The notes beneath the pieces are model-generated. The model was not told the DNA's origin, did not search any database, and saw nothing but the letters and a program-made list of their open reading frames with translations. A stretch of 64,000 nucleotides of DNA from Williamsia maris. GTDB lineage: Bacteria; Actinomycetota; Actinomycetes; Mycobacteriales; Mycobacteriaceae. The translations under genes and the position numbers were made by a program. The stretch is taken from the NCBI RefSeq assembly GCF_024171815.1, contig NZ_JAMTCJ010000001.1, positions 1,357,027-1,421,026 on the forward strand, in the 5' to 3' direction. Shown piece by piece: positions 1-64,000 of the stretch (position 1 is its first letter; every line of letters starts with the position of its first letter).

Positions 1-1
1 G

Positions 2-208
2 ATCAAGGAGCTCAAAGACCAGGTGTCAAAGGACATCTCGCCGATCGCCAAGCCGCGTGAGATCTACGTCGTGCCGGAACTGCCCAAGACCCGCAGCGGT
101 AAGATCATGCGACGACTGCTCAAGGACGTGGCCGAGGGACGCGAGCTCGGGGACACCTCGACCCTCGTCGACCCGACTGTCTTCGAGAACATCCGCAAGA
201 AGAAGTAG
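2..208 (+). CDS. acs: Acetyl-CoA synthetase, C-terminal fragment (5' end outside the window)
   Basis: Only the last 68 residues are present; the reading frame is open from base 2. The fragment contains the end of the AMP-ligase C-terminal domain, including [16 protein letters not shown], which carries the family's catalytic and acetylation-regulated lysine in the SGK motif. The full enzyme makes acetyl-CoA from acetate, ATP and CoA in the cytoplasm. The last residues ([17 protein letters not shown]) are typical of actinobacterial Acs. The neighbouring holin-like and EphE-like genes match the acs neighbourhood of mycobacteria, which supports Acs over another AMP ligase. Confidence 0.9.
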
Positions 209-215
209 TGGCACG

Positions 216-251
216 GAGCTCGGCTGCTGACGTGGTTCAGCAGTCGAGCTC
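216..251. terminator. Hairpin between the convergent acs and lipoprotein genes
   Basis: A 15-bp stem (216-230 with 237-251) with one G-T wobble and a 6-base loop lies between the two stop codons and overlaps the end of the minus-strand gene. There is no strong T tract, as is common for actinobacterial terminators. It could serve both strands. Confidence 0.5.
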
Positions 252-752
252 GACGGTCACGGTGACCGCGCCGGTGTCCGCGGCCACGACACCGTCGGTG
301 TCGGTGAACCGCCCGAGATCGGCGATACCGGGGAAGTACCCGACGTCGCCGTAGTACAGGACGAGCACCCGGTCGGGGGCGTAGTAGCCCAGCGTTCCCG
401 GTCCGGGGTCGGCACCGGCGGGCATGCCGGTCATCGGCAGCGCCGGGATCTCCGCGGTCTTCTCGACACGGCCGTAGTCGGTGGCGTCCGCCGTGATCGG
501 CAGCCGGTCACGCAGCGCACGCGCCGCGGGGCTCGCATTGAGCGACCCCGTCAGCGCTGTCGCTCCGAAGCGGATGCGGATCGGGGTGGTGGATGCGTCT
601 GCGTTCGTGCATGTTCGAGGTGTGCCGGCGGCGGGCGTCGACGTGCTCGGGCTCGTCGGGTCGGGTTGCGCGACGTCGGATCCAGATCCGGACGCGCACG
701 CGCCGACCGCGAACACAGCGGCAAGAACGGCGGCAGATCCGTTGGCCCGCAG
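237..752 (-). CDS. Putative lipoprotein with a cyclophilin-like fold domain
   Basis: The frame encodes a short hydrophobic segment ending in a lipobox-like VGAC, a Ser/Thr/Pro-rich linker, and a C-terminal domain with GTLGYYAPDRVLVLYYGD followed by GYFPGIADLGRF. That pattern is typical of the bacterial cyclophilin-like fold family (PF18050 type). These are predicted exported lipid-anchored proteins of unknown activity. The start is uncertain: no ATG, GTG or TTG gives a good signal peptide, and CTG at 752, four bases after the upstream SDR stop, fits best. The gene is probably co-transcribed with the SDR. Confidence 0.6.
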   Translation of the reverse strand: MRANGSAAVLAAVFAVGACASGSGSDVAQPDPTSPSTSTPAAGTPRTCTNADASTTPIRIRFGATALTGSLNASPAARALRDRLPITADATDYGRVEKTAEIPALPMTGMPAGADPGPGTLGYYAPDRVLVLYYGDVGYFPGIADLGRFTDTDGVVAADTGAVTVTVELDC

Positions 753-754
753 GC

Positions 755-1522
755 CTACAGCCCCACGGTCTGGCCGCCGTCGACCACCATCGCGTGCCCG
801 ATGGTGAAGGCAGCGAGCGGCGAACACAGCCAGAGCACCGCGGAGGCGATCTCCTCGGGCCTGCCCATACGGCCGATGGGCTCCTGGGCGATGACCCGCG
901 CCCGTCCCTCCGGGGTGCCGCCGGAGAACCGGTCCATCATGGGGGTGTCGATGATGCCCGGGCAGATCGCGTTGATCCGCACCCCCCGATCGGCGTAGTC
1001 GAGTGCGGCGGACTTCGTCATCCCCAGCATCCCGTGTTTGGCTGCGGCATAGGCGCTCTGACCACGGATCCCGATCACCCCGGCGCCCGAGGCGGTGTTG
1101 ACGATCGCGCCGCGACCGTTCGCGAGCATCAGAGGGATCTCGTGCTTCATGGACAGGAACGTGCCGCGGAGGTCCACGTCGATGACACGGTCGAAGTCGG
1201 CGGCGGTGATGTCGGCCAGGGCGGTCACCGGCTGCTCGACACCGGCGTTGTTGAACGCGATGTCGAGGCGACCGAACTCGTCGACGGTCGCCCTGAGTGC
1301 GCTCGCGATCGATTCGGCGTCGGTCACGTCGCAGTACACCGACAGGGCCCGTCCGCCCGCACCACGAACAAGGTCGGCCGTCTCCTCCGTCGACCCGTCG
1401 TCGACGCCGGTGCACACCACCGATGCCCCCTGTTCGGCGAACGCGACGGCCGTCGCCCGACCGATACCGGTACCGGCGCCGGTGATGAACACGACGCGGT
1501 CTGAGAACTGATGATCTGTCAT
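755..1522 (-). CDS. Short-chain dehydrogenase/reductase (classical SDR)
   Basis: At 255 residues this is a typical classical SDR. The Rossmann nucleotide-binding motif TGAGTGIG (about residues 14-21), the NNAG structural motif (91-94), and the catalytic Ser145, Tyr158 and Lys162 are all present, followed by PGIIDTPM and the C-terminal VVDGGQTV. It should be an NAD(P)-dependent oxidoreductase acting on an alcohol or ketone; the substrate cannot be read from sequence. A regulator gene diverges from its 5' side, so local control is likely. Confidence 0.9.
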
Positions 1523-1622
1523 GTCCCCACCACAGCACCGGATGCGCGCGTGCGGGAGTCCTCCTCGATGGAGGCACGCACAGGGACCCCCACCACCGCG
1601 GATCCCCGACTACCGTCGCAGT

Positions 1623-2516
1623 GTGGGCGTCGACAACAAGGCGGAGGTACGGGATTTCCTGACCTCGCGCCGAGCCAAGCTCTCGCCCGAGGTGGTCGGG
1701 CTCCCCGCCGGGACGAACCGTCGGGTCGCCGGACTGCGTCGCAGTGAGGTGGCCGTGCTGGCCGGGGTCAGCGTGGAGTACTACACACGCCTGGAACGGG
1801 GCTCGATCAGCGGCGCATCCCCGGAGATCCTCGACGCACTGGCGCGTGCGCTGCTCCTCGACGACGCCGAACGCGCCCACCTGTTCGACCTCGCCCACGC
1901 GGCCAGTCCGGTCGCCCGCCCGCCCCGGCGACGCACCACGACGTCGTGGAAGGCGCACGAGAGCCTGCAGTGGACGCTGGACGCGATCACCGCCGGACCG
2001 GCGTTCGTCCGCAACGGACGCATGGACGTCCTCGCGGTCAACCCGCTCGCGCGAGCCTTCTACGACGAGGTGTTCGACATGCCGGGGCAGCTGCCGAACA
2101 TCGCGCGCTACACCTTCCTCGACGAGCGGGCCGCCATCTTCTACCCGGACTGGGACCTGTTCGCCGAGGTCACGGTGTCGATCCTCCGCACCGAGGCAGC
2201 CCGCGACCCGCACAACAAGGAACTACACGACCTCATCGGTGAACTGTCCACCCGCAGTGACGATTTCCGTCGGCAGTGGGGCAGGCACGATGTCCGCCAC
2301 CACGGCACCGGCTCCAAGAGCTTCCACCACCGGGTGGTCGGCGAGATGACCCTGGCCTACGAGGGCCTCGAGATGGCCGCCGAACCCGGACTCACCCTGA
2401 CCATCTATGCGGCTGCCCCGGGATCGTCGTCGGAGCAGGCGCTACGTCTCTTGTCCTCGTGGGCGGCAACCGAATTCGCCGGCGAGACCGAACAGCGGGC
2501 CGCGCACCGCGACTGA
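1623..2516 (+). CDS. XRE-family regulator with MmyB-like ligand-binding domain
   Basis: The N-terminal helix-turn-helix (LPAGTNRRVAGLRRSEVAVL, then VSVEYYTRLERG) is followed by a long C-terminal domain with TWSLQ-like, AVNPLARAFYDEVF and FYPDWDLFAEVTVSILR segments. This is the MmyB-like architecture common in actinobacterial repressors paired with a divergent SDR. GTG at 1623 is preferred because the frame upstream encodes only low-complexity sequence. The protein probably controls the divergent SDR in response to a small molecule. The 100-base gap between the genes contains an imperfect inverted repeat around CCTCC/GGAGG (about 1558-1575). Confidence 0.88.
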   Translation: MGVDNKAEVRDFLTSRRAKLSPEVVGLPAGTNRRVAGLRRSEVAVLAGVSVEYYTRLERGSISGASPEILDALARALLLDDAERAHLFDLAHAASPVARPPRRRTTTSWKAHESLQWTLDAITAGPAFVRNGRMDVLAVNPLARAFYDEVFDMPGQLPNIARYTFLDERAAIFYPDWDLFAEVTVSILRTEAARDPHNKELHDLIGELSTRSDDFRRQWGRHDVRHHGTGSKSFHHRVVGEMTLAYEGLEMAAEPGLTLTIYAAAPGSSSEQALRLLSSWAATEFAGETEQRAAHRD

Positions 2517-2518
2517 TC

Positions 2519-2935
2519 TCAGCGTCCGTCCCGGTCAGGGGCGAACTCGGACAGCTGGGCGGTCAGCTCGCGCGCGTAATCGAGCTGGGTGCTCAACTTC
2601 TCGCACGCCTGCGTCGCCCGGGTGTGACATCCGGCGAGATAGTCGGTCGCCGCGGCTTTCTCGGTGGCCGTGGCGTCCGGATCGTCGAGCGCCGCGAGTG
2701 ATTCGAGCAGCGACCGCATCTCGTCGAGCGTGAAGCCCAGCGGCTTCATCCGGCGGATCGCGAGGAGTCGGTCGATGTCATCGGCGGTGTAGAGCCGGAA
2801 GCCGCCGGCCGATCGCGCCGACGGCACGACGAGCCCCACCTCGTCGTAGTGCCGGATCGTCTTGATCGACAGCGCGGTTCGCTCGGCCACCTCGCCGATC
2901 TGCAGATGCGCCCCGGTGTTGTCAGTGTCCGGCAC
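2519..2935 (-). CDS. MerR-family transcriptional regulator
   Basis: A 138-residue protein with the MerR winged helix at the N-terminus (LQIGEVAERTALSIKTIRHY, GLVVPSARSAGGFRLY) and a C-terminal dimerisation coiled coil. No conserved metal-binding cysteine pattern is seen; Cys124 and Cys130-region residues do not match MerR, CueR or SoxR. Its start lies 14 bases inside the end of the upstream SulP gene, so the two are translated together and it probably regulates that operon. It ends two bases from the convergent XRE gene. Confidence 0.88.
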   Translation of the reverse strand: MPDTDNTGAHLQIGEVAERTALSIKTIRHYDEVGLVVPSARSAGGFRLYTADDIDRLLAIRRMKPLGFTLDEMRSLLESLAALDDPDATATEKAAATDYLAGCHTRATQACEKLSTQLDYARELTAQLSEFAPDRDGR

Positions 2936-4430
2936 CGAGTTGTCCGCTCAAGAGGTCGTGGCGCTCGGCGCTGTGGTCATCGAGACCGATGATGCTGACC
3001 GTCTTGCCCTTTGCCGCATATTTACCGGTGATCGCATCGAGGGTGGCGACGGTGGAGGCATCCCACACGTGGGCGTCACTGAGGTCGATCACCACGTTCT
3101 CGGGATCGCCGACATAGTCGAACTGGTAGATCAGATCGTTGCTGGAGGCGAAGAACAGCTCGCCCCGCACGGCGTAGACACGGGTGTCCTCATCGGGATG
3201 CGCGATGTCGACGACTTCGGTCATGTGAGCGACACGACGTGCGAAAAGCACCATGGCGGTCAGCGTTCCGGCACCGACCCCGTAGGCGAGGTTCCCGGTG
3301 GGAACCGTCACCGCGACGGTCGCGAGCATCACCAGCGTCTCGCTCTTGGGCATCCGATTCAACGTCGACGGCGTGATGCTGTGCCAGTCGAACGTGCCGA
3401 CGGAGACCATGACCATCACCGCGACCAGCGCCGCCATCGGGATCAGCGCCACGATGTCGCCGAGCCCGACCACCAGGATCAACAGGAACACCCCGGCGAG
3501 GAACGTCGAGATCCGGGTACGCGCACCGGACACCTTCACGTTGATCATCGTCTGACCGATCATCGCGCACCCGCCCAGACCGCCGAAGAAGCCGGTCACG
3601 ATGTTCGCGATGCCCTGTCCGGTGCTCTCACGGGTCTTGTCGGAATGGGTGTCGGTGATGTCGTCGACGAACTTGGCCGTCATCAGCGATTCGAGCAGCC
3701 CGACGATCGCCATGGTCAGTGCGTACGGCGCGATGATCGACAGCGTGTGCCAGGTGTACGGCACATCCGGGATGAGGAAGGACGGCAGGTTCGACGGCAG
3801 CTTCCCCTCGTCACCCACGTTGGGAACGTTGTTCCAGCCGAACACGATCGTCGCGCCGGTGAGCAGCACGATGGCGACCAACGGCGCCGGGACGACCGAA
3901 CTCACCCGGGGGAGGAACACCATGATCGCGATACCGACGGCGACCAGCGGGTACACCAGCCACGGGACGCCGATGAGGTGGGTGAGCTGCGAGATGAAGA
4001 TCAGGATCGCGAGAGCGTTGACGAATCCGACCATCACGCTGCGCGGGATGAAGCGCATCAGCTTGGCCACACCGAGCAGAGACAACACGATCTGCAGGAT
4101 CCCGGCCAGGATCACCGCCGCGATCAAGTAGTCGAGACCGTGGTCCTTGACCAACGGCGCGACGACGAGGGCGACCGCGCCGGTCGCCGCGGAGATCATC
4201 GCCGGGCGTCCACCGACGATCGCGATGGTCACCGCCATGGTGAACGACGCGAACAGGCCGATCTTCGGATCGACGCCGGCGATGATCGAGAACGAGATCG
4301 CCTCCGGGATCAGCGCGAGCGCGACGACGAGTCCGGCGAGCACCTCTGTCCGGAGTCGGGCGGGCGAGCGCAGTGCCAGGCGGACCGACTGTTCCTGCGC
4401 CGGGGTGACCGGCTTCGCGGACGATGTCAT
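2922..4430 (-). CDS. SulP-family anion transporter with STAS domain
   Basis: The 502-residue protein has about ten to twelve membrane segments (residues 30-400) with the SulP signature around ALALIPEAISFSIIAGVDP and GRPAMISAATGAVALVVAP. A cytoplasmic STAS domain follows near 430-495 (VIDLSDAHVWDASTVATL). SulP proteins move sulfate, bicarbonate or other anions; the substrate is unresolved here. The overlap with the downstream MerR gene points to a regulated two-gene operon. Confidence 0.92.
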   Translation of the reverse strand: MTSSAKPVTPAQEQSVRLALRSPARLRTEVLAGLVVALALIPEAISFSIIAGVDPKIGLFASFTMAVTIAIVGGRPAMISAATGAVALVVAPLVKDHGLDYLIAAVILAGILQIVLSLLGVAKLMRFIPRSVMVGFVNALAILIFISQLTHLIGVPWLVYPLVAVGIAIMVFLPRVSSVVPAPLVAIVLLTGATIVFGWNNVPNVGDEGKLPSNLPSFLIPDVPYTWHTLSIIAPYALTMAIVGLLESLMTAKFVDDITDTHSDKTRESTGQGIANIVTGFFGGLGGCAMIGQTMINVKVSGARTRISTFLAGVFLLILVVGLGDIVALIPMAALVAVMVMVSVGTFDWHSITPSTLNRMPKSETLVMLATVAVTVPTGNLAYGVGAGTLTAMVLFARRVAHMTEVVDIAHPDEDTRVYAVRGELFFASSNDLIYQFDYVGDPENVVIDLSDAHVWDASTVATLDAITGKYAAKGKTVSIIGLDDHSAERHDLLSGQLGAGH

Positions 4431-4563
4431 TGCAGGAACCCTACCCTCCCCGGAGGGGAGAGTTGACCACGTCGCCTCGGCGTCAAGAACCCGTTAAGGT
4501 TGTCCACGGTGCGCCGGGAAGTCTGGTCGGCAACAGTTTTGTCGACCCACGACCCCGAAGGAT

Positions 4564-5772
4564 CTGCTCATAAACGCCCCGAAGATCTCCCCGCCGTCGC
4601 CCACCGAGTTCGTCCGCTACCTACGGACCGAGACGTTCGGCGGGATGGTCCTGCTCGCCGCGGCCGCCGTCGCCTTGCTCTGGGCGAACTCCCCCTGGTC
4701 CGACGCCTACCTCTCACTGCGCGACGCACACGTGGGCACCGACGTCCTGGGCCTCGACCTCACCGTCGGACACTGGGCGCAGGAGGGGCTGCTCGCGGTG
4801 TTCTTCTTCGTCGCCGGCCTCGAACTCAAACGCGAGATCGTGCTCGGCGAGCTGTCCGCGTTCAAACAGGCCATCCTCCCGGTGGTTGCTGCGGTCGGCG
4901 GCGTCGTCATCCCGATCCTCATCTGTCTCGCGATCGGCTGGGGCACAACGGGAATCGAGAAGGCCTGGGCCATCCCGGCAGCCACCGACATCGCCTTCGC
5001 GTTGGGAGTCCTGGCGCTGGTGGGTTCCCGGGTCCCGTCGGGGGCGCGGGTGTTCCTGCTCGCGCTCGCCGTCGTCGACGACCTCATCGCCATCGCCATC
5101 ATCGCCGCGGTGTTCACCGACAGCCTCGATCTGGTGGCGCTCGCGATCGGCGCCGCGGCGATGGTGGCCTACTGGTTCTGCCAGCGCCGCAGGATCACCA
5201 GCCCCCTGGTCTACGTACCACTGGCCGTCATCACCTGGGTCGCCGTTTACAACGCAGGCATCCACGCCACGATCGCGGGCGTCGCCCTGGGCCTGCTCAC
5301 GCGCGTACGTCCCGACCCCGGCGAGGAATGCGCTCCCGGTGCGCGACTCGAGCATCGGCTCCAACCGATATCGGCGGCGATCTGCGTCCCGCTGTTCGCG
5401 TTGTTCGCCGCCGGCGTCCCGCTGAACGCGTCCATCGTCGGCGACCTCTTCGGCGACCGCATCGCGATCGGGATCATGGTCGGTCTCATCGTCGGCAAGA
5501 CCATCGGGATCTTCGGCGCCAGTTGGGTGCTCATCCGACTCGGCCTGGCCAGCCGACCGGACGGCTTCTTCACCAGAGACCTTCTGGCCGTGGCCATCCT
5601 GGGCGGCATCGGCTTCACCGTCAGCCTGCTCATCGCCGACCTCGCCCTGTCGCCCGCACAGGCCGAACTCGCCAAGGCCGCAGTCCTGCTCAGCTCGCTG
5701 GTCGCATCACTGCTCGGCGCGGCCGCGCTGATCCGACGCGGCCGCGTGCACAGCCGACTGCTCGACGACTAG
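4564..5772 (+). CDS. nhaA: Na+/H+ antiporter NhaA
   Basis: The protein matches NhaA along its length: FGGMVLLAAAAVALLWANSPW, GLELKREIVLGEL, WAIPAATDIAFALGVLALVGSRVP, and the ion-binding aspartate pair in ALAVVDDLIAIAI. It exchanges internal Na+ for H+ at the inner membrane. The start is a problem. The first ATG (4645) would remove the conserved FVRYLRTETFGG segment, the frame is open only from 4498, and no ATG, GTG or TTG lies between. CTG at 4564, or ATA at 4570 seven bases after AAGGA, are the remaining options; an upstream frameshift is also possible. Confidence 0.88.
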   Translation: MLINAPKISPPSPTEFVRYLRTETFGGMVLLAAAAVALLWANSPWSDAYLSLRDAHVGTDVLGLDLTVGHWAQEGLLAVFFFVAGLELKREIVLGELSAFKQAILPVVAAVGGVVIPILICLAIGWGTTGIEKAWAIPAATDIAFALGVLALVGSRVPSGARVFLLALAVVDDLIAIAIIAAVFTDSLDLVALAIGAAAMVAYWFCQRRRITSPLVYVPLAVITWVAVYNAGIHATIAGVALGLLTRVRPDPGEECAPGARLEHRLQPISAAICVPLFALFAAGVPLNASIVGDLFGDRIAIGIMVGLIVGKTIGIFGASWVLIRLGLASRPDGFFTRDLLAVAILGGIGFTVSLLIADLALSPAQAELAKAAVLLSSLVASLLGAAALIRRGRVHSRLLDD

Positions 5773-5799
5773 GCGACATCACCACCAGGCCGGTCGCCT
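5771..5799. terminator. Possible hairpin after nhaA
   Basis: AGGCGAC (5771-5777) can pair with GTCGCCT (5793-5799) across a 15-base loop, between the nhaA stop and the end of the convergent SRPBCC gene. The stem is only 7 bp, so this is tentative. Confidence 0.3.
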
Positions 5800-6302
5800 C
5801 AGGAGAGGTCGGCGAAGTGCTTGACGGTGTCGGTGCGCAGCGTCGACAGCAGCGGTGCGGCCGCCGCCGAGGTCCCGGGCAGCCTGGCCGCCGGACCCGC
5901 GAGCTCGATGGCGAAGGCCCACGTGAGCCGGCTGCCGTGCTCGGCGGGGACGATCTCGGTCATCTCCCCGAACCGTCGCAGGCTCGGGACGTTGGACTCC
6001 ACGACGCGAAAAGCGTTGCGGTAGCGGCCCGCTCCCGGATCCTCGGTCCAGTCGAAGAAGTACTCCGACAGGTGCAGGCCGCCGGGGGCCAGGACAGCAG
6101 AGCGGGTGGTCCCGACACCGTAGGGGGCATCGGAGGTGAAGGTGATCTTCTTGATCAGCCGGCACCAGTCGAGGGTGTTCTGCCTGCTGAACTCGGCCCA
6201 CGCGCCCGCCGGGGAGATGGGCAGGTCGACGCTGAACCGGTAGGCGATCGGGGCGGAGTCGAAGAAGTCCAGTTCGAACGGTTCCAGGGTGTGGGTGGCC
6301 AT
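5799..6302 (-). CDS. SRPBCC-family (polyketide cyclase/START-like) protein
   Basis: A 167-residue protein with the SRPBCC pattern: an N-terminal strand (APIAYRFSVDLPISPAGAWAEF), a central GTTRSAVL segment, EYFFDWTEDPGAGRY, and a C-terminal amphipathic helix ending KHFADL. The family forms a hydrophobic ligand-binding cavity; the ligand is unknown. It follows BenE on the same strand after 44 bases, so co-transcription is possible. The START-like fold is inferred from the pattern alone. Confidence 0.75.
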   Translation of the reverse strand: MATHTLEPFELDFFDSAPIAYRFSVDLPISPAGAWAEFSRQNTLDWCRLIKKITFTSDAPYGVGTTRSAVLAPGGLHLSEYFFDWTEDPGAGRYRNAFRVVESNVPSLRRFGEMTEIVPAEHGSRLTWAFAIELAGPAARLPGTSAAAAPLLSTLRTDTVKHFADLS

Positions 6303-6346
6303 CGCGCACGCTCCTCGGTGATCAGACGGTCGGGTCGGTGCCGAGC

Positions 6347-7576
6347 CTAGTGCTCAGAGGTCGCGACAACGCGGGGTCGCAGGACCACGTAGACGACGAT
6401 CCCGACGACCAACGCCCAGAACGCGGAGCCGATCCCGACGAACGCCGTGCCCGACGCGGCCACCACGAAGGTCGCGACGGCCGCCGTCCGGTGCTGCGTC
6501 GACCCGCCGTCGGAGCCCACCGCGGCCGCGATCGCCGACCCCAGCGTGGCCAGCAGCGCCACCCCGGCCACGGCCTGCACCACCCCGGCGGGCGCGAGGA
6601 CGACGAGCGTGGCCATCGCGGCCGAGGCGGCCCCGAGCACGAGGTAGCTGACACCGCCCGCGACCGCGGCGACCCATCGGCGCCCCCGATCGGGGTCGGC
6701 CTGGGGACCTGCGGCCAGCGCGGCGCTGATCGCCGCCAGGTTCATCACGTGCCCACCGAACCCGGCGCCGAGCACCGTCCCGAGACCGGTCACCGACATC
6801 GACGCCCGCCACGGCACCCGGTATCCGAACGAGGTCATGATCGCGACCCCTGGGACGTTCTGCGCGGCCATCGTCACGATGTAGAGCGGGATGGCCAGGC
6901 CGGTCACGGCCTGGAACGTCCAGTGCGGCATGGTCCAGACCGGTTGCGGCACCAGCGACGCGGCGTCGACGTGCGAGCCCGCCCGGATCACCTCGACCAC
7001 GATGACCACCGCGGCGACACCGAACGCGCCCGGCACCGCCCACCGCGGGGCCCACCGCAGCAGCACCAACCAGCTGAGCAGGATCGGCGCGATCACGGCC
7101 GGGTCGTGGGCCAGCGCGGTCACCGGTGCCAGACACAGCGGGAGCAGGACCCCGGCCAGCATCGCCTGGGCGACCGGCATCGGGATCCGCCCGATGAGGT
7201 CCGACAGTCCCGACCACAGGCCGGTGATCACGATCAGCACTCCGACGACGACGAAGGCACCGACCGCGGCGGGCCAGCCACCGGCCACCACCCCCGTCGT
7301 CGCCAGCAGCGCGGCGCCTGGCGTGGACCACGCCAGGACCACCGGGATCCGGTGTCGTAGCGACAGCACGATCATCCCGACGGCCTGCAGCAGGCAGACC
7401 GCGAGCAGCCCGGACGCGGCCTGCGCCGGTGATGCACCCACCGCGCGCAGACCGGCGAGCACCACGGTGAAGGAACTGGTGAAGCCGACGACGGCCGAGA
7501 CGACCCCCGCGCCGATCGGTACGGACAGACCGACCCGGTCGACGGTGTCGACGTCATCGGGCGGGTTGTCGGGCAC
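6347..7576 (-). CDS. benE: BenE-family benzoate/H+ symporter-like transporter
   Basis: The 409-residue protein is almost entirely hydrophobic, with about ten to twelve membrane segments and the BenE signature: AVVGFTSSFTVVLAGLRAVGAS near the N-terminus, VVLAWSTPGAALLATTGV, and PMPVAQAMLAGVLLPLCLAP. Family members import aromatic acids such as benzoate with protons. No aromatic catabolic genes are adjacent, so the substrate is open. A divergent cupin-type XRE regulator and a two-site operator (7624-7655) lie at its 5' end, which suggests direct control. Confidence 0.88.
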   Translation of the reverse strand: MPDNPPDDVDTVDRVGLSVPIGAGVVSAVVGFTSSFTVVLAGLRAVGASPAQAASGLLAVCLLQAVGMIVLSLRHRIPVVLAWSTPGAALLATTGVVAGGWPAAVGAFVVVGVLIVITGLWSGLSDLIGRIPMPVAQAMLAGVLLPLCLAPVTALAHDPAVIAPILLSWLVLLRWAPRWAVPGAFGVAAVVIVVEVIRAGSHVDAASLVPQPVWTMPHWTFQAVTGLAIPLYIVTMAAQNVPGVAIMTSFGYRVPWRASMSVTGLGTVLGAGFGGHVMNLAAISAALAAGPQADPDRGRRWVAAVAGGVSYLVLGAASAAMATLVVLAPAGVVQAVAGVALLATLGSAIAAAVGSDGGSTQHRTAAVATFVVAASGTAFVGIGSAFWALVVGIVVYVVLRPRVVATSEH

Positions 7577-7623
7577 GGCACACCTTCTACTCGGGCGGTT
7601 TCGTCCACCGCGGCCCGATGGTC

Positions 7624-7655
7624 GTTCCGCAAACAGAACGTTCTGGATACGGAAC
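7624..7655. promoter_or_regulatory. Two abutting GTTC-N8-GAAC operator sites
   Basis: The benE/XRE gap contains GTTC-N8-GAAC twice back to back (7624-7639 and 7640-7655). The inner arms meet as the perfect 10-base palindrome AGAACGTTCT (7635-7644), and the outer arms form GTTCCG/CGGAAC around the same centre. It is probably the binding site of the neighbouring XRE-cupin regulator and lies 20 bases before its start codon. Confidence 0.65.
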
Positions 7656-7675
7656 GTAGCACGTAGGCTCGGGCC

Positions 7676-8215
7676 ATGGCAGCGGGTTCGGCGTCGGTCG
7701 AGATCGGGCGACGCGTCCGTGCGCTGCGGGCCGAGCGCGGCCTGAGCCTGTCCGAGCTCGCCCGCAGATCATCCGTCGGCAAGGGGTCGCTGTCGGAGAT
7801 CGAGACCGGGCAGCGCAACCCGACCATCGAGACGCTCTACGCGCTGTGCGCCCCGCTCGGAGTGGCGATGTCCGCGCTGATCGGAACCCTGCAGGTCCGC
7901 ACCAGCAGCGGCGGGATGGTGTCGACGACGCTCGACGTGCGCGAGCTGCCGGACTCGACCGTCGAGGTGTTCCGATTGCAGTACGAGGCCGGGGCCGACC
8001 ACACCTCCCCCGCCCACGTCGCCGGTGTCACCGAACATCTGACCGTGGTCGCCGGTCGTCTTCTGGTCGGCCCGGTCGACGCCCTGCGGACCGTCGGTGC
8101 GGGCGAGTCGACGAGCTGGGAGAGCGACCGGCCGCATCGATACAGCGCGACCGAGGGTGCCGCCGAGGCGGTCGTCGTCATAGTCACGCCCCGGCATGGC
8201 ACGATGAGCGCGTAG
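7676..8215 (+). CDS. XRE-family regulator with C-terminal cupin domain
   Basis: Residues about 10-65 form an XRE helix-turn-helix (RRVRALRAERGLSLSELARR, SVGKGSLSEIETGQRNPTIE). The rest is a cupin domain (LQYEAGADHTSPAHVAGVTEHLTVVAG and a Trp-Glu-Ser-Asp-Arg-Pro-His segment). This architecture senses a small molecule through the cupin. It is divergent from benE and likely represses it and itself through the tandem GTTC-N8-GAAC sites. The ATG at 7676 is very close to the operator, so the leader is short. Confidence 0.9.
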   Translation: MAAGSASVEIGRRVRALRAERGLSLSELARRSSVGKGSLSEIETGQRNPTIETLYALCAPLGVAMSALIGTLQVRTSSGGMVSTTLDVRELPDSTVEVFRLQYEAGADHTSPAHVAGVTEHLTVVAGRLLVGPVDALRTVGAGESTSWESDRPHRYSATEGAAEAVVVIVTPRHGTMSA

Positions 8216-8236
8216 ACCGACAATGGAGGAGCAGCT

Positions 8237-8737
8237 GTGAGCCTGGACGACCGTGCCCGCGGAGATGTGGGCCGAAACGTTTCTGCCATCCCGCTGAGTG
8301 ACCCCCACGCGCCCGCCGAGCAGTCCGTCGGCGGACTCGTCAAGGACGCGACGACCCACATGTCGACCCTGTTCCGGTCGGAGCTCGAGCTCGCGAAGAC
8401 CGAGATCGTCGGCGAGGCCAAGAAGGCCGGCATCAGTGCGGCCCTGTTCATCGTCGCCGGTGCGATCGCGCTGTACGCCAGTTTCTTTTTCTTCTTCTTC
8501 CTCGCCGAACTGCTCGACGAATGGCTGCCGCGGTGGGCCGCGTTCGGGATCGTCTTCCTGATCCTGCTGGTCATCGCCATCGTCGCGGGCATCGTCGGCT
8601 TCGTCATCGTCAAGCGCATCCGTGGCCCGAAGAAGACCATCGACTCGGTCAAGGCCGTCCCGTCGGTGCTCCCCGGATCCGGCAAGGGCGCCCCGGCCGA
8701 CCTCCCCGGCGGCCTGGGTTCGGCGCCACGCGGTTGA
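8237..8737 (+). CDS. Actinobacterial holin-like (phage holin superfamily III) membrane protein
   Basis: A 166-residue protein with an N-terminal soluble region containing an amphipathic stretch (LVKDATTHMSTLFRSELELAKTE), two membrane helices (about 75-98 and 107-130) and a basic C-terminus. This is the Phage_holin_3_6 pattern of chromosomal actinobacterial proteins next to ephE (Rv3669 in M. tuberculosis). The GTG at 8237 has a strong GGAGGAG ribosome binding site. Six phenylalanines in a row (FFFFFF) sit in the first helix. The function is unknown; a lytic role is not implied. Confidence 0.8.
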   Translation: MSLDDRARGDVGRNVSAIPLSDPHAPAEQSVGGLVKDATTHMSTLFRSELELAKTEIVGEAKKAGISAALFIVAGAIALYASFFFFFFLAELLDEWLPRWAAFGIVFLILLVIAIVAGIVGFVIVKRIRGPKKTIDSVKAVPSVLPGSGKGAPADLPGGLGSAPRG

Positions 8738-8749
8738 TCCGCCTCCGCT

Positions 8750-9682
8750 GTGCCGGCGCCTGACCCGTCATCGGTACGGATCGAGGGACCCTGGACCCAT
8801 CTCGATGTCCGGGCCAACGGGATCCGGTTCCACGCCGTCGAATGCGGTGACGGTCGCATCGACCGACCCCTGGTGTTGCTGCTGCACGGGTTCGGCGAGT
8901 TCTGGTGGAGTTGGCGGCACCAGCTCGAGTCGCTGACCGCGCAGGGGTACCGCGCCGTCGCCCTCGATCTGCGTGGCTACGGCGACTCCGACAAGCCACC
9001 GCGCGGGTACGACGGTTGGACCCTCGCCGGCGACACCAACGCCCTGATCCGTTCCCTCGGCCATTCCGACGCCGCGTTGGTCGGGCATGCCGACGGCGGT
9101 CTGGTCGCCTGGGCGACCGCCACCCTGCACCCGCGCGCGGTACGTTCCGTCGCCGTCATCGGATCACCCCACCCGCGAGCCCTGCGGTACGCGGTGGTCC
9201 GCGACGGTGCCCAGCGCTCGGCGTTCCTGAGCGGGTTCCTCGGCAACCAGCTGCCGCGGACCGCGGAGAAGACCCTGACCCGTTCCGACGGCGCGTTCAT
9301 CGCGGACATGTTCGCCCGCCGCACCGCGTCGGCCTGGCAGCACACCGACGAGTACGCCGAGGTCATCCGACGCAATCGCGCCGCGATCCAGATCCCCGGC
9401 GTCGCGTTCTGCAGTCTGGAATACCGTCGGTGGGCGTTCCGGTCACAGCTGCGACGTGACGGCGTCAAGTTCCTCGCGCTGATGAACCAGCGTCTGCACA
9501 TACCGGTTCTCGCCGCCCGTGGTCACCTCGACGACTACATGCTGTCCGAGACCGTGTCGGCCAGTCGGTACTGGGCGTCGCGGATGACCTACGCCGAGGT
9601 CGACGGCAGCGGGCACTACGCGCACGAGGAGAACCCCGACCAGGTCACCGAACTGCTCCTCGAGCACCTGCAGCTCGTCTGA
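8750..9682 (+). CDS. ephE: EphE-like alpha/beta hydrolase (predicted epoxide hydrolase)
   Basis: The oxyanion-hole motif HGFGEFWWSW (about 46-55) and the nucleophile motif GHADGG put an aspartate at position 115, as in epoxide hydrolases rather than serine esterases. The C-terminal SGHYAHEENP supplies the catalytic histidine. The full length is 310 residues. It follows the holin-like gene by 12 bases, as in the M. tuberculosis Rv3669-Rv3670 pair. The likely reaction is hydrolysis of an epoxide to a diol; the substrate is unknown. Confidence 0.88.
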   Translation: MPAPDPSSVRIEGPWTHLDVRANGIRFHAVECGDGRIDRPLVLLLHGFGEFWWSWRHQLESLTAQGYRAVALDLRGYGDSDKPPRGYDGWTLAGDTNALIRSLGHSDAALVGHADGGLVAWATATLHPRAVRSVAVIGSPHPRALRYAVVRDGAQRSAFLSGFLGNQLPRTAEKTLTRSDGAFIADMFARRTASAWQHTDEYAEVIRRNRAAIQIPGVAFCSLEYRRWAFRSQLRRDGVKFLALMNQRLHIPVLAARGHLDDYMLSETVSASRYWASRMTYAEVDGSGHYAHEENPDQVTELLLEHLQLV

Positions 9683-9691
9683 GCCTGCGGG

Positions 9692-10195
9692 TCAGAGCAT
9701 CTCGGTGGCGTAGACCGGAGCGAGTTCGGCCGCCAGCGTCCGGCGCTCGGCGATCTGTTCGGCCGTCAACTCCGGCGGAGGACTCGTCCGGGTCGGGATG
9801 CGATCACCCACCCGGTCGAAGAACTCCTCCTGCCCCGCCGGGGAACACAGACACAGCATGCGTGCCGACACGTCGGACCGGTTGACGAAATTGTGGGGCG
9901 CGTTGGCCGGGATGTTGACGGTGTTCCCCGCGGCCACGGTCGTCGTGACGCCACGGAAGGTGAACGCGATCTCGCCGCTGAGGATGGTGAACATCTCCTC
10001 GAAGTCGTGCCGATGTGGCGGCGGACCACCACCGGGCGGGATCTCCATGTCGATCAGGCAGTACCGACCGGCGGTCTGCTCACCGGTCACCAGCACCGAG
10101 TAGGTGTCCCCGGCGAGGAAGATGTGCGCCACGACGGGATCGTCCCGGCCGGAGACGGTCAGTTCGCGCGTCGGGTCGTCGTCGGGAATCGGCAT
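9692..10195 (-). CDS. Cupin-domain protein
   Basis: A small single-cupin protein. Cupin motif 1 is GGGPPPHRHDFEEMFTILSGE, supplying two histidines and a glutamate for a metal, and motif 2 is VNIPANAPHNFVN. It ends with a helical tail (TAEQIAERRTLAAELAPVY). It could be a metal-dependent enzyme or a binding protein. ATG at 10195 has GGAG five bases upstream and is preferred; the frame also allows ATG 10207 and GTG 10273, which would overlap the upstream hydrolase gene. It appears co-transcribed with that gene. Confidence 0.8.
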   Translation of the reverse strand: MPIPDDDPTRELTVSGRDDPVVAHIFLAGDTYSVLVTGEQTAGRYCLIDMEIPPGGGPPPHRHDFEEMFTILSGEIAFTFRGVTTTVAAGNTVNIPANAPHNFVNRSDVSARMLCLCSPAGQEEFFDRVGDRIPTRTSPPPELTAEQIAERRTLAAELAPVYATEML

Positions 10196-10250
10196 GCCGG
10201 GCTCCATTTCGTGGGTCGTGCTGATGGCTCGCGTGATGAACGGTCGGAGG

Positions 10251-11144
10251 TCAGGGTTGCGCGAAGTGCGCACGCAGGAACTGCCCCGCGGCGTCGAGGG
10301 CCGCGGCCCCCTCGTCGAGGATCGCGGCGAACGCCTGGAAGACGTGGGGCACGCCCGGGGTGATCTGCAGGCTGATCTCTACGTCGGCCCTCGCTGCGGC
10401 GGCGGCCACGCGAATCGCGTCGTCGAGCAGGATCTCGTTCGATCCCGCCTGTACGAGCAGAGGGGGGAGCCCGGTGAGATCGGCGTACACCGGACTCAGC
10501 AGCGGGTCGGACGGGTCCGACATCCCGACGTAATCGATGGCGCGCGTACGCAATCCGTCGACCGTCAGAGCTGGGTCGATCCCGGCTCGGGAGTCGATCG
10601 TCGTACCGGACAGCGTCAGATCCGCCCATGGGGAGAAGACCGCGGCGGCCGACGGCATCGGCAGGTCACGATCGCGCAGAGCGAGGAGCGTGGCCAGGGC
10701 GAGTCCTCCGCCCGCCGACTCGCCCACCACGGCCACGTGACCGGGCTCGGTCACCTCCAGTAGTGCCGTGTACGCAGCGACGGCGTCCTCGATCGCCGCC
10801 GGGAACGGCGATTCCGGCGCCAGTCGGTAGTCGACGGTGACGGCGCGGGCACGAGATCGGCGTATGAGGTCTCCGACGAGGCCGACCGACGACGCGGCCG
10901 TTCCGAGCGAGTACGCCCCGCCGTGCAGGTACAGCACCACGTCGTCCGTGCTGACCCCCGCGATCTCGACCGACACGACATCGACGCCGCCGAGCCGATC
11001 CGGGGTCGCGACCACATCGTCGGGCAACGGGAACGCGGTGAGCATCTCGACCAGCACGCGGCGTTGTTCGTGGACCTCGCCTCCGAGGTCGAGGGGCCCG
11101 CTGCGCAGCATCTCCGCAACCGCTCGCTTCTGGCCATCGGTCAT
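10251..11144 (-). CDS. Lip-type alpha/beta hydrolase (hormone-sensitive lipase family)
   Basis: The oxyanion motif LYLHGGAYSLG, the nucleophile motif GESAGGGLAL, the acid in AGSNEILLDDA and the histidine in PGVPHVFQAF match family IV (HSL-like) esterases. The predicted reaction is hydrolysis of short- or medium-chain carboxyl esters in the cytoplasm. ATG at 11144 is chosen; TTG at 11165 is an in-frame alternative. The gene is divergent from a MarR regulator and followed by the cupin gene, so a small MarR-controlled operon is likely. Confidence 0.88.
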   Translation of the reverse strand: MTDGQKRAVAEMLRSGPLDLGGEVHEQRRVLVEMLTAFPLPDDVVATPDRLGGVDVVSVEIAGVSTDDVVLYLHGGAYSLGTAASSVGLVGDLIRRSRARAVTVDYRLAPESPFPAAIEDAVAAYTALLEVTEPGHVAVVGESAGGGLALATLLALRDRDLPMPSAAAVFSPWADLTLSGTTIDSRAGIDPALTVDGLRTRAIDYVGMSDPSDPLLSPVYADLTGLPPLLVQAGSNEILLDDAIRVAAAAARADVEISLQITPGVPHVFQAFAAILDEGAAALDAAGQFLRAHFAQP

Positions 11145-11169
11145 GGTCGTTGGACCCTTCGTCAATTGA

Positions 11170-11181
11170 GTAGCCGACTAC
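11170..11181. promoter_or_regulatory. Possible MarR operator between hydrolase and marR
   Basis: The divergent gap holds GTAG-CCGA-CTAC (11170-11181) next to the palindrome TACGTA (11179-11184) and further TAG/CTA half-sites. Position and symmetry suggest the site of the adjacent MarR protein, but the arms are short. Confidence 0.4.
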
Positions 11182-11225
11182 GTAATAGTAGGCGTGGACG
11201 CCGCGAACGCAACGGGGAAGGCAGA

Positions 11226-11711
11226 ATGTCCGACATGGACCGTCGCGCTCCCGTCGCCAACACGCTCGAGAGCCGGTTTCCCGTCAGCTATTCGATCTAT
11301 GCGATGGCCCGCGTGCAGCGAGCACTCGCCGCGACCGGGCTGGCCGACCTCGGACTGTTCCCCGCGCAGGAGATCCTGCTGACCGAACTCGACGGGGACG
11401 ACGGGCGGTCCCAGAAGGCCCTTGCGGAGACGATGGGGATCAGTCACGTGACGGTGGCGAAGATGACGGCGCGACTGGAGCGCGCCGGGCTGGTGGCCCG
11501 TCGCACGTCATCGACCGACCGACGGGTCAGCCTCGTGTTCCTCACCCCGGCCGGGCGCAGCGCACAGGAGGGCATCCGCGCCGTCTGGGCGGGTCTCGAG
11601 GCGATCGTCAACCGCGAACTCGACCCACAGGCCAAGCAGGATTATCTCGCCGGTGCCGCCAAGATCCGTCGCGCTCTCGACGCGTCGGGTTCCGGCGACG
11701 CCGGCGAGTAG
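11226..11711 (+). CDS. MarR-family transcriptional regulator
   Basis: A 161-residue protein with the MarR winged helix: QKALAETMGISHVTVAKMTARLERAGLVAR followed by the wing RRTSSTDRRVSLVFLTPAGR. ATG at 11226 follows a GGGGAAGG ribosome binding site. It is divergent from the Lip-type hydrolase and cupin operon and probably represses it. The inducer is not predictable from sequence. Confidence 0.9.
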   Translation: MSDMDRRAPVANTLESRFPVSYSIYAMARVQRALAATGLADLGLFPAQEILLTELDGDDGRSQKALAETMGISHVTVAKMTARLERAGLVARRTSSTDRRVSLVFLTPAGRSAQEGIRAVWAGLEAIVNRELDPQAKQDYLAGAAKIRRALDASGSGDAGE

Positions 11712-11730
11712 CGCCGGCCCGTCATCGGAT

Positions 11731-12930
11731 CTAGGACGAGTGCACGCAGGACATCGTGTCGACGGCGGCGTTACGGCCCTCGGACGCCTGCAGGTTGTCC
11801 TGGACCTGCTTGGCGGTGAGCACGAACCCGGTCTGACTCGAGGTGTCCTCGGCGGCGCCGAAGATCACGCCGAGCACCTGACCGTCCGAATTGATCAGCG
11901 GTCCACCGGAATTGCCCTGCCGGATGGATCCGCGGACGGTGTAGACCTCACGACGGACCTGTCCGTCGCGGTAGATGTCGGGGCCGGACAGGTTGACCAC
12001 CTCGCGGATGCGCTCCGGGCTCGCGGTGAACGGGCCCGCTTCCGGATAACCCAGCGCGATGGCGTCGTCGCCGGTGTCCGCGGGCTGGTCGACGAAGTCC
12101 AGTGCCGGTGCGGTGAGTCCGGGTACGTCGAGCACGGCGATGTCGTTGCGGGAGTCGAAGAGAACCACCTTCGCGTCCAGCGGTCCGTCGTTGGACTGCA
12201 CCTTCAGGGTGCGGGTGCCCGCGACCACGTGTGCGTTGGTCATCACCCGCTCGGGGGACACGACGAAGCCGCTGCCCTCCAGCGCCTGGTTGCAACTCGG
12301 GGCGATGCCCTCGATCTTGACCACGCTGGGACGCACCTGGCTGATCACCGGCAGGTTGAGCAGGGTGGTGTCGGGCGGGTTGACGTTGGTGATCGGGGTC
12401 CGGCCGAACGGACCGATGACCTCGGGCAGACCCGAGTCGTCGAGGAGGGAGCTGAAGTCGCTGGGCAGCTCACGCAACCACTGCGGCGCAACCTGATCGA
12501 CCCCGCTGAGCACCTTCGAACCGCGTACGGCGTTGGCGATGGACGGTTCGGCGGCACTGCTGACCGGGATGGCCAGCAGCCACGCCGCGACCAGCACGGC
12601 GACCGCCTGTAGCAGCGACCCGACACCGCTGTCGGCACGCCGGAACGCCGCCGATCGGATGCCGCTGCGCGCGGCCCGACCGAGCACCATCCCGGACACC
12701 TCGCCGATGACCACCAACAGCACCAGCAGTCCAACCCCGACGACGAGTCGCCACCGGCGGTCACCGATGTGGTCGATGATGTGTGGCGCCAACATGATCC
12801 CGGCGACCGCGCCGAGGACGACACCGAGGAACGCCAGCGCCGACGCGAGCGCGCCCTGTCGGTATCCGGAGGCGGCGGCCAGCAGGGCGACCACGACGAC
12901 GGCGATGTCGACCCACGCCGACCCGCTCAT
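11731..12930 (-). CDS. marP: MarP-like membrane serine protease
   Basis: The 399-residue protein has four predicted membrane helices in a CvpA-like N-terminal domain (residues 1-130) and an extracytoplasmic chymotrypsin-fold protease domain. The catalytic triad is His234 (TNAHVV), Asp263 (RNDIAV) and Ser341 (GNSGGPL). Cys213 and Cys395 correspond to the redox-sensitive disulfide described for M. tuberculosis MarP (Rv3671c), which is needed for acid resistance. It overlaps the upstream Nudix gene by 4 bp (ATGA), as part of the conserved Nudix-thioredoxin-nth gene set. Confidence 0.93.
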   Translation of the reverse strand: MSGSAWVDIAVVVVALLAAASGYRQGALASALAFLGVVLGAVAGIMLAPHIIDHIGDRRWRLVVGVGLLVLLVVIGEVSGMVLGRAARSGIRSAAFRRADSGVGSLLQAVAVLVAAWLLAIPVSSAAEPSIANAVRGSKVLSGVDQVAPQWLRELPSDFSSLLDDSGLPEVIGPFGRTPITNVNPPDTTLLNLPVISQVRPSVVKIEGIAPSCNQALEGSGFVVSPERVMTNAHVVAGTRTLKVQSNDGPLDAKVVLFDSRNDIAVLDVPGLTAPALDFVDQPADTGDDAIALGYPEAGPFTASPERIREVVNLSGPDIYRDGQVRREVYTVRGSIRQGNSGGPLINSDGQVLGVIFGAAEDTSSQTGFVLTAKQVQDNLQASEGRNAAVDTMSCVHSS

Positions 12931-13697
12931 CGCTGACCCGCCCGGTCCAGCATGTCGCCGAGGTCACGGACGTCGTCGGTGTCCCACGGGACATCCCAGC
13001 CCGCGGTCTCGAAGATCGCGGCCAGCAGTCCGCCGGTGAAGCCCCACACGAGCATGTCCTCCACCCAGAAGGCCGGGCCCCGATAGACCCGCCCTCCCAT
13101 CACCGAGCGCTGTACCTGAAAACGATTGTCCGGAGAGAGTAAGTCGCGCAGTGGCACTCGCGCGACCCGGGCGGTCTCGCCCTGGTCGACCGCGCGGACC
13201 GGGCTCGGCGTGGGCCAGTGGGCGATCACGGGCACCACGTCGAATCCCGACGGCGGCACCGGGAACGACCGCAACTGCGCCACGGGCACGACGCTGTCCG
13301 GGTCGAGTCCGGTCTCCTCCTGCGCCTCGCGCAGCGCGGTGCCCACGGGGTAGTCGTCACCGGGGTCGACGGCTCCTCCGGGGAACGCGACCTGGCCGGG
13401 ATGGTTGCGCAGCGTGTTCGCCCGCTGGGTGAGCAGCACGTCGGCGTCGACGGGCGGTGTCCCGTCCGCGGCGGCGTCGAACGATCCGCCGAACAGCACG
13501 AGGACCGACGCCGGTCGGGCGCTGCGCTTGCGGGTGAGTGCGAGCAGTCGGGTGCGGTCGCCGCCGCGGTTGTTGACGCTGTCGGTGACCCCGTCGACGT
13601 TGTCGGTGAGCGATCGCAGCCATGACGGGATGGACTCGTCGGACGTCAGCGGTCCGGCGACGGTGCGGGCACCGTCGTCGTCCGTCCGGTCGGTCAC
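12927..13697 (-). CDS. Nudix hydrolase, predicted CoA pyrophosphatase
   Basis: The Nudix box is present as GGAVDPGDDYPVGTALREAQEETGL, with the preceding LLTQRANTLRNHPGQVAFPGG typical of CoA diphosphatases (NUDT7/8-like). The expected reaction splits CoA or acyl-CoA into phosphopantetheine products and 3',5'-ADP. The frame is open far upstream, but GTG at 13697 overlaps the upstream stop as GTGA, which fits the ATGA-type coupling used throughout this operon. It corresponds by position to Rv3672c. Confidence 0.88.
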   Translation of the reverse strand: MTDRTDDDGARTVAGPLTSDESIPSWLRSLTDNVDGVTDSVNNRGGDRTRLLALTRKRSARPASVLVLFGGSFDAAADGTPPVDADVLLTQRANTLRNHPGQVAFPGGAVDPGDDYPVGTALREAQEETGLDPDSVVPVAQLRSFPVPPSGFDVVPVIAHWPTPSPVRAVDQGETARVARVPLRDLLSPDNRFQVQRSVMGGRVYRGPAFWVEDMLVWGFTGGLLAAIFETAGWDVPWDTDDVRDLGDMLDRAGQR

Positions 13698-14386
13698 AGG
13701 CTCGTGCCGAGGTACTGGTTCACCGAGTCGGTGACCGCCTGGGTGTCGGGGAAGACGGTGGGCAGCACCTTCGCCACGGTCCCGTCGGCACGCACCAGGA
13801 TCGACACCGGGTAGGCGCGCGGAGCGCCGAGAGCGGCGGCGATCCTCGACTGGGTGTCGACGACCGAGGGCAGGTGCACGTCGATCTCGCTGAGCAGACC
13901 GAGGGCGAGCACCGGGTTCTCCGACCCCTCCTTGGCCTGGACCGCCAGCACCTGGACGCGATCGCCGGCGACGCGCGCGAAGTCGGCGATGGACGGCAGT
14001 TCCTTGCGGCACGGCAGGCACCACGGTGCCCAGAAGTTGATCAGCAGGGGTTTCCCGGCGGTGGCGCTGCCCAGGTCGACCGTCCCGGGACCGCCGAGAC
14101 ACGGTGCCGTGACCCCCTTCAGGACGGACGCGGCCGGAGCGGGGGCGGTGCCGGTGGGGCACGGCGCAAGGGCCGCCCGGTCGCGGGCGGCGGAGAGGTC
14201 GTCGGCGCTGACCGATGCGGTCGCCCCGGGGATCGGCCCCGCCGACGCCGCCGGGCTGCCTGCCCCGAGACCGTCGTCGGACGAGCCGGAACCGCGCGGC
14301 CAGATGGCCGCGATCAACGCCACCACCACGATCAACGCAGCGATGGTCCAGCGTGCCGACGCGGGCACGCGTGAGAGACGGCTCAT
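13694..14386 (-). CDS. Membrane-anchored TlpA/ResA-like thioredoxin protein
   Basis: One N-terminal membrane segment (about 12-30) is followed by a Ser/Ala/Gly linker and a thioredoxin domain with FWAPWCLPCRKELP; the active-site cysteines are Cys123 and Cys126. The domain should face the periplasmic side and act on thiols or disulfides of exported proteins. Extra cysteines at 76 and 96 precede the fold. Lengths and neighbours fit Rv3673c. ATG at 14386 shares a base with the nth stop. Confidence 0.88.
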   Translation of the reverse strand: MSRLSRVPASARWTIAALIVVVALIAAIWPRGSGSSDDGLGAGSPAASAGPIPGATASVSADDLSAARDRAALAPCPTGTAPAPAASVLKGVTAPCLGGPGTVDLGSATAGKPLLINFWAPWCLPCRKELPSIADFARVAGDRVQVLAVQAKEGSENPVLALGLLSEIDVHLPSVVDTQSRIAAALGAPRAYPVSILVRADGTVAKVLPTVFPDTQAVTDSVNQYLGTSL

Positions 14387-15189
14387 CACGCCGTCACCCC
14401 GGCCAACGCGAGCAGATGGTCGGTCTCGGGACCCTTCACCAGCTTCGCGGCGGCGGTCTTGTCGGTGGGGCCCTCCCCATAGGACGGGCAGTCCGCCGCG
14501 AGCACGCACACCCCGCAGGCCGGCTTCTTGGCGTGGCAGACGCGGCGCCCGTGGAAGATCACCCGGTGCGAGAGGTCGGTCCAGTTCTTGCGCTCGATCA
14601 GCTCTCCGACCGCGTGCTCGACCTTGACCGGGTCGGTCTCGGCGGTCCAGTTCCAGCGACGCACCAGTCGTCCGAAATGCGTGTCGACGGTGATGCCGGG
14701 GACGCCGAACGCGTTGCCCAGCACGACGTTCGCCGTCTTGCGACCGAATCCGGGCAGGGTGACGAGATCCTCGAGACGACCCGGGACCTCACCGTCGAAA
14801 CGTTCCAGCAGTGCCTGTCCGAGACCGATGATCGAGTTGGCCTTGTTCCGGTAGAACCCGGTGGTGCGCACCATCTCCTCGAGTTCCTCACGCTGCGCGC
14901 TCGCGTAGGCCGTGGCGTCGGGATACCGCCGGAACAGGGCCGGGGTCACCATGTTGACGCGCACGTCGGTGCACTGCGCCGAGAGGATCGTCGCGACCGA
15001 CAGTTCGAGCGGCGTCGTGAAGTCGAGTTCGCAGTACACATGCGGGAACGCGATCTGCAGCTCCCGGTCCATCCGCCGAGCGCGGCGGACGAGACCGGTG
15101 CGCGTCTCGGTACCGCGTTGCGCGGCAGTCTTCCGTCGAGAACGCGGCGCTGCCGCAGCCTGCGGTTCTCGTGAAGGATCGGTGGTCAC
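14386..15189 (-). CDS. nth: Endonuclease III
   Basis: A DNA glycosylase/AP lyase of base excision repair. The helix-hairpin-helix motif LPGFGRKTA carries the catalytic Lys151, and VDTH supplies Asp169. The C-terminal [4Fe-4S] ligands follow the exact Cys-X6-Cys-X2-Cys-X5-Cys spacing (218, 225, 228, 234). Length is 267 residues with a basic N-terminal extension of about 35 residues. It heads the nth, thioredoxin-like, Nudix, marP gene string. Confidence 0.95.
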
Positions 15190-15331
15190 GTGAGTCAGGG
15201 TACTGAGCAGACCTGAAGGCGATCTTCAGCATCCGGTCACGACCCGGCGGGGCGCGGCCGGAAGGTAACGCTTGGGTTCCACCTCGGGTTTCGTTGCCCT
15301 TCCGAGACCTGGATTGTGTTTACTGACCTTC

Positions 15332-15592
15332 ATGCACGGACTCGCTGTACTGCTGTTCCCGGCGGTGCTCATGTTGTTCGCGTTGGCCATGGAGAAGATG
15401 GAATCGCAGATCGACGACGTGAGCGTCAACCGCGACCAGGTCGAGGAGTTCCTCGAAAGCGCAGCTCCGGAGCAGATGGACACCCTCGCCAAGGACGGCT
15501 TCCCCGCCGCACTCGACGAATTCCGCAGCCGCCGCGACTCGGTCGAACCCGAGTCGTTCGACTCCCCGACCGAGTCGAGCCGCGCGAGTTGA
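15332..15592 (+). CDS. Small conserved membrane protein (Rv3675-like by position)
   Basis: An 86-residue protein with one N-terminal membrane helix (LAVLLFPAVLMLFALAMEKME) followed by an acidic soluble tail with a helical stretch (NRDQVEEFLESAAPEQMDTLAKDG). It sits between nth and crp, where mycobacteria have Rv3675. The ATG at 15332 is favoured over an upstream in-frame start because it begins right before the helix. The function is unknown. Confidence 0.7.
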   Translation: MHGLAVLLFPAVLMLFALAMEKMESQIDDVSVNRDQVEEFLESAAPEQMDTLAKDGFPAALDEFRSRRDSVEPESFDSPTESSRAS

Positions 15593-15766
15593 TCACCGCG
15601 GTTCGATGACCCCGTAACCGGGCAGGTGAGGCGCTGTTGGACGTTCGTCGAACTCCGCTGGGGCTATGGCCGTAGACTCGATCACAACGAGTGACGAATC
15701 CAACATTCGGACATCACAAACTATGCGCGGGGCAGCCCGCGGCAGCACCCTCAGAAAGGGGCGTAC

Positions 15767-16441
15767 GTGGAGGAAGTACTGGCCAGGGCCGGCATCTTTC
15801 AGGGAGTGGAGCCCAGTGCCGTCGCGGCGCTGACCAAGCAGCTCCAGCCTGTTGATTTCCCGCGCGGCCACGTCATCTTCAACGAGGGCGAGCCCGGCGA
15901 TCGTCTCTACATCATCCTCGCGGGCAAGGTGAAGGTCGGCCGACGCTCGGTCGACGGCCGCGAGAACCTGCTCACGATCATGGGTCCGTCGGACATGTTC
16001 GGCGAGCTGTCGATCTTCGATCCCGGCCCGCGCACCTCCTCGGCGACCACGGTCACCGAGGTCCGCGCGGTGTCGATGGACCGCGACGCCCTCAAGGCGT
16101 GGATCGCCGACCGCCCCGAGATCGCCGAGCAGTTGCTGCGCGTGCTGGCCCGTCGCCTGCGCCGCACCAACAACAACCTCGCCGACCTCATCTTCACCGA
16201 CGTCCCGGGTCGTGTCGCCAAGCAGCTGCTCCAGCTCGCCCAGCGCTTCGGCACCCAGGAGGCCGGTGCACTGCGCGTCACCCACGACCTCACGCAGGAG
16301 GAGATCGCCCAGCTCGTCGGCGCATCGCGCGAGACGGTCAACAAGGCGCTCGCCGACTTCGCCCAGCGTGGATGGCTGCGTCTCGAGGGCAAGAGCGTCC
16401 TCATCGCCGATTCAGAGCGTCTGGCCCGCCGCGCGCGCTGA
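15767..16441 (+). CDS. crp: Crp/Fnr-family global regulator (Crp/GlxR)
   Basis: At 224 residues this matches mycobacterial Crp and corynebacterial GlxR. The cyclic-nucleotide pocket reads [19 protein letters not shown], and the DNA-binding helix-turn-helix is [21 protein letters not shown]. It binds cAMP and controls carbon metabolism, respiration and development genes. GTG at 15767 follows AGAAAGGGG. The 174-base upstream region contains scattered TGAC/TCAC half-sites but no full TGTGA-N6-TCACA site. A strong hairpin follows the stop. Confidence 0.95.
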
Positions 16442-16467
16442 TCCCTCGGCTATCCCGCGACACCCAT

Positions 16468-16503
16468 CGACTCCCGCGACAGTGATCACTGTCGCGGGAG
16501 TCG
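16468..16503. terminator. Strong hairpin terminator after crp
   Basis: A perfect 36-base palindrome (18-bp arms with no spacer) ends in TTTC. It is nested inside a second inverted repeat, TCCCGCGACA (16453-16462) with TGTCGCGGGA (16509-16518), so alternative stems are possible. It lies between the crp stop and the next start 35 bases on. Confidence 0.8.
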
Positions 16504-16538
16504 TTTCATGTCGCGGGAACCCTCAGTAAGGTCATGGT

Positions 16539-18026
16539 GTGACACACCCTCGTTCCAGACGTGACCCCCGCGCCGTGACACCGGTCGATGACGCCTGGAT
16601 CGCCGCGGCGTCGGCGTTCGAACTGGCCGACGCGATCCGAACCGGGGCGACCACGTCGCGACGGGTGGTCGAGTTCCACATCGGGATCCTGCGCGAGCGC
16701 GAGGCCTTCGGGGCCATCGCCCGCGACCGATTCGACGACGCCCTCGCCGAGGCCGATGCCTCCGACGCCGGCTCCCCCGGCACCGCCACCGACCGCCCGC
16801 TGCAGGGTGTGCCGTGCACCATCAAGGAATCCATCCCGGTCACCGGCATGCCGCACACGGCGGGACTGTCCAGCCGCGCGGGCATCATCGCCGACGCAGA
16901 TGCGATCGCCGTGCAACGACTCCGGCGCGCGGGAGCAATCGTCGTCGGCGTCACCAACACCGCGGAACTGTGCCTCGGTATCGAGAGCACCAACAGCGTC
17001 TACGGCCGTACCTCCAATCCCTATGATCGGCACCGCGTCTCGGGCGGATCGTCGGGTGGCGAGGGCTCGGCCATCGGAGGCGGAGGCATCCCGTTCGGCG
17101 TCGGTGGCGACACCGGCGGTTCGATCCGCATCCCGTCCTTCTACTGCGGCGTGTTCGGCCACAAGCCCTCCCCCGGCCTCGTCCCGGCCAACGAGTCCAT
17201 CCCGTCGCTGTCCGGCGAGGAGGAGGTCGACCTGCTCGAGACCCTCGGTCCGATGGCACGGCGCGCATCCGACCTGATGCCACTGCTGCGCATCCTCGCC
17301 GACGACGACGGCACCCGTATCGGCACGATCGAGTCCGTCGACCTCGAGGGCCTGCGAGTCGTCATCCCCACCAAGTCGAGCTATCTGCGCCCGATGGACC
17401 GGTCCGTCCGCGATGCGCGGGACGCCGCCGGAGCCGCACTGGCCGACCGCGGGGCCGACGTCGTGTGGCAGCCGATGCCCGCCATGCGTCGGGTCATCGC
17501 CAGCTACCTGATGGAGTTGCGCAAGCACGCCGGGACCTCGGTGATGTCGTTGTTCGACTCGTTCGGCGAGCCCGGTTCGCGCCACCTGACCCCGGCCGTG
17601 CTGCGCGCCAACAGTCTTCAGTTGCAGCTCGCGATGATCGGTGACCGCCTGCCCGAGTTGCTGCCCGGTCCGGCACGGACCCTGCTGGACAAGTTCGCGG
17701 CCGACCTCGCCGAGGAGGTGGACGGCGCGATCGGGGACGGCGTCATGCTGCACCCGCCCCTGCCGCAGCCGGCCCCGCTGCATCACGGAACCCTGGCACG
17801 CCCCTGGTTGTTCGGCGGCGCGGCCATCTTCAACATGTTGGGCCTGGCCGTCACCGAGGTCCCGTTGGGCTTCAGCAGGCGCGGTCTGCCGGTCGGAGTC
17901 CAGGTGGCCGCGCGGCCGGGCAACGACAACGTCACCATCGCGGTGGCACTGGAACTCGAGAAGCAGTTCGGCGGATGGGTTGCGCCGCAGGACGTCGCCA
18001 CCGGATCGGTCGCTACGACCACCTGA
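16539..18026 (+). CDS. Amidase (amidase signature family)
   Basis: The Ser-Ser-Lys catalytic triad of the amidase signature family is visible: Lys96 in TIKES, the cis-serine in VSGGSSGG (about 171-172) and nucleophile Ser195 in GGDTGGSIRIP. At 495 residues it is full length. It should hydrolyse an amide to acid and ammonia; the substrate is unresolved. The hypB gene follows after 13 bases, so the two are probably one operon. GTG at 16539 sits in GGTGTGACACACC, a near-palindrome at the start codon. Confidence 0.9.
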   Translation: MTHPRSRRDPRAVTPVDDAWIAAASAFELADAIRTGATTSRRVVEFHIGILREREAFGAIARDRFDDALAEADASDAGSPGTATDRPLQGVPCTIKESIPVTGMPHTAGLSSRAGIIADADAIAVQRLRRAGAIVVGVTNTAELCLGIESTNSVYGRTSNPYDRHRVSGGSSGGEGSAIGGGGIPFGVGGDTGGSIRIPSFYCGVFGHKPSPGLVPANESIPSLSGEEEVDLLETLGPMARRASDLMPLLRILADDDGTRIGTIESVDLEGLRVVIPTKSSYLRPMDRSVRDARDAAGAALADRGADVVWQPMPAMRRVIASYLMELRKHAGTSVMSLFDSFGEPGSRHLTPAVLRANSLQLQLAMIGDRLPELLPGPARTLLDKFAADLAEEVDGAIGDGVMLHPPLPQPAPLHHGTLARPWLFGGAAIFNMLGLAVTEVPLGFSRRGLPVGVQVAARPGNDNVTIAVALELEKQFGGWVAPQDVATGSVATTT

Positions 18027-18039
18027 GGAAGGCGCAGAC

Positions 18040-18792
18040 ATGGGCAGATTCCACCGGCACGACGACGGTGTCGAACACAGCCATGCCCACACCGACCACG
18101 GCGACATGTCGGGCTACGACACCGACACCGAACGCGTCGACGTGCTCGACGCGATCTTCGGTGAGAACGATCAGCGCGCCGACTTCAACCGCACCGCGTT
18201 CGACGCCGCCGGTGTGCGTGCGATCAACCTCATGAGTTCGCCGGGATCGGGCAAGACCACCGTCCTCGTCGCGACGCTGGAGGAGCTGGCCGAGGAGATC
18301 CGGTTCGGGATCATCGAGGGCGACATCGCCACCGACCTCGACGCCGCGAAACTCGCCGGGCGGGGCGCGCAGGTGTCGTTGCTCAACACCGAGGACGGTT
18401 TCGGCGGTGAATGCCACCTCGACGCACCGATGGTCAATCGCGCCCTGCAGGGCCTCGATCTCGACGCGCTCGATCTGGTGATCATCGAGAACGTGGGAAA
18501 CCTGGTGTGCCCGGCCGAGTTCGATGTCGGTGAGCACGCCAAGGCCATGGTCTGGTCGGTCACCGAGGGCGAGGACAAGCCCATGAAGTATCCGGTGATG
18601 TTCCGCAGCGTCGAGGTCGTGCTCATCAACAAGATCGACCTGATCCCTTACCTCGACATCGATCTCGACGACTACATCGTCGCGGTGCGCACCGCGAACC
18701 CGACGGCCCGGATCATCCCCGTCAGCGCGAAGACCGGCGAGGGGATGGCCGAGTGGTACGAGTGGCTGCGCGATCGGTTCCCGTCCGCCTGA
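18040..18792 (+). CDS. hypB: HypB-like nickel-insertion GTPase
   Basis: A 250-residue SIMIBI GTPase with an N-terminal His/Asp-rich metal-storage stretch (HRHDDGVEHSHAHTDHGD), the P-loop SSPGSGKTT, GDIATDLDA, the metal-switch region CPAEFDVGEH, NKIDLIPYLD for guanine recognition, and VSAKTGEGM. HypB delivers nickel during maturation of NiFe hydrogenase and, in some bacteria, urease. No hydrogenase, urease or hypA gene is in the window, and an amidase gene precedes it, so its client is unclear. ATG at 18040 follows GAGGAAGG. Confidence 0.92.
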   Translation: MGRFHRHDDGVEHSHAHTDHGDMSGYDTDTERVDVLDAIFGENDQRADFNRTAFDAAGVRAINLMSSPGSGKTTVLVATLEELAEEIRFGIIEGDIATDLDAAKLAGRGAQVSLLNTEDGFGGECHLDAPMVNRALQGLDLDALDLVIIENVGNLVCPAEFDVGEHAKAMVWSVTEGEDKPMKYPVMFRSVEVVLINKIDLIPYLDIDLDDYIVAVRTANPTARIIPVSAKTGEGMAEWYEWLRDRFPSA

Positions 18793-18799
18793 CATCGGT

Positions 18800-18835
18800 G
18801 GACAACTGCGTGATTGTCCCCAACCACCGCGGTTG
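18800..18835. terminator. Tandem small hairpins after hypB
   Basis: GGACAA/TTGTCC (18800-18805 with 18814-18819) and CAACC/GGTTG (18821-18825 with 18831-18835) lie just after the hypB stop. The remaining gap before 18913 holds an imperfect 18-base dyad centred on ACATGT (18845-18862). Confidence 0.4.
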
Positions 18836-18912
18836 TGTCCGATGTGTTCGACATGTCCGACATCGTCCTGCGACACTGACCAGATGTACGACACAGCAGG
18901 GGTGGGACTGCG

Positions 18913-20742
18913 GTGGCGACGGTGACGATTCCCTCGCCGCCGCCGGAGACGGTGAAGGTCGAGGGGGATCCGGGGGCAGCCGAGGCCATGGCCGCGCGCT
19001 TGACCAGTGCGGCGAGCGCGACCGAGGGGCAACAGGATTTCGCCACCGGTTCTGCCGTCTCCGGTGTCGGTGACGGCGGAGGAACGTGGTCAGGCCTCGG
19101 AGCGTCGGCATACCGCGGCGCGATCGCCCCGTTCGCCTCCGAGACGTCCACGGCCTACACCGGACTCACCCGTGGCGCCAAGGCGATGCGCGCCTACGGC
19201 GACGCACTGGTCGATCTGAAGAGGACACGTCAGGATCTGGATGAGCGGAGAGGTTCCCTGGCCCAGGCGATCTCCGTGTTCGCCGACGAGGTCCGCTCGT
19301 GGGAGGGCAAGGACATCCCCGCCGAGACACTCGCCGTCCTGCAGTCGCGCTCCTCCGATCTCCAGCGCGAGGTGCAGACCGTCACCGACGAGAACCAACG
19401 ATTGGCGAGCGCCACCGAGTCCAACGAGCGGTCGTTCGTCTCCGCACTCGGTTCCTACACGGGTGTGGCGGCCTCGGGCGCAACGATGGCGGCGAGTGGG
19501 TACGACCCGTCGACTCTCGTCCGGTCAGGGCTCGACAAGGTCGGTCGCGGAGCGCATCCGGAGGACATCGACGATCTCAGCCCCGAGCAGCGAGCGCAGT
19601 GGTGGGCCGCGTTGAACCCGGCCGAGCAGGAAGCAGCGATGCAGGAGTTCCCCGAGTACCTCGGTAACGGCCAGGGCCTACCGGCGTCGGTGCGCAACGA
19701 CGCGAACCTGCAGAATCTCGACCGGGACATCGCCCAGTCCGACGCCGTGATCGCGGGCGGCGCCCTCGCCGATCCCAGGCGTTACGTCGACGCGGAGAAG
19801 ACGTTGCGCAACGCCCGATCGGTGAAGTCGACGATCACGACGACGCAGGAGGACCGACCCGGCGTGCCGATCCAGTTGTACGGCTACGACGCGAACGCGT
19901 TCGGCGGGGACGGCAAGGCCATCGTGTCGATCGGCGATCTGGACACCGCGCGCGACGTCGCCTGGAACGTTCCCGGGATGACCACCGACATCTCCTCGAT
20001 CGAAGCCAACGTCGGTTCCGCCGGCACTCTCCACGATCAGGCGTCCAGGCTCCCCAACGGCTCGACCTCGTTGGCGTCGGTGGCGTGGATCGGGTACGAC
20101 GCACCCAGTGGAGCCGACATGGGAGCCGTCGCCGCACCGGGTGCCGCACGAGATGGCGGCAACCTGCTCGCCGCCGACATCCAGGGGTTCACCGCCGCTC
20201 GCGACCAGGCGGGGCTCGGCCAGGGATCCGGAGCGTCCGACCATCTCAACCTGAGTCTCATCGGTCACAGCTACGGCACACCGACGGTCGGGTGGGCCGG
20301 CGACGACGGTCGACTGTCCGCCGACGTCGACACCGTCACGCTGCTGGGGTCACCCGGTACCGGCGGCGTCACCGACGCAGAGGAGTTCGGCATCGGAGCA
20401 GAGAACGTCTACGTCGGTTCGGCCGCGAACGACTTCGTCGGACACCTCGGGAGTCCGAACAGCGTCAACGCGTTCGGGATGAGCGGCCTGGGATCCGACC
20501 CTGCCACCACGGCGTACGGCGCGGAGCGGTTCCGCGCCGAGGGCGGCGACACGACCGCGCTCATCGGCAACCACAACAGCTACTACCAGGAAGGGACCGA
20601 GTCGCTGAAGAATCTCGGCAAGATCGTCGCCGGGCACGGGGACGACATCTCCCACGAGAACCGACGGAGTCCGTTGGACGTCCTCGAAGGTGCCGTCACA
20701 CAGCAGGATCCAGCAGTGGAGTCCCGGGAGGACGGCAAATGA
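18913..20742 (+). CDS. Large protein with helical N-terminus and C-terminal alpha/beta hydrolase (DUF1023-like) domain
   Basis: The first 230 residues are mainly helical, Ala/Gly-rich and lack a signal peptide, resembling WXG100/LXG-type export modules. The C-terminal half has ADIQGFTAARDQ and the nucleophile motif IGHSYGT with Ser453, as in the actinobacterial DUF1023 hydrolase family (PF06259), and ends with a GNHNSYY segment that could supply the histidine. It is the first of four tightly linked genes ending in an EspC-like protein, so a type VII-exported enzyme is plausible but unproven. GTG at 18913. Confidence 0.78.
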   Translation: MATVTIPSPPPETVKVEGDPGAAEAMAARLTSAASATEGQQDFATGSAVSGVGDGGGTWSGLGASAYRGAIAPFASETSTAYTGLTRGAKAMRAYGDALVDLKRTRQDLDERRGSLAQAISVFADEVRSWEGKDIPAETLAVLQSRSSDLQREVQTVTDENQRLASATESNERSFVSALGSYTGVAASGATMAASGYDPSTLVRSGLDKVGRGAHPEDIDDLSPEQRAQWWAALNPAEQEAAMQEFPEYLGNGQGLPASVRNDANLQNLDRDIAQSDAVIAGGALADPRRYVDAEKTLRNARSVKSTITTTQEDRPGVPIQLYGYDANAFGGDGKAIVSIGDLDTARDVAWNVPGMTTDISSIEANVGSAGTLHDQASRLPNGSTSLASVAWIGYDAPSGADMGAVAAPGAARDGGNLLAADIQGFTAARDQAGLGQGSGASDHLNLSLIGHSYGTPTVGWAGDDGRLSADVDTVTLLGSPGTGGVTDAEEFGIGAENVYVGSAANDFVGHLGSPNSVNAFGMSGLGSDPATTAYGAERFRAEGGDTTALIGNHNSYYQEGTESLKNLGKIVAGHGDDISHENRRSPLDVLEGAVTQQDPAVESREDGK

Positions 20743-21335
20743 TGAATCAGCACCTGCCACGCAGACGAACGATCGTGATCGTCGCGGTGGTGGTCGCTGT
20801 CCTGGTTGTGGTGGCGAGCGCGATCTTCACCTCCAGCAAGGACGACGCACCGTTGCCGAACTCGACCGAGAAGGTCGGGAAGGACGACCCGCTGACCGCA
20901 GCGCAGGCCACCGAGGTCCGAAACGGGGCTCACACCCTCACCGTCGAGCTCGTGGACCGGATCACGTCCGACGGCCGGGACGTGGACCGGGACAGGTCCT
21001 ACGAAGCCTGGTCGGTGTGCACGGCCAAGCAGGAAGACCTGTTCGAGCCCACCTACAACGGCATCTACTACCACGCCACGGTGTTCGTGACCACATCTCG
21101 ACCCGTCTTCACCCCCGAAATCCGCACCCTGACAGGCGATGTCGGTGTCACCTGGAACTCCGACGACGACGAGAAGGGCACGCGCGGCATCTACACGGTG
21201 GAGGTTCCCGGCGGCGAGTCCCTGGGCGTGAACGTGGACAGTCCCTGCTACTTCCTACGGGACGCAGGGACGCAGGGGCGCGCCGAGGCGACGAAGAACG
21301 TGACCGGTTTTCTCCGTCAGGAGTGGCGGCGATGA
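20739..21335 (+). CDS. Single-pass membrane-anchored hypothetical protein
   Basis: A 198-residue protein with a basic N-terminus (QHLPRRR), one membrane helix (about 11-32) and an exported domain with two cysteines that could form a disulfide (Cys in WSVCTAKQ and Cys in DSPCYFLR). I do not recognise the family. Its ATGATG start overlaps the stop of the hydrolase gene, and its own stop overlaps the next start, so it belongs to the same translationally coupled cassette. Confidence 0.75.
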   Translation: MMNQHLPRRRTIVIVAVVVAVLVVVASAIFTSSKDDAPLPNSTEKVGKDDPLTAAQATEVRNGAHTLTVELVDRITSDGRDVDRDRSYEAWSVCTAKQEDLFEPTYNGIYYHATVFVTTSRPVFTPEIRTLTGDVGVTWNSDDDEKGTRGIYTVEVPGGESLGVNVDSPCYFLRDAGTQGRAEATKNVTGFLRQEWRR

Positions 21336-21907
21336 CCGCGGGCGACGACGATGCCGCCTTCGTCGACGCACTGCTGCGCCAGACACAGCAGGTGCTCGGC
21401 GACTCGCGGATCCACTACGTCCGGGTGCACCACGCCGGTCCCCCACCGACAGCCGAGGCGGGCGGGTCGATTCCGGATCCGGAGTCGGGTGCGACGTCAG
21501 CCGGTGCGCACGCGGCGTGGGTCCAGACATCGGAGCTCGCCGCCGTGCTCGGCGAACTGTGGGCGCACGCCTGGCTGCCCGATCCGCCGACCGTGGTGGG
21601 CGTCCGGTACGTCGACACCTCCGGGCACCTCCGTGCCGAGGTCACCGCGCACTCGCCGTCCGCGGTATCGGCCGCGGTCGCCACCGCGCTGGACCGGTTG
21701 CTCGTGCGGGGGTTCCTCCCGGACGACGACGCGTCGACTCCCACCGTCGTCCGCGCGCGCCGCGGTGACCACGACCTCGTCGTCGACTCGAGCGGGACCG
21801 GGGTGTCGATCACACTCTCCACGGATCTCGACGTCGACGAGAGCACCACGCTCGATGCCCTGACCGAACTCCCGACCCAGCTGTCGCTGACCTCAGACGG
21901 TCGATAG
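21332..21907 (+). CDS. Hypothetical protein of the putative secretion cassette
   Basis: A 191-residue soluble protein without signal peptide or membrane segment. It has an Ala-rich middle (ELAAVLGELWAHAWLPD) and strand-rich C-terminus (DLVVDSSGTGVSITLSTDLDVDE). Similar two-layer proteins occur beside actinobacterial type VII substrates and may act as chaperones or immunity proteins, but that is inference from position. It overlaps the upstream gene by 4 bp (ATGA). Confidence 0.7.
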   Translation: MTAGDDDAAFVDALLRQTQQVLGDSRIHYVRVHHAGPPPTAEAGGSIPDPESGATSAGAHAAWVQTSELAAVLGELWAHAWLPDPPTVVGVRYVDTSGHLRAEVTAHSPSAVSAAVATALDRLLVRGFLPDDDASTPTVVRARRGDHDLVVDSSGTGVSITLSTDLDVDESTTLDALTELPTQLSLTSDGR

Positions 21908-21917
21908 GAACCTGACC

Positions 21918-22214
21918 ATGCAGATCGACAGACCACGTGTGAACGCGATCGCGACACGGTGGGACGAATGCCACTCGGCGCTGACCGAGACCGCGAGAAC
22001 AGTCGGCGACTCCAGCGGCGACTGGGCCCCGACGGTCCGCGGCGCCGTCACCGCGTTCGCCGACTCGTGGGGACGCGACCTCGCGCAACTCGCCGCGGAA
22101 GCGGCGACGACACAGCAGATCCTCGACACCGCGGCCGCGAACTACGCGATGACCGACGAGGAGGCCGCGGAGAGGATGCGGCAGGTCCAGAAGTCGGTGG
22201 CGCCATCGCGGTGA
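21918..22214 (+). CDS. Small EspC-like type VII secretion substrate candidate
   Basis: A 98-residue all-helical protein with no signal peptide. It has a Trp-containing turn (SSGDWAPTV) between two helices and a C-terminal Tyr76-Ala-Met-Thr-Asp80, which fits the YxxxD/E general export signal of type VII substrates of the EspC/DUF2580 kind. The strict WXG motif is absent. It starts 10 bases after the upstream stop and closes the cassette. Confidence 0.72.
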   Translation: MQIDRPRVNAIATRWDECHSALTETARTVGDSSGDWAPTVRGAVTAFADSWGRDLAQLAAEAATTQQILDTAAANYAMTDEEAAERMRQVQKSVAPSR

Positions 22215-22240
22215 CGACCGGCGACAGTAGGGTCGGCGAC

Positions 22241-23113
22241 ATGACTGCTCCCCTGCGTGTGGCCGTGATCGGTGCCGGCCCGTGGGCCCGCGAGACCCAC
22301 ATCCCCGCGCTGTCGGCACATCCCGGCGTCGAGCTGGTCGGTGTGTGGACCCGGCGACCGGAGGCAGCCGAGGACCTGCCGGTGCCCCGCTTCGACAGCG
22401 TCGAGGCCATGTTCGACGGGTGCGACGCGGTGTCGTTCGCGGTGCCGCCGGAGGTACAGGCACCCCTGGCGGTCACGGCTGCCCAGGCCGGTAAGCACGT
22501 GATCCTCGACAAGCCCATCGCCGACACGGTCGAGGCCGCGGAGGCGATCGTCGCCGCCGTGCACGCCGCCGACGTGCGGTCCATCGTCACGTTCACCCGC
22601 CGGTACGCACCGGAGACCCGCGCGTTCGTGGCCGCGGCGCAGGCGGGTGAGTACGCAGGCGGTCTGGGTCGATGGATCTCGGGCGCTCTTCTCGGCGGCC
22701 GCTATTCGTCGTCGCAGTGGCGTCGGGACGGCGGCGCGCTGCTCGACGTCGGCCCGCACGTCATCGATCTGCTCGACGCTGCGCTGGGTCCGATCACCGA
22801 GGTGATCGACGCTCGACTCATCGCCGCCGACGATCTGTGGCACCTCACCCTCGGACACGCCGACGGTGCGACCTCGACGGCGCAACTGTCGCTTCGCGTC
22901 CCGGCTCAACCCACCGTCACCGAGTTCTCGGTGCACGGTCACGACGGGGTCGTGACCCTCACCGACCGCACGACAGGCTCGGTCGAGTGCTTCACGACTC
23001 TCGTCGACGAATTCCGTACGGCCATCGCGACATCGACCGACCATCCACTGGACGCCGCCCGTGGACTGCACATCCAGCGGATCATCGGCGAGGTCCAGAG
23101 CCGCGTCACATAG
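22241..23113 (+). CDS. Gfo/Idh/MocA-family oxidoreductase
   Basis: A 290-residue protein with an N-terminal Rossmann domain (VAVIGAGPWARETHIPAL), the conserved lysine motif DKPIADT in place of the usual EKP, and the C-terminal substrate domain (RDGGALLDVGPHVIDLLDAAL with the catalytic-type histidine). It is probably an NAD(P)-dependent sugar or polyol dehydrogenase. It starts 26 bases after the EspC-like gene, but its function has no obvious tie to that cassette. Confidence 0.87.
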   Translation: MTAPLRVAVIGAGPWARETHIPALSAHPGVELVGVWTRRPEAAEDLPVPRFDSVEAMFDGCDAVSFAVPPEVQAPLAVTAAQAGKHVILDKPIADTVEAAEAIVAAVHAADVRSIVTFTRRYAPETRAFVAAAQAGEYAGGLGRWISGALLGGRYSSSQWRRDGGALLDVGPHVIDLLDAALGPITEVIDARLIAADDLWHLTLGHADGATSTAQLSLRVPAQPTVTEFSVHGHDGVVTLTDRTTGSVECFTTLVDEFRTAIATSTDHPLDAARGLHIQRIIGEVQSRVT

Positions 23114-23130
23114 GTCGGGTAGCCGACGAG

Positions 23131-23172
23131 GCAGCGCCGGCGACGGTCGGGAGAGACCATCGCCGGCGCTGC
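23131..23172. terminator. Bidirectional hairpin terminator
   Basis: An 18-bp stem (23131-23148 with 23155-23172) with one wobble pair and a 6-base loop lies between the convergent oxidoreductase and secreted-protein genes. Confidence 0.7.
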
Positions 23173-23186
23173 GTGCACCTCGTGCG

Positions 23187-23486
23187 TCAGCGACGCGCGA
23201 GTACGACGTGCACGAACGTGCGGTCGTAGGTGAAGCCCCACGCGCGGTGCGCGGCGTCGTAACGCGGGGTCACCCGGTGGCCGCGGTAGGTGAAGGGCCG
23301 GTAGTCGGGCCGGGAGATGGTGATCTGACGCTGCTGCTGCGGCTGCTGTGCGCGGGGTTGGGTCTGGAACGAATGCCCCTGCTGCGGTGCGGCGGACGCG
23401 GTGCCTGCGCTGACGCCCAGCCCCAGCAGTGCGGCTCCGACGAACCCTGCGGCCATGGTCGAGGTGGCAACCTTCTTGATGTTCAC
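23187..23486 (-). CDS. Small secreted protein
   Basis: A 99-residue protein with a clear Sec signal peptide (basic MNIKK, hydrophobic core, ASA-AP cleavage site near residue 33), a Gln-rich linker with repeated QPQQQ-like sequence, and a C-terminal domain with aromatic and basic residues (DYRPFTYRGHRVTPRYD, HRAWGFTYDRTFVHVVL). The family is not recognised. The GTG start at 23486 has a strong AGGAG site. About 150 bases of untranslated region separate it from the divergent metallo-beta-lactamase gene. Confidence 0.8.
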   Translation of the reverse strand: MNIKKVATSTMAAGFVGAALLGLGVSAGTASAAPQQGHSFQTQPRAQQPQQQRQITISRPDYRPFTYRGHRVTPRYDAAHRAWGFTYDRTFVHVVLARR

Positions 23487-23637
23487 GTCTACTCCTGTTT
23501 CTCCGGCCGGTACGAGAACCCCGGCAGCGAAATACGCTTCCGCTGAGGAGAAAACTAGGAGTCCGAGCTGTCAGCAGCGTGGCTGCGAGCTGCCAGATCC
23601 CTGTCAGCGCGGCGGCCGCGACGGTAGCGTGTGGACC

Positions 23638-24492
23638 ATGACTGCACCGAAGCATCCCGCGTACGAGACGCTGCGCACGGTCACCCCGTTCGCATCCGTC
23701 GTGCTCTGCAACAACCCGGGGATGATGGAACTCGATGGCACCAACACCTGGGTTCTGCGTGCACCCGGGCACGCCGATTGCGTCGTCGTCGACCCGGGGC
23801 CCAAGGGACACAAGAAGCATCTGCGGACGGTGGCCGAGCAGGGTCGCGTGGTGCTGACGCTTATCACCCACCGCCACGCCGACCACACCGACGGCATCAA
23901 GAAGTTCCACGCGCTCACCGGGTCCCCTGTGCGGGCGCTGACCGCGAAGTTCTGCCGAGACGCCGATCCGCTCACCGACCGCGAGGTGATCGTCGCCGCC
24001 GGACTGCGGATCACGGTGTTGCGCACGCCGGGTCACACCGCGGACTCGGTCAGCTTCCTCGTCGAGCACCTGGCGAAGGGCGACCCGGCCAACACCTCCG
24101 GGGTCGAGCCGGCTCGTGTCATCGGGCGCGCGATGTGCACCGGCGACACCATCCTGGGAAGCGGCACAACCGTTCTCGACCCGTCCGACGGCGGACTCCG
24201 CGACTACATGAACTCACTCAACCGGTTGATCGTCGAGGGTGAGGGGTGCGCACTGCTGCCCGGTCACGGTCCCGACCACGCAGACCTGATCCCGGTGGCC
24301 CGCTTCTACAAGACCCATCGTGAGGAACGGATCGACCAGATCCGCGCCGCCCTCGCCGACCTGAACCTGACTGCGGCACAGGCAAAGCCGATGAAGATCG
24401 TCAAGAGGGTCTACTCCGACGTCGACAAGAAGCTGTGGCCCGCCGCGCGAATGTCGGTCAAGGCCCAGCTGACCTATCTGCAGGAGGTCTGA
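23638..24492 (+). CDS. Metallo-beta-lactamase-fold hydrolase
   Basis: The metal-binding motif THRHADH, a later histidine in LRTPGHTADS, the metal-bridging aspartate in CTGDTILG and the final histidine in LLPGHGP define a two-metal MBL-fold enzyme of 284 residues. A C-terminal helical region resembles LACTB2-like proteins. It corresponds by position to Rv3677c near crp. The substrate is unknown; nuclease and thioesterase activities both occur in relatives. Confidence 0.88.
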   Translation: MTAPKHPAYETLRTVTPFASVVLCNNPGMMELDGTNTWVLRAPGHADCVVVDPGPKGHKKHLRTVAEQGRVVLTLITHRHADHTDGIKKFHALTGSPVRALTAKFCRDADPLTDREVIVAAGLRITVLRTPGHTADSVSFLVEHLAKGDPANTSGVEPARVIGRAMCTGDTILGSGTTVLDPSDGGLRDYMNSLNRLIVEGEGCALLPGHGPDHADLIPVARFYKTHREERIDQIRAALADLNLTAAQAKPMKIVKRVYSDVDKKLWPAARMSVKAQLTYLQEV

Positions 24493-24499
24493 GCCGGCG

Positions 24500-25126
24500 A
24501 TGACCGCACCCCACTGGACCGAGTACGCGTGGGTGGACGACGCCGATGTGGGTGTGGAACTCGCCGTCTGCTGCCTTTCCGTCGCCACCAAGATCACGGT
24601 CGACGAGATCATCGGACTGCTCCCGTCGGAGCACGAGAGCTTCTCGGCGTCGCACGATGACCTGGACGACCGCATGATGGAGCAGCGGGACATGCACCTG
24701 GTCGGACTTCTGCAAGTAGGTGACGCGGTCGTCCTCTTCGAGCCCAACGGGTACATGGGACAGGAGCTCGACGTCATGGGGCCCGTGTCCATGGGGCGTG
24801 ACGTGGCCAGCTACTACTACGGCGGCCATGGGGTGTCGGGGTTCAGGTGGTACTCGAACGGGGAACTGCGGGCCGACTTCGAACCGGCACAAGCCATCGG
24901 GCGTGACGACCCGGAGATCCCCCGCGCGCTCATCGCGGCAACCGAGGAGATCGGCGGCTTCTGGTTGTTCGACGGAGAGCCCGACGATCTCCCGGACCCC
25001 GATTGGGACTCACTGCATACGATCGAGGGATCACTTGCGTTGTGCGAGTGGGTCACCGGAGTCCGTGTGACGAAAGAACTGCTACGGGACTCCACCTACC
25101 AGGGTTGGGCCACCCCGGCCCCCTAG
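24500..25126 (+). CDS. DUF6461-like hypothetical protein
   Basis: A 208-residue soluble protein with a pattern shared with the N-terminal half of the gene at 57258: an early aromatic-rich WTEYAWVDD, a central GDAVVLFEPNG, the segment GFRWYSNGELRADFEP, and a C-terminal EGSLALCEWVTGVRVTKELL. The pattern matches actinobacterial DUF6461 proteins as I recall them; function unknown. It follows the MBL-fold gene by 7 bases, so co-transcription is likely. Confidence 0.78.
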   Translation: MTAPHWTEYAWVDDADVGVELAVCCLSVATKITVDEIIGLLPSEHESFSASHDDLDDRMMEQRDMHLVGLLQVGDAVVLFEPNGYMGQELDVMGPVSMGRDVASYYYGGHGVSGFRWYSNGELRADFEPAQAIGRDDPEIPRALIAATEEIGGFWLFDGEPDDLPDPDWDSLHTIEGSLALCEWVTGVRVTKELLRDSTYQGWATPAP

Positions 25127-25131
25127 CGACG

Positions 25132-25162
25132 GGCCGCGAACGCGCGCCGGTCGTTCGCGGCC
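25132..25162. terminator. Hairpin terminator between convergent genes
   Basis: A perfect 11-bp stem GGCCGCGAACG/CGTTCGCGGCC (25132-25142 with 25152-25162) with a 9-base loop lies between the DUF6461-like gene and the convergent RidA gene. Confidence 0.75.
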
Positions 25163-25182
25163 GCCGATCAACGGACCGACGT

Positions 25183-25665
25183 TCAGCCGACCTCGACGAT
25201 CATCTCGACCTCGACGGGCGAACCCAGCGGCAACTCGGCGACGCCTACCGCCGACCGTGCGTGATGCCCGGCCTCGCCGAAGATCTCACCGACGAGGTCG
25301 GACGCGCCGTTGATCACGGCGGGTTGCCCGGTGAAACCGGGTGCGGAGGCGACGAATCCGACGAGCTTGACGACACGGACGAGCGAGTCGATGCCCACCA
25401 GACCGTTGACCGCGGCCAGCGCGTTCAGCGCGCACAGGCGTGCGGCCTCATGGGCCTGCTCGGGTTTGATGACGCCTTCGGCGCCCTCGGAGACCTTGCC
25501 GTGGAACGTCAGCTCACCGTCGACCATCGGGAGCTGGCCCGAGGTGTAGACCATGTTGCCGCTGCGCACCGCCGGGTAGTAGACCCCGAGCGGTGCGACC
25601 ACCTTGGGCAGTTCGATTCCGAGATCGGCCAGTCGCTGCGTCCACGACTGCTGCGCATCGGACAT
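25183..25665 (-). CDS. RidA/YjgF-family protein
   Basis: A 160-residue RidA-like protein (AVRSGNMVYTSGQLPM, then AARLCALNALAAV and a C-terminal RSAVGVAELPLGSPVEVEMIVEV). Family members hydrolyse reactive enamine/imine intermediates or bind related molecules; the key arginine of RidA appears in the HHARSAVGV region. It follows the DUF4177 gene by 5 bases and matches the Rv3678c position. Confidence 0.9.
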   Translation of the reverse strand: MSDAQQSWTQRLADLGIELPKVVAPLGVYYPAVRSGNMVYTSGQLPMVDGELTFHGKVSEGAEGVIKPEQAHEAARLCALNALAAVNGLVGIDSLVRVVKLVGFVASAPGFTGQPAVINGASDLVGEIFGEAGHHARSAVGVAELPLGSPVEVEMIVEVG

Positions 25666-25670
25666 CGCGA

Positions 25671-25835
25671 TCAGCCCTTCGCGCGCTTGAGGTAGGCGAC
25701 GTGCTGCTCACCGGTGGGGCCGGGCAGGACGCTGACCAACTCCCATCCATCGACCCCCCAGGTGTCGAGGATTTGCTTGGTGGCGTGGGTCAGCAGCGGC
25801 ACGGTGGCGTATTCCCACGCAGTCAGTTCACTCAT
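25671..25835 (-). CDS. Small DUF4177-like protein
   Basis: A 54-residue protein beginning MSELTAWEYATVPLLTH and containing LDTWGVDGWELVSVLPGP, the conserved GWELV core of DUF4177 proteins. It is too short for many gene finders but is conserved next to ridA in mycobacteria (Rv3678A). Its stop is 5 bases before the RidA start. The function is unknown. Confidence 0.82.
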   Translation of the reverse strand: MSELTAWEYATVPLLTHATKQILDTWGVDGWELVSVLPGPTGEQHVAYLKRAKG

Positions 25836-25955
25836 GGGCTCACCCTATCGGGGTGTGACGGACACATCGAGGCCCCGGCGAAAGGTCATCGACGTCACTC
25901 ACCTCGCTACGCCGATCGCGGGGGTTCGCGGTGCGCTCGCCGATACAGTCGACAG

Positions 25956-26990
25956 GTGTCATCACAACCGCTTTCCGATCTACCGGGCGCCGGCCTCGCG
26001 CCTGCCGGCTGGCCCGACTCCGCGCGAACCGCGCGTCTGCATTTCGTCTCGGGCAAGGGCGGAACCGGCAAGACCACGGTCGCCGCGGCGCTCGCTCTGA
26101 CGTTGGCCGGCGAGGGCAAGAAGGTCCTGCTCATCGAATGCGAGGGCCGTCAGGGCATCGCGCAGCTCTTCGACATCCCGCCGCTGCCGCCGACGGAGAC
26201 CAGGGTCGCCACCGCGCAGGGCGGCGGTCAGGTCAGTGCGCTGGCCATCGACATCGAGCACGCGCTGCTCGAATACCTCGACATGTTCTACAACCTCGGG
26301 TTCGCCGGTCGCGCGATGCGCCGCATCGGTGCCATCGACTTCGTGACCACGGTCGCCCCCGGCCTCCGTGACGTGCTGCTCACCGGCAAGATCAAGGAGT
26401 GCGTCGTCCGCACCGACAAGGCCGGCGCGCAGGTGTACGACGCGGTCGTCGTCGACGCGCCGCCGACGGGCCGCATCGGCAACTTCCTCGACGTCACCTC
26501 GGCGATGTCGGATCTGACCAAGACCGGCCCCATCCGTAACCAGAGCGACGGCGTGGTGAAGCTGTTGCACTCGGAGCTCACGGTCGTCCACCTGGTGACG
26601 CTGCTCGAGGCGATGCCGATCCAGGAGACCATCGAGGCCGTCACCGATCTGCGGGACAAGAAGATGCGGGTGGGTGCGCTGATCATCAACCGGGTCGCGC
26701 CACCGCATCTGAGCGAGGCCGCGGTCGACGACGCGGCCGAGGGCGTCATCGACGCCGCCACGATCGCCGAACACCTGTCGTCGGCCGGGATGACGGTGTC
26801 CGACGCCGACCTGCAGGGACTGCTGACCGAGACGATCGAGCACGCGTCGCGGGTCCAGGCGCAGCAGGTGGCCAAGGCCGAACTCGACGAGGTGGACGTC
26901 TCCACCATCGAGATCCCGTCGTACGACGACGGGGTCGACCTCGGCGGGGTCTATGAGATCTCCGCCCTCTTGGAACGGGCGGGTGCGTGA
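25956..26990 (+). CDS. ArsA-like anion-transporting ATPase, first of two
   Basis: The deviant Walker A motif [16 protein letters not shown] and a switch aspartate in [10 protein letters not shown] identify a SIMIBI-class ArsA/GET3-like ATPase of 344 residues. The two adjacent genes correspond to Rv3679 and Rv3680, which are described as a pair that works together in envelope or export-related stress. GTG at 25956 is preferred because residues upstream are unlike the family. The next gene overlaps its stop. Confidence 0.9.
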
Positions 26991-28087
26991 TGGTTGCCGT
27001 GCTGAAGATGGGCGAGGTCCTCGCCGACGAGCAGACCAAGGTGGTGATCTGCTGCGGCGCGGGTGGCGTCGGCAAGACGACGACCGCCGCGGCGATGGCC
27101 GTGCGCGCCGCCGAGCGGGGCAGACGGGTGGTGGTGTTGACCATCGACCCGGCCAAGCGGCTCGCGCAGTCACTCGGGATGACCGAGCTGACCAACGCGC
27201 CCCAGCCGGTGGAGATCGACGGGCCCGGGTCGCTCGACGCGATGATGCTCGACATGCGTCGGACCTTCGACGAGATGGTGACGCAGTACTCGACGCCCGA
27301 ACGCGCCGAGGCCATCATGAACAACTCGTTCTACCAAACCGTGGCGACGTCGTTCTCCGGGACGCAGGAGTACATGGCGATGGAGAAGTTGGGGCAGCTC
27401 CTCGCCGAGGACAAGTGGGATCTCGTCGTCGTCGACACCCCGCCGTCACGGAACGCGCTCGATTTCCTGGATGCGCCGGCCCGGCTGGGTTCGTTCATGA
27501 GCGGTCGGTTGATGAAGCTGCTGATGGGCGGCGGGCGCGGGGTCGGACGTGTCGTCACCGGGGTGGTGGGCCTCGCGATGCGTGGCGTCTCGACGATCGT
27601 CGGCGGTGACACGCTGCGGGACGTCTCGACGTTCGTGCAGTCGCTCGACGCGATGTTCGGCGGGTTCCAGGAACGCGCCACGACGACCTACAACCTGCTC
27701 AAGCGGCCTGGCACGCAGTTCGTGGTGGTGGCCTCGGCCGAGCCGGACGCGCTGCGCGAGGCCGCGTTCTTCGTCGACCGGCTCTCCGAGGAACAGATGC
27801 CGCTGGCGGGACTACTGCTGAACCGGACGCATCCGAATCTGACGTCGATCACCGCAGATGCCGCGCGGACCGCTCTGGATTCGGTGGACGACGAGCTGAC
27901 GCGGGCCGTGTTGACGATTCACGCCGAGCGGACGACGACCGGTCGACGCGAACTCCATCTGCTGCAGAGGTTCACCGCGTCGCATCCGGCCGTCCCGATC
28001 ATCGGGGTGCCGTCGCTGCCGTTCGAGGTGGCCGACATGACCGCGCTGCGCGCGGTGGCCGAACAGATCGTCGGTCAGAAGAGCTAG
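26990..28087 (+). CDS. ArsA-like anion-transporting ATPase, second of two
   Basis: A 365-residue ATPase with [17 protein letters not shown], the [11 protein letters not shown] segment typical of ArsA, and the switch motif [19 protein letters not shown] glycine-rich hydrophobic region ([16 protein letters not shown]) may contact a membrane or a partner. The start overlaps the upstream stop as TGATG, so the two subunits are probably made in equal amounts and act as a heterocomplex. Confidence 0.9.
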
Positions 28088-28097
28088 AGAGCAGAGT

Positions 28098-28423
28098 TCA
28101 GACGGCGTCGGCGTGCCGACGGCGCTGGCTCTCGAAGAACTCGCCCCACGAGGTGACCTCGGGGTGCTGGCGCAGCAGCGCGCGCCGCTGACGCTCGGTC
28201 ATACCGCCCCAGACGCCGAACTCGACCCGGTTGTCGAGGGCGTCGGCGCCACATTCGAGCTGTACCGGGCAGTGCCGGCAGATGGTGGCCGCCTTGCGCT
28301 GGGCCGCGCCGCGGACGAACAGCTCATCCGGGTCACCCCGCGGCATCGTGCCTGGGCCACCCACGCCAATCGGGTGTCGGTCTCACCGGTTGTCTCGCCG
28401 TGTGTCACTGCCGCGTTCGCCAT
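28098..28423 (-). CDS. whiB4: WhiB4-like iron-sulfur regulator with an apparent frameshift
   Basis: Read in one frame from ATG 28423, the gene gives the WhiB N-terminus RLAWVAQARC with the first cluster cysteine (Cys27). The rest of the family (GDPDELFVRGAAQRKAA, ICRHCPVQLEC, GVWGGMTERQRRALLRQHPE) is in another frame down to 28098. The frames meet at a run of four C on the plus strand (28336-28339); one more base would restore CRGGDPDELF and all four cysteines. The position between the ArsA pair and ponA2 matches whiB4 (Rv3681c). A lone GTG start at 28364 would lack Cys1. A sequencing indel is the simplest explanation. Confidence 0.82.
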
Positions 28424-28688
28424 GTGCCGAACCCCTGTCTGCCGCTGTGCGTCGTTCTTGAGGGCAAGCCCCGCCACTTTCGTGACCAAATGTTACGTGA
28501 GTCACATTCTGTACAACAATCTAGGTTTTGCGATGATCGATCGTCAAGTCGGGGTCCCGGGGAAAGTGGGACCGCCGTCGGAATCCGATTCGTCGGGTTC
28601 GAGGTACGGGGTCCGCGGCGCCATCCGTTCGTGAGTCGTCACCGATGGTTGACCCGGTCTCTCAGATCGGACCCGTATCCTGAGTTCC
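28424..28688. promoter_or_regulatory. Divergent whiB4/ponA2 regulatory region
   Basis: This 265-base gap has an AT-rich core (28485-28535), unlike the surroundings. On the minus strand TTGTTG (about 28520) and TAACAT (about 28492) are spaced like -35/-10 elements upstream of whiB4, with TGTGACTCACGTAAC between them. No terminator or gene is seen. The promoter call is from pattern only. Confidence 0.4.
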
Positions 28689-31175
28689 GTGTCCGATCAA
28701 ACCCACCGCACCCCGCGATCGAGGGCCCTCTGGGTCCTGCTCGCCTGTTGCGCGCTCGCCGGCGTCCTCGTGGCCGCCCTGTTGTTCCCCGCGGCCGGAG
28801 GGTTCGGGCTCCTGACGAACAAGGCCGCGACCACCGTCGAGAACTCGTCGTCCGAGTTGCTCGACGGCACGGTCCCGGAGGTCACGACGATGACCGACTC
28901 GACGGGTAAGCCCATGGCCTACCTGTACGACCAGCGGCGCATCCAGGTGGACTACGACGACATCTCCCCGGACATGATCCGGGCGATCATCTCGATCGAG
29001 GACAAGCGCTTCCTCGAGCACGACGGCGTGGACTGGAAGGGCACCATCCGCGCGTTCCTGAAGAACTCGTCGTCGGGCGAGGTCCAGCAGGGCGCGTCGA
29101 CGCTCGATCAGCAGTACATCAAGAACTATCAGCTGTTGGTGCTGGCGCGGACCGAGGCCGACCGCGAGGCCGCCATCGCCACCACCCCGGCGCGCAAGCT
29201 CCGCGAGGTGCGCATGGCACTGACGCTGGAGCAGACGCTCACCGATCAGATCATGCGCGACAAGAACATCGACAAGGCCGCGGCAAAGCAGGAGGCGAAG
29301 AAGGAGATCGTCACCCGCTACCTGAACATCGTGCCGTTCGGCAACGGCGCCTACGGCATCGAGTCCGCGGCCCGCACCTACTTCAACAAGTCCGCCAAGG
29401 ATCTCGACGTCCCGCAGTCGGCGATGTTGGCCGGCATGGTGCAGTCCAGTTCGGCGCTCAACCCCTACACCAACGTCTCGGGCGTCACCGATCGTCGAAA
29501 CCTCGTGCTGGACACGATGATCGCCAACTTCCCGAACCGCGCCGCGGAGTTCGCGGCCGACAAGTCCAAGCCGCTCGGCGTGCTGCCACAGCCGCAGTCG
29601 CTGCCACAGGGCTGCATCTCGGCCGGAGACAACGGGTTCTTCTGCGACTACGCGCTGCAGTTCCTGGCCGAGAACGGACTCAACCGCGACGCGGTGCTGC
29701 GCGGTGGCTACACGATCCGCACGACCCTCGACCCCCAGGTCCAGGCGTCGACGAAGAGCGCCGTGCAGGCCGTCGCCAGCCCGCAGCTGACCGGAATCGC
29801 CAACGTGATGAACGTGATCAAGCCCGGAAGCACGAGCCACGACCTCCTCGCGATGACCTCGAGCCGCGACTACGGGCTCGATCAGCGGCGGGATCAGACC
29901 GTGCAGCCGCAGCCGTATTCGATGGTCGGCGACGGCGCCGGGTCGATCTTCAAGATCTTCACGGTCGCCGCGGCGATGCAGAAGGGACTCGGTTCGTCGG
30001 CGTCCCTTGACGTCCCGACGACCTACCAGGCCAAGGGGATGGGCTCGAGCGGTGGCGTCAACGGGTGCCCGGAGAACACCTACTGCGTCAAGAACGACGG
30101 CAAGTACCCGCGGACCATGTCCATCACGAACGCCCTTGCGCAGTCTCCCAACACCGCATTCGTCAAGCTCCTCAACGAGGTCGGCGTGCCGTCCGCGGTC
30201 GACATGGCCGTCAAACTCGGTATGCGTTCCTACGCGCAGCCGGGCACGTCGGGCCAGGGCGATCTGAGCCTGGCCGACTACGTCAAGCAGGGCAACTTCG
30301 GTTCGTTCACGTTGGGCCCCAACGCGATCAATCCGCTCGAGCTGTCGAACGTCGCGGCCACCCTGGCGTCGCACGGCACCTGGTGCCCGCCCAACCCGAT
30401 CAAGTCGATCACGCAGAAGAAGCGGGATCGCAACGGCAACACGGTGATCGGCACCAACGGCGAGCCCGAGGTCACCGCGGTGGCGTTCACCCCACCCGCC
30501 TGCGAGCAGGTGGTGGAGCCGGGTCTGGCCGACACGTTGGCCAACGCGATGTCCGCCGACGACCGTGGCGGCGGAACGTCGGCCGGTGCAGCGTCGTCGG
30601 CCGGATGGAACCTGCCGTTGGCGGGTAAGACCGGCACCACCGAGGCGCACCGCTCCTCGGCGTTCCTCGGCTTCACCAACAACTTCGCCGGTGCCACCTA
30701 CATCTACGGCGACACCACGAGCCCCGAGGACATCTGCTCCTCGCCGCTGCGCCAGTGCTACGGCGGCGACCTGTACGGCGGTTTCGAACCGGCGCGGACC
30801 TGGTACAACGCGATCCTGCCGGTGGCCAACAAGTTCGGTCCCACCTCGTTGCCGCCGACCGACCCGAAGTACGTCGAGGGCAGCCAGAACGGTCGGGTCC
30901 CCGACGTGACCGGCCTGTCCGCAAGTTCGGCGACCGCGCGTCTGCAGGAGAACGGCTTCAAGGTCGAGCAGTCCACCACGACCAGTCCGCAGTCGGCGGG
31001 CACCGTGGTGTCGACCAGCCCGTCCGGAACGGCGGTCCCCGGCACGACGATCACGATCTACGTCAGTGACGGTCAGGGGCGGGTGGCGACGCCGGAGCGC
31101 AACCTGCCGCGTCTCCCGCCGACGACCATTCAGCTCCCCGGTATCGGACCGATCGTCATCCCCGGGTCACCCTGA
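28689..31175 (+). CDS. ponA2: Bifunctional penicillin-binding protein with PASTA domain (PonA2-like)
   Basis: An 828-residue class A PBP. Order: a short cytoplasmic tail, a membrane anchor (about 13-38), a GT51 glycosyltransferase with catalytic Glu104 in SIEDKRFLEHDG and GASTLDQQYIKN, a transpeptidase with Ser419-Ile-Phe-Lys422, SPN in ALAQSPNTAF and Lys647-Thr-Gly in AGKTGTTE, and one C-terminal PASTA repeat (about 736-795) with VPDVTGLSASSATARL. It polymerises and cross-links peptidoglycan outside the membrane. The position next to whiB4 matches ponA2 (Rv3682). Confidence 0.95.
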   Translation: MSDQTHRTPRSRALWVLLACCALAGVLVAALLFPAAGGFGLLTNKAATTVENSSSELLDGTVPEVTTMTDSTGKPMAYLYDQRRIQVDYDDISPDMIRAIISIEDKRFLEHDGVDWKGTIRAFLKNSSSGEVQQGASTLDQQYIKNYQLLVLARTEADREAAIATTPARKLREVRMALTLEQTLTDQIMRDKNIDKAAAKQEAKKEIVTRYLNIVPFGNGAYGIESAARTYFNKSAKDLDVPQSAMLAGMVQSSSALNPYTNVSGVTDRRNLVLDTMIANFPNRAAEFAADKSKPLGVLPQPQSLPQGCISAGDNGFFCDYALQFLAENGLNRDAVLRGGYTIRTTLDPQVQASTKSAVQAVASPQLTGIANVMNVIKPGSTSHDLLAMTSSRDYGLDQRRDQTVQPQPYSMVGDGAGSIFKIFTVAAAMQKGLGSSASLDVPTTYQAKGMGSSGGVNGCPENTYCVKNDGKYPRTMSITNALAQSPNTAFVKLLNEVGVPSAVDMAVKLGMRSYAQPGTSGQGDLSLADYVKQGNFGSFTLGPNAINPLELSNVAATLASHGTWCPPNPIKSITQKKRDRNGNTVIGTNGEPEVTAVAFTPPACEQVVEPGLADTLANAMSADDRGGGTSAGAASSAGWNLPLAGKTGTTEAHRSSAFLGFTNNFAGATYIYGDTTSPEDICSSPLRQCYGGDLYGGFEPARTWYNAILPVANKFGPTSLPPTDPKYVEGSQNGRVPDVTGLSASSATARLQENGFKVEQSTTTSPQSAGTVVSTSPSGTAVPGTTITIYVSDGQGRVATPERNLPRLPPTTIQLPGIGPIVIPGSP

Positions 31176-31184
31176 CCGGTAGGG

Positions 31185-31661
31185 CTACTGCAGCGCCGAG
31201 CGGACGGCTGTCGACAGACGCTTGCCGTCCGCTCCGCCTGCGGCACGCTCGGTCACGATCTTCATGACCTGACCCATCTGCTTCATCGCGGGCGGCTCAC
31301 CCAGATCGGCGGTGACCTGCGCGATCGCGTCGGCGACCAGCGCGTCCACACCGGCGTCGTCGAGGGGCGCGGGCAGGTAGCGGGAGATGATGGCCGCCTC
31401 GGCGCGCTCCTTGTCGGCGAGCTCGCTGCGGTTGTTCTCGTCGAAGATCGACGCGGACTCGGCCCGCTTCTTGTTCTCCCGCATCAGCAGCGAGGTGACC
31501 TGCTCGTCGCTCAGCGTGTGAGCCGCCGACCCGGAGACCTCCTCGGCCCCGATCGCGGCGACGACCATGCGCAGGGTGGCGACGGTCTCGGTGTCGCGGG
31601 CCTTCATCGCTGCGGTCAGGTCGGTGCGGATGCGGGCTTTGAGAGCTGAGTCGTCGGTCAT
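31185..31661 (-). CDS. GatB/YqeY-domain protein
   Basis: A 158-residue YqeY-like protein: LKARIRTDLTAAMKARD, VATLRMVVAAI, ISRYLPAPLDD and the C-terminal MKQMGQVMKIVTERAAGGADGKRLS. The domain is related to the tail of the GatB amidotransferase subunit and is thought to bind tRNA; the cellular role is unsettled. It converges on ponA2 with 9 bases between stops. Confidence 0.92.
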   Translation of the reverse strand: MTDDSALKARIRTDLTAAMKARDTETVATLRMVVAAIGAEEVSGSAAHTLSDEQVTSLLMRENKKRAESASIFDENNRSELADKERAEAAIISRYLPAPLDDAGVDALVADAIAQVTADLGEPPAMKQMGQVMKIVTERAAGGADGKRLSTAVRSALQ

Positions 31662-31766
31662 GAGGCCACGGTAGTGCCCGTCCGCGGATGTCCCCGCACC
31701 ATTTTCTTTGCCGAGTCCGCTGGTACTTCGGGTACCCACCGGGTCGGCCATCGGTATCCTGACCAG

Positions 31767-32786
31767 ATGGCTGACGTCGACATCAAGCGAATCCGTGACG
31801 CACTGGCCGGATCTCGCCGCCCCGCGGGTACCCCGCAAGCGACCGTGGCGCGTGTCGCCGCGGCGTCTGCCGGTGCCGCCGTGGCGGGGGTCGCCTACGC
31901 GACCCTCATCGAGCGCAACGCCTTCACGCTGCGCCACAAGACGATGTCGGTGCTCGAGCCCGGCGCCGGCACGCTGCGGGTGCTGCACATCAGTGACCTG
32001 CACATGCTGCCCGGCCAGCGCCTCAAGCAGGCATGGGTCTCCGAGCTGGAGTCGTTGGAGCCCGACCTCGTCGTCAACACCGGCGACAACCTCGCCCACC
32101 CGAACGCTGTCCCGTCGGTGATCCAGTCGCTCGGCGGGTTGTTGTCGCGGCCGGGTCTGTTCATCTTCGGTTCCAACGACTACTTCGGCCCGACCCCGAA
32201 GAACCCGTTGAAGTACTTCAACAAGAACCACAAGCGCGTCCACGGTGAGCCGCTGCCGTGGCAGGACCTGCGCGCGGCGTTCACCGAGCGCGGCTGGCTC
32301 GACGCGACCCACACCGTCCGCGAGCTCGAGGTCGCAGGCGTGCGGGTGGCCGCCGCCGGCGTCGACGATCCGCACCTGGGTCGCGACCGCTACGAGACCG
32401 TGGAGGGGCGCCCCAATCCCCTGGCCCATCTGCGGCTGGGGCTGACGCACTCGCCGGAGCCCCGCGTGCTCGACAAGTTCGCCGCCGACGGTTACGACCT
32501 GGTGATGGCCGGGCACACTCACGGTGGTCAGCTGTGCGTTCCCGGGTTCGGCGCGCTGGTGACCAACTGCGAGATCGACCGGTCGCGGGTCAAGGGCCCG
32601 TCGAACTGGGGCTCGACGATGAAACTGCATGTCAGCGCCGGACTGGGCACCTCGCCCTACGCGCCGTACCGGTTCTACTGCCGCCCGGAGGCAACTCTGC
32701 TCACGCTCACCCCGGTGTCGCACGGCGACGCCGAGTACGACGAGGAGCAGTCGTTGCCGCCGCTGACCGCGGGCCAGCGCCACTGA
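31767..32786 (+). CDS. Metallophosphoesterase (Rv3683-like)
   Basis: The calcineurin-type motifs appear in order: HISDLHML, VNTGDNL, GSNDYF and AGHTHGGQL, binding two metals. A hydrophobic N-terminal segment (about 24-45) may anchor it to the membrane. Length is 339 residues. Relatives include YkuE-like phosphodiesterases; the substrate is unknown. ATG at 31767 is chosen because it directly precedes the conserved N-terminus. It is the last gene of the conserved acs-ponA2 block. Confidence 0.9.
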   Translation: MADVDIKRIRDALAGSRRPAGTPQATVARVAAASAGAAVAGVAYATLIERNAFTLRHKTMSVLEPGAGTLRVLHISDLHMLPGQRLKQAWVSELESLEPDLVVNTGDNLAHPNAVPSVIQSLGGLLSRPGLFIFGSNDYFGPTPKNPLKYFNKNHKRVHGEPLPWQDLRAAFTERGWLDATHTVRELEVAGVRVAAAGVDDPHLGRDRYETVEGRPNPLAHLRLGLTHSPEPRVLDKFAADGYDLVMAGHTHGGQLCVPGFGALVTNCEIDRSRVKGPSNWGSTMKLHVSAGLGTSPYAPYRFYCRPEATLLTLTPVSHGDAEYDEEQSLPPLTAGQRH

Positions 32787-32796
32787 CGCTCGTCGA

Positions 32797-33855
32797 TCAG
32801 CGTGCGTGCTGCGGCACGTGCCCATCGCGTGCGTGCGCCGGCACGTGCGTCTCGGTGATACCCCACTCCTCGTCGAGGAGCTCTTCAGCGGTGTCCAGCG
32901 TGCTGCGTCCGCGACGGATCGCGATCACGTAGAACGCGGCTCCGACGATCAGCCACGCGAGCAACACCAGCGTCGCGTGACCCGTGGCGTGGCCGTCGAA
33001 GAACACGACGTTGCGCAGCAGCGTCCCGGTCGCGCCCGGCGGCAGGTACTGACCGATCGCGCCCCACGGCTGCGGGAGCAGGCTGGGCGAGCTGGTCAGT
33101 CCCGACAGCGGGTTCCCGAGCACGATCAGTGCGAGTCCGGCGATGCCGAGGCCGGCTGCGCCGAGCAGGGTGCGGAGTCCGATGACGCCGAAAGCCGTTG
33201 CCGCGATGCCCAACATCGCCGCGCCCGCCGCCGGCCAGAACTGACCGTCGAAGGTACCCAGGACGAACCGCAGGATCGTGGTGAGGGCGAGGCCACCGAC
33301 GACCGCGAACGCGAGCGTCGACACGACGAGAGTCCGCGGATTCCGCAGCACCATCATCATCACCAACGCCCCGATCCATCCTCCGAGCGCGAGTGGCAGG
33401 GCCCCGGCCGCGAGACCGGCGCCGCGGGGGTCACCGCCGCCGAAGCCGCGGACGTCAACGGTCGTGCTGGTCGTGTTCTGCGAGGACGCGATCCGCGTGC
33501 CGACGCCCTCGATGAGGGTGGCGACCGACGTGCTGCCCGCGGTCGTGACCATCGTCGTGATGCCCGTCCGGTCGACGATGAGGGCGCCGTCGAGGTCTCG
33601 GGATTCGATCTGCGATCGCGCTGCGGCGGCCGACGCAGGGTACGAGACGTCGAAAGCGCCGGGCTGCCGGGTGTCGAGCGACCGGGCGAGTTGTTGCGAC
33701 GTCGTCGGGGCCGCGACCACGCCGAACCGCAGATCGTGCGGCTTCGAGTGCACGCCGGGAAGCGCGAAGGCCAGGAGCAGCAGCGAGAGTGCCGCGGTCA
33801 GGCCGAGCACGACTGCCACCTGGCGGAGCGGCTGACGGGCGGGAGAGTCGGCCAT
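32797..33855 (-). CDS. ABC-2/YhgE-type membrane protein
   Basis: A 352-residue protein with one N-terminal membrane helix, an exported domain (about 35-155), five C-terminal membrane helices (GGWIGALVMMMVL, ALTTILRFVLGT, TAFGVIGLRTLLG and so on) and a tail with an imperfect repeat, HVPAHAR and HVPQHAR. The layout matches ABC-2-type or YhgE/Pip-like permeases linked to drug efflux. No ATPase gene is adjacent. ATG at 33855 has a perfect AAAAGGAGG site. A divergent TetR gene and two operators lie upstream. Confidence 0.82.
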   Translation of the reverse strand: MADSPARQPLRQVAVVLGLTAALSLLLLAFALPGVHSKPHDLRFGVVAAPTTSQQLARSLDTRQPGAFDVSYPASAAAARSQIESRDLDGALIVDRTGITTMVTTAGSTSVATLIEGVGTRIASSQNTTSTTVDVRGFGGGDPRGAGLAAGALPLALGGWIGALVMMMVLRNPRTLVVSTLAFAVVGGLALTTILRFVLGTFDGQFWPAAGAAMLGIAATAFGVIGLRTLLGAAGLGIAGLALIVLGNPLSGLTSSPSLLPQPWGAIGQYLPPGATGTLLRNVVFFDGHATGHATLVLLAWLIVGAAFYVIAIRRGRSTLDTAEELLDEEWGITETHVPAHARDGHVPQHAR

Positions 33856-33868
33856 GGTGCCTCCTTTT

Positions 33869-33885
33869 AGATACGGATAGTTTCT
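33869..33885. promoter_or_regulatory. TetR-type operator, copy 1
   Basis: AGATACG-GAT-AGTTTCT, an imperfect dyad within a 20-base direct repeat shared with copy 2 (33915-33931). It lies just upstream of the membrane-protein ribosome binding site. Confidence 0.5.
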
Positions 33886-33914
33886 TATGCTCCGAATGCT
33901 AGATTGCTTCTGCG

Positions 33915-33931
33915 AGATACGCAACGTTTCT
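33915..33931. promoter_or_regulatory. TetR-type operator, copy 2
   Basis: AGATACG-CAA-CGTTTCT, a dyad with one mismatch between arms, 46 bases from copy 1 and 20 bases before the TetR start. Likely bound by the adjacent TetR protein. Confidence 0.55.
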
Positions 33932-33951
33932 TATCAACCTGTGGGGACGGA

Positions 33952-34542
33952 ATGACATCCACACGACGCCGTGGCCCCGAACTCGACGACGCCATCTACC
34001 GGGCCGTGTTCGGCGAACTGGTCGACCACGGATATGTCGGACTCACCTTCGAAGGCGTCGCCCGGCGTGCCCAGACCAGCAAGCCCGTGCTCTACCGTCG
34101 GTGGCCCAACCGCCTCGACATGGTGGTGGCCGCGCTGACCAGCGCGAGCGACGACGTCATCCAGGCGGCCGACACCGGTTCTCTCGCAGGCGATGTCGAG
34201 GCCACGCTGCAGCTCGTCCTCAACCGGCTCGAATCCATGGGGCGGTCCATCGCACTGGGGGTCCTCGCCGACGCCGCCGCATCCCCGGGAACCGGAACCC
34301 TGCGCATCCTGCAGATCAAAGGCGTCGCGCTCAGTGACGCGATCCTCGACCGGGCCCGCGCGCGCGGCGAGATCGGGCCGGCGCCGCTACCGGAACGAGT
34401 CCGCTCGCTGCCGTTCGATCTGGCGCGCTACGAGTTCCTGGTCAACGGCGATCTCACCGCCGACGCCATCCACGACATCGCCACCACGGTGTTCTGCCCC
34501 CTCGTCACGCTGATCGCCAGCGGCTCTGACCAGCCGATTTAA
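33952..34542 (+). CDS. TetR-family regulator
   Basis: A 196-residue regulator with the TetR helix-turn-helix (YVGLTFEGVARRAQTSKPVLYRRWPNRLDMV) and a C-terminal ligand domain resembling TetR_C proteins. ATG at 33952 follows GGGGACGG; earlier in-frame starts would overlap operator copy 2. It is divergent from the ABC-2-type membrane protein and probably represses it. Confidence 0.9.
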   Translation: MTSTRRRGPELDDAIYRAVFGELVDHGYVGLTFEGVARRAQTSKPVLYRRWPNRLDMVVAALTSASDDVIQAADTGSLAGDVEATLQLVLNRLESMGRSIALGVLADAAASPGTGTLRILQIKGVALSDAILDRARARGEIGPAPLPERVRSLPFDLARYEFLVNGDLTADAIHDIATTVFCPLVTLIASGSDQPI

Positions 34543-34611
34543 TACCGATTGCGGTGTGGATGTAGGCTGATCGAGGCTGTCCGCGAGAGAGTGCGATGCG
34601 GATGGAAGCCA

Positions 34612-34685
34612 CGGGGTGTGGCGCAGCTTGGTAGCGTGCTTCGTTCGGGACGAAGAGGTCGTGGGTTCGAATCCCGCCACCCCGA
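34612..34685 (+). tRNA. tRNA-Pro (anticodon CGG)
   Basis: A full cloverleaf: 7-bp acceptor stem CGGGGTG/CACCCCG with discriminator A, D-arm, anticodon stem CTTCG/CGAAG around loop TTCGGGA (anticodon CGG), and a T-arm containing GGTTCGAAT. CCA is not encoded. Confidence 0.97.
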
Positions 34686-34703
34686 CGTGTTGGTTGAGAC
34701 ACA

Positions 34704-34743
34704 GAAGAGGCCCTGACCAGGGAAACCCGGTCGGGGCTTCCTC
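34704..34743 (+). terminator. Terminator after tRNA-Pro
   Basis: GGCCCTGACC pairs with GGTCGGGGCT, with one wobble, across an AGGGAAACCC loop region, followed by CTCGTTT. It lies 18 bases after the tRNA. Confidence 0.65.
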
Positions 34744-34824
34744 GTTTCCGGCGTCTTCCGAATTGGGTTCCAGTCCGCACCGCACGGCCGCGATCTCTCT
34801 TGTCCGCTAGCTACTATCGGGCGC

Positions 34825-35308
34825 GTGGGAATTGAGGGTCTGGACGAGCGGCAGCAACTGGCGTTCATTGCCGAAATCGATTCGACCCGAAATCTGTTGG
34901 CGTACGGGCTTCGTGCACTCCGCACCGATGCGCTGATCGACAACATCCAGTATCCGCTACTGACCGTGTTGTCCATCGGCCTCGACAAGCTCAAAAAATC
35001 TCGCACTCGGGCTGACCGCCTTGGACGACCCGCAGCAGCGTGACGCACCGCAGAGGTACTGGATCGCGGTGGAGACAGTGGCATACAACGCGTCCGAGAA
35101 CTTACGGCAACTTCGCGCGAACCGCTTCGATGATTCATCCAGCGCCGCCGCAGACAGGACGCTGCGTCTCGCACTAAGGGACCGCATCGCCACCTCGATC
35201 GAGGTGGCCTGGGACACCGTGGCCCAGTGCGGGAGAATGCGTGCCTTCGGACCCGCAGGAGAGGCCTTCGGCCAGGACGTTCAGCCCGCCGCGGTCGGAC
35301 GACAGTGA
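34825..35308 (+). pseudogene. Small hypothetical gene with an apparent frameshift
   Basis: The frame from GTG 34825 encodes LDERQQLAFIAEIDSTRNLL and LIDNIQYPLLTVLSIGLDKLK, then meets a run of six A (about 34995-35000). After it, good coding sequence continues in another frame: NLALGLTALDDPQQRD, RYWIAVETVAYNASENLRQL, to the stop at 35308. Removing one A joins them into about 160 residues. I do not recognise the family; it is helical and lacks a signal peptide. Position after a tRNA gene fits an acquired gene. Either a sequencing indel or a real lesion. Confidence 0.55.
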
Positions 35309-35354
35309 ACCCTCCGACGCGCGCGTCGAGCCGTCTCAGGTCGTCCACCCCGGG

Positions 35355-36197
35355 TCAGGTCGTGACGCGTTTCGGTTCGGCCGACATCGGTTCCGCGGGT
35401 TCCGCCGGGATCTGTTCGAATACGACGTCGAGGCCCTTGGCTTTCATTTCCTTCGCGAGGTTGAGTTCGTACAGATACTTGAGTTCACGGATCGCGGCGG
35501 GGATGACATAGAACGGCGGTGCGATGAGCCACGGAAGGTTCCAGCCGATGAAGACGATCCAGAAACCGAACCAGCCACCTTGGATGTCTTCCCAGCCGCG
35601 GTACCAGACGTGTGCGATGAAGATCAGGTTCGCAAACGTCATAGCCCAGAGGTAAAGGATCGCGATCCAGTTGCCGGCGATCCGACGCCCGGAGCGCAGC
35701 AGGTAGATGCCGAACAGTCCGATCGGACCACAGGACGCGGCACAGATCTCGATGGCCATGGACGCTGCGTCGTTGGTCAGGTAGCGGGTGTCGGCGCGCC
35801 CATACATCCACCACAACCACAGCCAGTGGTCGTCGGCCGTCGCACCGTGAATGGTGCCGGTGAAGTTCAGCACCACCCAGGAGATCTCCCAGAAGCACTC
35901 GATCGCGACGGACATCCCGAAGAAGAGGAACACCATCTCGGCGCCCCGCTGCAATCGGGTCCGATTCTCGCCGGGATTGTCCAGGAGCGCGATGAACGGC
36001 AGGAATAGCGTCGGCAGGATGACCACCAACGCGATGACGTCGGAGGTCGGCTGCACAGGAATCAGATCGAACCCGATCAGTATCCACGCGAGCACGTTCA
36101 AATTGGCATACATGCCCGCCCACACGAAGATGGCTTTTCGACGTCCGGTCATGGGAAGCGTCAGGTTGTGTTCTGTGAAGGTGTAGCTCACGTGCAT
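35355..36197 (-). CDS. Emopamil-binding-protein (EBP/EXPERA)-like membrane protein, last gene of the mce operon
   Basis: A 280-residue protein with about five to seven membrane helices. The middle resembles eukaryotic sterol delta8-delta7 isomerase EBP: IECFWEISW (Glu100), YGRADTRYL, AIEICAASCGPIGLFGIY (Glu150), and GWNLPWLIAPPFYV (Asn220, Trp223). The histidine that precedes the first glutamate in EBP, as I recall it, is serine here, so isomerase activity is doubtful and a sterol-binding role is possible. It follows the second Mce-associated gene by 48 bases on the same strand. The link to sterol uptake is inference from homology and context. Confidence 0.75.
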   Translation of the reverse strand: MHVSYTFTEHNLTLPMTGRRKAIFVWAGMYANLNVLAWILIGFDLIPVQPTSDVIALVVILPTLFLPFIALLDNPGENRTRLQRGAEMVFLFFGMSVAIECFWEISWVVLNFTGTIHGATADDHWLWLWWMYGRADTRYLTNDAASMAIEICAASCGPIGLFGIYLLRSGRRIAGNWIAILYLWAMTFANLIFIAHVWYRGWEDIQGGWFGFWIVFIGWNLPWLIAPPFYVIPAAIRELKYLYELNLAKEMKAKGLDVVFEQIPAEPAEPMSAEPKRVTT

Positions 36198-36245
36198 TGG
36201 TCCTGTCTGTTGTCGGATTTGTTCAGGGAATGAGCGTCGTTCGCG

Positions 36246-36938
36246 CTAAAGGGGAGTGAGTTTGTCAACGAGCCAACGACCGTCGACCTGCAGCGCGGTC
36301 ACCTCGACTCGGCTCCCGGTGGTCGCGGGTTTGGGTTCGGTGGCGGTGGTGGTCACCTGGTTGAGGAACAGCAGCATCGTCACGCGATCGCGCTGTCGGC
36401 TCACCACTGAATTACCGACGACGCTGACGCGGGTGACGACTTGCTTTTGCTTGGCGCCCGGGATGATCGTGTTGTTGATCAGATTGGTGTAGTCGGGGCG
36501 GAAGTTGTCGGTCAAACCCTTTTCGGCAGTGGGAAGTTGGTTCTCGGCGTCGGCATAGTCGTAGGAGAGCATCGAGACGACGGTGGTGGCGACTGCCTGT
36601 TGTGCCGCGGCCGAGTTCTGGAGTGCACGCTGGTCTCGGTTGTCGTTTCGCACGATGACGCCGGTGATCGTCGTTGTGACCGCGAGAACGACCAGTACTG
36701 CGGCTGCGGCGATGCGCACCCTGGGGGATCTCCAGCGGCGTCGGCGGTGCACCCCGTCATCGGGGCCATCTGACTCAGCGCCGATGCCGCCATCGTCGCC
36801 GTCGGGTTCCTCTGCGGTGTCGGGCTTCTCGTCGACGGTCGGAGGCGGAGCCACGTCGGGATCAGTGTCTGCGGGTGTCGTCGGGTGCGGGCGGCTGAGC
36901 TCGATGGTGCCCAGGCGGCCTAGACGCAGTGTGCTCAT
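36246..36938 (-). CDS. Mce-associated membrane protein (second)
   Basis: A 230-residue protein: an acidic, Pro-rich cytoplasmic N-terminus (1-65), a membrane helix (about 73-96) and an exported domain with TVVSMLSYDYADAENQLP, LTDNFRPDYTNLI and VTALQVDGRWLVDKLTPL. This is the Mas/Mam protein pattern found after mceF. These proteins stabilise or assist the Mce transporter. Its start overlaps the upstream stop (ATGA). Confidence 0.88.
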   Translation of the reverse strand: MSTLRLGRLGTIELSRPHPTTPADTDPDVAPPPTVDEKPDTAEEPDGDDGGIGAESDGPDDGVHRRRRWRSPRVRIAAAAVLVVLAVTTTITGVIVRNDNRDQRALQNSAAAQQAVATTVVSMLSYDYADAENQLPTAEKGLTDNFRPDYTNLINNTIIPGAKQKQVVTRVSVVGNSVVSRQRDRVTMLLFLNQVTTTATEPKPATTGSRVEVTALQVDGRWLVDKLTPL

Positions 36939-37567
36939 AAGACGAAGTCGACTTTCGACAATGTGGGCGGTGCCCCGTTGGTGACGGTGACGCGGAAGCG
37001 GTAGTCACGGGCTTCGGGTTGCGGTGACCCCTGGTTCTTGATGTCGGCGTGTGCGGCGATGAGCAGCGTGGCGGTCTTGTCGTCGAACCGCTCGACCCCG
37101 ACCGAGACGATGCGGCCGGTGGATGTCACGCCTGCTTCTTTGACGACCTGTGTGTAGGAGGTCGATCGGCCCCCGAAGTCGGCTTTGAAGTCACCGCTCG
37201 AGCGTGCGAGCAGCGTCTTCACGTCTTTGTCGGCCGAGGTGGCGCTGATGGTGGTCAGCGCTGTGATGCCGGCGCGCCCGGCGTCGATGTAGGCGGCGCG
37301 CAGCGAGTCGGTGGCGTCGATCTGCGATCGGTCATGCAGACCGATGCCGAGGAAGACCGATCCGGCTATGGCGGCGCCGACGCACACCAGAGCGGTGGTG
37401 ACCCCGGCGGCGGTTCGCGCCCGCGAGCGGGGGGCGTCCGTGTCGGTGGCCGGCTCGTCGTCGGCGGCGGGCGCCGCGACGGCGGTGGCTCCCGGTTTCG
37501 CTGGTTCGCTTGACGTCTCGGCAACGGGTTGGGTCAGTTCTGTTGTGTCGTCATCAACTGATGCCAT
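36935..37567 (-). CDS. Mce-associated membrane protein (first)
   Basis: A 210-residue protein with an acidic Ala/Pro-rich tail, one membrane helix (about 52-75) and an exported domain containing AGITALTTISATSADKDVKTLL, SGDFKADFGG and a C-terminal strand-rich region. It has the same layout as the next gene and is a Mas/Mam family member. The ATG at 37567 lies 34 bases inside the end of mceF; the long upstream open frame is antisense noise. Confidence 0.87.
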   Translation of the reverse strand: MASVDDDTTELTQPVAETSSEPAKPGATAVAAPAADDEPATDTDAPRSRARTAAGVTTALVCVGAAIAGSVFLGIGLHDRSQIDATDSLRAAYIDAGRAGITALTTISATSADKDVKTLLARSSGDFKADFGGRSTSYTQVVKEAGVTSTGRIVSVGVERFDDKTATLLIAAHADIKNQGSPQPEARDYRFRVTVTNGAPPTLSKVDFVL

Positions 37568-38916
37568 GAGTCGCCTCCGTTCTGATCGGTGGGGGTGAGA
37601 AGTGCGCTGCGATAGACGGATCCGTCGGGTCCGACGTACTTGCCGCTGCTGGGGTCGTAGTCGGCGGGTGCGATCGCCGAGGCCAGTCCCTGCTTGTCGG
37701 GTTGTCCGGATCCGTCGATGCTGGAGGGAAGTGGCCCCTTGGGTTGGTAGCCGTTGGGATCTCGACACAGTTCGGGTGTGGGCGCGCGGCGGCCGGGGAA
37801 CTCCATACACGGAAGGTTTCGCGCGCCGCGGGCGTAGATGGGTGCGTCCTGCGGGATCTTGCAGTACTGGTCCGGCGGGGTGGGGATGACCGACACCTGG
37901 TCCGGTGAGCGCCGTTCGGACGCAGGCATGTAACCGGTTGTGCACGCAGGCGGGGCGCCGATCTGAGACACGAAGTCCGCAGTCGCGGCGCCGTCTTTCG
38001 CACCGCGGTTCAAGGTGGTTTGCAATGCCGCGAGCAGAGGCGGGAGCAACACCAGGATCTGCTCGAGTCCCGGGTTGTAGGTGACACCGACCTGTCCGAC
38101 GCTGATGAGGTTGGCCAGCAGCAGAGGAATCGAGGGACTGATGCCGTCGAGCAGTTGTTGGGCGTTGGCGGTGGTTGCGGGTGTCTGGTCGAGGATGGAG
38201 CGGACGTTGGCGTCGCGGTCTTTGACCACACCCGTGAACGAGGCGAGTTGACGGGCCCATTCCGCGATCGGTGCGCGGTTGTCGGCGAGCGGTTGAACGA
38301 TCGCGGTGAGTTTGCGGATTGTGGTCTCGATGTCACCGGTGTGATCGTTGGCGGTGTCGGCGATGGATCGAATGGAATCGACGAGGGACGCCAGGTCGTC
38401 CTCGGTCCCGACAAGGCTGGTGAAACTGGTGCCGATGAGGCTGCGCAGTTTGCCCTGGGGAATCGATGCGAGCAGGTCGTTGGCCTGGGTGAGCAGGGGG
38501 CCGACCTGGGTGGGGATGGTGACCGAGGTGGCGGGGAGGTTGTCGCCGTCGCGAAGGTAGGGACGGGACGTCGTGGTGGGGACGAGGTCGATGTACTGCT
38601 CTCCGATGGCGGACATGCTGTGTACGTCGACGCGGAGTCCGGCGCGCGGAATCCGGACGTTGTCGTCGACTCGCAATTTCGCAACGACGCCGGAGTCGTC
38701 GAGTCCGATCGTCGTCACGATGCCGACGGTCGCACCACGGTAGGTCACGTTCGCACGTTCGTACACGCCTCCGGCAGAGGGCATGTGGGCCGTCATGGTC
38801 ATCGTGCCGATGCCCACGGTCTGCGGGATCTGAAGGTAGACGACGGCCATCACGGTGATCGAGACAATCGAGATGGTACTGAGGATGCTCAGTTGGATCT
38901 TGATGATGCGCCGCAT
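37534..38916 (-). CDS. mce4F: Mce-family protein, MceF
   Basis: A 460-residue Mce protein with an N-terminal membrane helix, the MlaD/Mce domain (MPSAGGVYERANVTYRGATVG, VDVHSMSAIGEQYIDLVP) and a long helical region, then a Pro-rich tail. It is one of six Mce subunits forming the lipid-conducting tube across the cell wall. A C-terminal Cys-containing segment (ACTTGYMPASERRS, QYCKIP) is typical of MceF. The 4 assignment rests on the KstR box upstream of the operon. Confidence 0.88.
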   Translation of the reverse strand: MRRIIKIQLSILSTISIVSITVMAVVYLQIPQTVGIGTMTMTAHMPSAGGVYERANVTYRGATVGIVTTIGLDDSGVVAKLRVDDNVRIPRAGLRVDVHSMSAIGEQYIDLVPTTTSRPYLRDGDNLPATSVTIPTQVGPLLTQANDLLASIPQGKLRSLIGTSFTSLVGTEDDLASLVDSIRSIADTANDHTGDIETTIRKLTAIVQPLADNRAPIAEWARQLASFTGVVKDRDANVRSILDQTPATTANAQQLLDGISPSIPLLLANLISVGQVGVTYNPGLEQILVLLPPLLAALQTTLNRGAKDGAATADFVSQIGAPPACTTGYMPASERRSPDQVSVIPTPPDQYCKIPQDAPIYARGARNLPCMEFPGRRAPTPELCRDPNGYQPKGPLPSSIDGSGQPDKQGLASAIAPADYDPSSGKYVGPDGSVYRSALLTPTDQNGGDSWHQLMTTQQN

Positions 38917-38917
38917 G

Positions 38918-40069
38918 TCAGCGACCTCTCGGCGGTGCTGTGGCCGTGGGTGCGCCGGTGACGGGGGCGGTAATCGGGTTCGATGTGTCGCCGGCGGTTC
39001 CTGGTGATCGGCCGAGCACCCCGCCGGGGCCGGCGAGGGTGTTGCCCAGCGGGGTGCCGCGCAGCATCCCCTCGCGCAGACGGGGGACGGAGAAGTCGAG
39101 GATCAGGAAGAGGTTTGCGTAGTCGCCTCGAACGACCTGGTCGACCTTGCTCAGCGGGAACGGCAACGTGAACGCCAGATCGAGGGATCTGCTCAGCGAA
39201 TCCCCGGAGTCGGCGAGGCCCTTCAACGCCGGCCTGAGATTGCTCACGTTGGTGCGCAGGTTGTCTCCGCTGGTGTTCACGACCAGGGTGGCCTGCTCGC
39301 TGAACCTGTCGAGCGACCCGAGCACCTTCGACAATTGGATGCGGCGGGCCGACAACACTCCGAGAGCGGGCTGCACGGTGTCGATTGCGTCGGCCAGCTC
39401 GGTGTTCTGCTCGCGGACGGTGGTGGAGAGTCGGTCAAGGCCACGCAAGGCGGTCACGATCGTCTCGCGGCGCTGCGCCAGGGTTCCGGTGACCTTCTCG
39501 AGTTCGGTGAGCAGTCCGCGAGCTCCGTCCGGACGCCCGGCCAGCGCATCGTTGGCGCCATGCACGATCTCCCCGACCCGCGCCAGTCCGCCGTCGTTCA
39601 GAATCACCGACAGCGCGGTCAGTGTCTGTTCGGTGGTCGGGTAGCTCGTCGCCCGCTCCAACGGGATGACCGCACCGGCCGCGAGACGACCTGCCGGAGC
39701 ATCGTCGGTCGGTGGCGCCAACTCGATGTGTTGCGACCCGAGCAGACTGGTCTGCCCGACCGCGGCCACCGCGTTGGCGGGCAGAACCACATCGCGATTG
39801 AGCGAGACGGTGACGCGGGCGTGCCACCCGGACAGGGAAATCGACTTGATCCGTCCGACAGTTACGTCATCGACCATGACCGGCGAATTCTGGGTGATGG
39901 TGCTGACGTCGGGCATCTCGATCGCCACCTCGTAGGCACCCGCCCCTCCACCTTGACCACCGGGCAGAGGTAGCGAGTTCACTCCGTCCCAGCTGCACGA
40001 CGAGAGGGCGAAAGTGGTTGCGACGCCTATGATCAGGACGGTGCCCGACAGACGCCGGCGCCGGCTCAT
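38918..40069 (-). CDS. mce4E: Mce-family lipoprotein, MceE
   Basis: A 383-residue protein with a lipoprotein signal peptide (MSRRRRLSG, hydrophobic core, lipobox LSSC with Cys25), a Gly-rich linker, an Mce domain (VAIEMPDVSTITQNSPVMVDDVTVGRI) and helical coils. A lipid-anchored fifth subunit is the hallmark of mce operons (LprK/LprN type). ATG at 40069 overlaps mceD by 4 bp; one base separates its stop from the mceF start. Confidence 0.9.
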   Translation of the reverse strand: MSRRRRLSGTVLIIGVATTFALSSCSWDGVNSLPLPGGQGGGAGAYEVAIEMPDVSTITQNSPVMVDDVTVGRIKSISLSGWHARVTVSLNRDVVLPANAVAAVGQTSLLGSQHIELAPPTDDAPAGRLAAGAVIPLERATSYPTTEQTLTALSVILNDGGLARVGEIVHGANDALAGRPDGARGLLTELEKVTGTLAQRRETIVTALRGLDRLSTTVREQNTELADAIDTVQPALGVLSARRIQLSKVLGSLDRFSEQATLVVNTSGDNLRTNVSNLRPALKGLADSGDSLSRSLDLAFTLPFPLSKVDQVVRGDYANLFLILDFSVPRLREGMLRGTPLGNTLAGPGGVLGRSPGTAGDTSNPITAPVTGAPTATAPPRGR

Positions 40070-41310
40070 TTCGTCGCCTTGGGTAGCAGCAGCGACGCGA
40101 GCCGGTCGGGCACGCTGACCGAGGGTGGTGCGGTGCCGTCGAGGCCGGGAACGCTGTCGAGAACACCGGGGACGCTGGGGATCTGTTGGCCGGGGTCGGC
40201 GAACGTGGTGCGCAGGGGGTTGATCGCCAGATCCGGGTACGAGGTCTTGAGCATGTTCAGGTACGGGCCGAGGTATTGGGCGCACAGCTGGCCCCCGCGG
40301 GCCGATGTCTGCTTGCCCGCTCCGGCGATTGCGCCGCACACGGTGGCGATGGGGTTTTCCAGGTTCGACACCGACAGAGACCCGACAAGATCGCCCAGTC
40401 CGGGGTGGTACAGGTTGTAGAAGTTGGCGATCTGGGTGGGGGCCTGGTGCAGAACTCCCTCGATCGTCGCGCGTTGGGCGGCGAGGTTGGCCGTGACATC
40501 GGTGGCCGTTCGGACATTGTCGGTGAGGATGCCGGTGTTGTCGGTGACGAAGCGTTGAACGTCGCCGAGCACCGTGTCCAGGGACGTGATTGCCGCGCTG
40601 ACGTCGTCGCGGTTGGATCCCAGGACACTCGCGGTGGTCGCCAGCCGTTGCTGCAGGTCTCCGATCTGTTGACTGCTCGCCGAGAGTGCCGAGGTGAACA
40701 CGGCGAGGTTGCGGACCGTGGCGAAGATGTCGTCACGGCCGTCGGAGAGGACCGACAGGGCGGTGGACAGGGAGGTGATGGTGCCGTTGACCTGCTCGGC
40801 GCGGCCGTTGAGTGCATCAGACGTCGACCCGACGAGCTCAGCGGCGGCGCCGGGATCACCCGGACTCTGGGGGCTCAGCGCCTTGGTCGTGGTGTAGAGC
40901 GCCTTCTTCACGTCGTCCCATTCCATCGGGACGACGGTGTGCGACAACGGGATCACCGCGTTGTCGGTGAGTTGCGGTCCGTCGGTGTATGCGGGTGTCA
41001 GTTGCACGGACCTGCCGGCGACCAGGCTTTGGCTGATGATCGCGGCGTCGACGTCGGCGGGGAGACGTACGCCGTTGTCGACCGAGAGGACGACCTTGAC
41101 GCCACTCGGTCCCGGGGTGATCGAGGAGATCGTGCCGACGGGTACCCCGAGCACGGTGACCGGGTCGCCGGCGTAGACGCCGGTGGTTGAGGTGAACTCG
41201 GCGTCTACGGTGTGGCCGGACGGGTCGTCTGTCGTCCACCACAGCGTGATCCCGGCGACCAGGACCACGACGGTGGTGACGGCAGCGGCGATGATGATCG
41301 ATCGGCGCAT
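40066..41310 (-). CDS. mce4D: Mce-family protein, MceD
   Basis: A 414-residue Mce protein: membrane helix (about 4-26), Mce domain with FTSTTGVYAGDPVTVLGVPVG, long coiled helical region, and a C-terminal part containing FYNLYHPGLGDLVGSL and Pro-rich sequence. Its ATG shares one base with the mceC stop. Confidence 0.9.
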   Translation of the reverse strand: MRRSIIIAAAVTTVVVLVAGITLWWTTDDPSGHTVDAEFTSTTGVYAGDPVTVLGVPVGTISSITPGPSGVKVVLSVDNGVRLPADVDAAIISQSLVAGRSVQLTPAYTDGPQLTDNAVIPLSHTVVPMEWDDVKKALYTTTKALSPQSPGDPGAAAELVGSTSDALNGRAEQVNGTITSLSTALSVLSDGRDDIFATVRNLAVFTSALSASSQQIGDLQQRLATTASVLGSNRDDVSAAITSLDTVLGDVQRFVTDNTGILTDNVRTATDVTANLAAQRATIEGVLHQAPTQIANFYNLYHPGLGDLVGSLSVSNLENPIATVCGAIAGAGKQTSARGGQLCAQYLGPYLNMLKTSYPDLAINPLRTTFADPGQQIPSVPGVLDSVPGLDGTAPPSVSVPDRLASLLLPKATK

Positions 41311-42344
41311 CAGTTGCCTGCTTTCGGGGCCTGCTTGACGAGTTCGTCGACCAGGGGCTGGATGTACTGCACGGGAATGAAGTTGCCGACGTAGGCGAGG
41401 AAGAACGGGCCACTGGAGATGGATTCGCCGAGACCGGTCGAGTAGGTGCGCAAGCCGGTGAGCGCCGAGTTGATGTCGGTCTTCCGCTTCTTGAGTACTG
41501 ACAGGATGCCGTCCAGCTGTGTGAGTGCAGGCGTCAGTTGCGCACGGTTCTCGCGGATCACGCCGGTGAGCTGTTGCGAAACGAACCTGATTCCGACGAT
41601 GAGGCGCTCGAGCTCGCCGCTGCGTGTTTGTAGTTCACCGAGCAGCTTGTTGGCGTCGAGGGTCAGGGTGTTGAGTTGCTTGCTGCGGTCGGCCAGGATC
41701 GCGGTGGTGTCCTGGGTCTTGTCCAATAGTTCGCGAAGCTGGTCGTTGCGTGAGCCGATGGTCCGCGAGAGGCGGGTCACGCCGTCGAGTGCACCGCTCA
41801 GGGCAGGCGCCGATTCCTTGGCGACCTCACTCAATGACCGCAGTGCCGCATTGAGTTGATCGGGGTCGGTGCGGTTGAGCGTTTGGCTGGCGTCGTTGAG
41901 GGCGTCGGGAAGTGAGTAGGGCGGTGTGGTCCGGGTCAGCGGAATCGGTGTGGAGGTGCTCAGGGTCCCGGTGCCCGCGGGGCTGATCCGTAGGGCGCGT
42001 TGTCCCAGGGCCGAGGTGGTGACGATGGCCGCCCGGGTGCCGTCTCCGAGATCGACCGCGGCGTCGATGGTGAAGGCGACGGTGACCTTGTTCCCCGTCA
42101 GACGAATCGATCCGACCTTGCCGACCTGGGAACCCGAGATCTCCACAGGGTCTCCCCCGCGGAGATTGCCGACCTCGGCGAACTCGGCACGGTAGGTGTC
42201 ACCGCCGGTGACCCCGGGGATCTTGTCGTAGAACAGCGCGATGACCACGGCCAGCACGGTGATCGTGATCCCGATGAAAGCGACTCGTGTTCGGGGCATC
42301 TCGCGAAAGCTGGGTAGCTCGCGGAGGCGCTGTCGTCGGTTCAT
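41310..42344 (-). CDS. mce4C: Mce-family protein, MceC
   Basis: A 344-residue Mce protein with a membrane helix near 22-45, FAEVGNLRGGDPVEISGSQVGKV, and a helical region ending in SGPFFLAYVGNFIPVQYIQP, typical of MceC. ATG at 42344 overlaps the mceB stop (ATGA); an in-frame GTG at 42353 is less likely. Confidence 0.9.
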   Translation of the reverse strand: MNRRQRLRELPSFREMPRTRVAFIGITITVLAVVIALFYDKIPGVTGGDTYRAEFAEVGNLRGGDPVEISGSQVGKVGSIRLTGNKVTVAFTIDAAVDLGDGTRAAIVTTSALGQRALRISPAGTGTLSTSTPIPLTRTTPPYSLPDALNDASQTLNRTDPDQLNAALRSLSEVAKESAPALSGALDGVTRLSRTIGSRNDQLRELLDKTQDTTAILADRSKQLNTLTLDANKLLGELQTRSGELERLIVGIRFVSQQLTGVIRENRAQLTPALTQLDGILSVLKKRKTDINSALTGLRTYSTGLGESISSGPFFLAYVGNFIPVQYIQPLVDELVKQAPKAGN

Positions 42345-43375
42345 CGTGCGCACCGGCCGGTGTTCTGGTCGATGAAGGGAATGTCGATGTTCTTGCCCGC
42401 GGGATCCGAGAGCCGCACGATGACCTGGCAGGCGTAGAGCTGGAAGACGCCGCCGTAGGCGCCCATCCGGCTCAGCCGTTTGTAGGCGTCGGGCAGTCGA
42501 CTCAGAACGGTGTCGAGGTTGCCGTCGCCGGTCCCCTTATTGATGGTCGTGGCGGTGCGGTTGAGGTCGGCGATGGTGGGTTGCAGATCCGGTCGCACGC
42601 GCTGAAGGAGATTGCCGGTCACCAGTGTCGCGGACTCGAGGTGGTCGACGATCGGACCGAGCGGGTCGGGTTGGTTGGCGACCTGCGAGACCAGCGACTG
42701 CAATTGATTGATGGTGTCGGTGACCTCGCGACGGCGGTCGACGACGGTCGTCAGCACGGTGGTGAAGTTGTCGACCACCTCTCCGATGACCGCGTCCTGG
42801 TCTGCGATGCGGCCGCTGAGAGCCGCAGTGTTGTCGAGCAGCGCCTTGACGGCTTGTCCCTGCCCTTGAAACGTCGCGACCAATGCGGTCATCAGCGAAT
42901 TGACCTCGGACGGCTGTACCGATTGGAACAGGGGTTTGAAACCGCCGATGAGGGAGTCGATGTCGAGGGCCGGCGTGGTTCGGGTGGCGGGGATGGTCTG
43001 CCCGGCCGGCAACGGCGTCGGCGCCGAGACCGCAGAGTCCTCGGACAGGTCGAGGTAGCGGTCGCCGATCAGGTTTTCGTAGCGGACAGCTGCGCGCGTC
43101 CCCGAATCGAGTGGCCGCGAGTCCGCGGCGTCGAACTCGACGACGACGTCGGCGTTGCGTTGCAGTCGCACTGACGTCACCTTGCCCAGCAGCACTCCGG
43201 CGGCACGCACGTTCTGCCCCGGTTTGAGGCCGGACACGTTGGTGAACACGGCCTTGTAGCTGTGGGTGGATCCGCTGCGGAAGTTGCCGAACACGACGAT
43301 GAGGCCGGCGGAGATCAGGACCATCACGACCGTGTAGCAGGAGACCTTGATCAGGGTGCTTCGTGCGCCGGTCAT
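42341..43375 (-). CDS. mce4B: Mce-family protein, MceB
   Basis: A 344-residue Mce protein: membrane helix (about 10-30), FTNVSGLKPGQNVRAAGVLLGKV, YENLIGDRYLDL, helical coils, and a C-terminal GVFQLYACQVIVRLSDPAGK region with two cysteines. The start overlaps the mceA stop by 4 bp. Confidence 0.9.
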   Translation of the reverse strand: MTGARSTLIKVSCYTVVMVLISAGLIVVFGNFRSGSTHSYKAVFTNVSGLKPGQNVRAAGVLLGKVTSVRLQRNADVVVEFDAADSRPLDSGTRAAVRYENLIGDRYLDLSEDSAVSAPTPLPAGQTIPATRTTPALDIDSLIGGFKPLFQSVQPSEVNSLMTALVATFQGQGQAVKALLDNTAALSGRIADQDAVIGEVVDNFTTVLTTVVDRRREVTDTINQLQSLVSQVANQPDPLGPIVDHLESATLVTGNLLQRVRPDLQPTIADLNRTATTINKGTGDGNLDTVLSRLPDAYKRLSRMGAYGGVFQLYACQVIVRLSDPAGKNIDIPFIDQNTGRCAR

Positions 43376-44553
43376 GGAGTCTGTCCTCGTGGTTGGCCGA
43401 GGAGCGAGGTGAACAGGTCTTCGGGTTTGAACTGCAACGACTTCGGCTCGTTCTTGTACGGGTTCACCCCGGTGTCGGTGACCAGGTACGGGGCGTTCTT
43501 CGTGGGGTCGATCAGCGGCAGCCCGAAGCATCGGGGGCCGCCGGTGGCGTTGACCTTGGGGAGGTTCTGTTGTCCATACAGGCTGCTGCCGGCGACGAAT
43601 CCGACGCTGAGGGTGGCGCCGGGGTGTGTGCCGGCGAACGCCGGGCCGGCGAGCTTGTTCGACTCGTCGAGCCCCGTCACCAGGCATTTCAATTCCGGGG
43701 CGTAGACCCGGAGCAGATCTGTTGTCGGTGAGAGTGTTTCGAGAGTGGTCGCCAAGGCCGAACTGTTGGTCTTCAGCACGTCGGTGCCGGTGTCGGCGAA
43801 GCCAAGGACGTTGGTCAACACCAGATCGATCGTGGATCGCTTGTCAGTGATGGTCTTCGCGGTGGTCGGCAGGTTGGTCAGAACCGACATGATGTCCGGG
43901 GCGGCGTCGGCGAACGCCTCGATCGTCTCCGTACCTGCGGTGATGTCCTGGCGCAGTTGGGGAGTCGCAGAATTGACAGTGCCCACGACCTTCTCCAGCT
44001 CGGTGATCGCCGTGCCCAGGCTGGCACCGCGTCCGTTGCCCAATGCCTGCGACAGGGCGCCGGTGATTGTGTTGAGCTTGTCGGGCTCGATCTGGCGTAG
44101 GACCGAGGTGAGGCGTTCGAACGTCGTGTTCGTCTCCACGGTGACGTCGTCGGTGTTGAGCACGGTGTCAGGGGCGATCGGCCGGCTCTCGGGTACGCGC
44201 GGTTCGTCGAAGTTGATGTACTTCGCCCCGAACACCGTGGAGGAGGTGATGGCGATGGAGGCGTTGGCGGGGATGTGGGCGGCCGCGTCGCTGTCGACGG
44301 CGATGACGATGCGCGCGGTGTCACCGGTCGCGGTGATGGTGCGGACCCGCCCGACGTCTAGGCCGCGGAACTTCACCTTCGCGCCGGGGTCGGTGAGCAG
44401 CCCTGCTCGTGTCGCGACGACGGTGACGGGGATGGTGCTGGTGAACGTGCCGTTGAACGACAACGCGGCGACGGTGACAACGGCCACGATGGCGGTGATC
44501 AGAGCCAGGGCGTAGAGCTTGAGGCGGTACCGGGTCATGTGACGCGCGCTCAT
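43372..44553 (-). CDS. mce4A: Mce-family protein, MceA
   Basis: A 393-residue Mce protein: membrane helix (about 15-35), Mce domain (TRAGLLTDPGAKVKFRGLDVG, TVFGAKYINFDEP) and helical region, with a Cys in APELKCLVTGLDE. ATG at 44553 overlaps the yrbEB stop (ATGA) and is preferred over ATG 44538 for that reason. MceA is the first substrate-contacting subunit gene in all mce operons. Confidence 0.9.
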   Translation of the reverse strand: MSARHMTRYRLKLYALALITAIVAVVTVAALSFNGTFTSTIPVTVVATRAGLLTDPGAKVKFRGLDVGRVRTITATGDTARIVIAVDSDAAAHIPANASIAITSSTVFGAKYINFDEPRVPESRPIAPDTVLNTDDVTVETNTTFERLTSVLRQIEPDKLNTITGALSQALGNGRGASLGTAITELEKVVGTVNSATPQLRQDITAGTETIEAFADAAPDIMSVLTNLPTTAKTITDKRSTIDLVLTNVLGFADTGTDVLKTNSSALATTLETLSPTTDLLRVYAPELKCLVTGLDESNKLAGPAFAGTHPGATLSVGFVAGSSLYGQQNLPKVNATGGPRCFGLPLIDPTKNAPYLVTDTGVNPYKNEPKSLQFKPEDLFTSLLGQPRGQTP

Positions 44554-45401
44554 CCGGAGAGGTGAAAGTTGCCGGTGACGCCGTAGACCGCGAGCGAGAT
44601 CAACAGCGTGACGCTGACGACGACAATGAGTGATGTGCGCACGGCCCGGCCGACAGCGCGGCCGACGCCGTCGGGTCCACCCGAGGCGGTGAAGCCGTAG
44701 AACGTGTGCACGAGCATGACGGCCAAGCCCATCGCGATGGCCTGGAGGAACGACCACAGCAGGTCCACTGGCTGTAGGAATGTCGAGAAGTAGTGGTCGT
44801 AGAGTCCACCGGATTGCCCGTAGATGATGACGGTGGCGAACCTGCAGGCGAAGAACGACGCGATGACCGACATGGAGTAGAGCGGGATGATGACGATGGT
44901 GCCTGCGATGATCCGGGTGCTGATCAGGAACGGGATCGGTCGGATGCCCATGGTTTCGAGTGCGTCGATCTCTTCGCTGATCCGCATGGCGCCGAGTTGC
45001 GCGGTGGCGCCGGCGCCGATGGTGGCGGCGAGGCCGATTCCGGCGATGACGGGAGCGGCGACGCGGACGTTGACAAAGGCTGCGAGGAAGCCGGTGAGTG
45101 ATTCGATGCCGATGTTGCCCAGGGAGCTGTAGCCCTGGATCGCGATCGTGCCACCGGTGAACAGAGTCAGGGTGGACACGATGATGACGGTTCCGCCGAT
45201 GACCGCCAACGCTCCGGTGCCCATGCCGATCTCGGCCATCAGGCGGATCACGTCTTTGCGGTAGAGACGTAGGGCGGTGGGGATCGCGCGGATAGCGAGG
45301 ACGAAGAACTCCATCTCCGCGCCGACGCGGTCGACCGCTGACGATGCACGGCGGAGTTCCCGGCGGGTCCGTGTGAGCTGATCGGATGCTGCGAGCACCA
45401 T
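44550..45401 (-). CDS. yrbE4B: YrbE/MlaE-type permease, second subunit
   Basis: A 283-residue permease with about six membrane helices and the MlaE pattern, including GIGLAATIGAGATAQLGAMRISEEIDALETMGI. In the inner membrane it pairs with the first YrbE and an MceG-type ATPase encoded elsewhere; no mceG is in this window. It starts 6 bases after the stop of the first subunit gene. Confidence 0.93.
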   Translation of the reverse strand: MVLAASDQLTRTRRELRRASSAVDRVGAEMEFFVLAIRAIPTALRLYRKDVIRLMAEIGMGTGALAVIGGTVIIVSTLTLFTGGTIAIQGYSSLGNIGIESLTGFLAAFVNVRVAAPVIAGIGLAATIGAGATAQLGAMRISEEIDALETMGIRPIPFLISTRIIAGTIVIIPLYSMSVIASFFACRFATVIIYGQSGGLYDHYFSTFLQPVDLLWSFLQAIAMGLAVMLVHTFYGFTASGGPDGVGRAVGRAVRTSLIVVVSVTLLISLAVYGVTGNFHLSG

Positions 45402-45407
45402 GTTCCT

Positions 45408-46241
45408 TTATCCCCCTGTGACTTTCACGCCGATGGCGGTGACGATGGTGTTGACGACGAACAGTCCGATGAAGGCGTAGACGACTGTCTCGTTGACGGC
45501 TTCTCCAACGCCTTTGGGTCCGCCGCGGGCGGTGAGTCCGCGGTAGCAGCCGACGAGGCCGGCGAGGATTCCGAACAGGCCGGCTTTGACCACGGCGATG
45601 GCGAGTTCGCCCAGCCCGGTCAGCAGCGTCAGGTTCGCGACGAAAGCGCCGGGGTTCGCGTGTTGGAAGAGCACCGAGAACGCGAACCCACCGACGATCC
45701 CGATGGTGCAGACCAGCCCGTTGAGCAGTACGGCCACGAATCCCGACGCCCATACCCGGGGAACCACGAGGCGCTTGACGGGGTCGACGCCCATCACTTC
45801 GAGGGCGGCGATCTCGTCGTGGATGGTCCGCGATCCGAGATCGGCACAGATTGCGGTGGCTCCGGCGCCGGCCACGATGAGAACCGTTACCAGCGGGCCG
45901 ATCTGGGTGACGGTGCCGAACGCGGCGCTGGCACCGCTGAGGTCCGCCGCGCCGATCTCCTTGAGCAGGATGTTGAGGATGAAGGTCACCAGCACCGTGA
46001 ACGGGATGGCCACGAGCACGGTCGGCAGAGTGGACACCCGTGCGATGAACCACGTCTGATCGATGAACTCGCGGAACTGGATCGGCCGTGCGAGGGAGTA
46101 GCGGAAGGTATCGAGGGTCATGGCGTAGAAGCCGCCCATGCCGTCGACCCCACCGCGGACTCGTCGCCGCGCGTTGCCGGAGATCGCCGCCAAACGCTGC
46201 GTCACGGCGGCGCCGCCGCCGCGCTGTTGGAGGTCGGTCAT
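45408..46241 (-). CDS. yrbE4A: YrbE/MlaE-type permease, first subunit
   Basis: A 277-residue permease with the MlaE motifs AGAGATAICADLGSRTIHDEIAALEVMGVDP and a C-terminal GGPKGVGEAVNETVVYAF. It is the first gene of the mce operon. The perfect KstR box (46296-46309) lies 55 bases upstream of the start at 46241, which supports assignment as mce4 (cholesterol uptake). Confidence 0.93.
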   Translation of the reverse strand: MTDLQQRGGGAAVTQRLAAISGNARRRVRGGVDGMGGFYAMTLDTFRYSLARPIQFREFIDQTWFIARVSTLPTVLVAIPFTVLVTFILNILLKEIGAADLSGASAAFGTVTQIGPLVTVLIVAGAGATAICADLGSRTIHDEIAALEVMGVDPVKRLVVPRVWASGFVAVLLNGLVCTIGIVGGFAFSVLFQHANPGAFVANLTLLTGLGELAIAVVKAGLFGILAGLVGCYRGLTARGGPKGVGEAVNETVVYAFIGLFVVNTIVTAIGVKVTGG

Positions 46242-46295
46242 CGTCGCGGTCGCCGATCGGTCACGGTGGGCGGCCGGCGGACGCCGACCCTCAGG

Positions 46296-46309
46296 TAGAA
46301 CACGTTACA
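46296..46309. promoter_or_regulatory. KstR box upstream of the mce operon
   Basis: TAGAACACGTTACA fits the published KstR consensus TNNAACNNGTTNNA at every fixed position. KstR represses cholesterol-catabolic genes, including mce4, in mycobacteria and rhodococci. The adjacent AT-rich stretch with ATAATTAT (46321-46328) may belong to the divergent tetR promoter or operator. Confidence 0.75.
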
Positions 46310-46403
46310 TTTCAGGTGCAATAATTATCACGCGTTTGATGTTTTTGATTCGTCGCGAGAGAGATGGGGTTCCGGCCGACGACGAACTGCGATGATGTGA
46401 GCA

Positions 46404-47036
46404 ATGGAATCGGATAAAGCCGTCCCCACCGGAGGACGCCGGAACGTCAAACGTGGGCAGGAACGCGCGGATCGGACGCGCGATCTCGTGATCGCCGAGA
46501 CCATCTCCTGCATCCGCGAGGAGGGGTTCGCCGCCGCGAGCACCCGGCGAATCATCGAACGGGCAGGCCTGACGTCAGGTGTCATCCAGTATCACTTCGG
46601 TACTCGTGACGGGTTGCTCACCGCGGTGGTCGATTTCGCGTTGGCGCGACTGGTCAGCTCCATCGGCGAGTTGACCACGTCCGTCGAGGGCGTCGACGAC
46701 CCGGATCAGCGGCTGCGGACGTTGGCGCAGACGGCCTGGTCGACGTTCAACAGCCCGGCATCGATGGCGGCGCTGGAGATACTGATCGCGACCCGCTCGA
46801 TACGGGACCGTCTCGATGTCGACAACCTCGAGGTACTCATCCCCGGGCTGGCCCGGATCAGCCAACTGGTCGGCGACTCCACCCACGCCACCGCGATCGG
46901 CAACCTGCTGTGGGCAGCGCCGGTCGGACTGATGGTGGCCGAGCTCGTCGTCCAGTTCCCTCCGCCTACGCAGCCAGAACAACACGCGTTCGCACAGCTG
47001 TTGATCGATCATCGCCACCGGGGACTACCCAGCTGA
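46404..47036 (+). CDS. TetR-family regulator divergent from the mce operon
   Basis: A 210-residue regulator with the TetR helix-turn-helix (FAAASTRRIIERAGLTSGVIQYHFGTRDGLLTAVV). The C-terminal domain is helical with no recognisable ligand motif. It is not an obvious KstR or KstR2 orthologue from its helix-turn-helix alone. The position, divergent from yrbEA, suggests it adds local control of the mce operon. Confidence 0.9.
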   Translation: MESDKAVPTGGRRNVKRGQERADRTRDLVIAETISCIREEGFAAASTRRIIERAGLTSGVIQYHFGTRDGLLTAVVDFALARLVSSIGELTTSVEGVDDPDQRLRTLAQTAWSTFNSPASMAALEILIATRSIRDRLDVDNLEVLIPGLARISQLVGDSTHATAIGNLLWAAPVGLMVAELVVQFPPPTQPEQHAFAQLLIDHRHRGLPS

Positions 47037-47068
47037 TCCCGACCTGCTCATGCAGTGGCTGCGTGCGT

Positions 47069-48196
47069 CTACCCGTCTGTCCTGTAGTCGGCGACCGCAG
47101 AGGTATCGCCCCACTTCGCCGACGCTGCCGCCCACGGGTTCACCGGCTGGGACGGGTCGACGACGTCGGGGACGAAGCGACGTCGGGCGTTGGCCACCAG
47201 CGGCGCCACACACCGGAGTAGATGTCGCCGCCATCCCATCCTGGAGCTCAACACGGCCAGCACGTCCGGGAATGTCTGAGTCTGGAACCGCAAGGCGTGC
47301 TGCGCCTCCGACGTGTCCATCCAGTCCGTGGCGAACCACGCCCCGTCGTCGGTCGGGTCACCGAGGGCGGAGTCGGCGATGACCCCGGGCAGCCCCATCG
47401 CCGCGGACACTCGGTGTGCCACATCCTGATGCCGGATCCGGTGCGAGTCGTCCCCGCCGATCAAGAAGCACCTGCCCACCACGGGAGTTTCGGTGGCCGC
47501 GGCGAACGCCCGGGCAACGTCGCCCACTGACACCGTCTGCAATCGGCCGTCGCCGGGCAGCATCCGGTCGAAAGTGGTCAAGTCGCCGTTCGGCTGGAGG
47601 TTCGGGTGGTCGTCGAGAACCCCGCCGAGCCGCAGGATCAGCCACTGCGAGCGGGCATCACGCACGATCCGCTCGGCGATCGTCTTGTGGTGCCCGTAGA
47701 CATCGACCGGCGACAGAGGGGTCGCCGGGGTCAGCAGATCGTCGGTGCTGTGGGGATTCCGCGGGCCGTAGACGGCGACGCTCGACGCCAGGATGAATCG
47801 GCAGCCGTCATCGACCTGGTCGGCCGCGGCAACGAGGTGGTCGGTCGCCATCACGTTCACGCGGTACGCCATCGCCGGGTTCGCATAGCAGAACGGGGGG
47901 ATGATCGCGGCAAGGTGGATCACTGCGACCGGGTTCGCTCCTGAGACCAGCGCTGCGGCCGAGAACTGGTCGGCGAGGTCGGCCCAGACGAACTCGACGG
48001 AGCCAGGGCTCCGTCTTCCGCGTCGGGTGACAGTCGTTGCCGCTCTGCGATTGTCGACCGTGTCCAGATCGGTTGCGACCACGTGGCGTCCTCGCGAGAG
48101 GAGCTCGCTCACCACCGCTGTGCCGACGAGGCCGCATGCCCCGGTGACGACTACGCTGCCACTTGGCGTCTCGGTACTGTCGCTGGTGGTTGTCAT
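47069..48196 (-). CDS. Extended SDR (NAD-dependent epimerase/dehydratase or 3beta-HSD-like)
   Basis: A 375-residue extended SDR: TGACGLVGTAVVSELL near the N-terminus (GxxGxxG at 19-25), the HLAAIIPP motif, catalytic Ser139, Tyr167 and Lys171 (VYGHHK), and a C-terminal substrate region. Extended SDRs include nucleotide-sugar epimerases and 3beta-hydroxysteroid dehydrogenases; sequence alone does not decide. It overlaps the acyl-CoA synthetase gene by 4 bp and closes the ABC-transporter operon. Confidence 0.85.
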   Translation of the reverse strand: MTTTSDSTETPSGSVVVTGACGLVGTAVVSELLSRGRHVVATDLDTVDNRRAATTVTRRGRRSPGSVEFVWADLADQFSAAALVSGANPVAVIHLAAIIPPFCYANPAMAYRVNVMATDHLVAAADQVDDGCRFILASSVAVYGPRNPHSTDDLLTPATPLSPVDVYGHHKTIAERIVRDARSQWLILRLGGVLDDHPNLQPNGDLTTFDRMLPGDGRLQTVSVGDVARAFAAATETPVVGRCFLIGGDDSHRIRHQDVAHRVSAAMGLPGVIADSALGDPTDDGAWFATDWMDTSEAQHALRFQTQTFPDVLAVLSSRMGWRRHLLRCVAPLVANARRRFVPDVVDPSQPVNPWAAASAKWGDTSAVADYRTDG

Positions 48197-49950
48197 GATT
48201 GCAGGGGCCGTTCTGTTGTGGCGACACCGGCGGAATGTCGCTGGTATTCGTCGCGGAGTAGTCGTTTGAGCACTTTGCCGGTCGCCGTACGCGGCATGCG
48301 GGCAGTTCTCATCTGAACCGCGGACGGGATCTTGTACTCCGGAAGGGTCGTCCGGGCGATCACCAGGACGTCCTCTACGTCGACAGTGATGCCATCTGCC
48401 GGGGAGACTGCGACAACAAGTCGTTCCCCCAGCCTGTCGTCGGGGACGCCGAACGCCGCGACCTCCTCGAACAGTCCAGAGGCGGCTATGACCGCCTCCA
48501 CCTCGGCGCATGAGATGTTCTCACCGGCTGAGATGACGATGTCCTTCTTGCGGTCGACGATGTGGACCAGGTTGTACTCGTCGACATAGCCGACATCACC
48601 TGTGCGAAGCCATCCGTCGACAAACGCCTCGCGCGTCTCGGCGGGCCGACCTACATACTCGGACATGACTTGTCCGCCGCGAATTTCGAGCTCGCCGACC
48701 TCCCCGGTCTGGAGAACGGCGCCACCGTCGGTGACCCGGACATCCATGGTGGGGCTCATCGGACCCGACGTGGTCGGGATGGCGCGGAGGATCTGGCCGT
48801 TGGCAGTACAGACACTCCCCCCGACTTCTGTCATCCCCCATCCCGCGCTGCGTTGCGCATTCGGCAGACCGGTGGAGATCTTCGCCGTGACATTGGGCGG
48901 AGTCGCCTGCCCACCGGGGACCACGTTGATCAGCGAGCTCAGCGCAACGTCGCTACCGGGGACCGACAGCAGCTCGTCGACGGTCAGCGGCGGGCCGGCC
49001 ATCAACGTCAGGCCGTTCTCTGAGATGAGCCGCACTGCCTCCTCCGGGGACCACCTCGGCATCGTGGCGATCACCCCGCCGGAATTCATCGTCACCATCA
49101 GCGCTGCGATTCCGGAGACGTGAAAGAGCGGGAAGACGAGCAGCGTTGACACGGTCGGCATCAGCGGCCTCATGTCGGCGATGGGGATGCTGTAGGTCCG
49201 GGAGGCGAACTCGAGATTGACGTCGGTCACGAAACGCATGTTGTGCACCACCGTCCCCATCGCACGGTGCGACAGCGCAACACCTTTGGCGCGTCCCGAC
49301 GTGCCCGAGGTGAACAGGATCACGCTCGTCTCGTCCGGGTGCGCGGATGCCTGTGGGGCGTCCTCGACCGCTCGGTCGATGAGGTCGTCGATGGACCGGA
49401 CGTCGGTGTCGGCCTGCCCGGCGTCCACGGTCACCAGACATGCGACCGTGCCGATGGTCTGCAGCTGGTCGATCCTCTTGCCGTCGGCGAGGACCACCGC
49501 GCAGGGCACGTCGGCGAGAGCGTCGCGAGTCTCGCTCACCGATGCGCGGCTGTTGAGCAGGACGGCCACGGCTCCGATCCTGATCGCGGCGAACAGGGCG
49601 ACGAGGTAGTCGGCCCGGTTGAGCATCATGATCCCCACGCGGTCGGCGGCAGTGATTCCGAGCTCATGGTGGAGGCTCCACGCCAGCCGCCGGGAGCGGG
49701 CGAACACCTCGGAATAGGTGTACGACCCACCGTGGCCGATCGTCAGTGATCGTGGTCCGTGTCGGTCCTCGAAGTCGGAGACGATCGCGTCGAGCGTCGG
49801 TGACGCATGTCGGAAGTGTCGAACCGTTCCGCTGCCGTGCGGCGACGGGGTCTCGATCATCTCGTAGTCGGCGCCCGAACGGGTCAGGCCGTCGACGATG
49901 TCGTCGTATGCCGATGTGACCGCCGCTGGGTCCTCGTTGATTGTCGTCAT
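48193..49950 (-). CDS. Acyl-CoA synthetase (AMP-dependent ligase)
   Basis: A 585-residue member of the ANL family: ATP motif VILFTSGTSGRAKGVALSH, GWGMTEVGGSV, GWLRTGDVGYVDEYNLVHIVDRKKD, and catalytic lysine in TATGKVLKRLL near the C-terminus. It should activate an organic acid to its CoA thioester via an acyl-AMP. Co-transcription with a Liv-type importer suggests that the imported compound is the substrate. Confidence 0.92.
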   Translation of the reverse strand: MTTINEDPAAVTSAYDDIVDGLTRSGADYEMIETPSPHGSGTVRHFRHASPTLDAIVSDFEDRHGPRSLTIGHGGSYTYSEVFARSRRLAWSLHHELGITAADRVGIMMLNRADYLVALFAAIRIGAVAVLLNSRASVSETRDALADVPCAVVLADGKRIDQLQTIGTVACLVTVDAGQADTDVRSIDDLIDRAVEDAPQASAHPDETSVILFTSGTSGRAKGVALSHRAMGTVVHNMRFVTDVNLEFASRTYSIPIADMRPLMPTVSTLLVFPLFHVSGIAALMVTMNSGGVIATMPRWSPEEAVRLISENGLTLMAGPPLTVDELLSVPGSDVALSSLINVVPGGQATPPNVTAKISTGLPNAQRSAGWGMTEVGGSVCTANGQILRAIPTTSGPMSPTMDVRVTDGGAVLQTGEVGELEIRGGQVMSEYVGRPAETREAFVDGWLRTGDVGYVDEYNLVHIVDRKKDIVISAGENISCAEVEAVIAASGLFEEVAAFGVPDDRLGERLVVAVSPADGITVDVEDVLVIARTTLPEYKIPSAVQMRTARMPRTATGKVLKRLLRDEYQRHSAGVATTERPLQS

Positions 49951-49960
49951 GGGTTTCTTT

Positions 49961-50674
49961 TCAGTCCTGGCCCAGGTAGGCGCGTTCGAGCGGAGTCATG
50001 TCGGCCGCCAGCGAGGAGGCGTCGGCTTCGAGGACGATCTGTCCGTGCACGAGGACGACGGCTCGATCGGCCACGCTGAGCGCGAGGTGGACGTGTTGCT
50101 CGACGATGACGACGGCTGCCCCAGCGTCGGCCACCGACCGCAGGACCGGCAGGATCGACTCGACGACGATCGGCGCCAGACCCATGCTGAGTTCGTCGAG
50201 CAGAAGCACTTTCGGTGTCTGCACCAGGGCCCGCGCGATGGCAAGCATCTGCTGCTCACCTCCCGACAGGTCGCCCGCGGCGACCTTCATGCGCGACCGC
50301 AGCGCAGGAAAATGATCAATCGCATTGTCGATCAGTTCTTTCGACCGGTGACCTCTCCGCGGTGCCGCCAGCCGCAGGTTCTGCTCTGTGGTCAACCTAC
50401 GGAACAGCGCGCGGTCGTCCGGCACCAGGACGAGGCCTGCCTGTACGGCTGCGCGTGCGTTCCCGGATCGAATCCGATGTCCGCCGACCGAGACGGAGCC
50501 GCCCTTGCGAGGGAGCAGGCCTGCCATGGTCGTCAGGCTGGTCGTCTTCCCGGATCCGTTGGGGCCCATGAGGGCGACGATCTCGCCTTCGGACACGGAC
50601 AGGTCGAGGTCACGAACGCAAGGGCTGCCGGTTCCGTGGCCGGCCGTCATACCCTCGCAATGCAAAGCCGTCAT
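49961..50674 (-). CDS. livF: ABC transporter ATPase, LivF-like
   Basis: A 237-residue LivF-type ATPase: Walker A GPNGSGKTT, signature LSGGEQQML, Walker B VLLLDELSMGLAP and switch EQHVH. It pairs with the LivG domain of the fused protein upstream; the ATG overlaps its stop (ATGA). It powers import in the Liv/Urt class of ABC transporters. Confidence 0.94.
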   Translation of the reverse strand: MTALHCEGMTAGHGTGSPCVRDLDLSVSEGEIVALMGPNGSGKTTSLTTMAGLLPRKGGSVSVGGHRIRSGNARAAVQAGLVLVPDDRALFRRLTTEQNLRLAAPRRGHRSKELIDNAIDHFPALRSRMKVAAGDLSGGEQQMLAIARALVQTPKVLLLDELSMGLAPIVVESILPVLRSVADAGAAVVIVEQHVHLALSVADRAVVLVHGQIVLEADASSLAADMTPLERAYLGQD

Positions 50675-53460
50675 GATGGCGCCCCTTCACCGACAGGTGC
50701 CGCCGACGGCTCAGAAAGCACGGTCGGCGGACCGGTCTCAGACGAGGCGAGGTGCGGTGTGCCGAGGTACGCCGCGATCACGTCCGGGTTCGAACGGACC
50801 TGCGCAGGTGTGCCGGCGGCGATGACGGCACCGAGGTCGAGGACGATGATCCGATCACATATGCCCATGACCAGGTCCATATCGTGATCGACGATCACGA
50901 TGCTGACGTCCGACGACCGGGTCGCCCGCAGACGCTCACCAAGCCAACCGCTCTCGGTACTGTCCAGACCGGCTGCCGGCTCGTCGAGTAGGGCAACACG
51001 CGGACGCCCGACCAACACCCGAGCCACCGATACGAGTTGCCGTTGCCCCTGGGACAGATCGGCCGCATCCGTGTCGGCGAAGGCCTCGATTCCGAGTAGC
51101 CGCATCACTTCATCCACCTGCTCGTCGGTCTCGCCACGTGCGGATCGCGCACCGACGGTGATGTTCTCGGCCACCGAGAGATCCTCGTAGAGTTCGATGT
51201 TCTGGAACGTTCTCCCCAGGCCGGCCCGACTACGACGATGCGGAGCACGTCCACTGACGGCCTCGCCGTCCACCGCGACAACACCTGATGCCGTGACGAA
51301 GCCACCGAGGGCATCGATCAGTGTGGTCTTTCCCGCGCCGTTGGGACCGATGATCCCGACGATTTCTCCCTGGTACACCTCGAAGTTGACATCGTTCACT
51401 GCGGTGACTGCGCCATAGCGAACCGTGATGTTCTGCGCTGACAACACCACGTCGCGCGCCCCCGACTCGACGGCTTGGACGACCGGCACAATCGTCGCTG
51501 ATGCCGCGGGCGCAAGCGGCGTGTGAGGTGTGGCGTGCCTGCGATGCAGAGTGATTCGATGCAGTAGACCCGCGAGCCCATCGGGTTGGGTCACGACGAC
51601 GAAAACCAGCAGCAGCCCGCTGAGCAGTGAATAGTAGTCACCCGAGGACAGGTATCGATCACTGAGCAGATAGACCACGCCGCCCGGAGCCAAGACTCCG
51701 GCTAGAAGCGCCCCGGTCACTGAGGTCACTCCGGCGATGTAGGCCACGGCAAAGATGCCGAGGCCGATGAACACCCCGTAGCTCCCGGCTGTGGCGACGG
51801 TCTGCTGATACGCAAGGAGCGAGCCCCCGAGGCCGGCGATGAACGATGCGATCGCAAAGGCCGCCAGCTTGGTCACTCCCACGTTGATTCCCGACGCTGC
51901 TGCCGAGCGCTCGTTGGCGCGGACGGCAAGCATGGACGCTCCCAACCGGCTGCGCCGTAGGGTGACGACACCGCACGCGCAGGCCAGGAGAAAGATCAGG
52001 CACACGATTCCGAACGCGATGCGTGGATAGCCCTCGCCTGCGCCGATTCCCACGTCGAGACCGAACAGGGAAGGACTGGGGATCGGCGCCCCCTGTAGAC
52101 CGCCGTTCAACGACGGGTTGGTGAACCACACCGCCTCGACGAACACCGCGAGCGCGAGAGTCGCCACCATCAGCGGCAGGCCGCGCACGCGCAGGGCCGG
52201 GAGTCCGATGACGACACCGATGATCATGGCGACGGCAGCCGCGAGGAGCGGTGCGACAGGAAACGGGATTCCGAGCCCGTCACCCAAGCGGCTCAGTGAG
52301 TAGGCGCCGGTGCCCGCCAGCGCGAGTTGCGCGAGCGACACCTGCCCGCCGTAGCCGGTGACCACCACCTGGGAGAGCGCGATGACTGCCGAGATCATCG
52401 TGATGATGACCGCCAGACGCATGCTCCTCGACGTGGCGAAGAGAGCGACCACCGCGACAACGACGCAAGCAATGGTCGGCAGCACCGGCCGACCGGGGCG
52501 GGGCGACTTGCCGAGGTCGTGTTGGATGACCGTCCCGCGGCCGGGCAGGGACCGACCCCGCAGGAGCAGAAACGCCAGGATGAGAACGAGTGGAACAGCC
52601 TCGGCCACGCCGGCATCGGGTAGCCAGCTCACCGAGACCTGGAGATTCGTGGCCTCGGACTGCAGCATGCCGATGGCCAGCCCCGCGCCGACGGTGAGGC
52701 CGATGCCGGAGAAGTTCCCCACCAGTGCGGCCGCGAGAGCAGGGACGATGAACAGGGTGTAGGCCACCGGGTTCAACGGCACGATCGGCGCGATGATGAC
52801 ACCGCCTACGCCGGCAACGGCGGACGACAACGCCCAGTTGACGATCGCGATCCGGTTCGGCGACAACCCTGTCACCACAGCACCTTTTTCAGATTCTGAA
52901 GCGGCTTCCGTCGCCAGCCCGAATCGCGAATAGCGAAGGCCGATTCCGGCGCACACGGCCAGTCCGATGACCACGGCGGCCAGCAGCAGTCGATCGGTCG
53001 GCACTGCGTTTCCGCCGATGGAGATCGTGTCCGTCTTGAACATCGGACCCACTGTGGGGGCGTCCGACCCCACCCGCAGCGCGATGAGCGCCTGCAGGAC
53101 CAGCATCACGCCGATCGCGGCCACCGCCTTCGCCAATGCCGGCGCGGCGCGGAGCGGACCGAACACGACCAGATAGAGCACGACGCCGAGAAGAGCCGAG
53201 ATGGCGACCGAGATCAGCAGCGCAGGGAAGATCGGCATCGGGCCACCGAGATCGATCGTCCCCGGGAGCCCCGGAATCGGATTGAGGAGATCACCCTGGC
53301 GGAGGAAGGCAAAGTTGTAGGCCGCGTACAGCGCAACTGCGCCCGTGGAGAAGTTGATGACCCCTGAGCTCTTGAAGGTCATCACCAGAGCGAGACCAAG
53401 CGCTGCGTATACCGCGCCGTTTCCGAGTCCGAGGACGAGAAACGCGAAATCCTGTGTCAT
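50671..53460 (-). CDS. Fused LivH-LivM-LivG ABC transporter protein
   Basis: A single 929-residue open frame joins three normally separate subunits. Residues 1-310 are a LivH permease (LGLGNGAVYAALGLALVMTF onward, about 8 helices); about 330-625 a LivM permease (GGQVSLAQLALAGTGAYSLSRL, GLPALRVRGLPLMVATLALAVF); about 668-915 a LivG ATPase (Walker A GPNGAGKTT near 703, signature LSQGQRQLVS near 800, Walker B VALLDEPAAGLD). No frameshift or internal stop is seen. The linkers are about 20 and 40 residues. LivF and the binding protein remain separate genes. Confidence 0.92.
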   Translation of the reverse strand: MTQDFAFLVLGLGNGAVYAALGLALVMTFKSSGVINFSTGAVALYAAYNFAFLRQGDLLNPIPGLPGTIDLGGPMPIFPALLISVAISALLGVVLYLVVFGPLRAAPALAKAVAAIGVMLVLQALIALRVGSDAPTVGPMFKTDTISIGGNAVPTDRLLLAAVVIGLAVCAGIGLRYSRFGLATEAASESEKGAVVTGLSPNRIAIVNWALSSAVAGVGGVIIAPIVPLNPVAYTLFIVPALAAALVGNFSGIGLTVGAGLAIGMLQSEATNLQVSVSWLPDAGVAEAVPLVLILAFLLLRGRSLPGRGTVIQHDLGKSPRPGRPVLPTIACVVVAVVALFATSRSMRLAVIITMISAVIALSQVVVTGYGGQVSLAQLALAGTGAYSLSRLGDGLGIPFPVAPLLAAAVAMIIGVVIGLPALRVRGLPLMVATLALAVFVEAVWFTNPSLNGGLQGAPIPSPSLFGLDVGIGAGEGYPRIAFGIVCLIFLLACACGVVTLRRSRLGASMLAVRANERSAAASGINVGVTKLAAFAIASFIAGLGGSLLAYQQTVATAGSYGVFIGLGIFAVAYIAGVTSVTGALLAGVLAPGGVVYLLSDRYLSSGDYYSLLSGLLLVFVVVTQPDGLAGLLHRITLHRRHATPHTPLAPAASATIVPVVQAVESGARDVVLSAQNITVRYGAVTAVNDVNFEVYQGEIVGIIGPNGAGKTTLIDALGGFVTASGVVAVDGEAVSGRAPHRRSRAGLGRTFQNIELYEDLSVAENITVGARSARGETDEQVDEVMRLLGIEAFADTDAADLSQGQRQLVSVARVLVGRPRVALLDEPAAGLDSTESGWLGERLRATRSSDVSIVIVDHDMDLVMGICDRIIVLDLGAVIAAGTPAQVRSNPDVIAAYLGTPHLASSETGPPTVLSEPSAAPVGEGAPS

Positions 53461-53511
53461 GAATATGGTCGGTCGGGCGCCACGGATTTCCGCGCCGCCC
53501 GACCACTCCGA

Positions 53512-54759
53512 TCAGTTGTTGACGGCGACTGTGTTCTCGAGGGTCGAATCCGACGTCACGTCGCTGACGAGGATTGCCTTGCTGCACAGCGCCCGCAGCT
53601 GCGGGACCGCACTCGAGTCGCAGGTGAACGCAATTCCCGGGGCCGCCGGAAGCGAGACGTTCTTCGCCCCGGAGAACGCCGTGATGAACGACTGTGCGGT
53701 GACGGGGTTCTGCAGCGACTTCCCGACCTCACCCAGCGCCATCACCGTCTGGTACCCCAGGTAGGCGATACCCGCCGGGTCGGTGTCGGGGGCGTAGCGC
53801 GCCATGATGCTGCGGTACAGCGTGACCGACGGATCGTCCGAACCCGTGTTCACCGTGGTGAAAGCCTTTGCACCGGCTATGGTCTGCGCTCCCACGGCCG
53901 CCACCACCGGCTTGTCGAGACACGCCGAGATCAGGTACTTCTTCACCTGTGGCGCCACGGTCTGCAAGGCCTTCAGGACACTGATGCACTGACGCTGATC
54001 ACCGAGGATGGACACCGCACCCGGGTTCCCGGACAGGCCGGCGGTGATCTGCGGTGTCGGGTCGGCCGCGCTGGTCGGAATGCTCACGACGTCGAGGTCG
54101 ACCCCTGCGCCCTTGAAGATGGGAGTGCCGAGCGCGCGGATGGACGCGGGCGCGTCGCCGGCGTCACCGACGAGCACCGTGACCTTCTTCAGCCCGGCTT
54201 TGGCGGCGGTGACCGCTTGCCCACTGAGCACCGAGATGACGCCGCCGGAGAGCATGAACGAGTTCGGGGAGACCATCTCGACCTGGGACACAGGCGCCTG
54301 AGACACGTACGGGATGCCTGCCCGGGTGATGATCGGAACCATCACCGCACCCTGACTGCTTGCCGGCGACACAACCACCGAGACCTTCTTCTCCACCATC
54401 TCGTTGGCACACTTCGTCGCCGACGCAGGCTCTTCCTGCTCCTTGCACACCGCGAGATCGATTTTGTGTCCGCCGATTCCGCCGCCGTTGTTGTTGAGGT
54501 AGTTCGCTGCGGCCTCGCCGCCTTCCCGGACCATCGCCAGGGAGACCGCCCCGCCCTCGGGCGTGATGTACCCGACCTTGATCGCTTCGCCGGTGGCCGC
54601 GTTCGACGGCAGCGAACTTGTCGATGCAGCGCTCGCATCGCTGCTGCTGCTCGTCGAATCGTCGGCACACGCGGCCACCCCACCAACTGCGAGCACCCCC
54701 GTCGCTCCGAGCACCAGGCACCTGCGTAGTGCGCTTCTGAGTGAAATCACGGTTGTCAC
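53512..54759 (-). CDS. Liv-type substrate-binding lipoprotein
   Basis: A 415-residue periplasmic-binding-type lipoprotein: a signal peptide ending in lipobox GVAAC (Cys31), a Ser-rich linker, then the type I binding fold (KVGYITPEGGAVSLAMVREG, VVSPASSQGAVMVPIITRAGIPYVSQAP). It delivers the ligand to the LivHMG-LivF transporter. Residues do not identify the ligand; relatives in this class bind amino acids, urea, amides and aromatic or alicyclic acids. It heads the operon, next to the 54821-54841 palindrome. Confidence 0.92.
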   Translation of the reverse strand: MTTVISLRSALRRCLVLGATGVLAVGGVAACADDSTSSSSDASAASTSSLPSNAATGEAIKVGYITPEGGAVSLAMVREGGEAAANYLNNNGGGIGGHKIDLAVCKEQEEPASATKCANEMVEKKVSVVVSPASSQGAVMVPIITRAGIPYVSQAPVSQVEMVSPNSFMLSGGVISVLSGQAVTAAKAGLKKVTVLVGDAGDAPASIRALGTPIFKGAGVDLDVVSIPTSAADPTPQITAGLSGNPGAVSILGDQRQCISVLKALQTVAPQVKKYLISACLDKPVVAAVGAQTIAGAKAFTTVNTGSDDPSVTLYRSIMARYAPDTDPAGIAYLGYQTVMALGEVGKSLQNPVTAQSFITAFSGAKNVSLPAAPGIAFTCDSSAVPQLRALCSKAILVSDVTSDSTLENTVAVNN

Positions 54760-54820
54760 CGAGGACCCCTTAACGTGGGAGCGGAACGCCCAAAAGCGTC
54801 CCTGAGCTGGCTAGATGGCT

Positions 54821-54841
54821 CTACTGTAGGTAATACAGTAG
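54821..54841. promoter_or_regulatory. TetR operator for the Liv operon
   Basis: CTACTGTA-N5-TACAGTAG is a perfect palindrome with 8-base arms. It lies 62 bases from the binding-protein start on one side and 99 bases from the tetR start on the other. It is the probable site of the adjacent TetR protein. Confidence 0.7.
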
Positions 54842-54939
54842 TGCTGAAGCGATACGGTAGCGTGTTACACGTCACGTGGGAAGGTTTCGCGAAAACGAGC
54901 CGCGTGAGTCGAGTGGTTTCGTCTACTTCAGGGAGTTCG

Positions 54940-55656
54940 ATGGTCACCGCGAAGACGAGCGGGACCCCACGTGGTCGGTTGCCCAGAGGCACGTTGAGTG
55001 CAGACGACATCGTTGCTGCGGCCTTCGAGGTCGCGAACGAGAGCACCCTGGCGAATTTCAGCATGCCGGCACTCGCGAGTCACCTGGGCGTGGGCGTCAC
55101 CAGCATCTACTGGCACTTTCGCAGGAAAGAAGAACTACTCGACGCGATGACCGAGTTCGCCACAGCCGAGTACCACCTGGCAACCCCGGTCATCCGCAGT
55201 GACAACTGGAAAGACGCTCTGCGCAAACACTTTCGCGCAATGCGCGCCACCTTCCAGTCCAATCCGGTACTGGTCGAACTGGTTCTGCTCCGCGACAGCA
55301 CCAGCTTCCTGGACAGCTTGGCGGTGCACACGACCGCGCAGAAGTTGGACTCCACCGTGGGTGAGATGGTGGAGGCAGGCTTCAGCCCCGACGACGCAAT
55401 GGACGTCTACCTGTCGCTGCTGGCCCACGTGTGCGGCTCGGCAATGATCGAGCACCAGGGCGTGTTCAGCCGGGAAGTACAAGACGAAACCAGTCGAGAA
55501 TCGGCAGATGCACGCTCCGGTCCACTCTTTCGCGAGCTTGCCGAACGGGGACGGTATGTGCCTGACGTGGAGAACATGACCTTCGACTTCATCTTCAGCG
55601 CAATACTGAGCCACGCTGAGTCAACGTGTCTGGCCGAACCGCCAAACCCTTTGTGA
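54940..55656 (+). CDS. TetR-family regulator of the Liv/acyl-CoA synthetase operon
   Basis: A 238-residue regulator with the helix-turn-helix FSMPALASHLGVGVTSIYWHFRRKEELLDAM and a TetR C-terminal ligand domain. ATG at 54940 follows AGGGAG; the frame stays open upstream through the palindrome, which argues against earlier starts. It is divergent from the Liv-type transporter genes and probably senses the imported substrate or its CoA ester. Confidence 0.9.
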   Translation: MVTAKTSGTPRGRLPRGTLSADDIVAAAFEVANESTLANFSMPALASHLGVGVTSIYWHFRRKEELLDAMTEFATAEYHLATPVIRSDNWKDALRKHFRAMRATFQSNPVLVELVLLRDSTSFLDSLAVHTTAQKLDSTVGEMVEAGFSPDDAMDVYLSLLAHVCGSAMIEHQGVFSREVQDETSRESADARSGPLFRELAERGRYVPDVENMTFDFIFSAILSHAESTCLAEPPNPL

Positions 55657-55779
55657 CCGTGCTCAAGTAAGCGTCGACTTCGGCAGCACACGATGCCGCC
55701 GCAACCCTGAACAAGTCGCAAACCCGCGCGGTTCGAGGCCGAACGCGAGCGCGCACGACCCGCGAGTGGTGGAACGTGG

Positions 55780-56289
55780 TCACACAGTTTCGACGAGACC
55801 CGTTTCGACGTCGTAGACCATGCCCGACACAGCGATACCCGCACCGAGTCGCGTCTCTGCCTTCAGAAGCTCCATGTCGCGTGTGACCGCTGCGCGCGGA
55901 TCGGCGACATGGGTGTCGGCGACGTCGTCCTCAGCAACCCCGAAGTAGGCGGCCAGGGCAGGGGTGTCGTCGGCGATACGCGTGATCCCACAGTTGTTGT
56001 GCTGCATCACGATCAGCTGCCATCCTGCGCCGAGGTCGGCACCAGCCGCCTGGGTGACCGATCGCAGCATCGCAAGCTCGTCGAGAACCCCGGGCGTCAC
56101 GCGCCCACCCACGTTGCGGATCACCGCGATCTCGCCGAGCTCGGCACCCAACAGCAATTCCGGGTCCACTCGCGGATCCACGCATCCGATGACGATCGTT
56201 TTCAGGACCGGCATCATCCGCAAACCCCGCGCGAAGGTATCGGCAGCGAAGGACTTGTTGCGGGTCGTCAGTGTCTCGTGCACGTCCAT
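55780..56289 (-). CDS. Beta-class carbonic anhydrase
   Basis: A 169-residue beta-carbonic anhydrase with zinc ligands Cys36, His97 and Cys100 (HNNCGI) and the Asp38-Arg40 dyad in CVDPR. It interconverts CO2 and bicarbonate in the cytoplasm. The gene is divergent from an HxlR regulator with TGAGTCCA operator copies between, so its expression is probably under that regulator. Confidence 0.93.
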   Translation of the reverse strand: MDVHETLTTRNKSFAADTFARGLRMMPVLKTIVIGCVDPRVDPELLLGAELGEIAVIRNVGGRVTPGVLDELAMLRSVTQAAGADLGAGWQLIVMQHNNCGITRIADDTPALAAYFGVAEDDVADTHVADPRAAVTRDMELLKAETRLGAGIAVSGMVYDVETGLVETV

Positions 56290-56308
56290 GGTCGAGCCTC
56301 TCGTCGGG

Positions 56309-56329
56309 TGAGTCCAATTTGTGGACTCA
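56309..56329. promoter_or_regulatory. HxlR operator TGAGTCCA-N5-TGGACTCA
   Basis: A perfect palindrome with 8-base arms in the gap between the carbonic anhydrase and hxlR-type genes. A further TGAGTCCA half-site lies at the HxlR start (56351-56358), and a CGAGTCCA variant follows near 56369-56376, in direct orientation. Confidence 0.65.
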
Positions 56330-56349
56330 GTAGGAGGTACGCTACACGA

Positions 56350-56814
56350 GTGAGTCCAGAATCAATACCGAGTCCACGGGAGTGCTCGATGTCCGACGCG
56401 CTTGCCCTCATCGGCGAGCGCCACACCTTGCCCCTGCTGCGCGAACTCGCCTACGGCTACCACCGGTTCTCCGAGCTGGTCACGCTGACCGGTGCGCCAC
56501 GCACGCTGCTCGCCTCCCGTCTGCGCAAGCTCGAAGAGGTTGGGGTCATCTCGAAGACGCCCTACAGCGAGCACCCGCCGCGCCACGAGTACCACCTGAC
56601 CGATGCCGGTGCCGATCTGATCCCGGTGATGCTGATGCTCAAGGAATGGGGTGAGCGGCACTCGGGTGACGACATCCCCAAAGCAATCTTCCGACACTCG
56701 TGCGGCCACGAACTGCACCCCGCAACGGTGTGCGCCGCATGCCTGATCGAACTTCGACCCGGCGAATTCGAGGTCGTCGGAGGCACCCACCCACCGGTCC
56801 TACGCCCCGGCTGA
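56350..56814 (+). CDS. HxlR-family regulator
   Basis: A 154-residue winged-helix protein of the HxlR/MarR-like family: ECSMSDALALIGERHTLPLLRELAYG, FSELVTLTGAPRTLLASRLRKLEEVGVISK. It has a cysteine near the N-terminus and a C-terminal Cys cluster (RHSCGHELHPATVCAACL) that could bind a metal or sense redox state; this tail is not standard. GTG 56350 keeps the N-terminal cysteine; ATG 56389 is an alternative. Confidence 0.85.
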   Translation: MSPESIPSPRECSMSDALALIGERHTLPLLRELAYGYHRFSELVTLTGAPRTLLASRLRKLEEVGVISKTPYSEHPPRHEYHLTDAGADLIPVMLMLKEWGERHSGDDIPKAIFRHSCGHELHPATVCAACLIELRPGEFEVVGGTHPPVLRPG

Positions 56815-56959
56815 CCTACGCCTCCGCTGAGCTCGGCGACCCCATCAGCGGCTCCACGGCGGAGCGGATCTCAGGCGCCGGGTTTGCGGGTGTCGACGAA
56901 AAAGACCGGCCGGAGGACACGCCCCTCGAGAACGCTCCAGGAACAGCTGTGGACGGATC

Positions 56960-57104
56960 CTCAGTCGGGGTCTTCGTCGTTGGCGAGGATGTTTTCGATG
57001 GAGTGGGCGGTGTCGCGGCGGGTGACGAGTTGGCCGATCAACCTGTGGTTCCCGGTGATCGGGGTTTTCAGCGCTCCCTTCCCGACACTGTCACTCCACA
57101 GCGC
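56960..57104 (-). pseudogene. Possible 3' fragment of a lost gene
   Basis: A minus-strand frame ends at 56960 with LKTPITGNHRLIGQLVTRRD and IENILANDEDPD, but a stop at 57105-57107 and no convincing start leave only about 48 codons. The composition looks coding and acidic at the C-terminus. The rest of the gap 56815-57257 shows no other gene; it may be degraded sequence. Confidence 0.25.
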
Positions 57105-57257
57105 TCACCGAATGACCACGACTGCCTTCGATCGAAAACAGAACCGCCGCGTCCCTCGGAACCAGCAATTTCATACAGTGTCGATCCGTACGTGTGTTAA
57201 GTAAAGGGTCGAACCGACGGCTGAACCCTTACGAATTTCAACAGGACGGTGGAGACG

Positions 57258-58490
57258 ATGGGGACGACGTACCGCGACTACCTCTGGTTTCACAATGATG
57301 ACCAATTTGGTGGTTGGTGTTCGAACGGGCATGTCGTCAGCCTCATTCGAGACGCCACCGCAGCGGCTGTGCTCGAGGACCTCCGCGCCTACGGCGGTAG
57401 ACGGTCCGGAACGGGGTTCACCGAGTTCAGCAAGCGGGCATTCGAGTTCGAGCTACTCGATCTGAGGCCCACGATGTCCGACGCCGTCCAGACGGTCGGG
57501 GTCGCCGAACTCGATGACGGCTGGGTGTTGTTGGTCCAGCAGAACAGCGATTACGTGGGCATCAGCGATGAGCTGTTCGCCCCTGTGATCAAGCGCCACG
57601 AGGTCGTCAGCCACTACAGCAACGTCAACGCCGTCTCTCGATTCGTCTGGTGGAAAGACGGAACGCAACAGGTTTCTTTCGAGCCCATGTTTCCCTCCTG
57701 GGACCTCGACCCGGACCGCGCAACGCCATCGCCCGGAGCAGCTGTCGTACGCGACCTCATCACCGAGGTCGGAGGTATCGATCTCGAAGAGACCGAAGAA
57801 CCCCGATCCGAGTTCTTTCACATCGAAGGTTCTTTCGCCCTCGCCGAACGTCTCACGGGAATCGCCGTCGACAAGCACCTGCTCGAAACCGCCGAATTCA
57901 CGGTCGCTCTCGTTCCCACGACATCAGAGCCGCAGGCGCAGTACGCGCACGAGCTACCCCCACGAGTACCGCTACTGGGTGCAGACGCAACCTGGCAGGA
58001 CGTATATCAGCTCTATCGCTCGTCCGCCGAGGCAACCGTGCACGCCACCATGGTTCTTTCGACCAACCAGAGCGGCTCGGATGAACATCAGCAGGTCGAG
58101 TTCTGGTACTCGCCGCACGCAGGCACGCGTCAGGTTGATGCGCACGGACTGCTCTCGGTGGACGGTCCCGACGGTCACTGGGACCGTGGCCCCTACGTCC
58201 CCGATACACAGCCGGACCGTCTCCTCATGATTCACCGCCGCTGGGGTGACCAGACCCCGTTCCGCCTCCTCATCGACCCCGCGAATCCGGGCACCCCTGT
58301 CGACGTCAACGGCCGCCGCGCTTGGGAATTCGTGTTCCCACCCGAATTCTTCGGCGGCCCGATCGCGGTGGCCTTCGACGCCCACACGGGCGTGGCCCTT
58401 CGCGCCGAAACCAACAACAGAACAGAGGAACTCGTCAACCCCAACCTCGACGACCAGTTCGACGAGGACCTCTTCACGCTGCCCGACTAG
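57258..58490 (+). CDS. DUF6461-like protein with C-terminal extension
   Basis: A 410-residue protein. The N-terminal half (about 1-215) parallels the protein encoded at 24500: a Trp-rich start (DYLWFHNDDQFGGWC), VGVAELDDGWVLLVQQN, FVWWKDGTQQVSFEP and IEGSFALAERLTGIAVDKHLL. The second half is strand-rich (RLLIDPANPGTPVDVNGRRAW, PIAVAFDAHTGVALRAE) and vaguely LolA-like; its family is not recognised. ATG 57258 and GTG 57249 are both possible starts. The gene stands alone. Confidence 0.75.
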   Translation: MGTTYRDYLWFHNDDQFGGWCSNGHVVSLIRDATAAAVLEDLRAYGGRRSGTGFTEFSKRAFEFELLDLRPTMSDAVQTVGVAELDDGWVLLVQQNSDYVGISDELFAPVIKRHEVVSHYSNVNAVSRFVWWKDGTQQVSFEPMFPSWDLDPDRATPSPGAAVVRDLITEVGGIDLEETEEPRSEFFHIEGSFALAERLTGIAVDKHLLETAEFTVALVPTTSEPQAQYAHELPPRVPLLGADATWQDVYQLYRSSAEATVHATMVLSTNQSGSDEHQQVEFWYSPHAGTRQVDAHGLLSVDGPDGHWDRGPYVPDTQPDRLLMIHRRWGDQTPFRLLIDPANPGTPVDVNGRRAWEFVFPPEFFGGPIAVAFDAHTGVALRAETNNRTEELVNPNLDDQFDEDLFTLPD

Positions 58491-58612
58491 GCGCAGCTGA
58501 CGGCATCGAGAAGCCCGTGATCAATGACTGCCACAACCGCTTTCACCAGATTGCGGATGTGCTGACGCGAGCCGAGCCACCACGACAACGCCGAGCCGGC
58601 AATCAACATCAT
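58487..58612 (-). CDS. Small 41-residue ORF coupled to the sensor kinase gene
   Basis: An ATGATG start overlaps the kinase stop as ATGA, the same coupling used by known gene pairs in this window. The product is MMLIAGSALSWWLGSRQHIR followed by a helical NLVKAVVAVIDHGLLDAVSCA; it could be a small membrane-associated peptide. Its stop overlaps the convergent DUF6461-like gene by 3 bases. No family is recognised. Confidence 0.4.
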   Translation of the reverse strand: MMLIAGSALSWWLGSRQHIRNLVKAVVAVIDHGLLDAVSCA

Positions 58613-59790
58613 TGCCTTCGTGGCGGCGTCACGGGTAGCGCAAGGGTGACGGTGAGTCCGCCCTCCGTGCGAGCGACAAGCGTCACGATGCCGTCGTGGG
58701 CACGAGCGATGGCGTCGACAATGGCCAGGCCCAGCCCGTGCCCCGTCCCGCGACGGGCGGTGCGTCCGATTCCGCGGACGAATGGTTCGAGAAGTGAGGC
58801 GGTCTTGTCAGGGGGGATGGGGGCTCCGGTGTTGGCGACAACGACGTACGTGTGAGCGTCATCGGCCCAGGTCCGCACATGGATACTGCCACCACGGGCA
58901 AGGTTGTGCTGGAGGGCGTTTCGCACCATGTTGTCGACGGCTTGGCGCACCAGCGTGGCGTCGCCGGTCGTCATGGCCGGCTGCACATCGGTGACAATGG
59001 TGATGTGTGAGCGCCGCGCCTCGTCGGCCCGCGAATTGATCACTCGCGCAACGACGGCGGTGAGATCAATGGGGTCCCGAGGGACTGTCGTGGCTTCGGC
59101 CGCGGCGAGGGCGAGGAGTGCCTCGGCGATCGCGATGTTGTCATGGTTGACCTCAGCGATCCGCTCGATCAGCGATCGCAGCTGGGCGGCGTCCGTGTTC
59201 GGATCGGCCAACGCCACCTCGATCATCGTCTTGGTCGTCGACAACGGGGTGCGCAGCTCGTGAGAGGCGTTGGCCGCGAAGCGACGTTGGGACTCGAAGC
59301 TGCGCTCGAGAGACTCGAGCATCCGGTCGAAGGTTGCTGCCAGACGATGGACCTCGTCGTCTGGACCGTGGAGCCCGATGCGGTGGTCGAGTGCACCGGT
59401 CGCGGCCCTGGTGGCGGCCGCGTTGATGGTCCTGAGCGGCTTGATGATGCGCGCTGCCACCAGCCATCCGACGGTTCCGGACAGCACGGCCAGCACGGCC
59501 AGAGCGATCGAGGACGCGATGAGGAGGTCCTGCAACAACTCATTGAGTGTCGAGACCGAATCCGGGGAGCTCGCTTCACCCGCGGTCGCTGTGGCGCCTG
59601 GCTCGGTGGGAGCCATGTCGGACAGGGCATACGTCGGGACGTAACGCATGTAGAGGTAGACGATCGCGATCAGGACCGCCCCGCACCCCATCACCAGGCC
59701 GGCGTAGCTGACTGTCAGCCGTCCTCGGATGGTCAGACGCGACGACACTCGCCGGGAGCCGCGACACGACGCCTGCTCGAACACGGTCAT
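58609..59790 (-). CDS. Sensor histidine kinase
   Basis: A 393-residue kinase: two membrane helices (about 27-50 and 88-112) around a short exported loop, a HAMP domain (AARIIKPLRTINAAA), the H-box ASHELRTPLS with phosphorylated His177, and an ATPase domain with N-box DNMVRNALQHN and G-box GTGHGLGLAIVDAIARAHDG. It forms a two-component system with the regulator one base upstream. The exported loop is too short to suggest a ligand. Confidence 0.92.
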   Translation of the reverse strand: MTVFEQASCRGSRRVSSRLTIRGRLTVSYAGLVMGCGAVLIAIVYLYMRYVPTYALSDMAPTEPGATATAGEASSPDSVSTLNELLQDLLIASSIALAVLAVLSGTVGWLVAARIIKPLRTINAAATRAATGALDHRIGLHGPDDEVHRLAATFDRMLESLERSFESQRRFAANASHELRTPLSTTKTMIEVALADPNTDAAQLRSLIERIAEVNHDNIAIAEALLALAAAEATTVPRDPIDLTAVVARVINSRADEARRSHITIVTDVQPAMTTGDATLVRQAVDNMVRNALQHNLARGGSIHVRTWADDAHTYVVVANTGAPIPPDKTASLLEPFVRGIGRTARRGTGHGLGLAIVDAIARAHDGIVTLVARTEGGLTVTLALPVTPPRRQ

Positions 59791-59791
59791 C

Positions 59792-60451
59792 TCACGTCCC
59801 GAACCGGTAGCCGGCACCGGTGACGGTCTGGATCAGCTGCGGGTCACCGAGCCTGCGCCGCAGGGTGGAGACGGTGACCCGGATGGAATTGGTGAATGGG
59901 TCAGCGTTGGCGTCCCACGCCCGCTCCAGCAACGACTCAGCACTCACCACCCCGCCGTCGTCGGACATCAGGATCTGCAGCACCGCGAACTCCTTCCGCG
60001 ACAACTGCACAGGCTGATCGCTCCGATGGACCTCGCGGCGAAACGGATCGAGTCTCACGCCGTGGGCCTCGATGACCGGCGGTCGAGCCGGCTGCGTCCG
60101 GCGCTCCAGAGCACGTAGCCGAGCCACGAGCTCGCGGAACTCGAACGGTTTGGGCAGGTAGTCATCAGCGCCGAGCTCGAAACCCGTCACACGGTCGTCG
60201 AGCGCACCCGCGGCGGTCAGCATCAACACGCGAGTTGCGGGATGTTCGGCCGCCAGGCGCGCGCACACGTCGTCACCGTGCACGCCGGGCAAGTCCCGGT
60301 CGAGAACCACGACGTCGTAGCGGGCGTCGAGCACAGCCTCCAGGGCGACCTCACCGTCGTAGACCACGTCGACGGCCATGGTCTCGCGGCGCAGCCCGTC
60401 TGCGATCGCGTCGGCCAGATAGGGCTCGTCTTCGACGACCAGCACTCGCAT
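59792..60451 (-). CDS. OmpR-family response regulator
   Basis: A 219-residue regulator: receiver with phospho-acceptor Asp51 (VVVLDRDLPGVHG), Lys in LPKPFEFRELVARL, and a winged-helix effector (QLSRKEFAVLQILM, DANADPFTNSIRVTVSTLRRRLG). It is partner to the kinase that follows. A small secreted-protein gene and a DUF418 gene lie upstream on the same strand and may be targets. Confidence 0.94.
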   Translation of the reverse strand: MRVLVVEDEPYLADAIADGLRRETMAVDVVYDGEVALEAVLDARYDVVVLDRDLPGVHGDDVCARLAAEHPATRVLMLTAAGALDDRVTGFELGADDYLPKPFEFRELVARLRALERRTQPARPPVIEAHGVRLDPFRREVHRSDQPVQLSRKEFAVLQILMSDDGGVVSAESLLERAWDANADPFTNSIRVTVSTLRRRLGDPQLIQTVTGAGYRFGT

Positions 60452-60562
60452 CTGCAGTCTCCGGTTCTTTTGTCTCGACGTTGTCAGGATGGGAAATCGA
60501 CCGAGTCGGCCGCTCCGGCTTCGGGACTCGCGTCTCCGACACCGGAACGGCCACAGCGACGG

Positions 60563-60895
60563 TCAGACGTCACCCGTGACGGGGCCGTCCAGACCGACGT
60601 CGACCCGCGGGAAGTCCGGCCACGGGTCGTCGGTACCGGGCGCGTCGACGTCACCGCGACCCGGTCCGTCCTGAGCGACAGGCTCGAACGGCTCGACCGC
60701 CGCTCCGACCTCGGTGCCCGGCGCATCGACATCGTCGACACCCGCTGCGTCAGTGTCGGCAGGCTGCATAGTCGCGTGCTGAGCTGGCCGGTCCGCCCGG
60801 GTGGGCGCGTGATCGGTCGCCATGGCGGTGCCGGCACCGGCGGTGGCGAGGGCCGCCGCAGCCATGACGAGGACGAGAGAGCGCTTGATCTTCAT
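60563..60895 (-). CDS. Small acidic secreted protein
   Basis: A 110-residue protein with a Sec signal peptide (MKIKRSLVLVMAAAALATAG, cleavage near ATA/AMA) and a mature part rich in Asp, Pro and Gly with two DDVDAPGT/RGDVDAPGT repeats. No catalytic motif is seen. It sits upstream of the two-component genes on the same strand, an arrangement common for sensed or regulated envelope peptides; that role is inference. Confidence 0.7.
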   Translation of the reverse strand: MKIKRSLVLVMAAAALATAGAGTAMATDHAPTRADRPAQHATMQPADTDAAGVDDVDAPGTEVGAAVEPFEPVAQDGPGRGDVDAPGTDDPWPDFPRVDVGLDGPVTGDV

Positions 60896-60998
60896 GATGT
60901 GTTCCCTTCCGCGAGCCCAACGATTGGGCCCGTAACTACAGTCAACCGAGGACGGTGTTGCGAGACCGTAAAGATCGGCCTGCACCGTCGGTGTTGTT

Positions 60999-62264
60999 TC
61001 ACAACAGTTTTGGGGGTTCGGACTCGTCACGCTTGCCCACTGGCCGTCGACGCAACCGCACGACCGAGGCCTGGTGCATCACCCGTTCCAGGGGGCCTCT
61101 GTCGAACACACGCAGCCAGCAGGTCGCAAACACCATCGAGGCCCCGATGAAGGCAACCAGTATCCATCCGGCCGGCGTGCTCGCATCCGATCCGAGACAG
61201 TTGATGGCAATGACGTGGGCTGTGTAGATCGTCAGCGACATCGCCCCTACAGCAGCGACCGGCCAGGTGAGCCTGGGGAATCGTGTTGAAAGCCAGACAG
61301 CGATACCCAGCACCAGCAATGCGGTGCCGATCCCGCCGACGATCTCGAAGAAGGTCCCGGAGTGAGGGTCGGCGCCGAACAGACCGCGCCACCCGGGGGT
61401 GAATTTGTCGAGCACGGCCGGATCGAGCATGGACAGGTCAACGGTCTGATCCTTGGCACTTGCCTCCAGGTTCTTCCAGGATTCGACCAGGCCGTCGGTG
61501 TCGGTCGCCGGAATGACCAGGGTGGCCAGGGCAGCTCCGGCGTAACCCACAACCATCAGCGCCACCCCGGCAGCCGCGAGGAGTCCAGCACGGAGTCGGT
61601 TGATTCCGAATCTGGCGATCGCGACGCCGACCAGCAAGAAGGGCAGCCAGGTGATCGTCGGGTACACGCCTGTCAGGATCAGTTTCGTGATTCCCTCGGA
61701 GGACAGCCGATCGATCGGGTCCAGCGAGTCGATCCGCATCAGCACGTCTGACACCGTCATCGATCCTCGCGTGAGAAGAACGATCATCGGGCCGATGACC
61801 GCCATCCCGGCAGCCGCCAGCAGGAGCGTTCGTGGTCGCATCCTGAGAAACGGGATCGTGAACACAAAAAAGACGCCGTAATAGGCCAGAATTACCGCGA
61901 CCGGTGTCCCGTAGGCCACCAGCCCGGTGCCCAACGCGATAAGCAGTGCGGCGCGAATAAGGATTCGGCGAAGCGCTTTTCGATGGTCGCGTCCTGTCCG
62001 GATGGCACTACCCCCGGTCATCAGCGCCAGCGACACGCCTGCCAGCGTCGCGAAGAGAATCGACGAGCGTCCCTGTGCAGCCTGCATCACCTCACCCACG
62101 ATGCTGCCGTCGTCGGCGGGAGGACCGACGTGTACCGCGAACATGCCGAACATCGCGATGCCGCGGGCGAGATCTATCCCGCGGTTCCTCTTGGGCTCTT
62201 CGGCGGCGACGGACGTGGCCGGATTGTCTGTCGACGTGGCGTTCTCGACCTGTGGTGTCGTCAT
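60999..62264 (-). CDS. DUF418/heparan-acetyltransferase-like membrane protein
   Basis: A 421-residue protein with about ten membrane helices. The start of the first (RNRGIDLARGIAMFGMFAVHV) and the C-terminal (MSLTIYTAHVIAINCLG) match the DUF418/YeiB family, related to membrane acyltransferases. ATG at 62264 has a GAAGGAA site. The gap to the next gene downstream (60896-60998) holds GCCCAA/TTGGGC and GTTGT/ACAAC short hairpins. The biochemical role is unknown. Confidence 0.83.
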   Translation of the reverse strand: MTTPQVENATSTDNPATSVAAEEPKRNRGIDLARGIAMFGMFAVHVGPPADDGSIVGEVMQAAQGRSSILFATLAGVSLALMTGGSAIRTGRDHRKALRRILIRAALLIALGTGLVAYGTPVAVILAYYGVFFVFTIPFLRMRPRTLLLAAAGMAVIGPMIVLLTRGSMTVSDVLMRIDSLDPIDRLSSEGITKLILTGVYPTITWLPFLLVGVAIARFGINRLRAGLLAAAGVALMVVGYAGAALATLVIPATDTDGLVESWKNLEASAKDQTVDLSMLDPAVLDKFTPGWRGLFGADPHSGTFFEIVGGIGTALLVLGIAVWLSTRFPRLTWPVAAVGAMSLTIYTAHVIAINCLGSDASTPAGWILVAFIGASMVFATCWLRVFDRGPLERVMHQASVVRLRRRPVGKRDESEPPKLL

Positions 62265-62586
62265 TGTTCCTTCGTGTCCATCCCGCGTGATCGCACACAA
62301 GGATGCGAATGTCTTCGGTCTCCCCGACGAGTGACGTCGGAGCCCGACTTACCTTGGGCCAGCCTGATCGGTCGCGGCCCTTGCCGGTATCCGCCAACCG
62401 GCCAGAGTGATTCGCCGACTGTCTGGAGTTCGTGCGTTGGTGTACAGAGTTGGGTTCGCGCAAAGCCGCCGTGAAGATCGAACGCCAGCCACATGGTTGG
62501 CCAGAGCAGCCACATGACCGATACCCACTCGGCCATGAACGCACCACAGTGGTGTCGAGCACCATCACACATGGAGGTTGATCTAT
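62265..62586. other. Non-coding gap upstream of the DUF6924-like genes
   Basis: About 320 bases between the divergent DUF418 and DUF6924-like genes. I see no clear gene, repeat or riboswitch. It must hold both promoters. A GGAGG ribosome binding site (62573-62577) near its end serves the short ORF at 62587. Confidence 0.5.
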
Positions 62587-62670
62587 ATGCCCGTCACGAA
62601 TGTCTCTGCTGCGGTGACCCCGAAGCGCTCGCCGGCGCGTCGGCGGCGCGAAAGTGGGTTCGGAGCATGA
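62587..62670 (+). CDS. Possible 27-residue leader ORF
   Basis: ATG 62587 follows GGAGG with 9 bases spacing, better than the start of the next gene. It encodes MPVTNVSAAVTPKRSPARRR and seven more residues, and its TGA overlaps the next ATG as ATGA. It may be a leader peptide that couples translation of the DUF6924-like gene. Confidence 0.4.
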   Translation: MPVTNVSAAVTPKRSPARRRRESGFGA

Positions 62671-63095
62671 GCCTGCCATCGATCCCCAGAAGCAAAAAAG
62701 TTCCCGTCCTGCGGTGTGACTTCTCCGATGACACGCGCTGGAAGGAAACGTGGAAGCTCATCGTTGCGGCCACCGAAGACGGCTTCCAGAAGTCGGTCAC
62801 GAAAATCGAGGACCGGGACTTCACCGGATTGGATACGTCCGCATTCCTCGAACTGGTGCGCCAATTGCCGAAGTCCTTTCCACATCCGCTCGTGTTCTTC
62901 GCCGACGCGACCACCATGTCCGATCCTGAGCACACCCTGTTCGTGGCCTGGGCATGGAAAGACGAGTACGAGGGCCAGTTCATGCGCTGCTTGCCGAGTG
63001 ATGTACTCGCCATCGAGAACAACGTCATCGACAACATGCCCTGGGAAGAGTTCCACGACGCGGTCGGAGACGACGGCGTCAGCCGAACCGACTGA
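62667..63095 (+). CDS. DUF6924-like protein, first copy
   Basis: A 142-residue soluble protein beginning MSLPSIPRSKKVPVLRCDFSDD, with HPLVFFADATTMSDPEHTLFV, a Trp-rich middle and the C-terminal VIDNMPWEEFHDAVGDDGV. It aligns by eye with the next gene along its length. ATG 62667 matches the expected family N-terminus, though its own ribosome binding site is poor. The function is unknown. Confidence 0.8.
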   Translation: MSLPSIPRSKKVPVLRCDFSDDTRWKETWKLIVAATEDGFQKSVTKIEDRDFTGLDTSAFLELVRQLPKSFPHPLVFFADATTMSDPEHTLFVAWAWKDEYEGQFMRCLPSDVLAIENNVIDNMPWEEFHDAVGDDGVSRTD

Positions 63096-63132
63096 CCATC
63101 AGCACATCCTGGACACGAGAGGACAAAGTCAC

Positions 63133-63564
63133 ATGACTCGACGCTTACCCGACGGGGATTCCCTGTTGATTCGCACCGACTTCTCCGACGATGCGCTCTG
63201 GCGTGACGTCGTCGACATCGTTTCGCAGCCGCAGACCGATGACGGAGAGGTCTACGTCGCGGAACTGACACTGGTGGACGACCGGGCGTTTGATCGAATC
63301 ACTCTGAAAGAGTTGGTCGCCGAGATCGCCACATCACCACGTTCGTACGTCTTCGTCGTCGACTCCGACGCGATCGCCGATCCCGAGCACTCGGTCCTCG
63401 CAGTGGACACCTCCGGAGACTCCGGCGATCACCCGACTTTCCGGGTGCATCCGTCGCAGATGCCGACGGTGGAGAGCAATCTGTCCATCGACAACATGGA
63501 TTTCGAGGAGTTCTCGTCCGCGGTGGCCGCGGACGGAGTGTTTCGTGGATTCGAATACGAGTAA
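63133..63564 (+). CDS. DUF6924-like protein, second copy
   Basis: A 143-residue paralogue of the preceding gene: SLLIRTDFSDDALWRDVVDI, YVFVVDSDAIADPEHSVL, LSIDNMDFEEFSSAVAADGVF. The duplication is divergent in sequence, so it is old. It lies 37 bases after copy one and its end overlaps the LCP gene start, so the three may be one transcript. Confidence 0.82.
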   Translation: MTRRLPDGDSLLIRTDFSDDALWRDVVDIVSQPQTDDGEVYVAELTLVDDRAFDRITLKELVAEIATSPRSYVFVVDSDAIADPEHSVLAVDTSGDSGDHPTFRVHPSQMPTVESNLSIDNMDFEEFSSAVAADGVFRGFEYE

Positions 63565-64000
63565 ACGCAGCTCAATCCCCGCGTCAGGCGGCGGGGGCCG
63601 TTCCGCCAAGCATCGTCGACCGGACCCACCGTTCAACCGGGCGCGTGCCACGACGCTGGGCCGAACGGCAGTCGCGTTGGCCGCGTGTGGGGTGTTGGCA
63701 GCGACCGGGCTGGCGTGGTCAGGGGCGCAGACGGTGCAGAACGCCTTCCATACGTCCGATGCGTTGGACGGGGCGCCGCGCTCGACCGGCGCCGCGGAGA
63801 ACATCCTGCTCATCGGCCTCGACTCCCGCAAAGACCGCAACGGAAACGACCTCCCGCCCGACGTCCTCGCGCAGCTCCACGCCGGCGACGGACAGGAGGG
63901 CGGATACAACACGAACACCCTGATCCTCGTCCACGTCCCCGCCGACGGGAAAAACATCACCGCCTTCTCCATCCCGCGCGACGACTACGTGCCCGTCGTC
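63545..64000 (+). CDS. LytR-CpsA-Psr (LCP) family protein, 5' part (3' end outside the window)
   Basis: The open frame from GTG 63545 runs off the window. It encodes a basic cytoplasmic tail, a membrane helix (about 43-62) and the start of the LCP domain: ENILLIGLDSR, GYNTNTLILVHVPADGKNIT and FSIPRDDYV. LCP proteins attach glycopolymers such as arabinogalactan to peptidoglycan. The GTG overlaps the upstream DUF6924-like gene by 20 bases; a later start is possible. Confidence 0.88.
   Translation, partial: MDSNTSKRSSIPASGGGGRSAKHRRPDPPFNRARATTLGRTAVALAACGVLAATGLAWSGAQTVQNAFHTSDALDGAPRSTGAAENILLIGLDSRKDRNGNDLPPDVLAQLHAGDGQEGGYNTNTLILVHVPADGKNITAFSIPRDDYVPVV

Follow-up and report, generated by a model that had tools for sequence, protein, structure and literature searches.

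The window analysed here is a 64-kb stretch of the genome of Williamsia maris in which a set of mce genes on the minus strand, with a divergent regulator gene in front of it, is followed by a gene for an EXPERA/EBP-family membrane protein. The features of the locus are as follows.

34612..34686 (+): tRNA-Pro(CGG), past which matches to five relatives end
35355..36197 (-): EXPERA/EBP-family membrane protein, open frame of 280 aa
36246..36938 (-): mas2, second Mce-associated membrane protein gene, named by position and 39-42% identity to the same-place gene of four sister operons
36935..37567 (-): mas1, first Mce-associated gene, 55-61% identical to the same-place gene of the four sister operons
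37534..38916 (-): mceF (TIGR00996, 205.1 bits)
38918..40069 (-): mceE, start at ATG 40069, named by gene order and 56-61% identity to sister-operon mceE
40066..41310 (-): mceD (TIGR00996, 214.4 bits)
41310..42353 (-): mceC (TIGR00996, 201.9 bits)
42341..43375 (-): mceB, 53-55% identical to mceB of the sister operons
43372..44538 (-): mceA, start at ATG 44538 (8fed_A, 204.9 bits; Mce4A 7ai2, 89.2 bits)
44550..45401 (-): yrbEB permease (MlaE PF02405, 198.6 bits; 8fed_J, E 3.7e-92)
45408..46241 (-): yrbEA permease (MlaE PF02405, 191.4 bits)
46296..46309 (no strand assigned): predicted KstR operator TAGAACACGTTACA in the yrbEA/TetR intergenic region
46404..47036 (+): divergent TetR-family regulator (PF00440, 37.7 bits)

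As the first-pass annotation had proposed, the EBP-family gene directly follows mas2 on the minus strand, with a gap of 48 bp, and stands at the end of the mce operon. No predicted terminator, inverted repeat or promoter was found in this gap. Terminator-like sites on the strand of the operon were found at the mas1/mas2 junction (36959-36947) and inside the EBP-family gene (35947-35927), in a scan that gave six such sites over both strands compared to 2.0 expected, and no promoter-like sites. A GTG at 36191, two codons into the EBP-family frame, is an equally plausible start and would yield a protein of 278 aa. mas2 matched no Pfam family above its cut-off, and the TetR-family regulator matched no KstR model in NCBIfam.

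We compared the EBP-family protein with its proposed relatives by sequence and by predicted structure. The EBP-like motifs quoted in the first-pass annotation are all present (IECFW at 99-103, YGRADTRYL at 132-140, AIEICAASCGP at 148-158 and GWNLPW at 218-223). The homology to EBP drawn from them was not recovered by a plain Pfam scan, in which PF05241 gave 16.3 bits (E 0.013) against a gathering cut-off of 25.7, but it was recovered by family profiles: a 14-row profile matched human EBP with E 4.7e-9 and a 49-row profile with E 1.5e-15, each time as the sole match among 177,635 PDB sequences. As a single phmmer query, the protein had no match in the PDB. Within the 49 family rows, 30 match PF05241 at E <=0.1, the best at 2.9e-6. 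Alignment A3 contains 34 of the 43 locus rows found and one further locus row (L002:7451-8269); the nine rows dropped were duplicates of L003 and L054, and L008, L017, L019, L022, L040, L049 and L057, and several row starts in the family alignment were trimmed in frame, by hand or script. Structure prediction and comparison agreed with the suggested EBP-like fold, the predicted model having the EXPERA membrane fold. Compared to human EBP, the 3-beta-hydroxysteroid Delta8-Delta7 isomerase (6OHT, 8W0R), the bacterial protein is 17% identical over the aligned part; it differs in having Glu100 in place of His76 and a longer N-terminal part, and in that its gene adjoins mce genes and its isomerase activity is putative. 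The sigma-2 receptor TMEM97 (7M93-7M96, 7MFI) is a weaker structural match than EBP, with 11-13% identity. Predicted model and sequence profiles thus support an EXPERA/EBP fold and homology for the gene product.

The active site calls for a different register from the one originally read, in which the histidine before the first glutamate was said to be serine. That register, with E100 as Glu80 and S96 as His76, was rejected: the family profile puts E104 on human Glu80, and the His76 position is therefore E100. Position 104 is E in 47 of the 49 rows and D in two, and at position 100, 29 rows have Q, 15 have E, three have H and two have P; the three His rows read HLTWELGW here, close to the HLVIEGW of the human chain. 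The catalytic histidine of the EBP Delta8-Delta7 isomerase is accordingly replaced by glutamate. Alanine scanning gave 11 determinants of EBP activity, according to extracts of PMC4263179. In the 49-row-profile alignment, read by eye, nine of the ten other than His76 are identical: E104, W129, Y132, D136, R138, Y139, E150, N220 and W223, corresponding in order to human E80, W101, Y104, D108, R110, Y111, E122, N193 and W196. Human Thr125, likewise mapped by eye, aligns to an indel. E150 and N220 are kept in all 49 rows, and at position 223, 29 rows have W, 19 have F and one has Y. The acidic residues at human positions 80 and 108, which the same extracts describe as conserved across the EXPERA superfamily (PMC4263179), are present as E104 and D136. 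Position 197 is Glu in 45 of the 49 rows, aligned to a Glu of human EBP; it is Val in the Williamsia protein, with a His one place before. In extracts of PMC6549186, His76 of human EBP is proposed to donate a proton, Glu80 to accept one and Trp196 to stabilise the cation, and both His76Ala and Glu80Ala are reported to abolish activity. A glutamate in the donor place could still give a proton and a glutamine could not; on sequence grounds we therefore rate catalysis by the Williamsia protein as possible, and the prevalence of Gln at this place means that the wider family may not carry out the EBP reaction. Three actinobacterial EBP-like proteins (L054, L055 and L056) have His at the His76 place in the HLTWELGW context and the full His-Glu-Glu set, and their sequences make them good candidates for bacterial EBP-type isomerases.

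We also placed the operon relative to mce4. Four mce operons can be counted in the genome from its eight MlaE-type permease genes, which are arranged in pairs. Around one of these operons, L084 on contig C2, lie genes for two acyl-CoA dehydrogenases, an AMP-binding ligase and an SDR, a layout that we take to be that of mce4 in M. tuberculosis. The window operon resembles the mce4 sterol importer operon in its gene order, yrbEA-yrbEB-mceA to F-mas1-mas2, and in the KstR-type site before yrbEA; it differs in lacking the acyl-CoA dehydrogenase and hsd4A-like flanking genes, in carrying an EBP-family gene at its end and in belonging to a separate sister clade. Its YrbE proteins are 67-69% and its Mce proteins 37-41% identical to those of L084. 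In a YrbEB tree it grouped with four operons from genomes that are probably Gordonia (97/100) and apart from L084, inside a supergroup that holds both this clade and L084 (100/99); it does not, then, group with mce4 by descent in this tree, where nine of 21 inner branches are open, the window clade is starred and the deeper mce4-like order is not settled. The MceF search behind the sister operons scored at most four candidates per genome and may have missed further ones. Bit scores against PDB chains put the window operon and L084 together, with no separation of mce1 from mce4, on chains of unequal length: 311.7, 323.8 and 268.3 to 8fed_J for the window, L084 and L085, respectively, and for MceA 89.2, 81.5 and 28.4 to Mce4A 7ai2 and 204.9, 186.4 and 123.4 to 8fed_A. 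A second copy of the EBP-family gene in the mce4-context operon was considered and rejected, as the family profile found one copy in the genome, that of the window. The stretches fetched around the four sister operons contained no EBP gene. After mas2 in one of them lies a gene for a 303-aa predicted multi-helix membrane protein (L132:5920-6831), whose family occurs in three of 59 Gordonia genomes, all three with the sister operon; Pfam gave no match to it, and the PDB no clear fold match to its model (pLDDT 88.3).

The predicted KstR site lies 54 bp before the yrbEA start. Extracts of PMC1995591 give the KstR motif as TnnAACnnGTTnnA and place the mce4 operon in the KstR regulon together with fadE26, fadE27 and fadD17; the motif is found in the promoter of the window operon at 46296-46309. 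TNNAACNNGTTNNA has this single match in the 64-kb window, where 0.15 were expected and 14 of 100 shuffles gave at least one. The weight is therefore carried by the location of the site, not by the number. Over the whole genome the motif occurs at 44 places compared to 15 for the reversed pattern, and at the density of the latter the chance of a match in the 162-bp yrbEA/TetR intergenic region is about 0.0005. The identical 14-mer is also found in the hsaA-kshA interval of the same genome, and TAGAACACGTTATA sits before yrbEA of L084. The genome encodes KstR (NF033703, 335 bits; cut-off 280), KshA (PF19298, 295.7 bits) and KstD, HsaA and HsaC, each above its cut-off. The motif in the operon promoter and these genes together point to a sterol setting, and in this respect support the description of the operon as a cholesterol-type mce operon. 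That name calls for caution, since the operon belongs to a sister group of mce4, and the genome has its locus with mce4-like flanking genes elsewhere, with no EBP-family gene in it. Two of the sister operons, from closely related genomes, have GAGAACACGTTCTA before yrbEA, one mismatch from the KstR motif; of the other two, one has a different one-mismatch site and one has none. Nine further mce operons included two with an exact site (L084, L138), one with a one-mismatch site (L137) and six with none; in a simulation, about 5% of such stretches contained by chance a site with no more than one mismatch. A KstR2-type motif was found in none of the 59 loci scanned, a set outside the window.

The EBP-family gene is present in one of the eight genomes of the genus, its own. 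The family-level search gave matches in 29 of 401 genomes, own included, the strongest other match being 32% identical and the highest identity 34%. Class and order searches, in genome draws that overlap with the family draw, matched 16 of 394 (profile A1, E 1e-5) and 18 of 397 genomes (E 1e-20) and added no close relative, and a plasmid search returned one weak match, in Planktothrix. The contigs carrying two closer homologues, P0002 (76% identical) and P0003 (68%), measure at most 1,156 and at most 7,115 bases, respectively. Across the genus, family, class and order searches, linkage of an EBP-like gene to mce genes was seen in one genome only. A general tie of such genes to mce was rejected: none of the 26 named loci has mce genes nearby, nor does any of the 20 family loci retrieved, in stretches of about 20 kb, from the 30 places other than the gene's own. 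At least one genome is represented in both sets (as L004 and L144), and the flanks reach about 10 kb, less at contig ends (L001, L003, L011, L018, L019, L024 and L025). General membership in the KstR regulon was likewise rejected, as the motif occurred in eight of these 46 loci, nearest 708 bp upstream of an EBP gene, and none lay within 700 bp. Five named Mycobacterium and Mycolicibacterium homologues, annotated 'Emopamil-binding protein' and of the same family, share 27-34% identity with the query, over 73-93% of its length; the mycobacterial homologues differ in having no nearby mce genes, no KstR motif within 700 bp and, in most rows, Gln at the His76 place. Neighbours of the mycobacterial copies encode P450, Rieske oxygenase, aldehyde dehydrogenase and AveC-like proteins. 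Several of these copies (L005, L007, L009, L013, L014, L015 and L017) share a recurring neighbourhood of an AveC-like (PF17198) cluster with a MoxR/VWA pair, two or three members of each having been Pfam-checked; a relationship of the AveC-like neighbours to EBP, suggested by a shared D-x-G-RT stretch, had no support from profile comparison. Mycobacterium sp. UM_CSW has three EBP-like paralogues within 9 kb (L002:7451-16123), and extracts of PMC4818103 describe three EBP homologues in a genomic island of this strain. In the open-access literature, outside which most subscription papers fall, mce4 was not found together with emopamil, nor 'emopamil binding protein' together with 'bacteria' and 'EXPERA', and no study of a bacterial EXPERA protein was found by title or abstract start.

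When 20-kb stretches were compared, matches to five relatives ended 62-94 bp past tRNA-Pro (within 34612-34780), which puts the mce region in a variable stretch reaching as far as the contig end. The GC content is 59.8% for the EBP-family gene and 64-65% for mceB, mceF, mas2 and yrbEB, compared to 67.0 and 69.8% for two genes before tRNA-Pro; the lower values fit acquisition. Beside the tRNA gene, a hypothetical gene (34823-35310, plus strand) has a frame change near an A-run and looks broken. The region also has an acyl-CoA ligase, an SDR and a LIV-type transporter; a 929-aa protein (50671-53460, minus strand) has an ABC ATPase domain together with two branched-chain permease stretches and is apparently a single-chain fusion of LivH, LivM and LivG.

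The reading we favour, tentatively, is that the EXPERA-fold protein ending this mce4-sister operon with a predicted KstR site is a membrane sterol isomerase that acts on the importer's cargo. It builds on the family, the predicted fold, the operon order, the KstR motif, the conserved pocket and the presence of KstR, KshA, KstD, HsaA and HsaC in the genome; against it we count the replacement of His76, the prevalence of Gln at that place in the family, the Val at 197, an mce linkage seen in one genome, the relatives that lack both nearby mce genes and a KstR motif within 700 bp, and the two terminator-like sites at 36959-36947 and 35947-35927. Ranking close behind it is the possibility that the protein is a non-catalytic sterol-binding partner similar to TMEM97, which would either hold the sterol-type lipid at the exit of the Mce permease and pass it to downstream enzymes, or stabilise the importer, in both cases with no isomerisation.

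We consider it rather unlikely that the gene came with the region and serves another polycyclic substrate, such as a terpenoid or modified sterol, under a common promoter that does not serve sterols of the KstR pathway. The end of the matches to relatives 62-94 bp after tRNA-Pro, the occurrence of the gene in one of eight genomes of the genus, the acyl-CoA ligase, SDR and LIV-type transporter of the region, and the P450, Rieske oxygenase, aldehyde dehydrogenase and AveC-like neighbours of the mycobacterial relatives would suit such a history, but the KstR motif in the operon promoter and the site one mismatch away from it in two sister operons of closely related Gordonia genomes point to sterols. 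That the gene is an accidental neighbour with its own transcription and no relation to the mce genes is improbable: the shared strand, the 48-bp gap and the lack of a predicted promoter or terminator within that gap speak against it, even if no EBP gene follows the four Gordonia sister operons in the stretches fetched and mce genes lie near none of the 46 other EBP-like loci examined.

Under the isomerase reading, we infer that the gene is co-transcribed with the mce genes under KstR control and that the importer would deliver a sterol-type lipid. The EBP-family protein would then move a double bond within the sterol rings, with Glu100, Glu104 and Glu150 acting as the proton relay, presumably in the direction that turns unusual ring double bonds of the Delta7 or Delta8 type into a form degradable by the KstR-controlled pathway. 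The complete picture of a sterol importer with its own membrane isomerase, in which capture of the sterol in the inner membrane and relocation of its double bond would precede the KstR pathway, with Glu-Glu-Glu replacing His-Glu-Glu, is more doubtful. To our knowledge, little has been described of either the actinobacterial entry into Delta7/Delta8 sterols or what meets a sterol leaving an Mce importer. A KstR-boxed mce operon with an EBP-fold protein offers one gene for studying both questions, and would provide a bacterial member of the drug-binding human fold of EBP and sigma-2 in a likely sterol setting.
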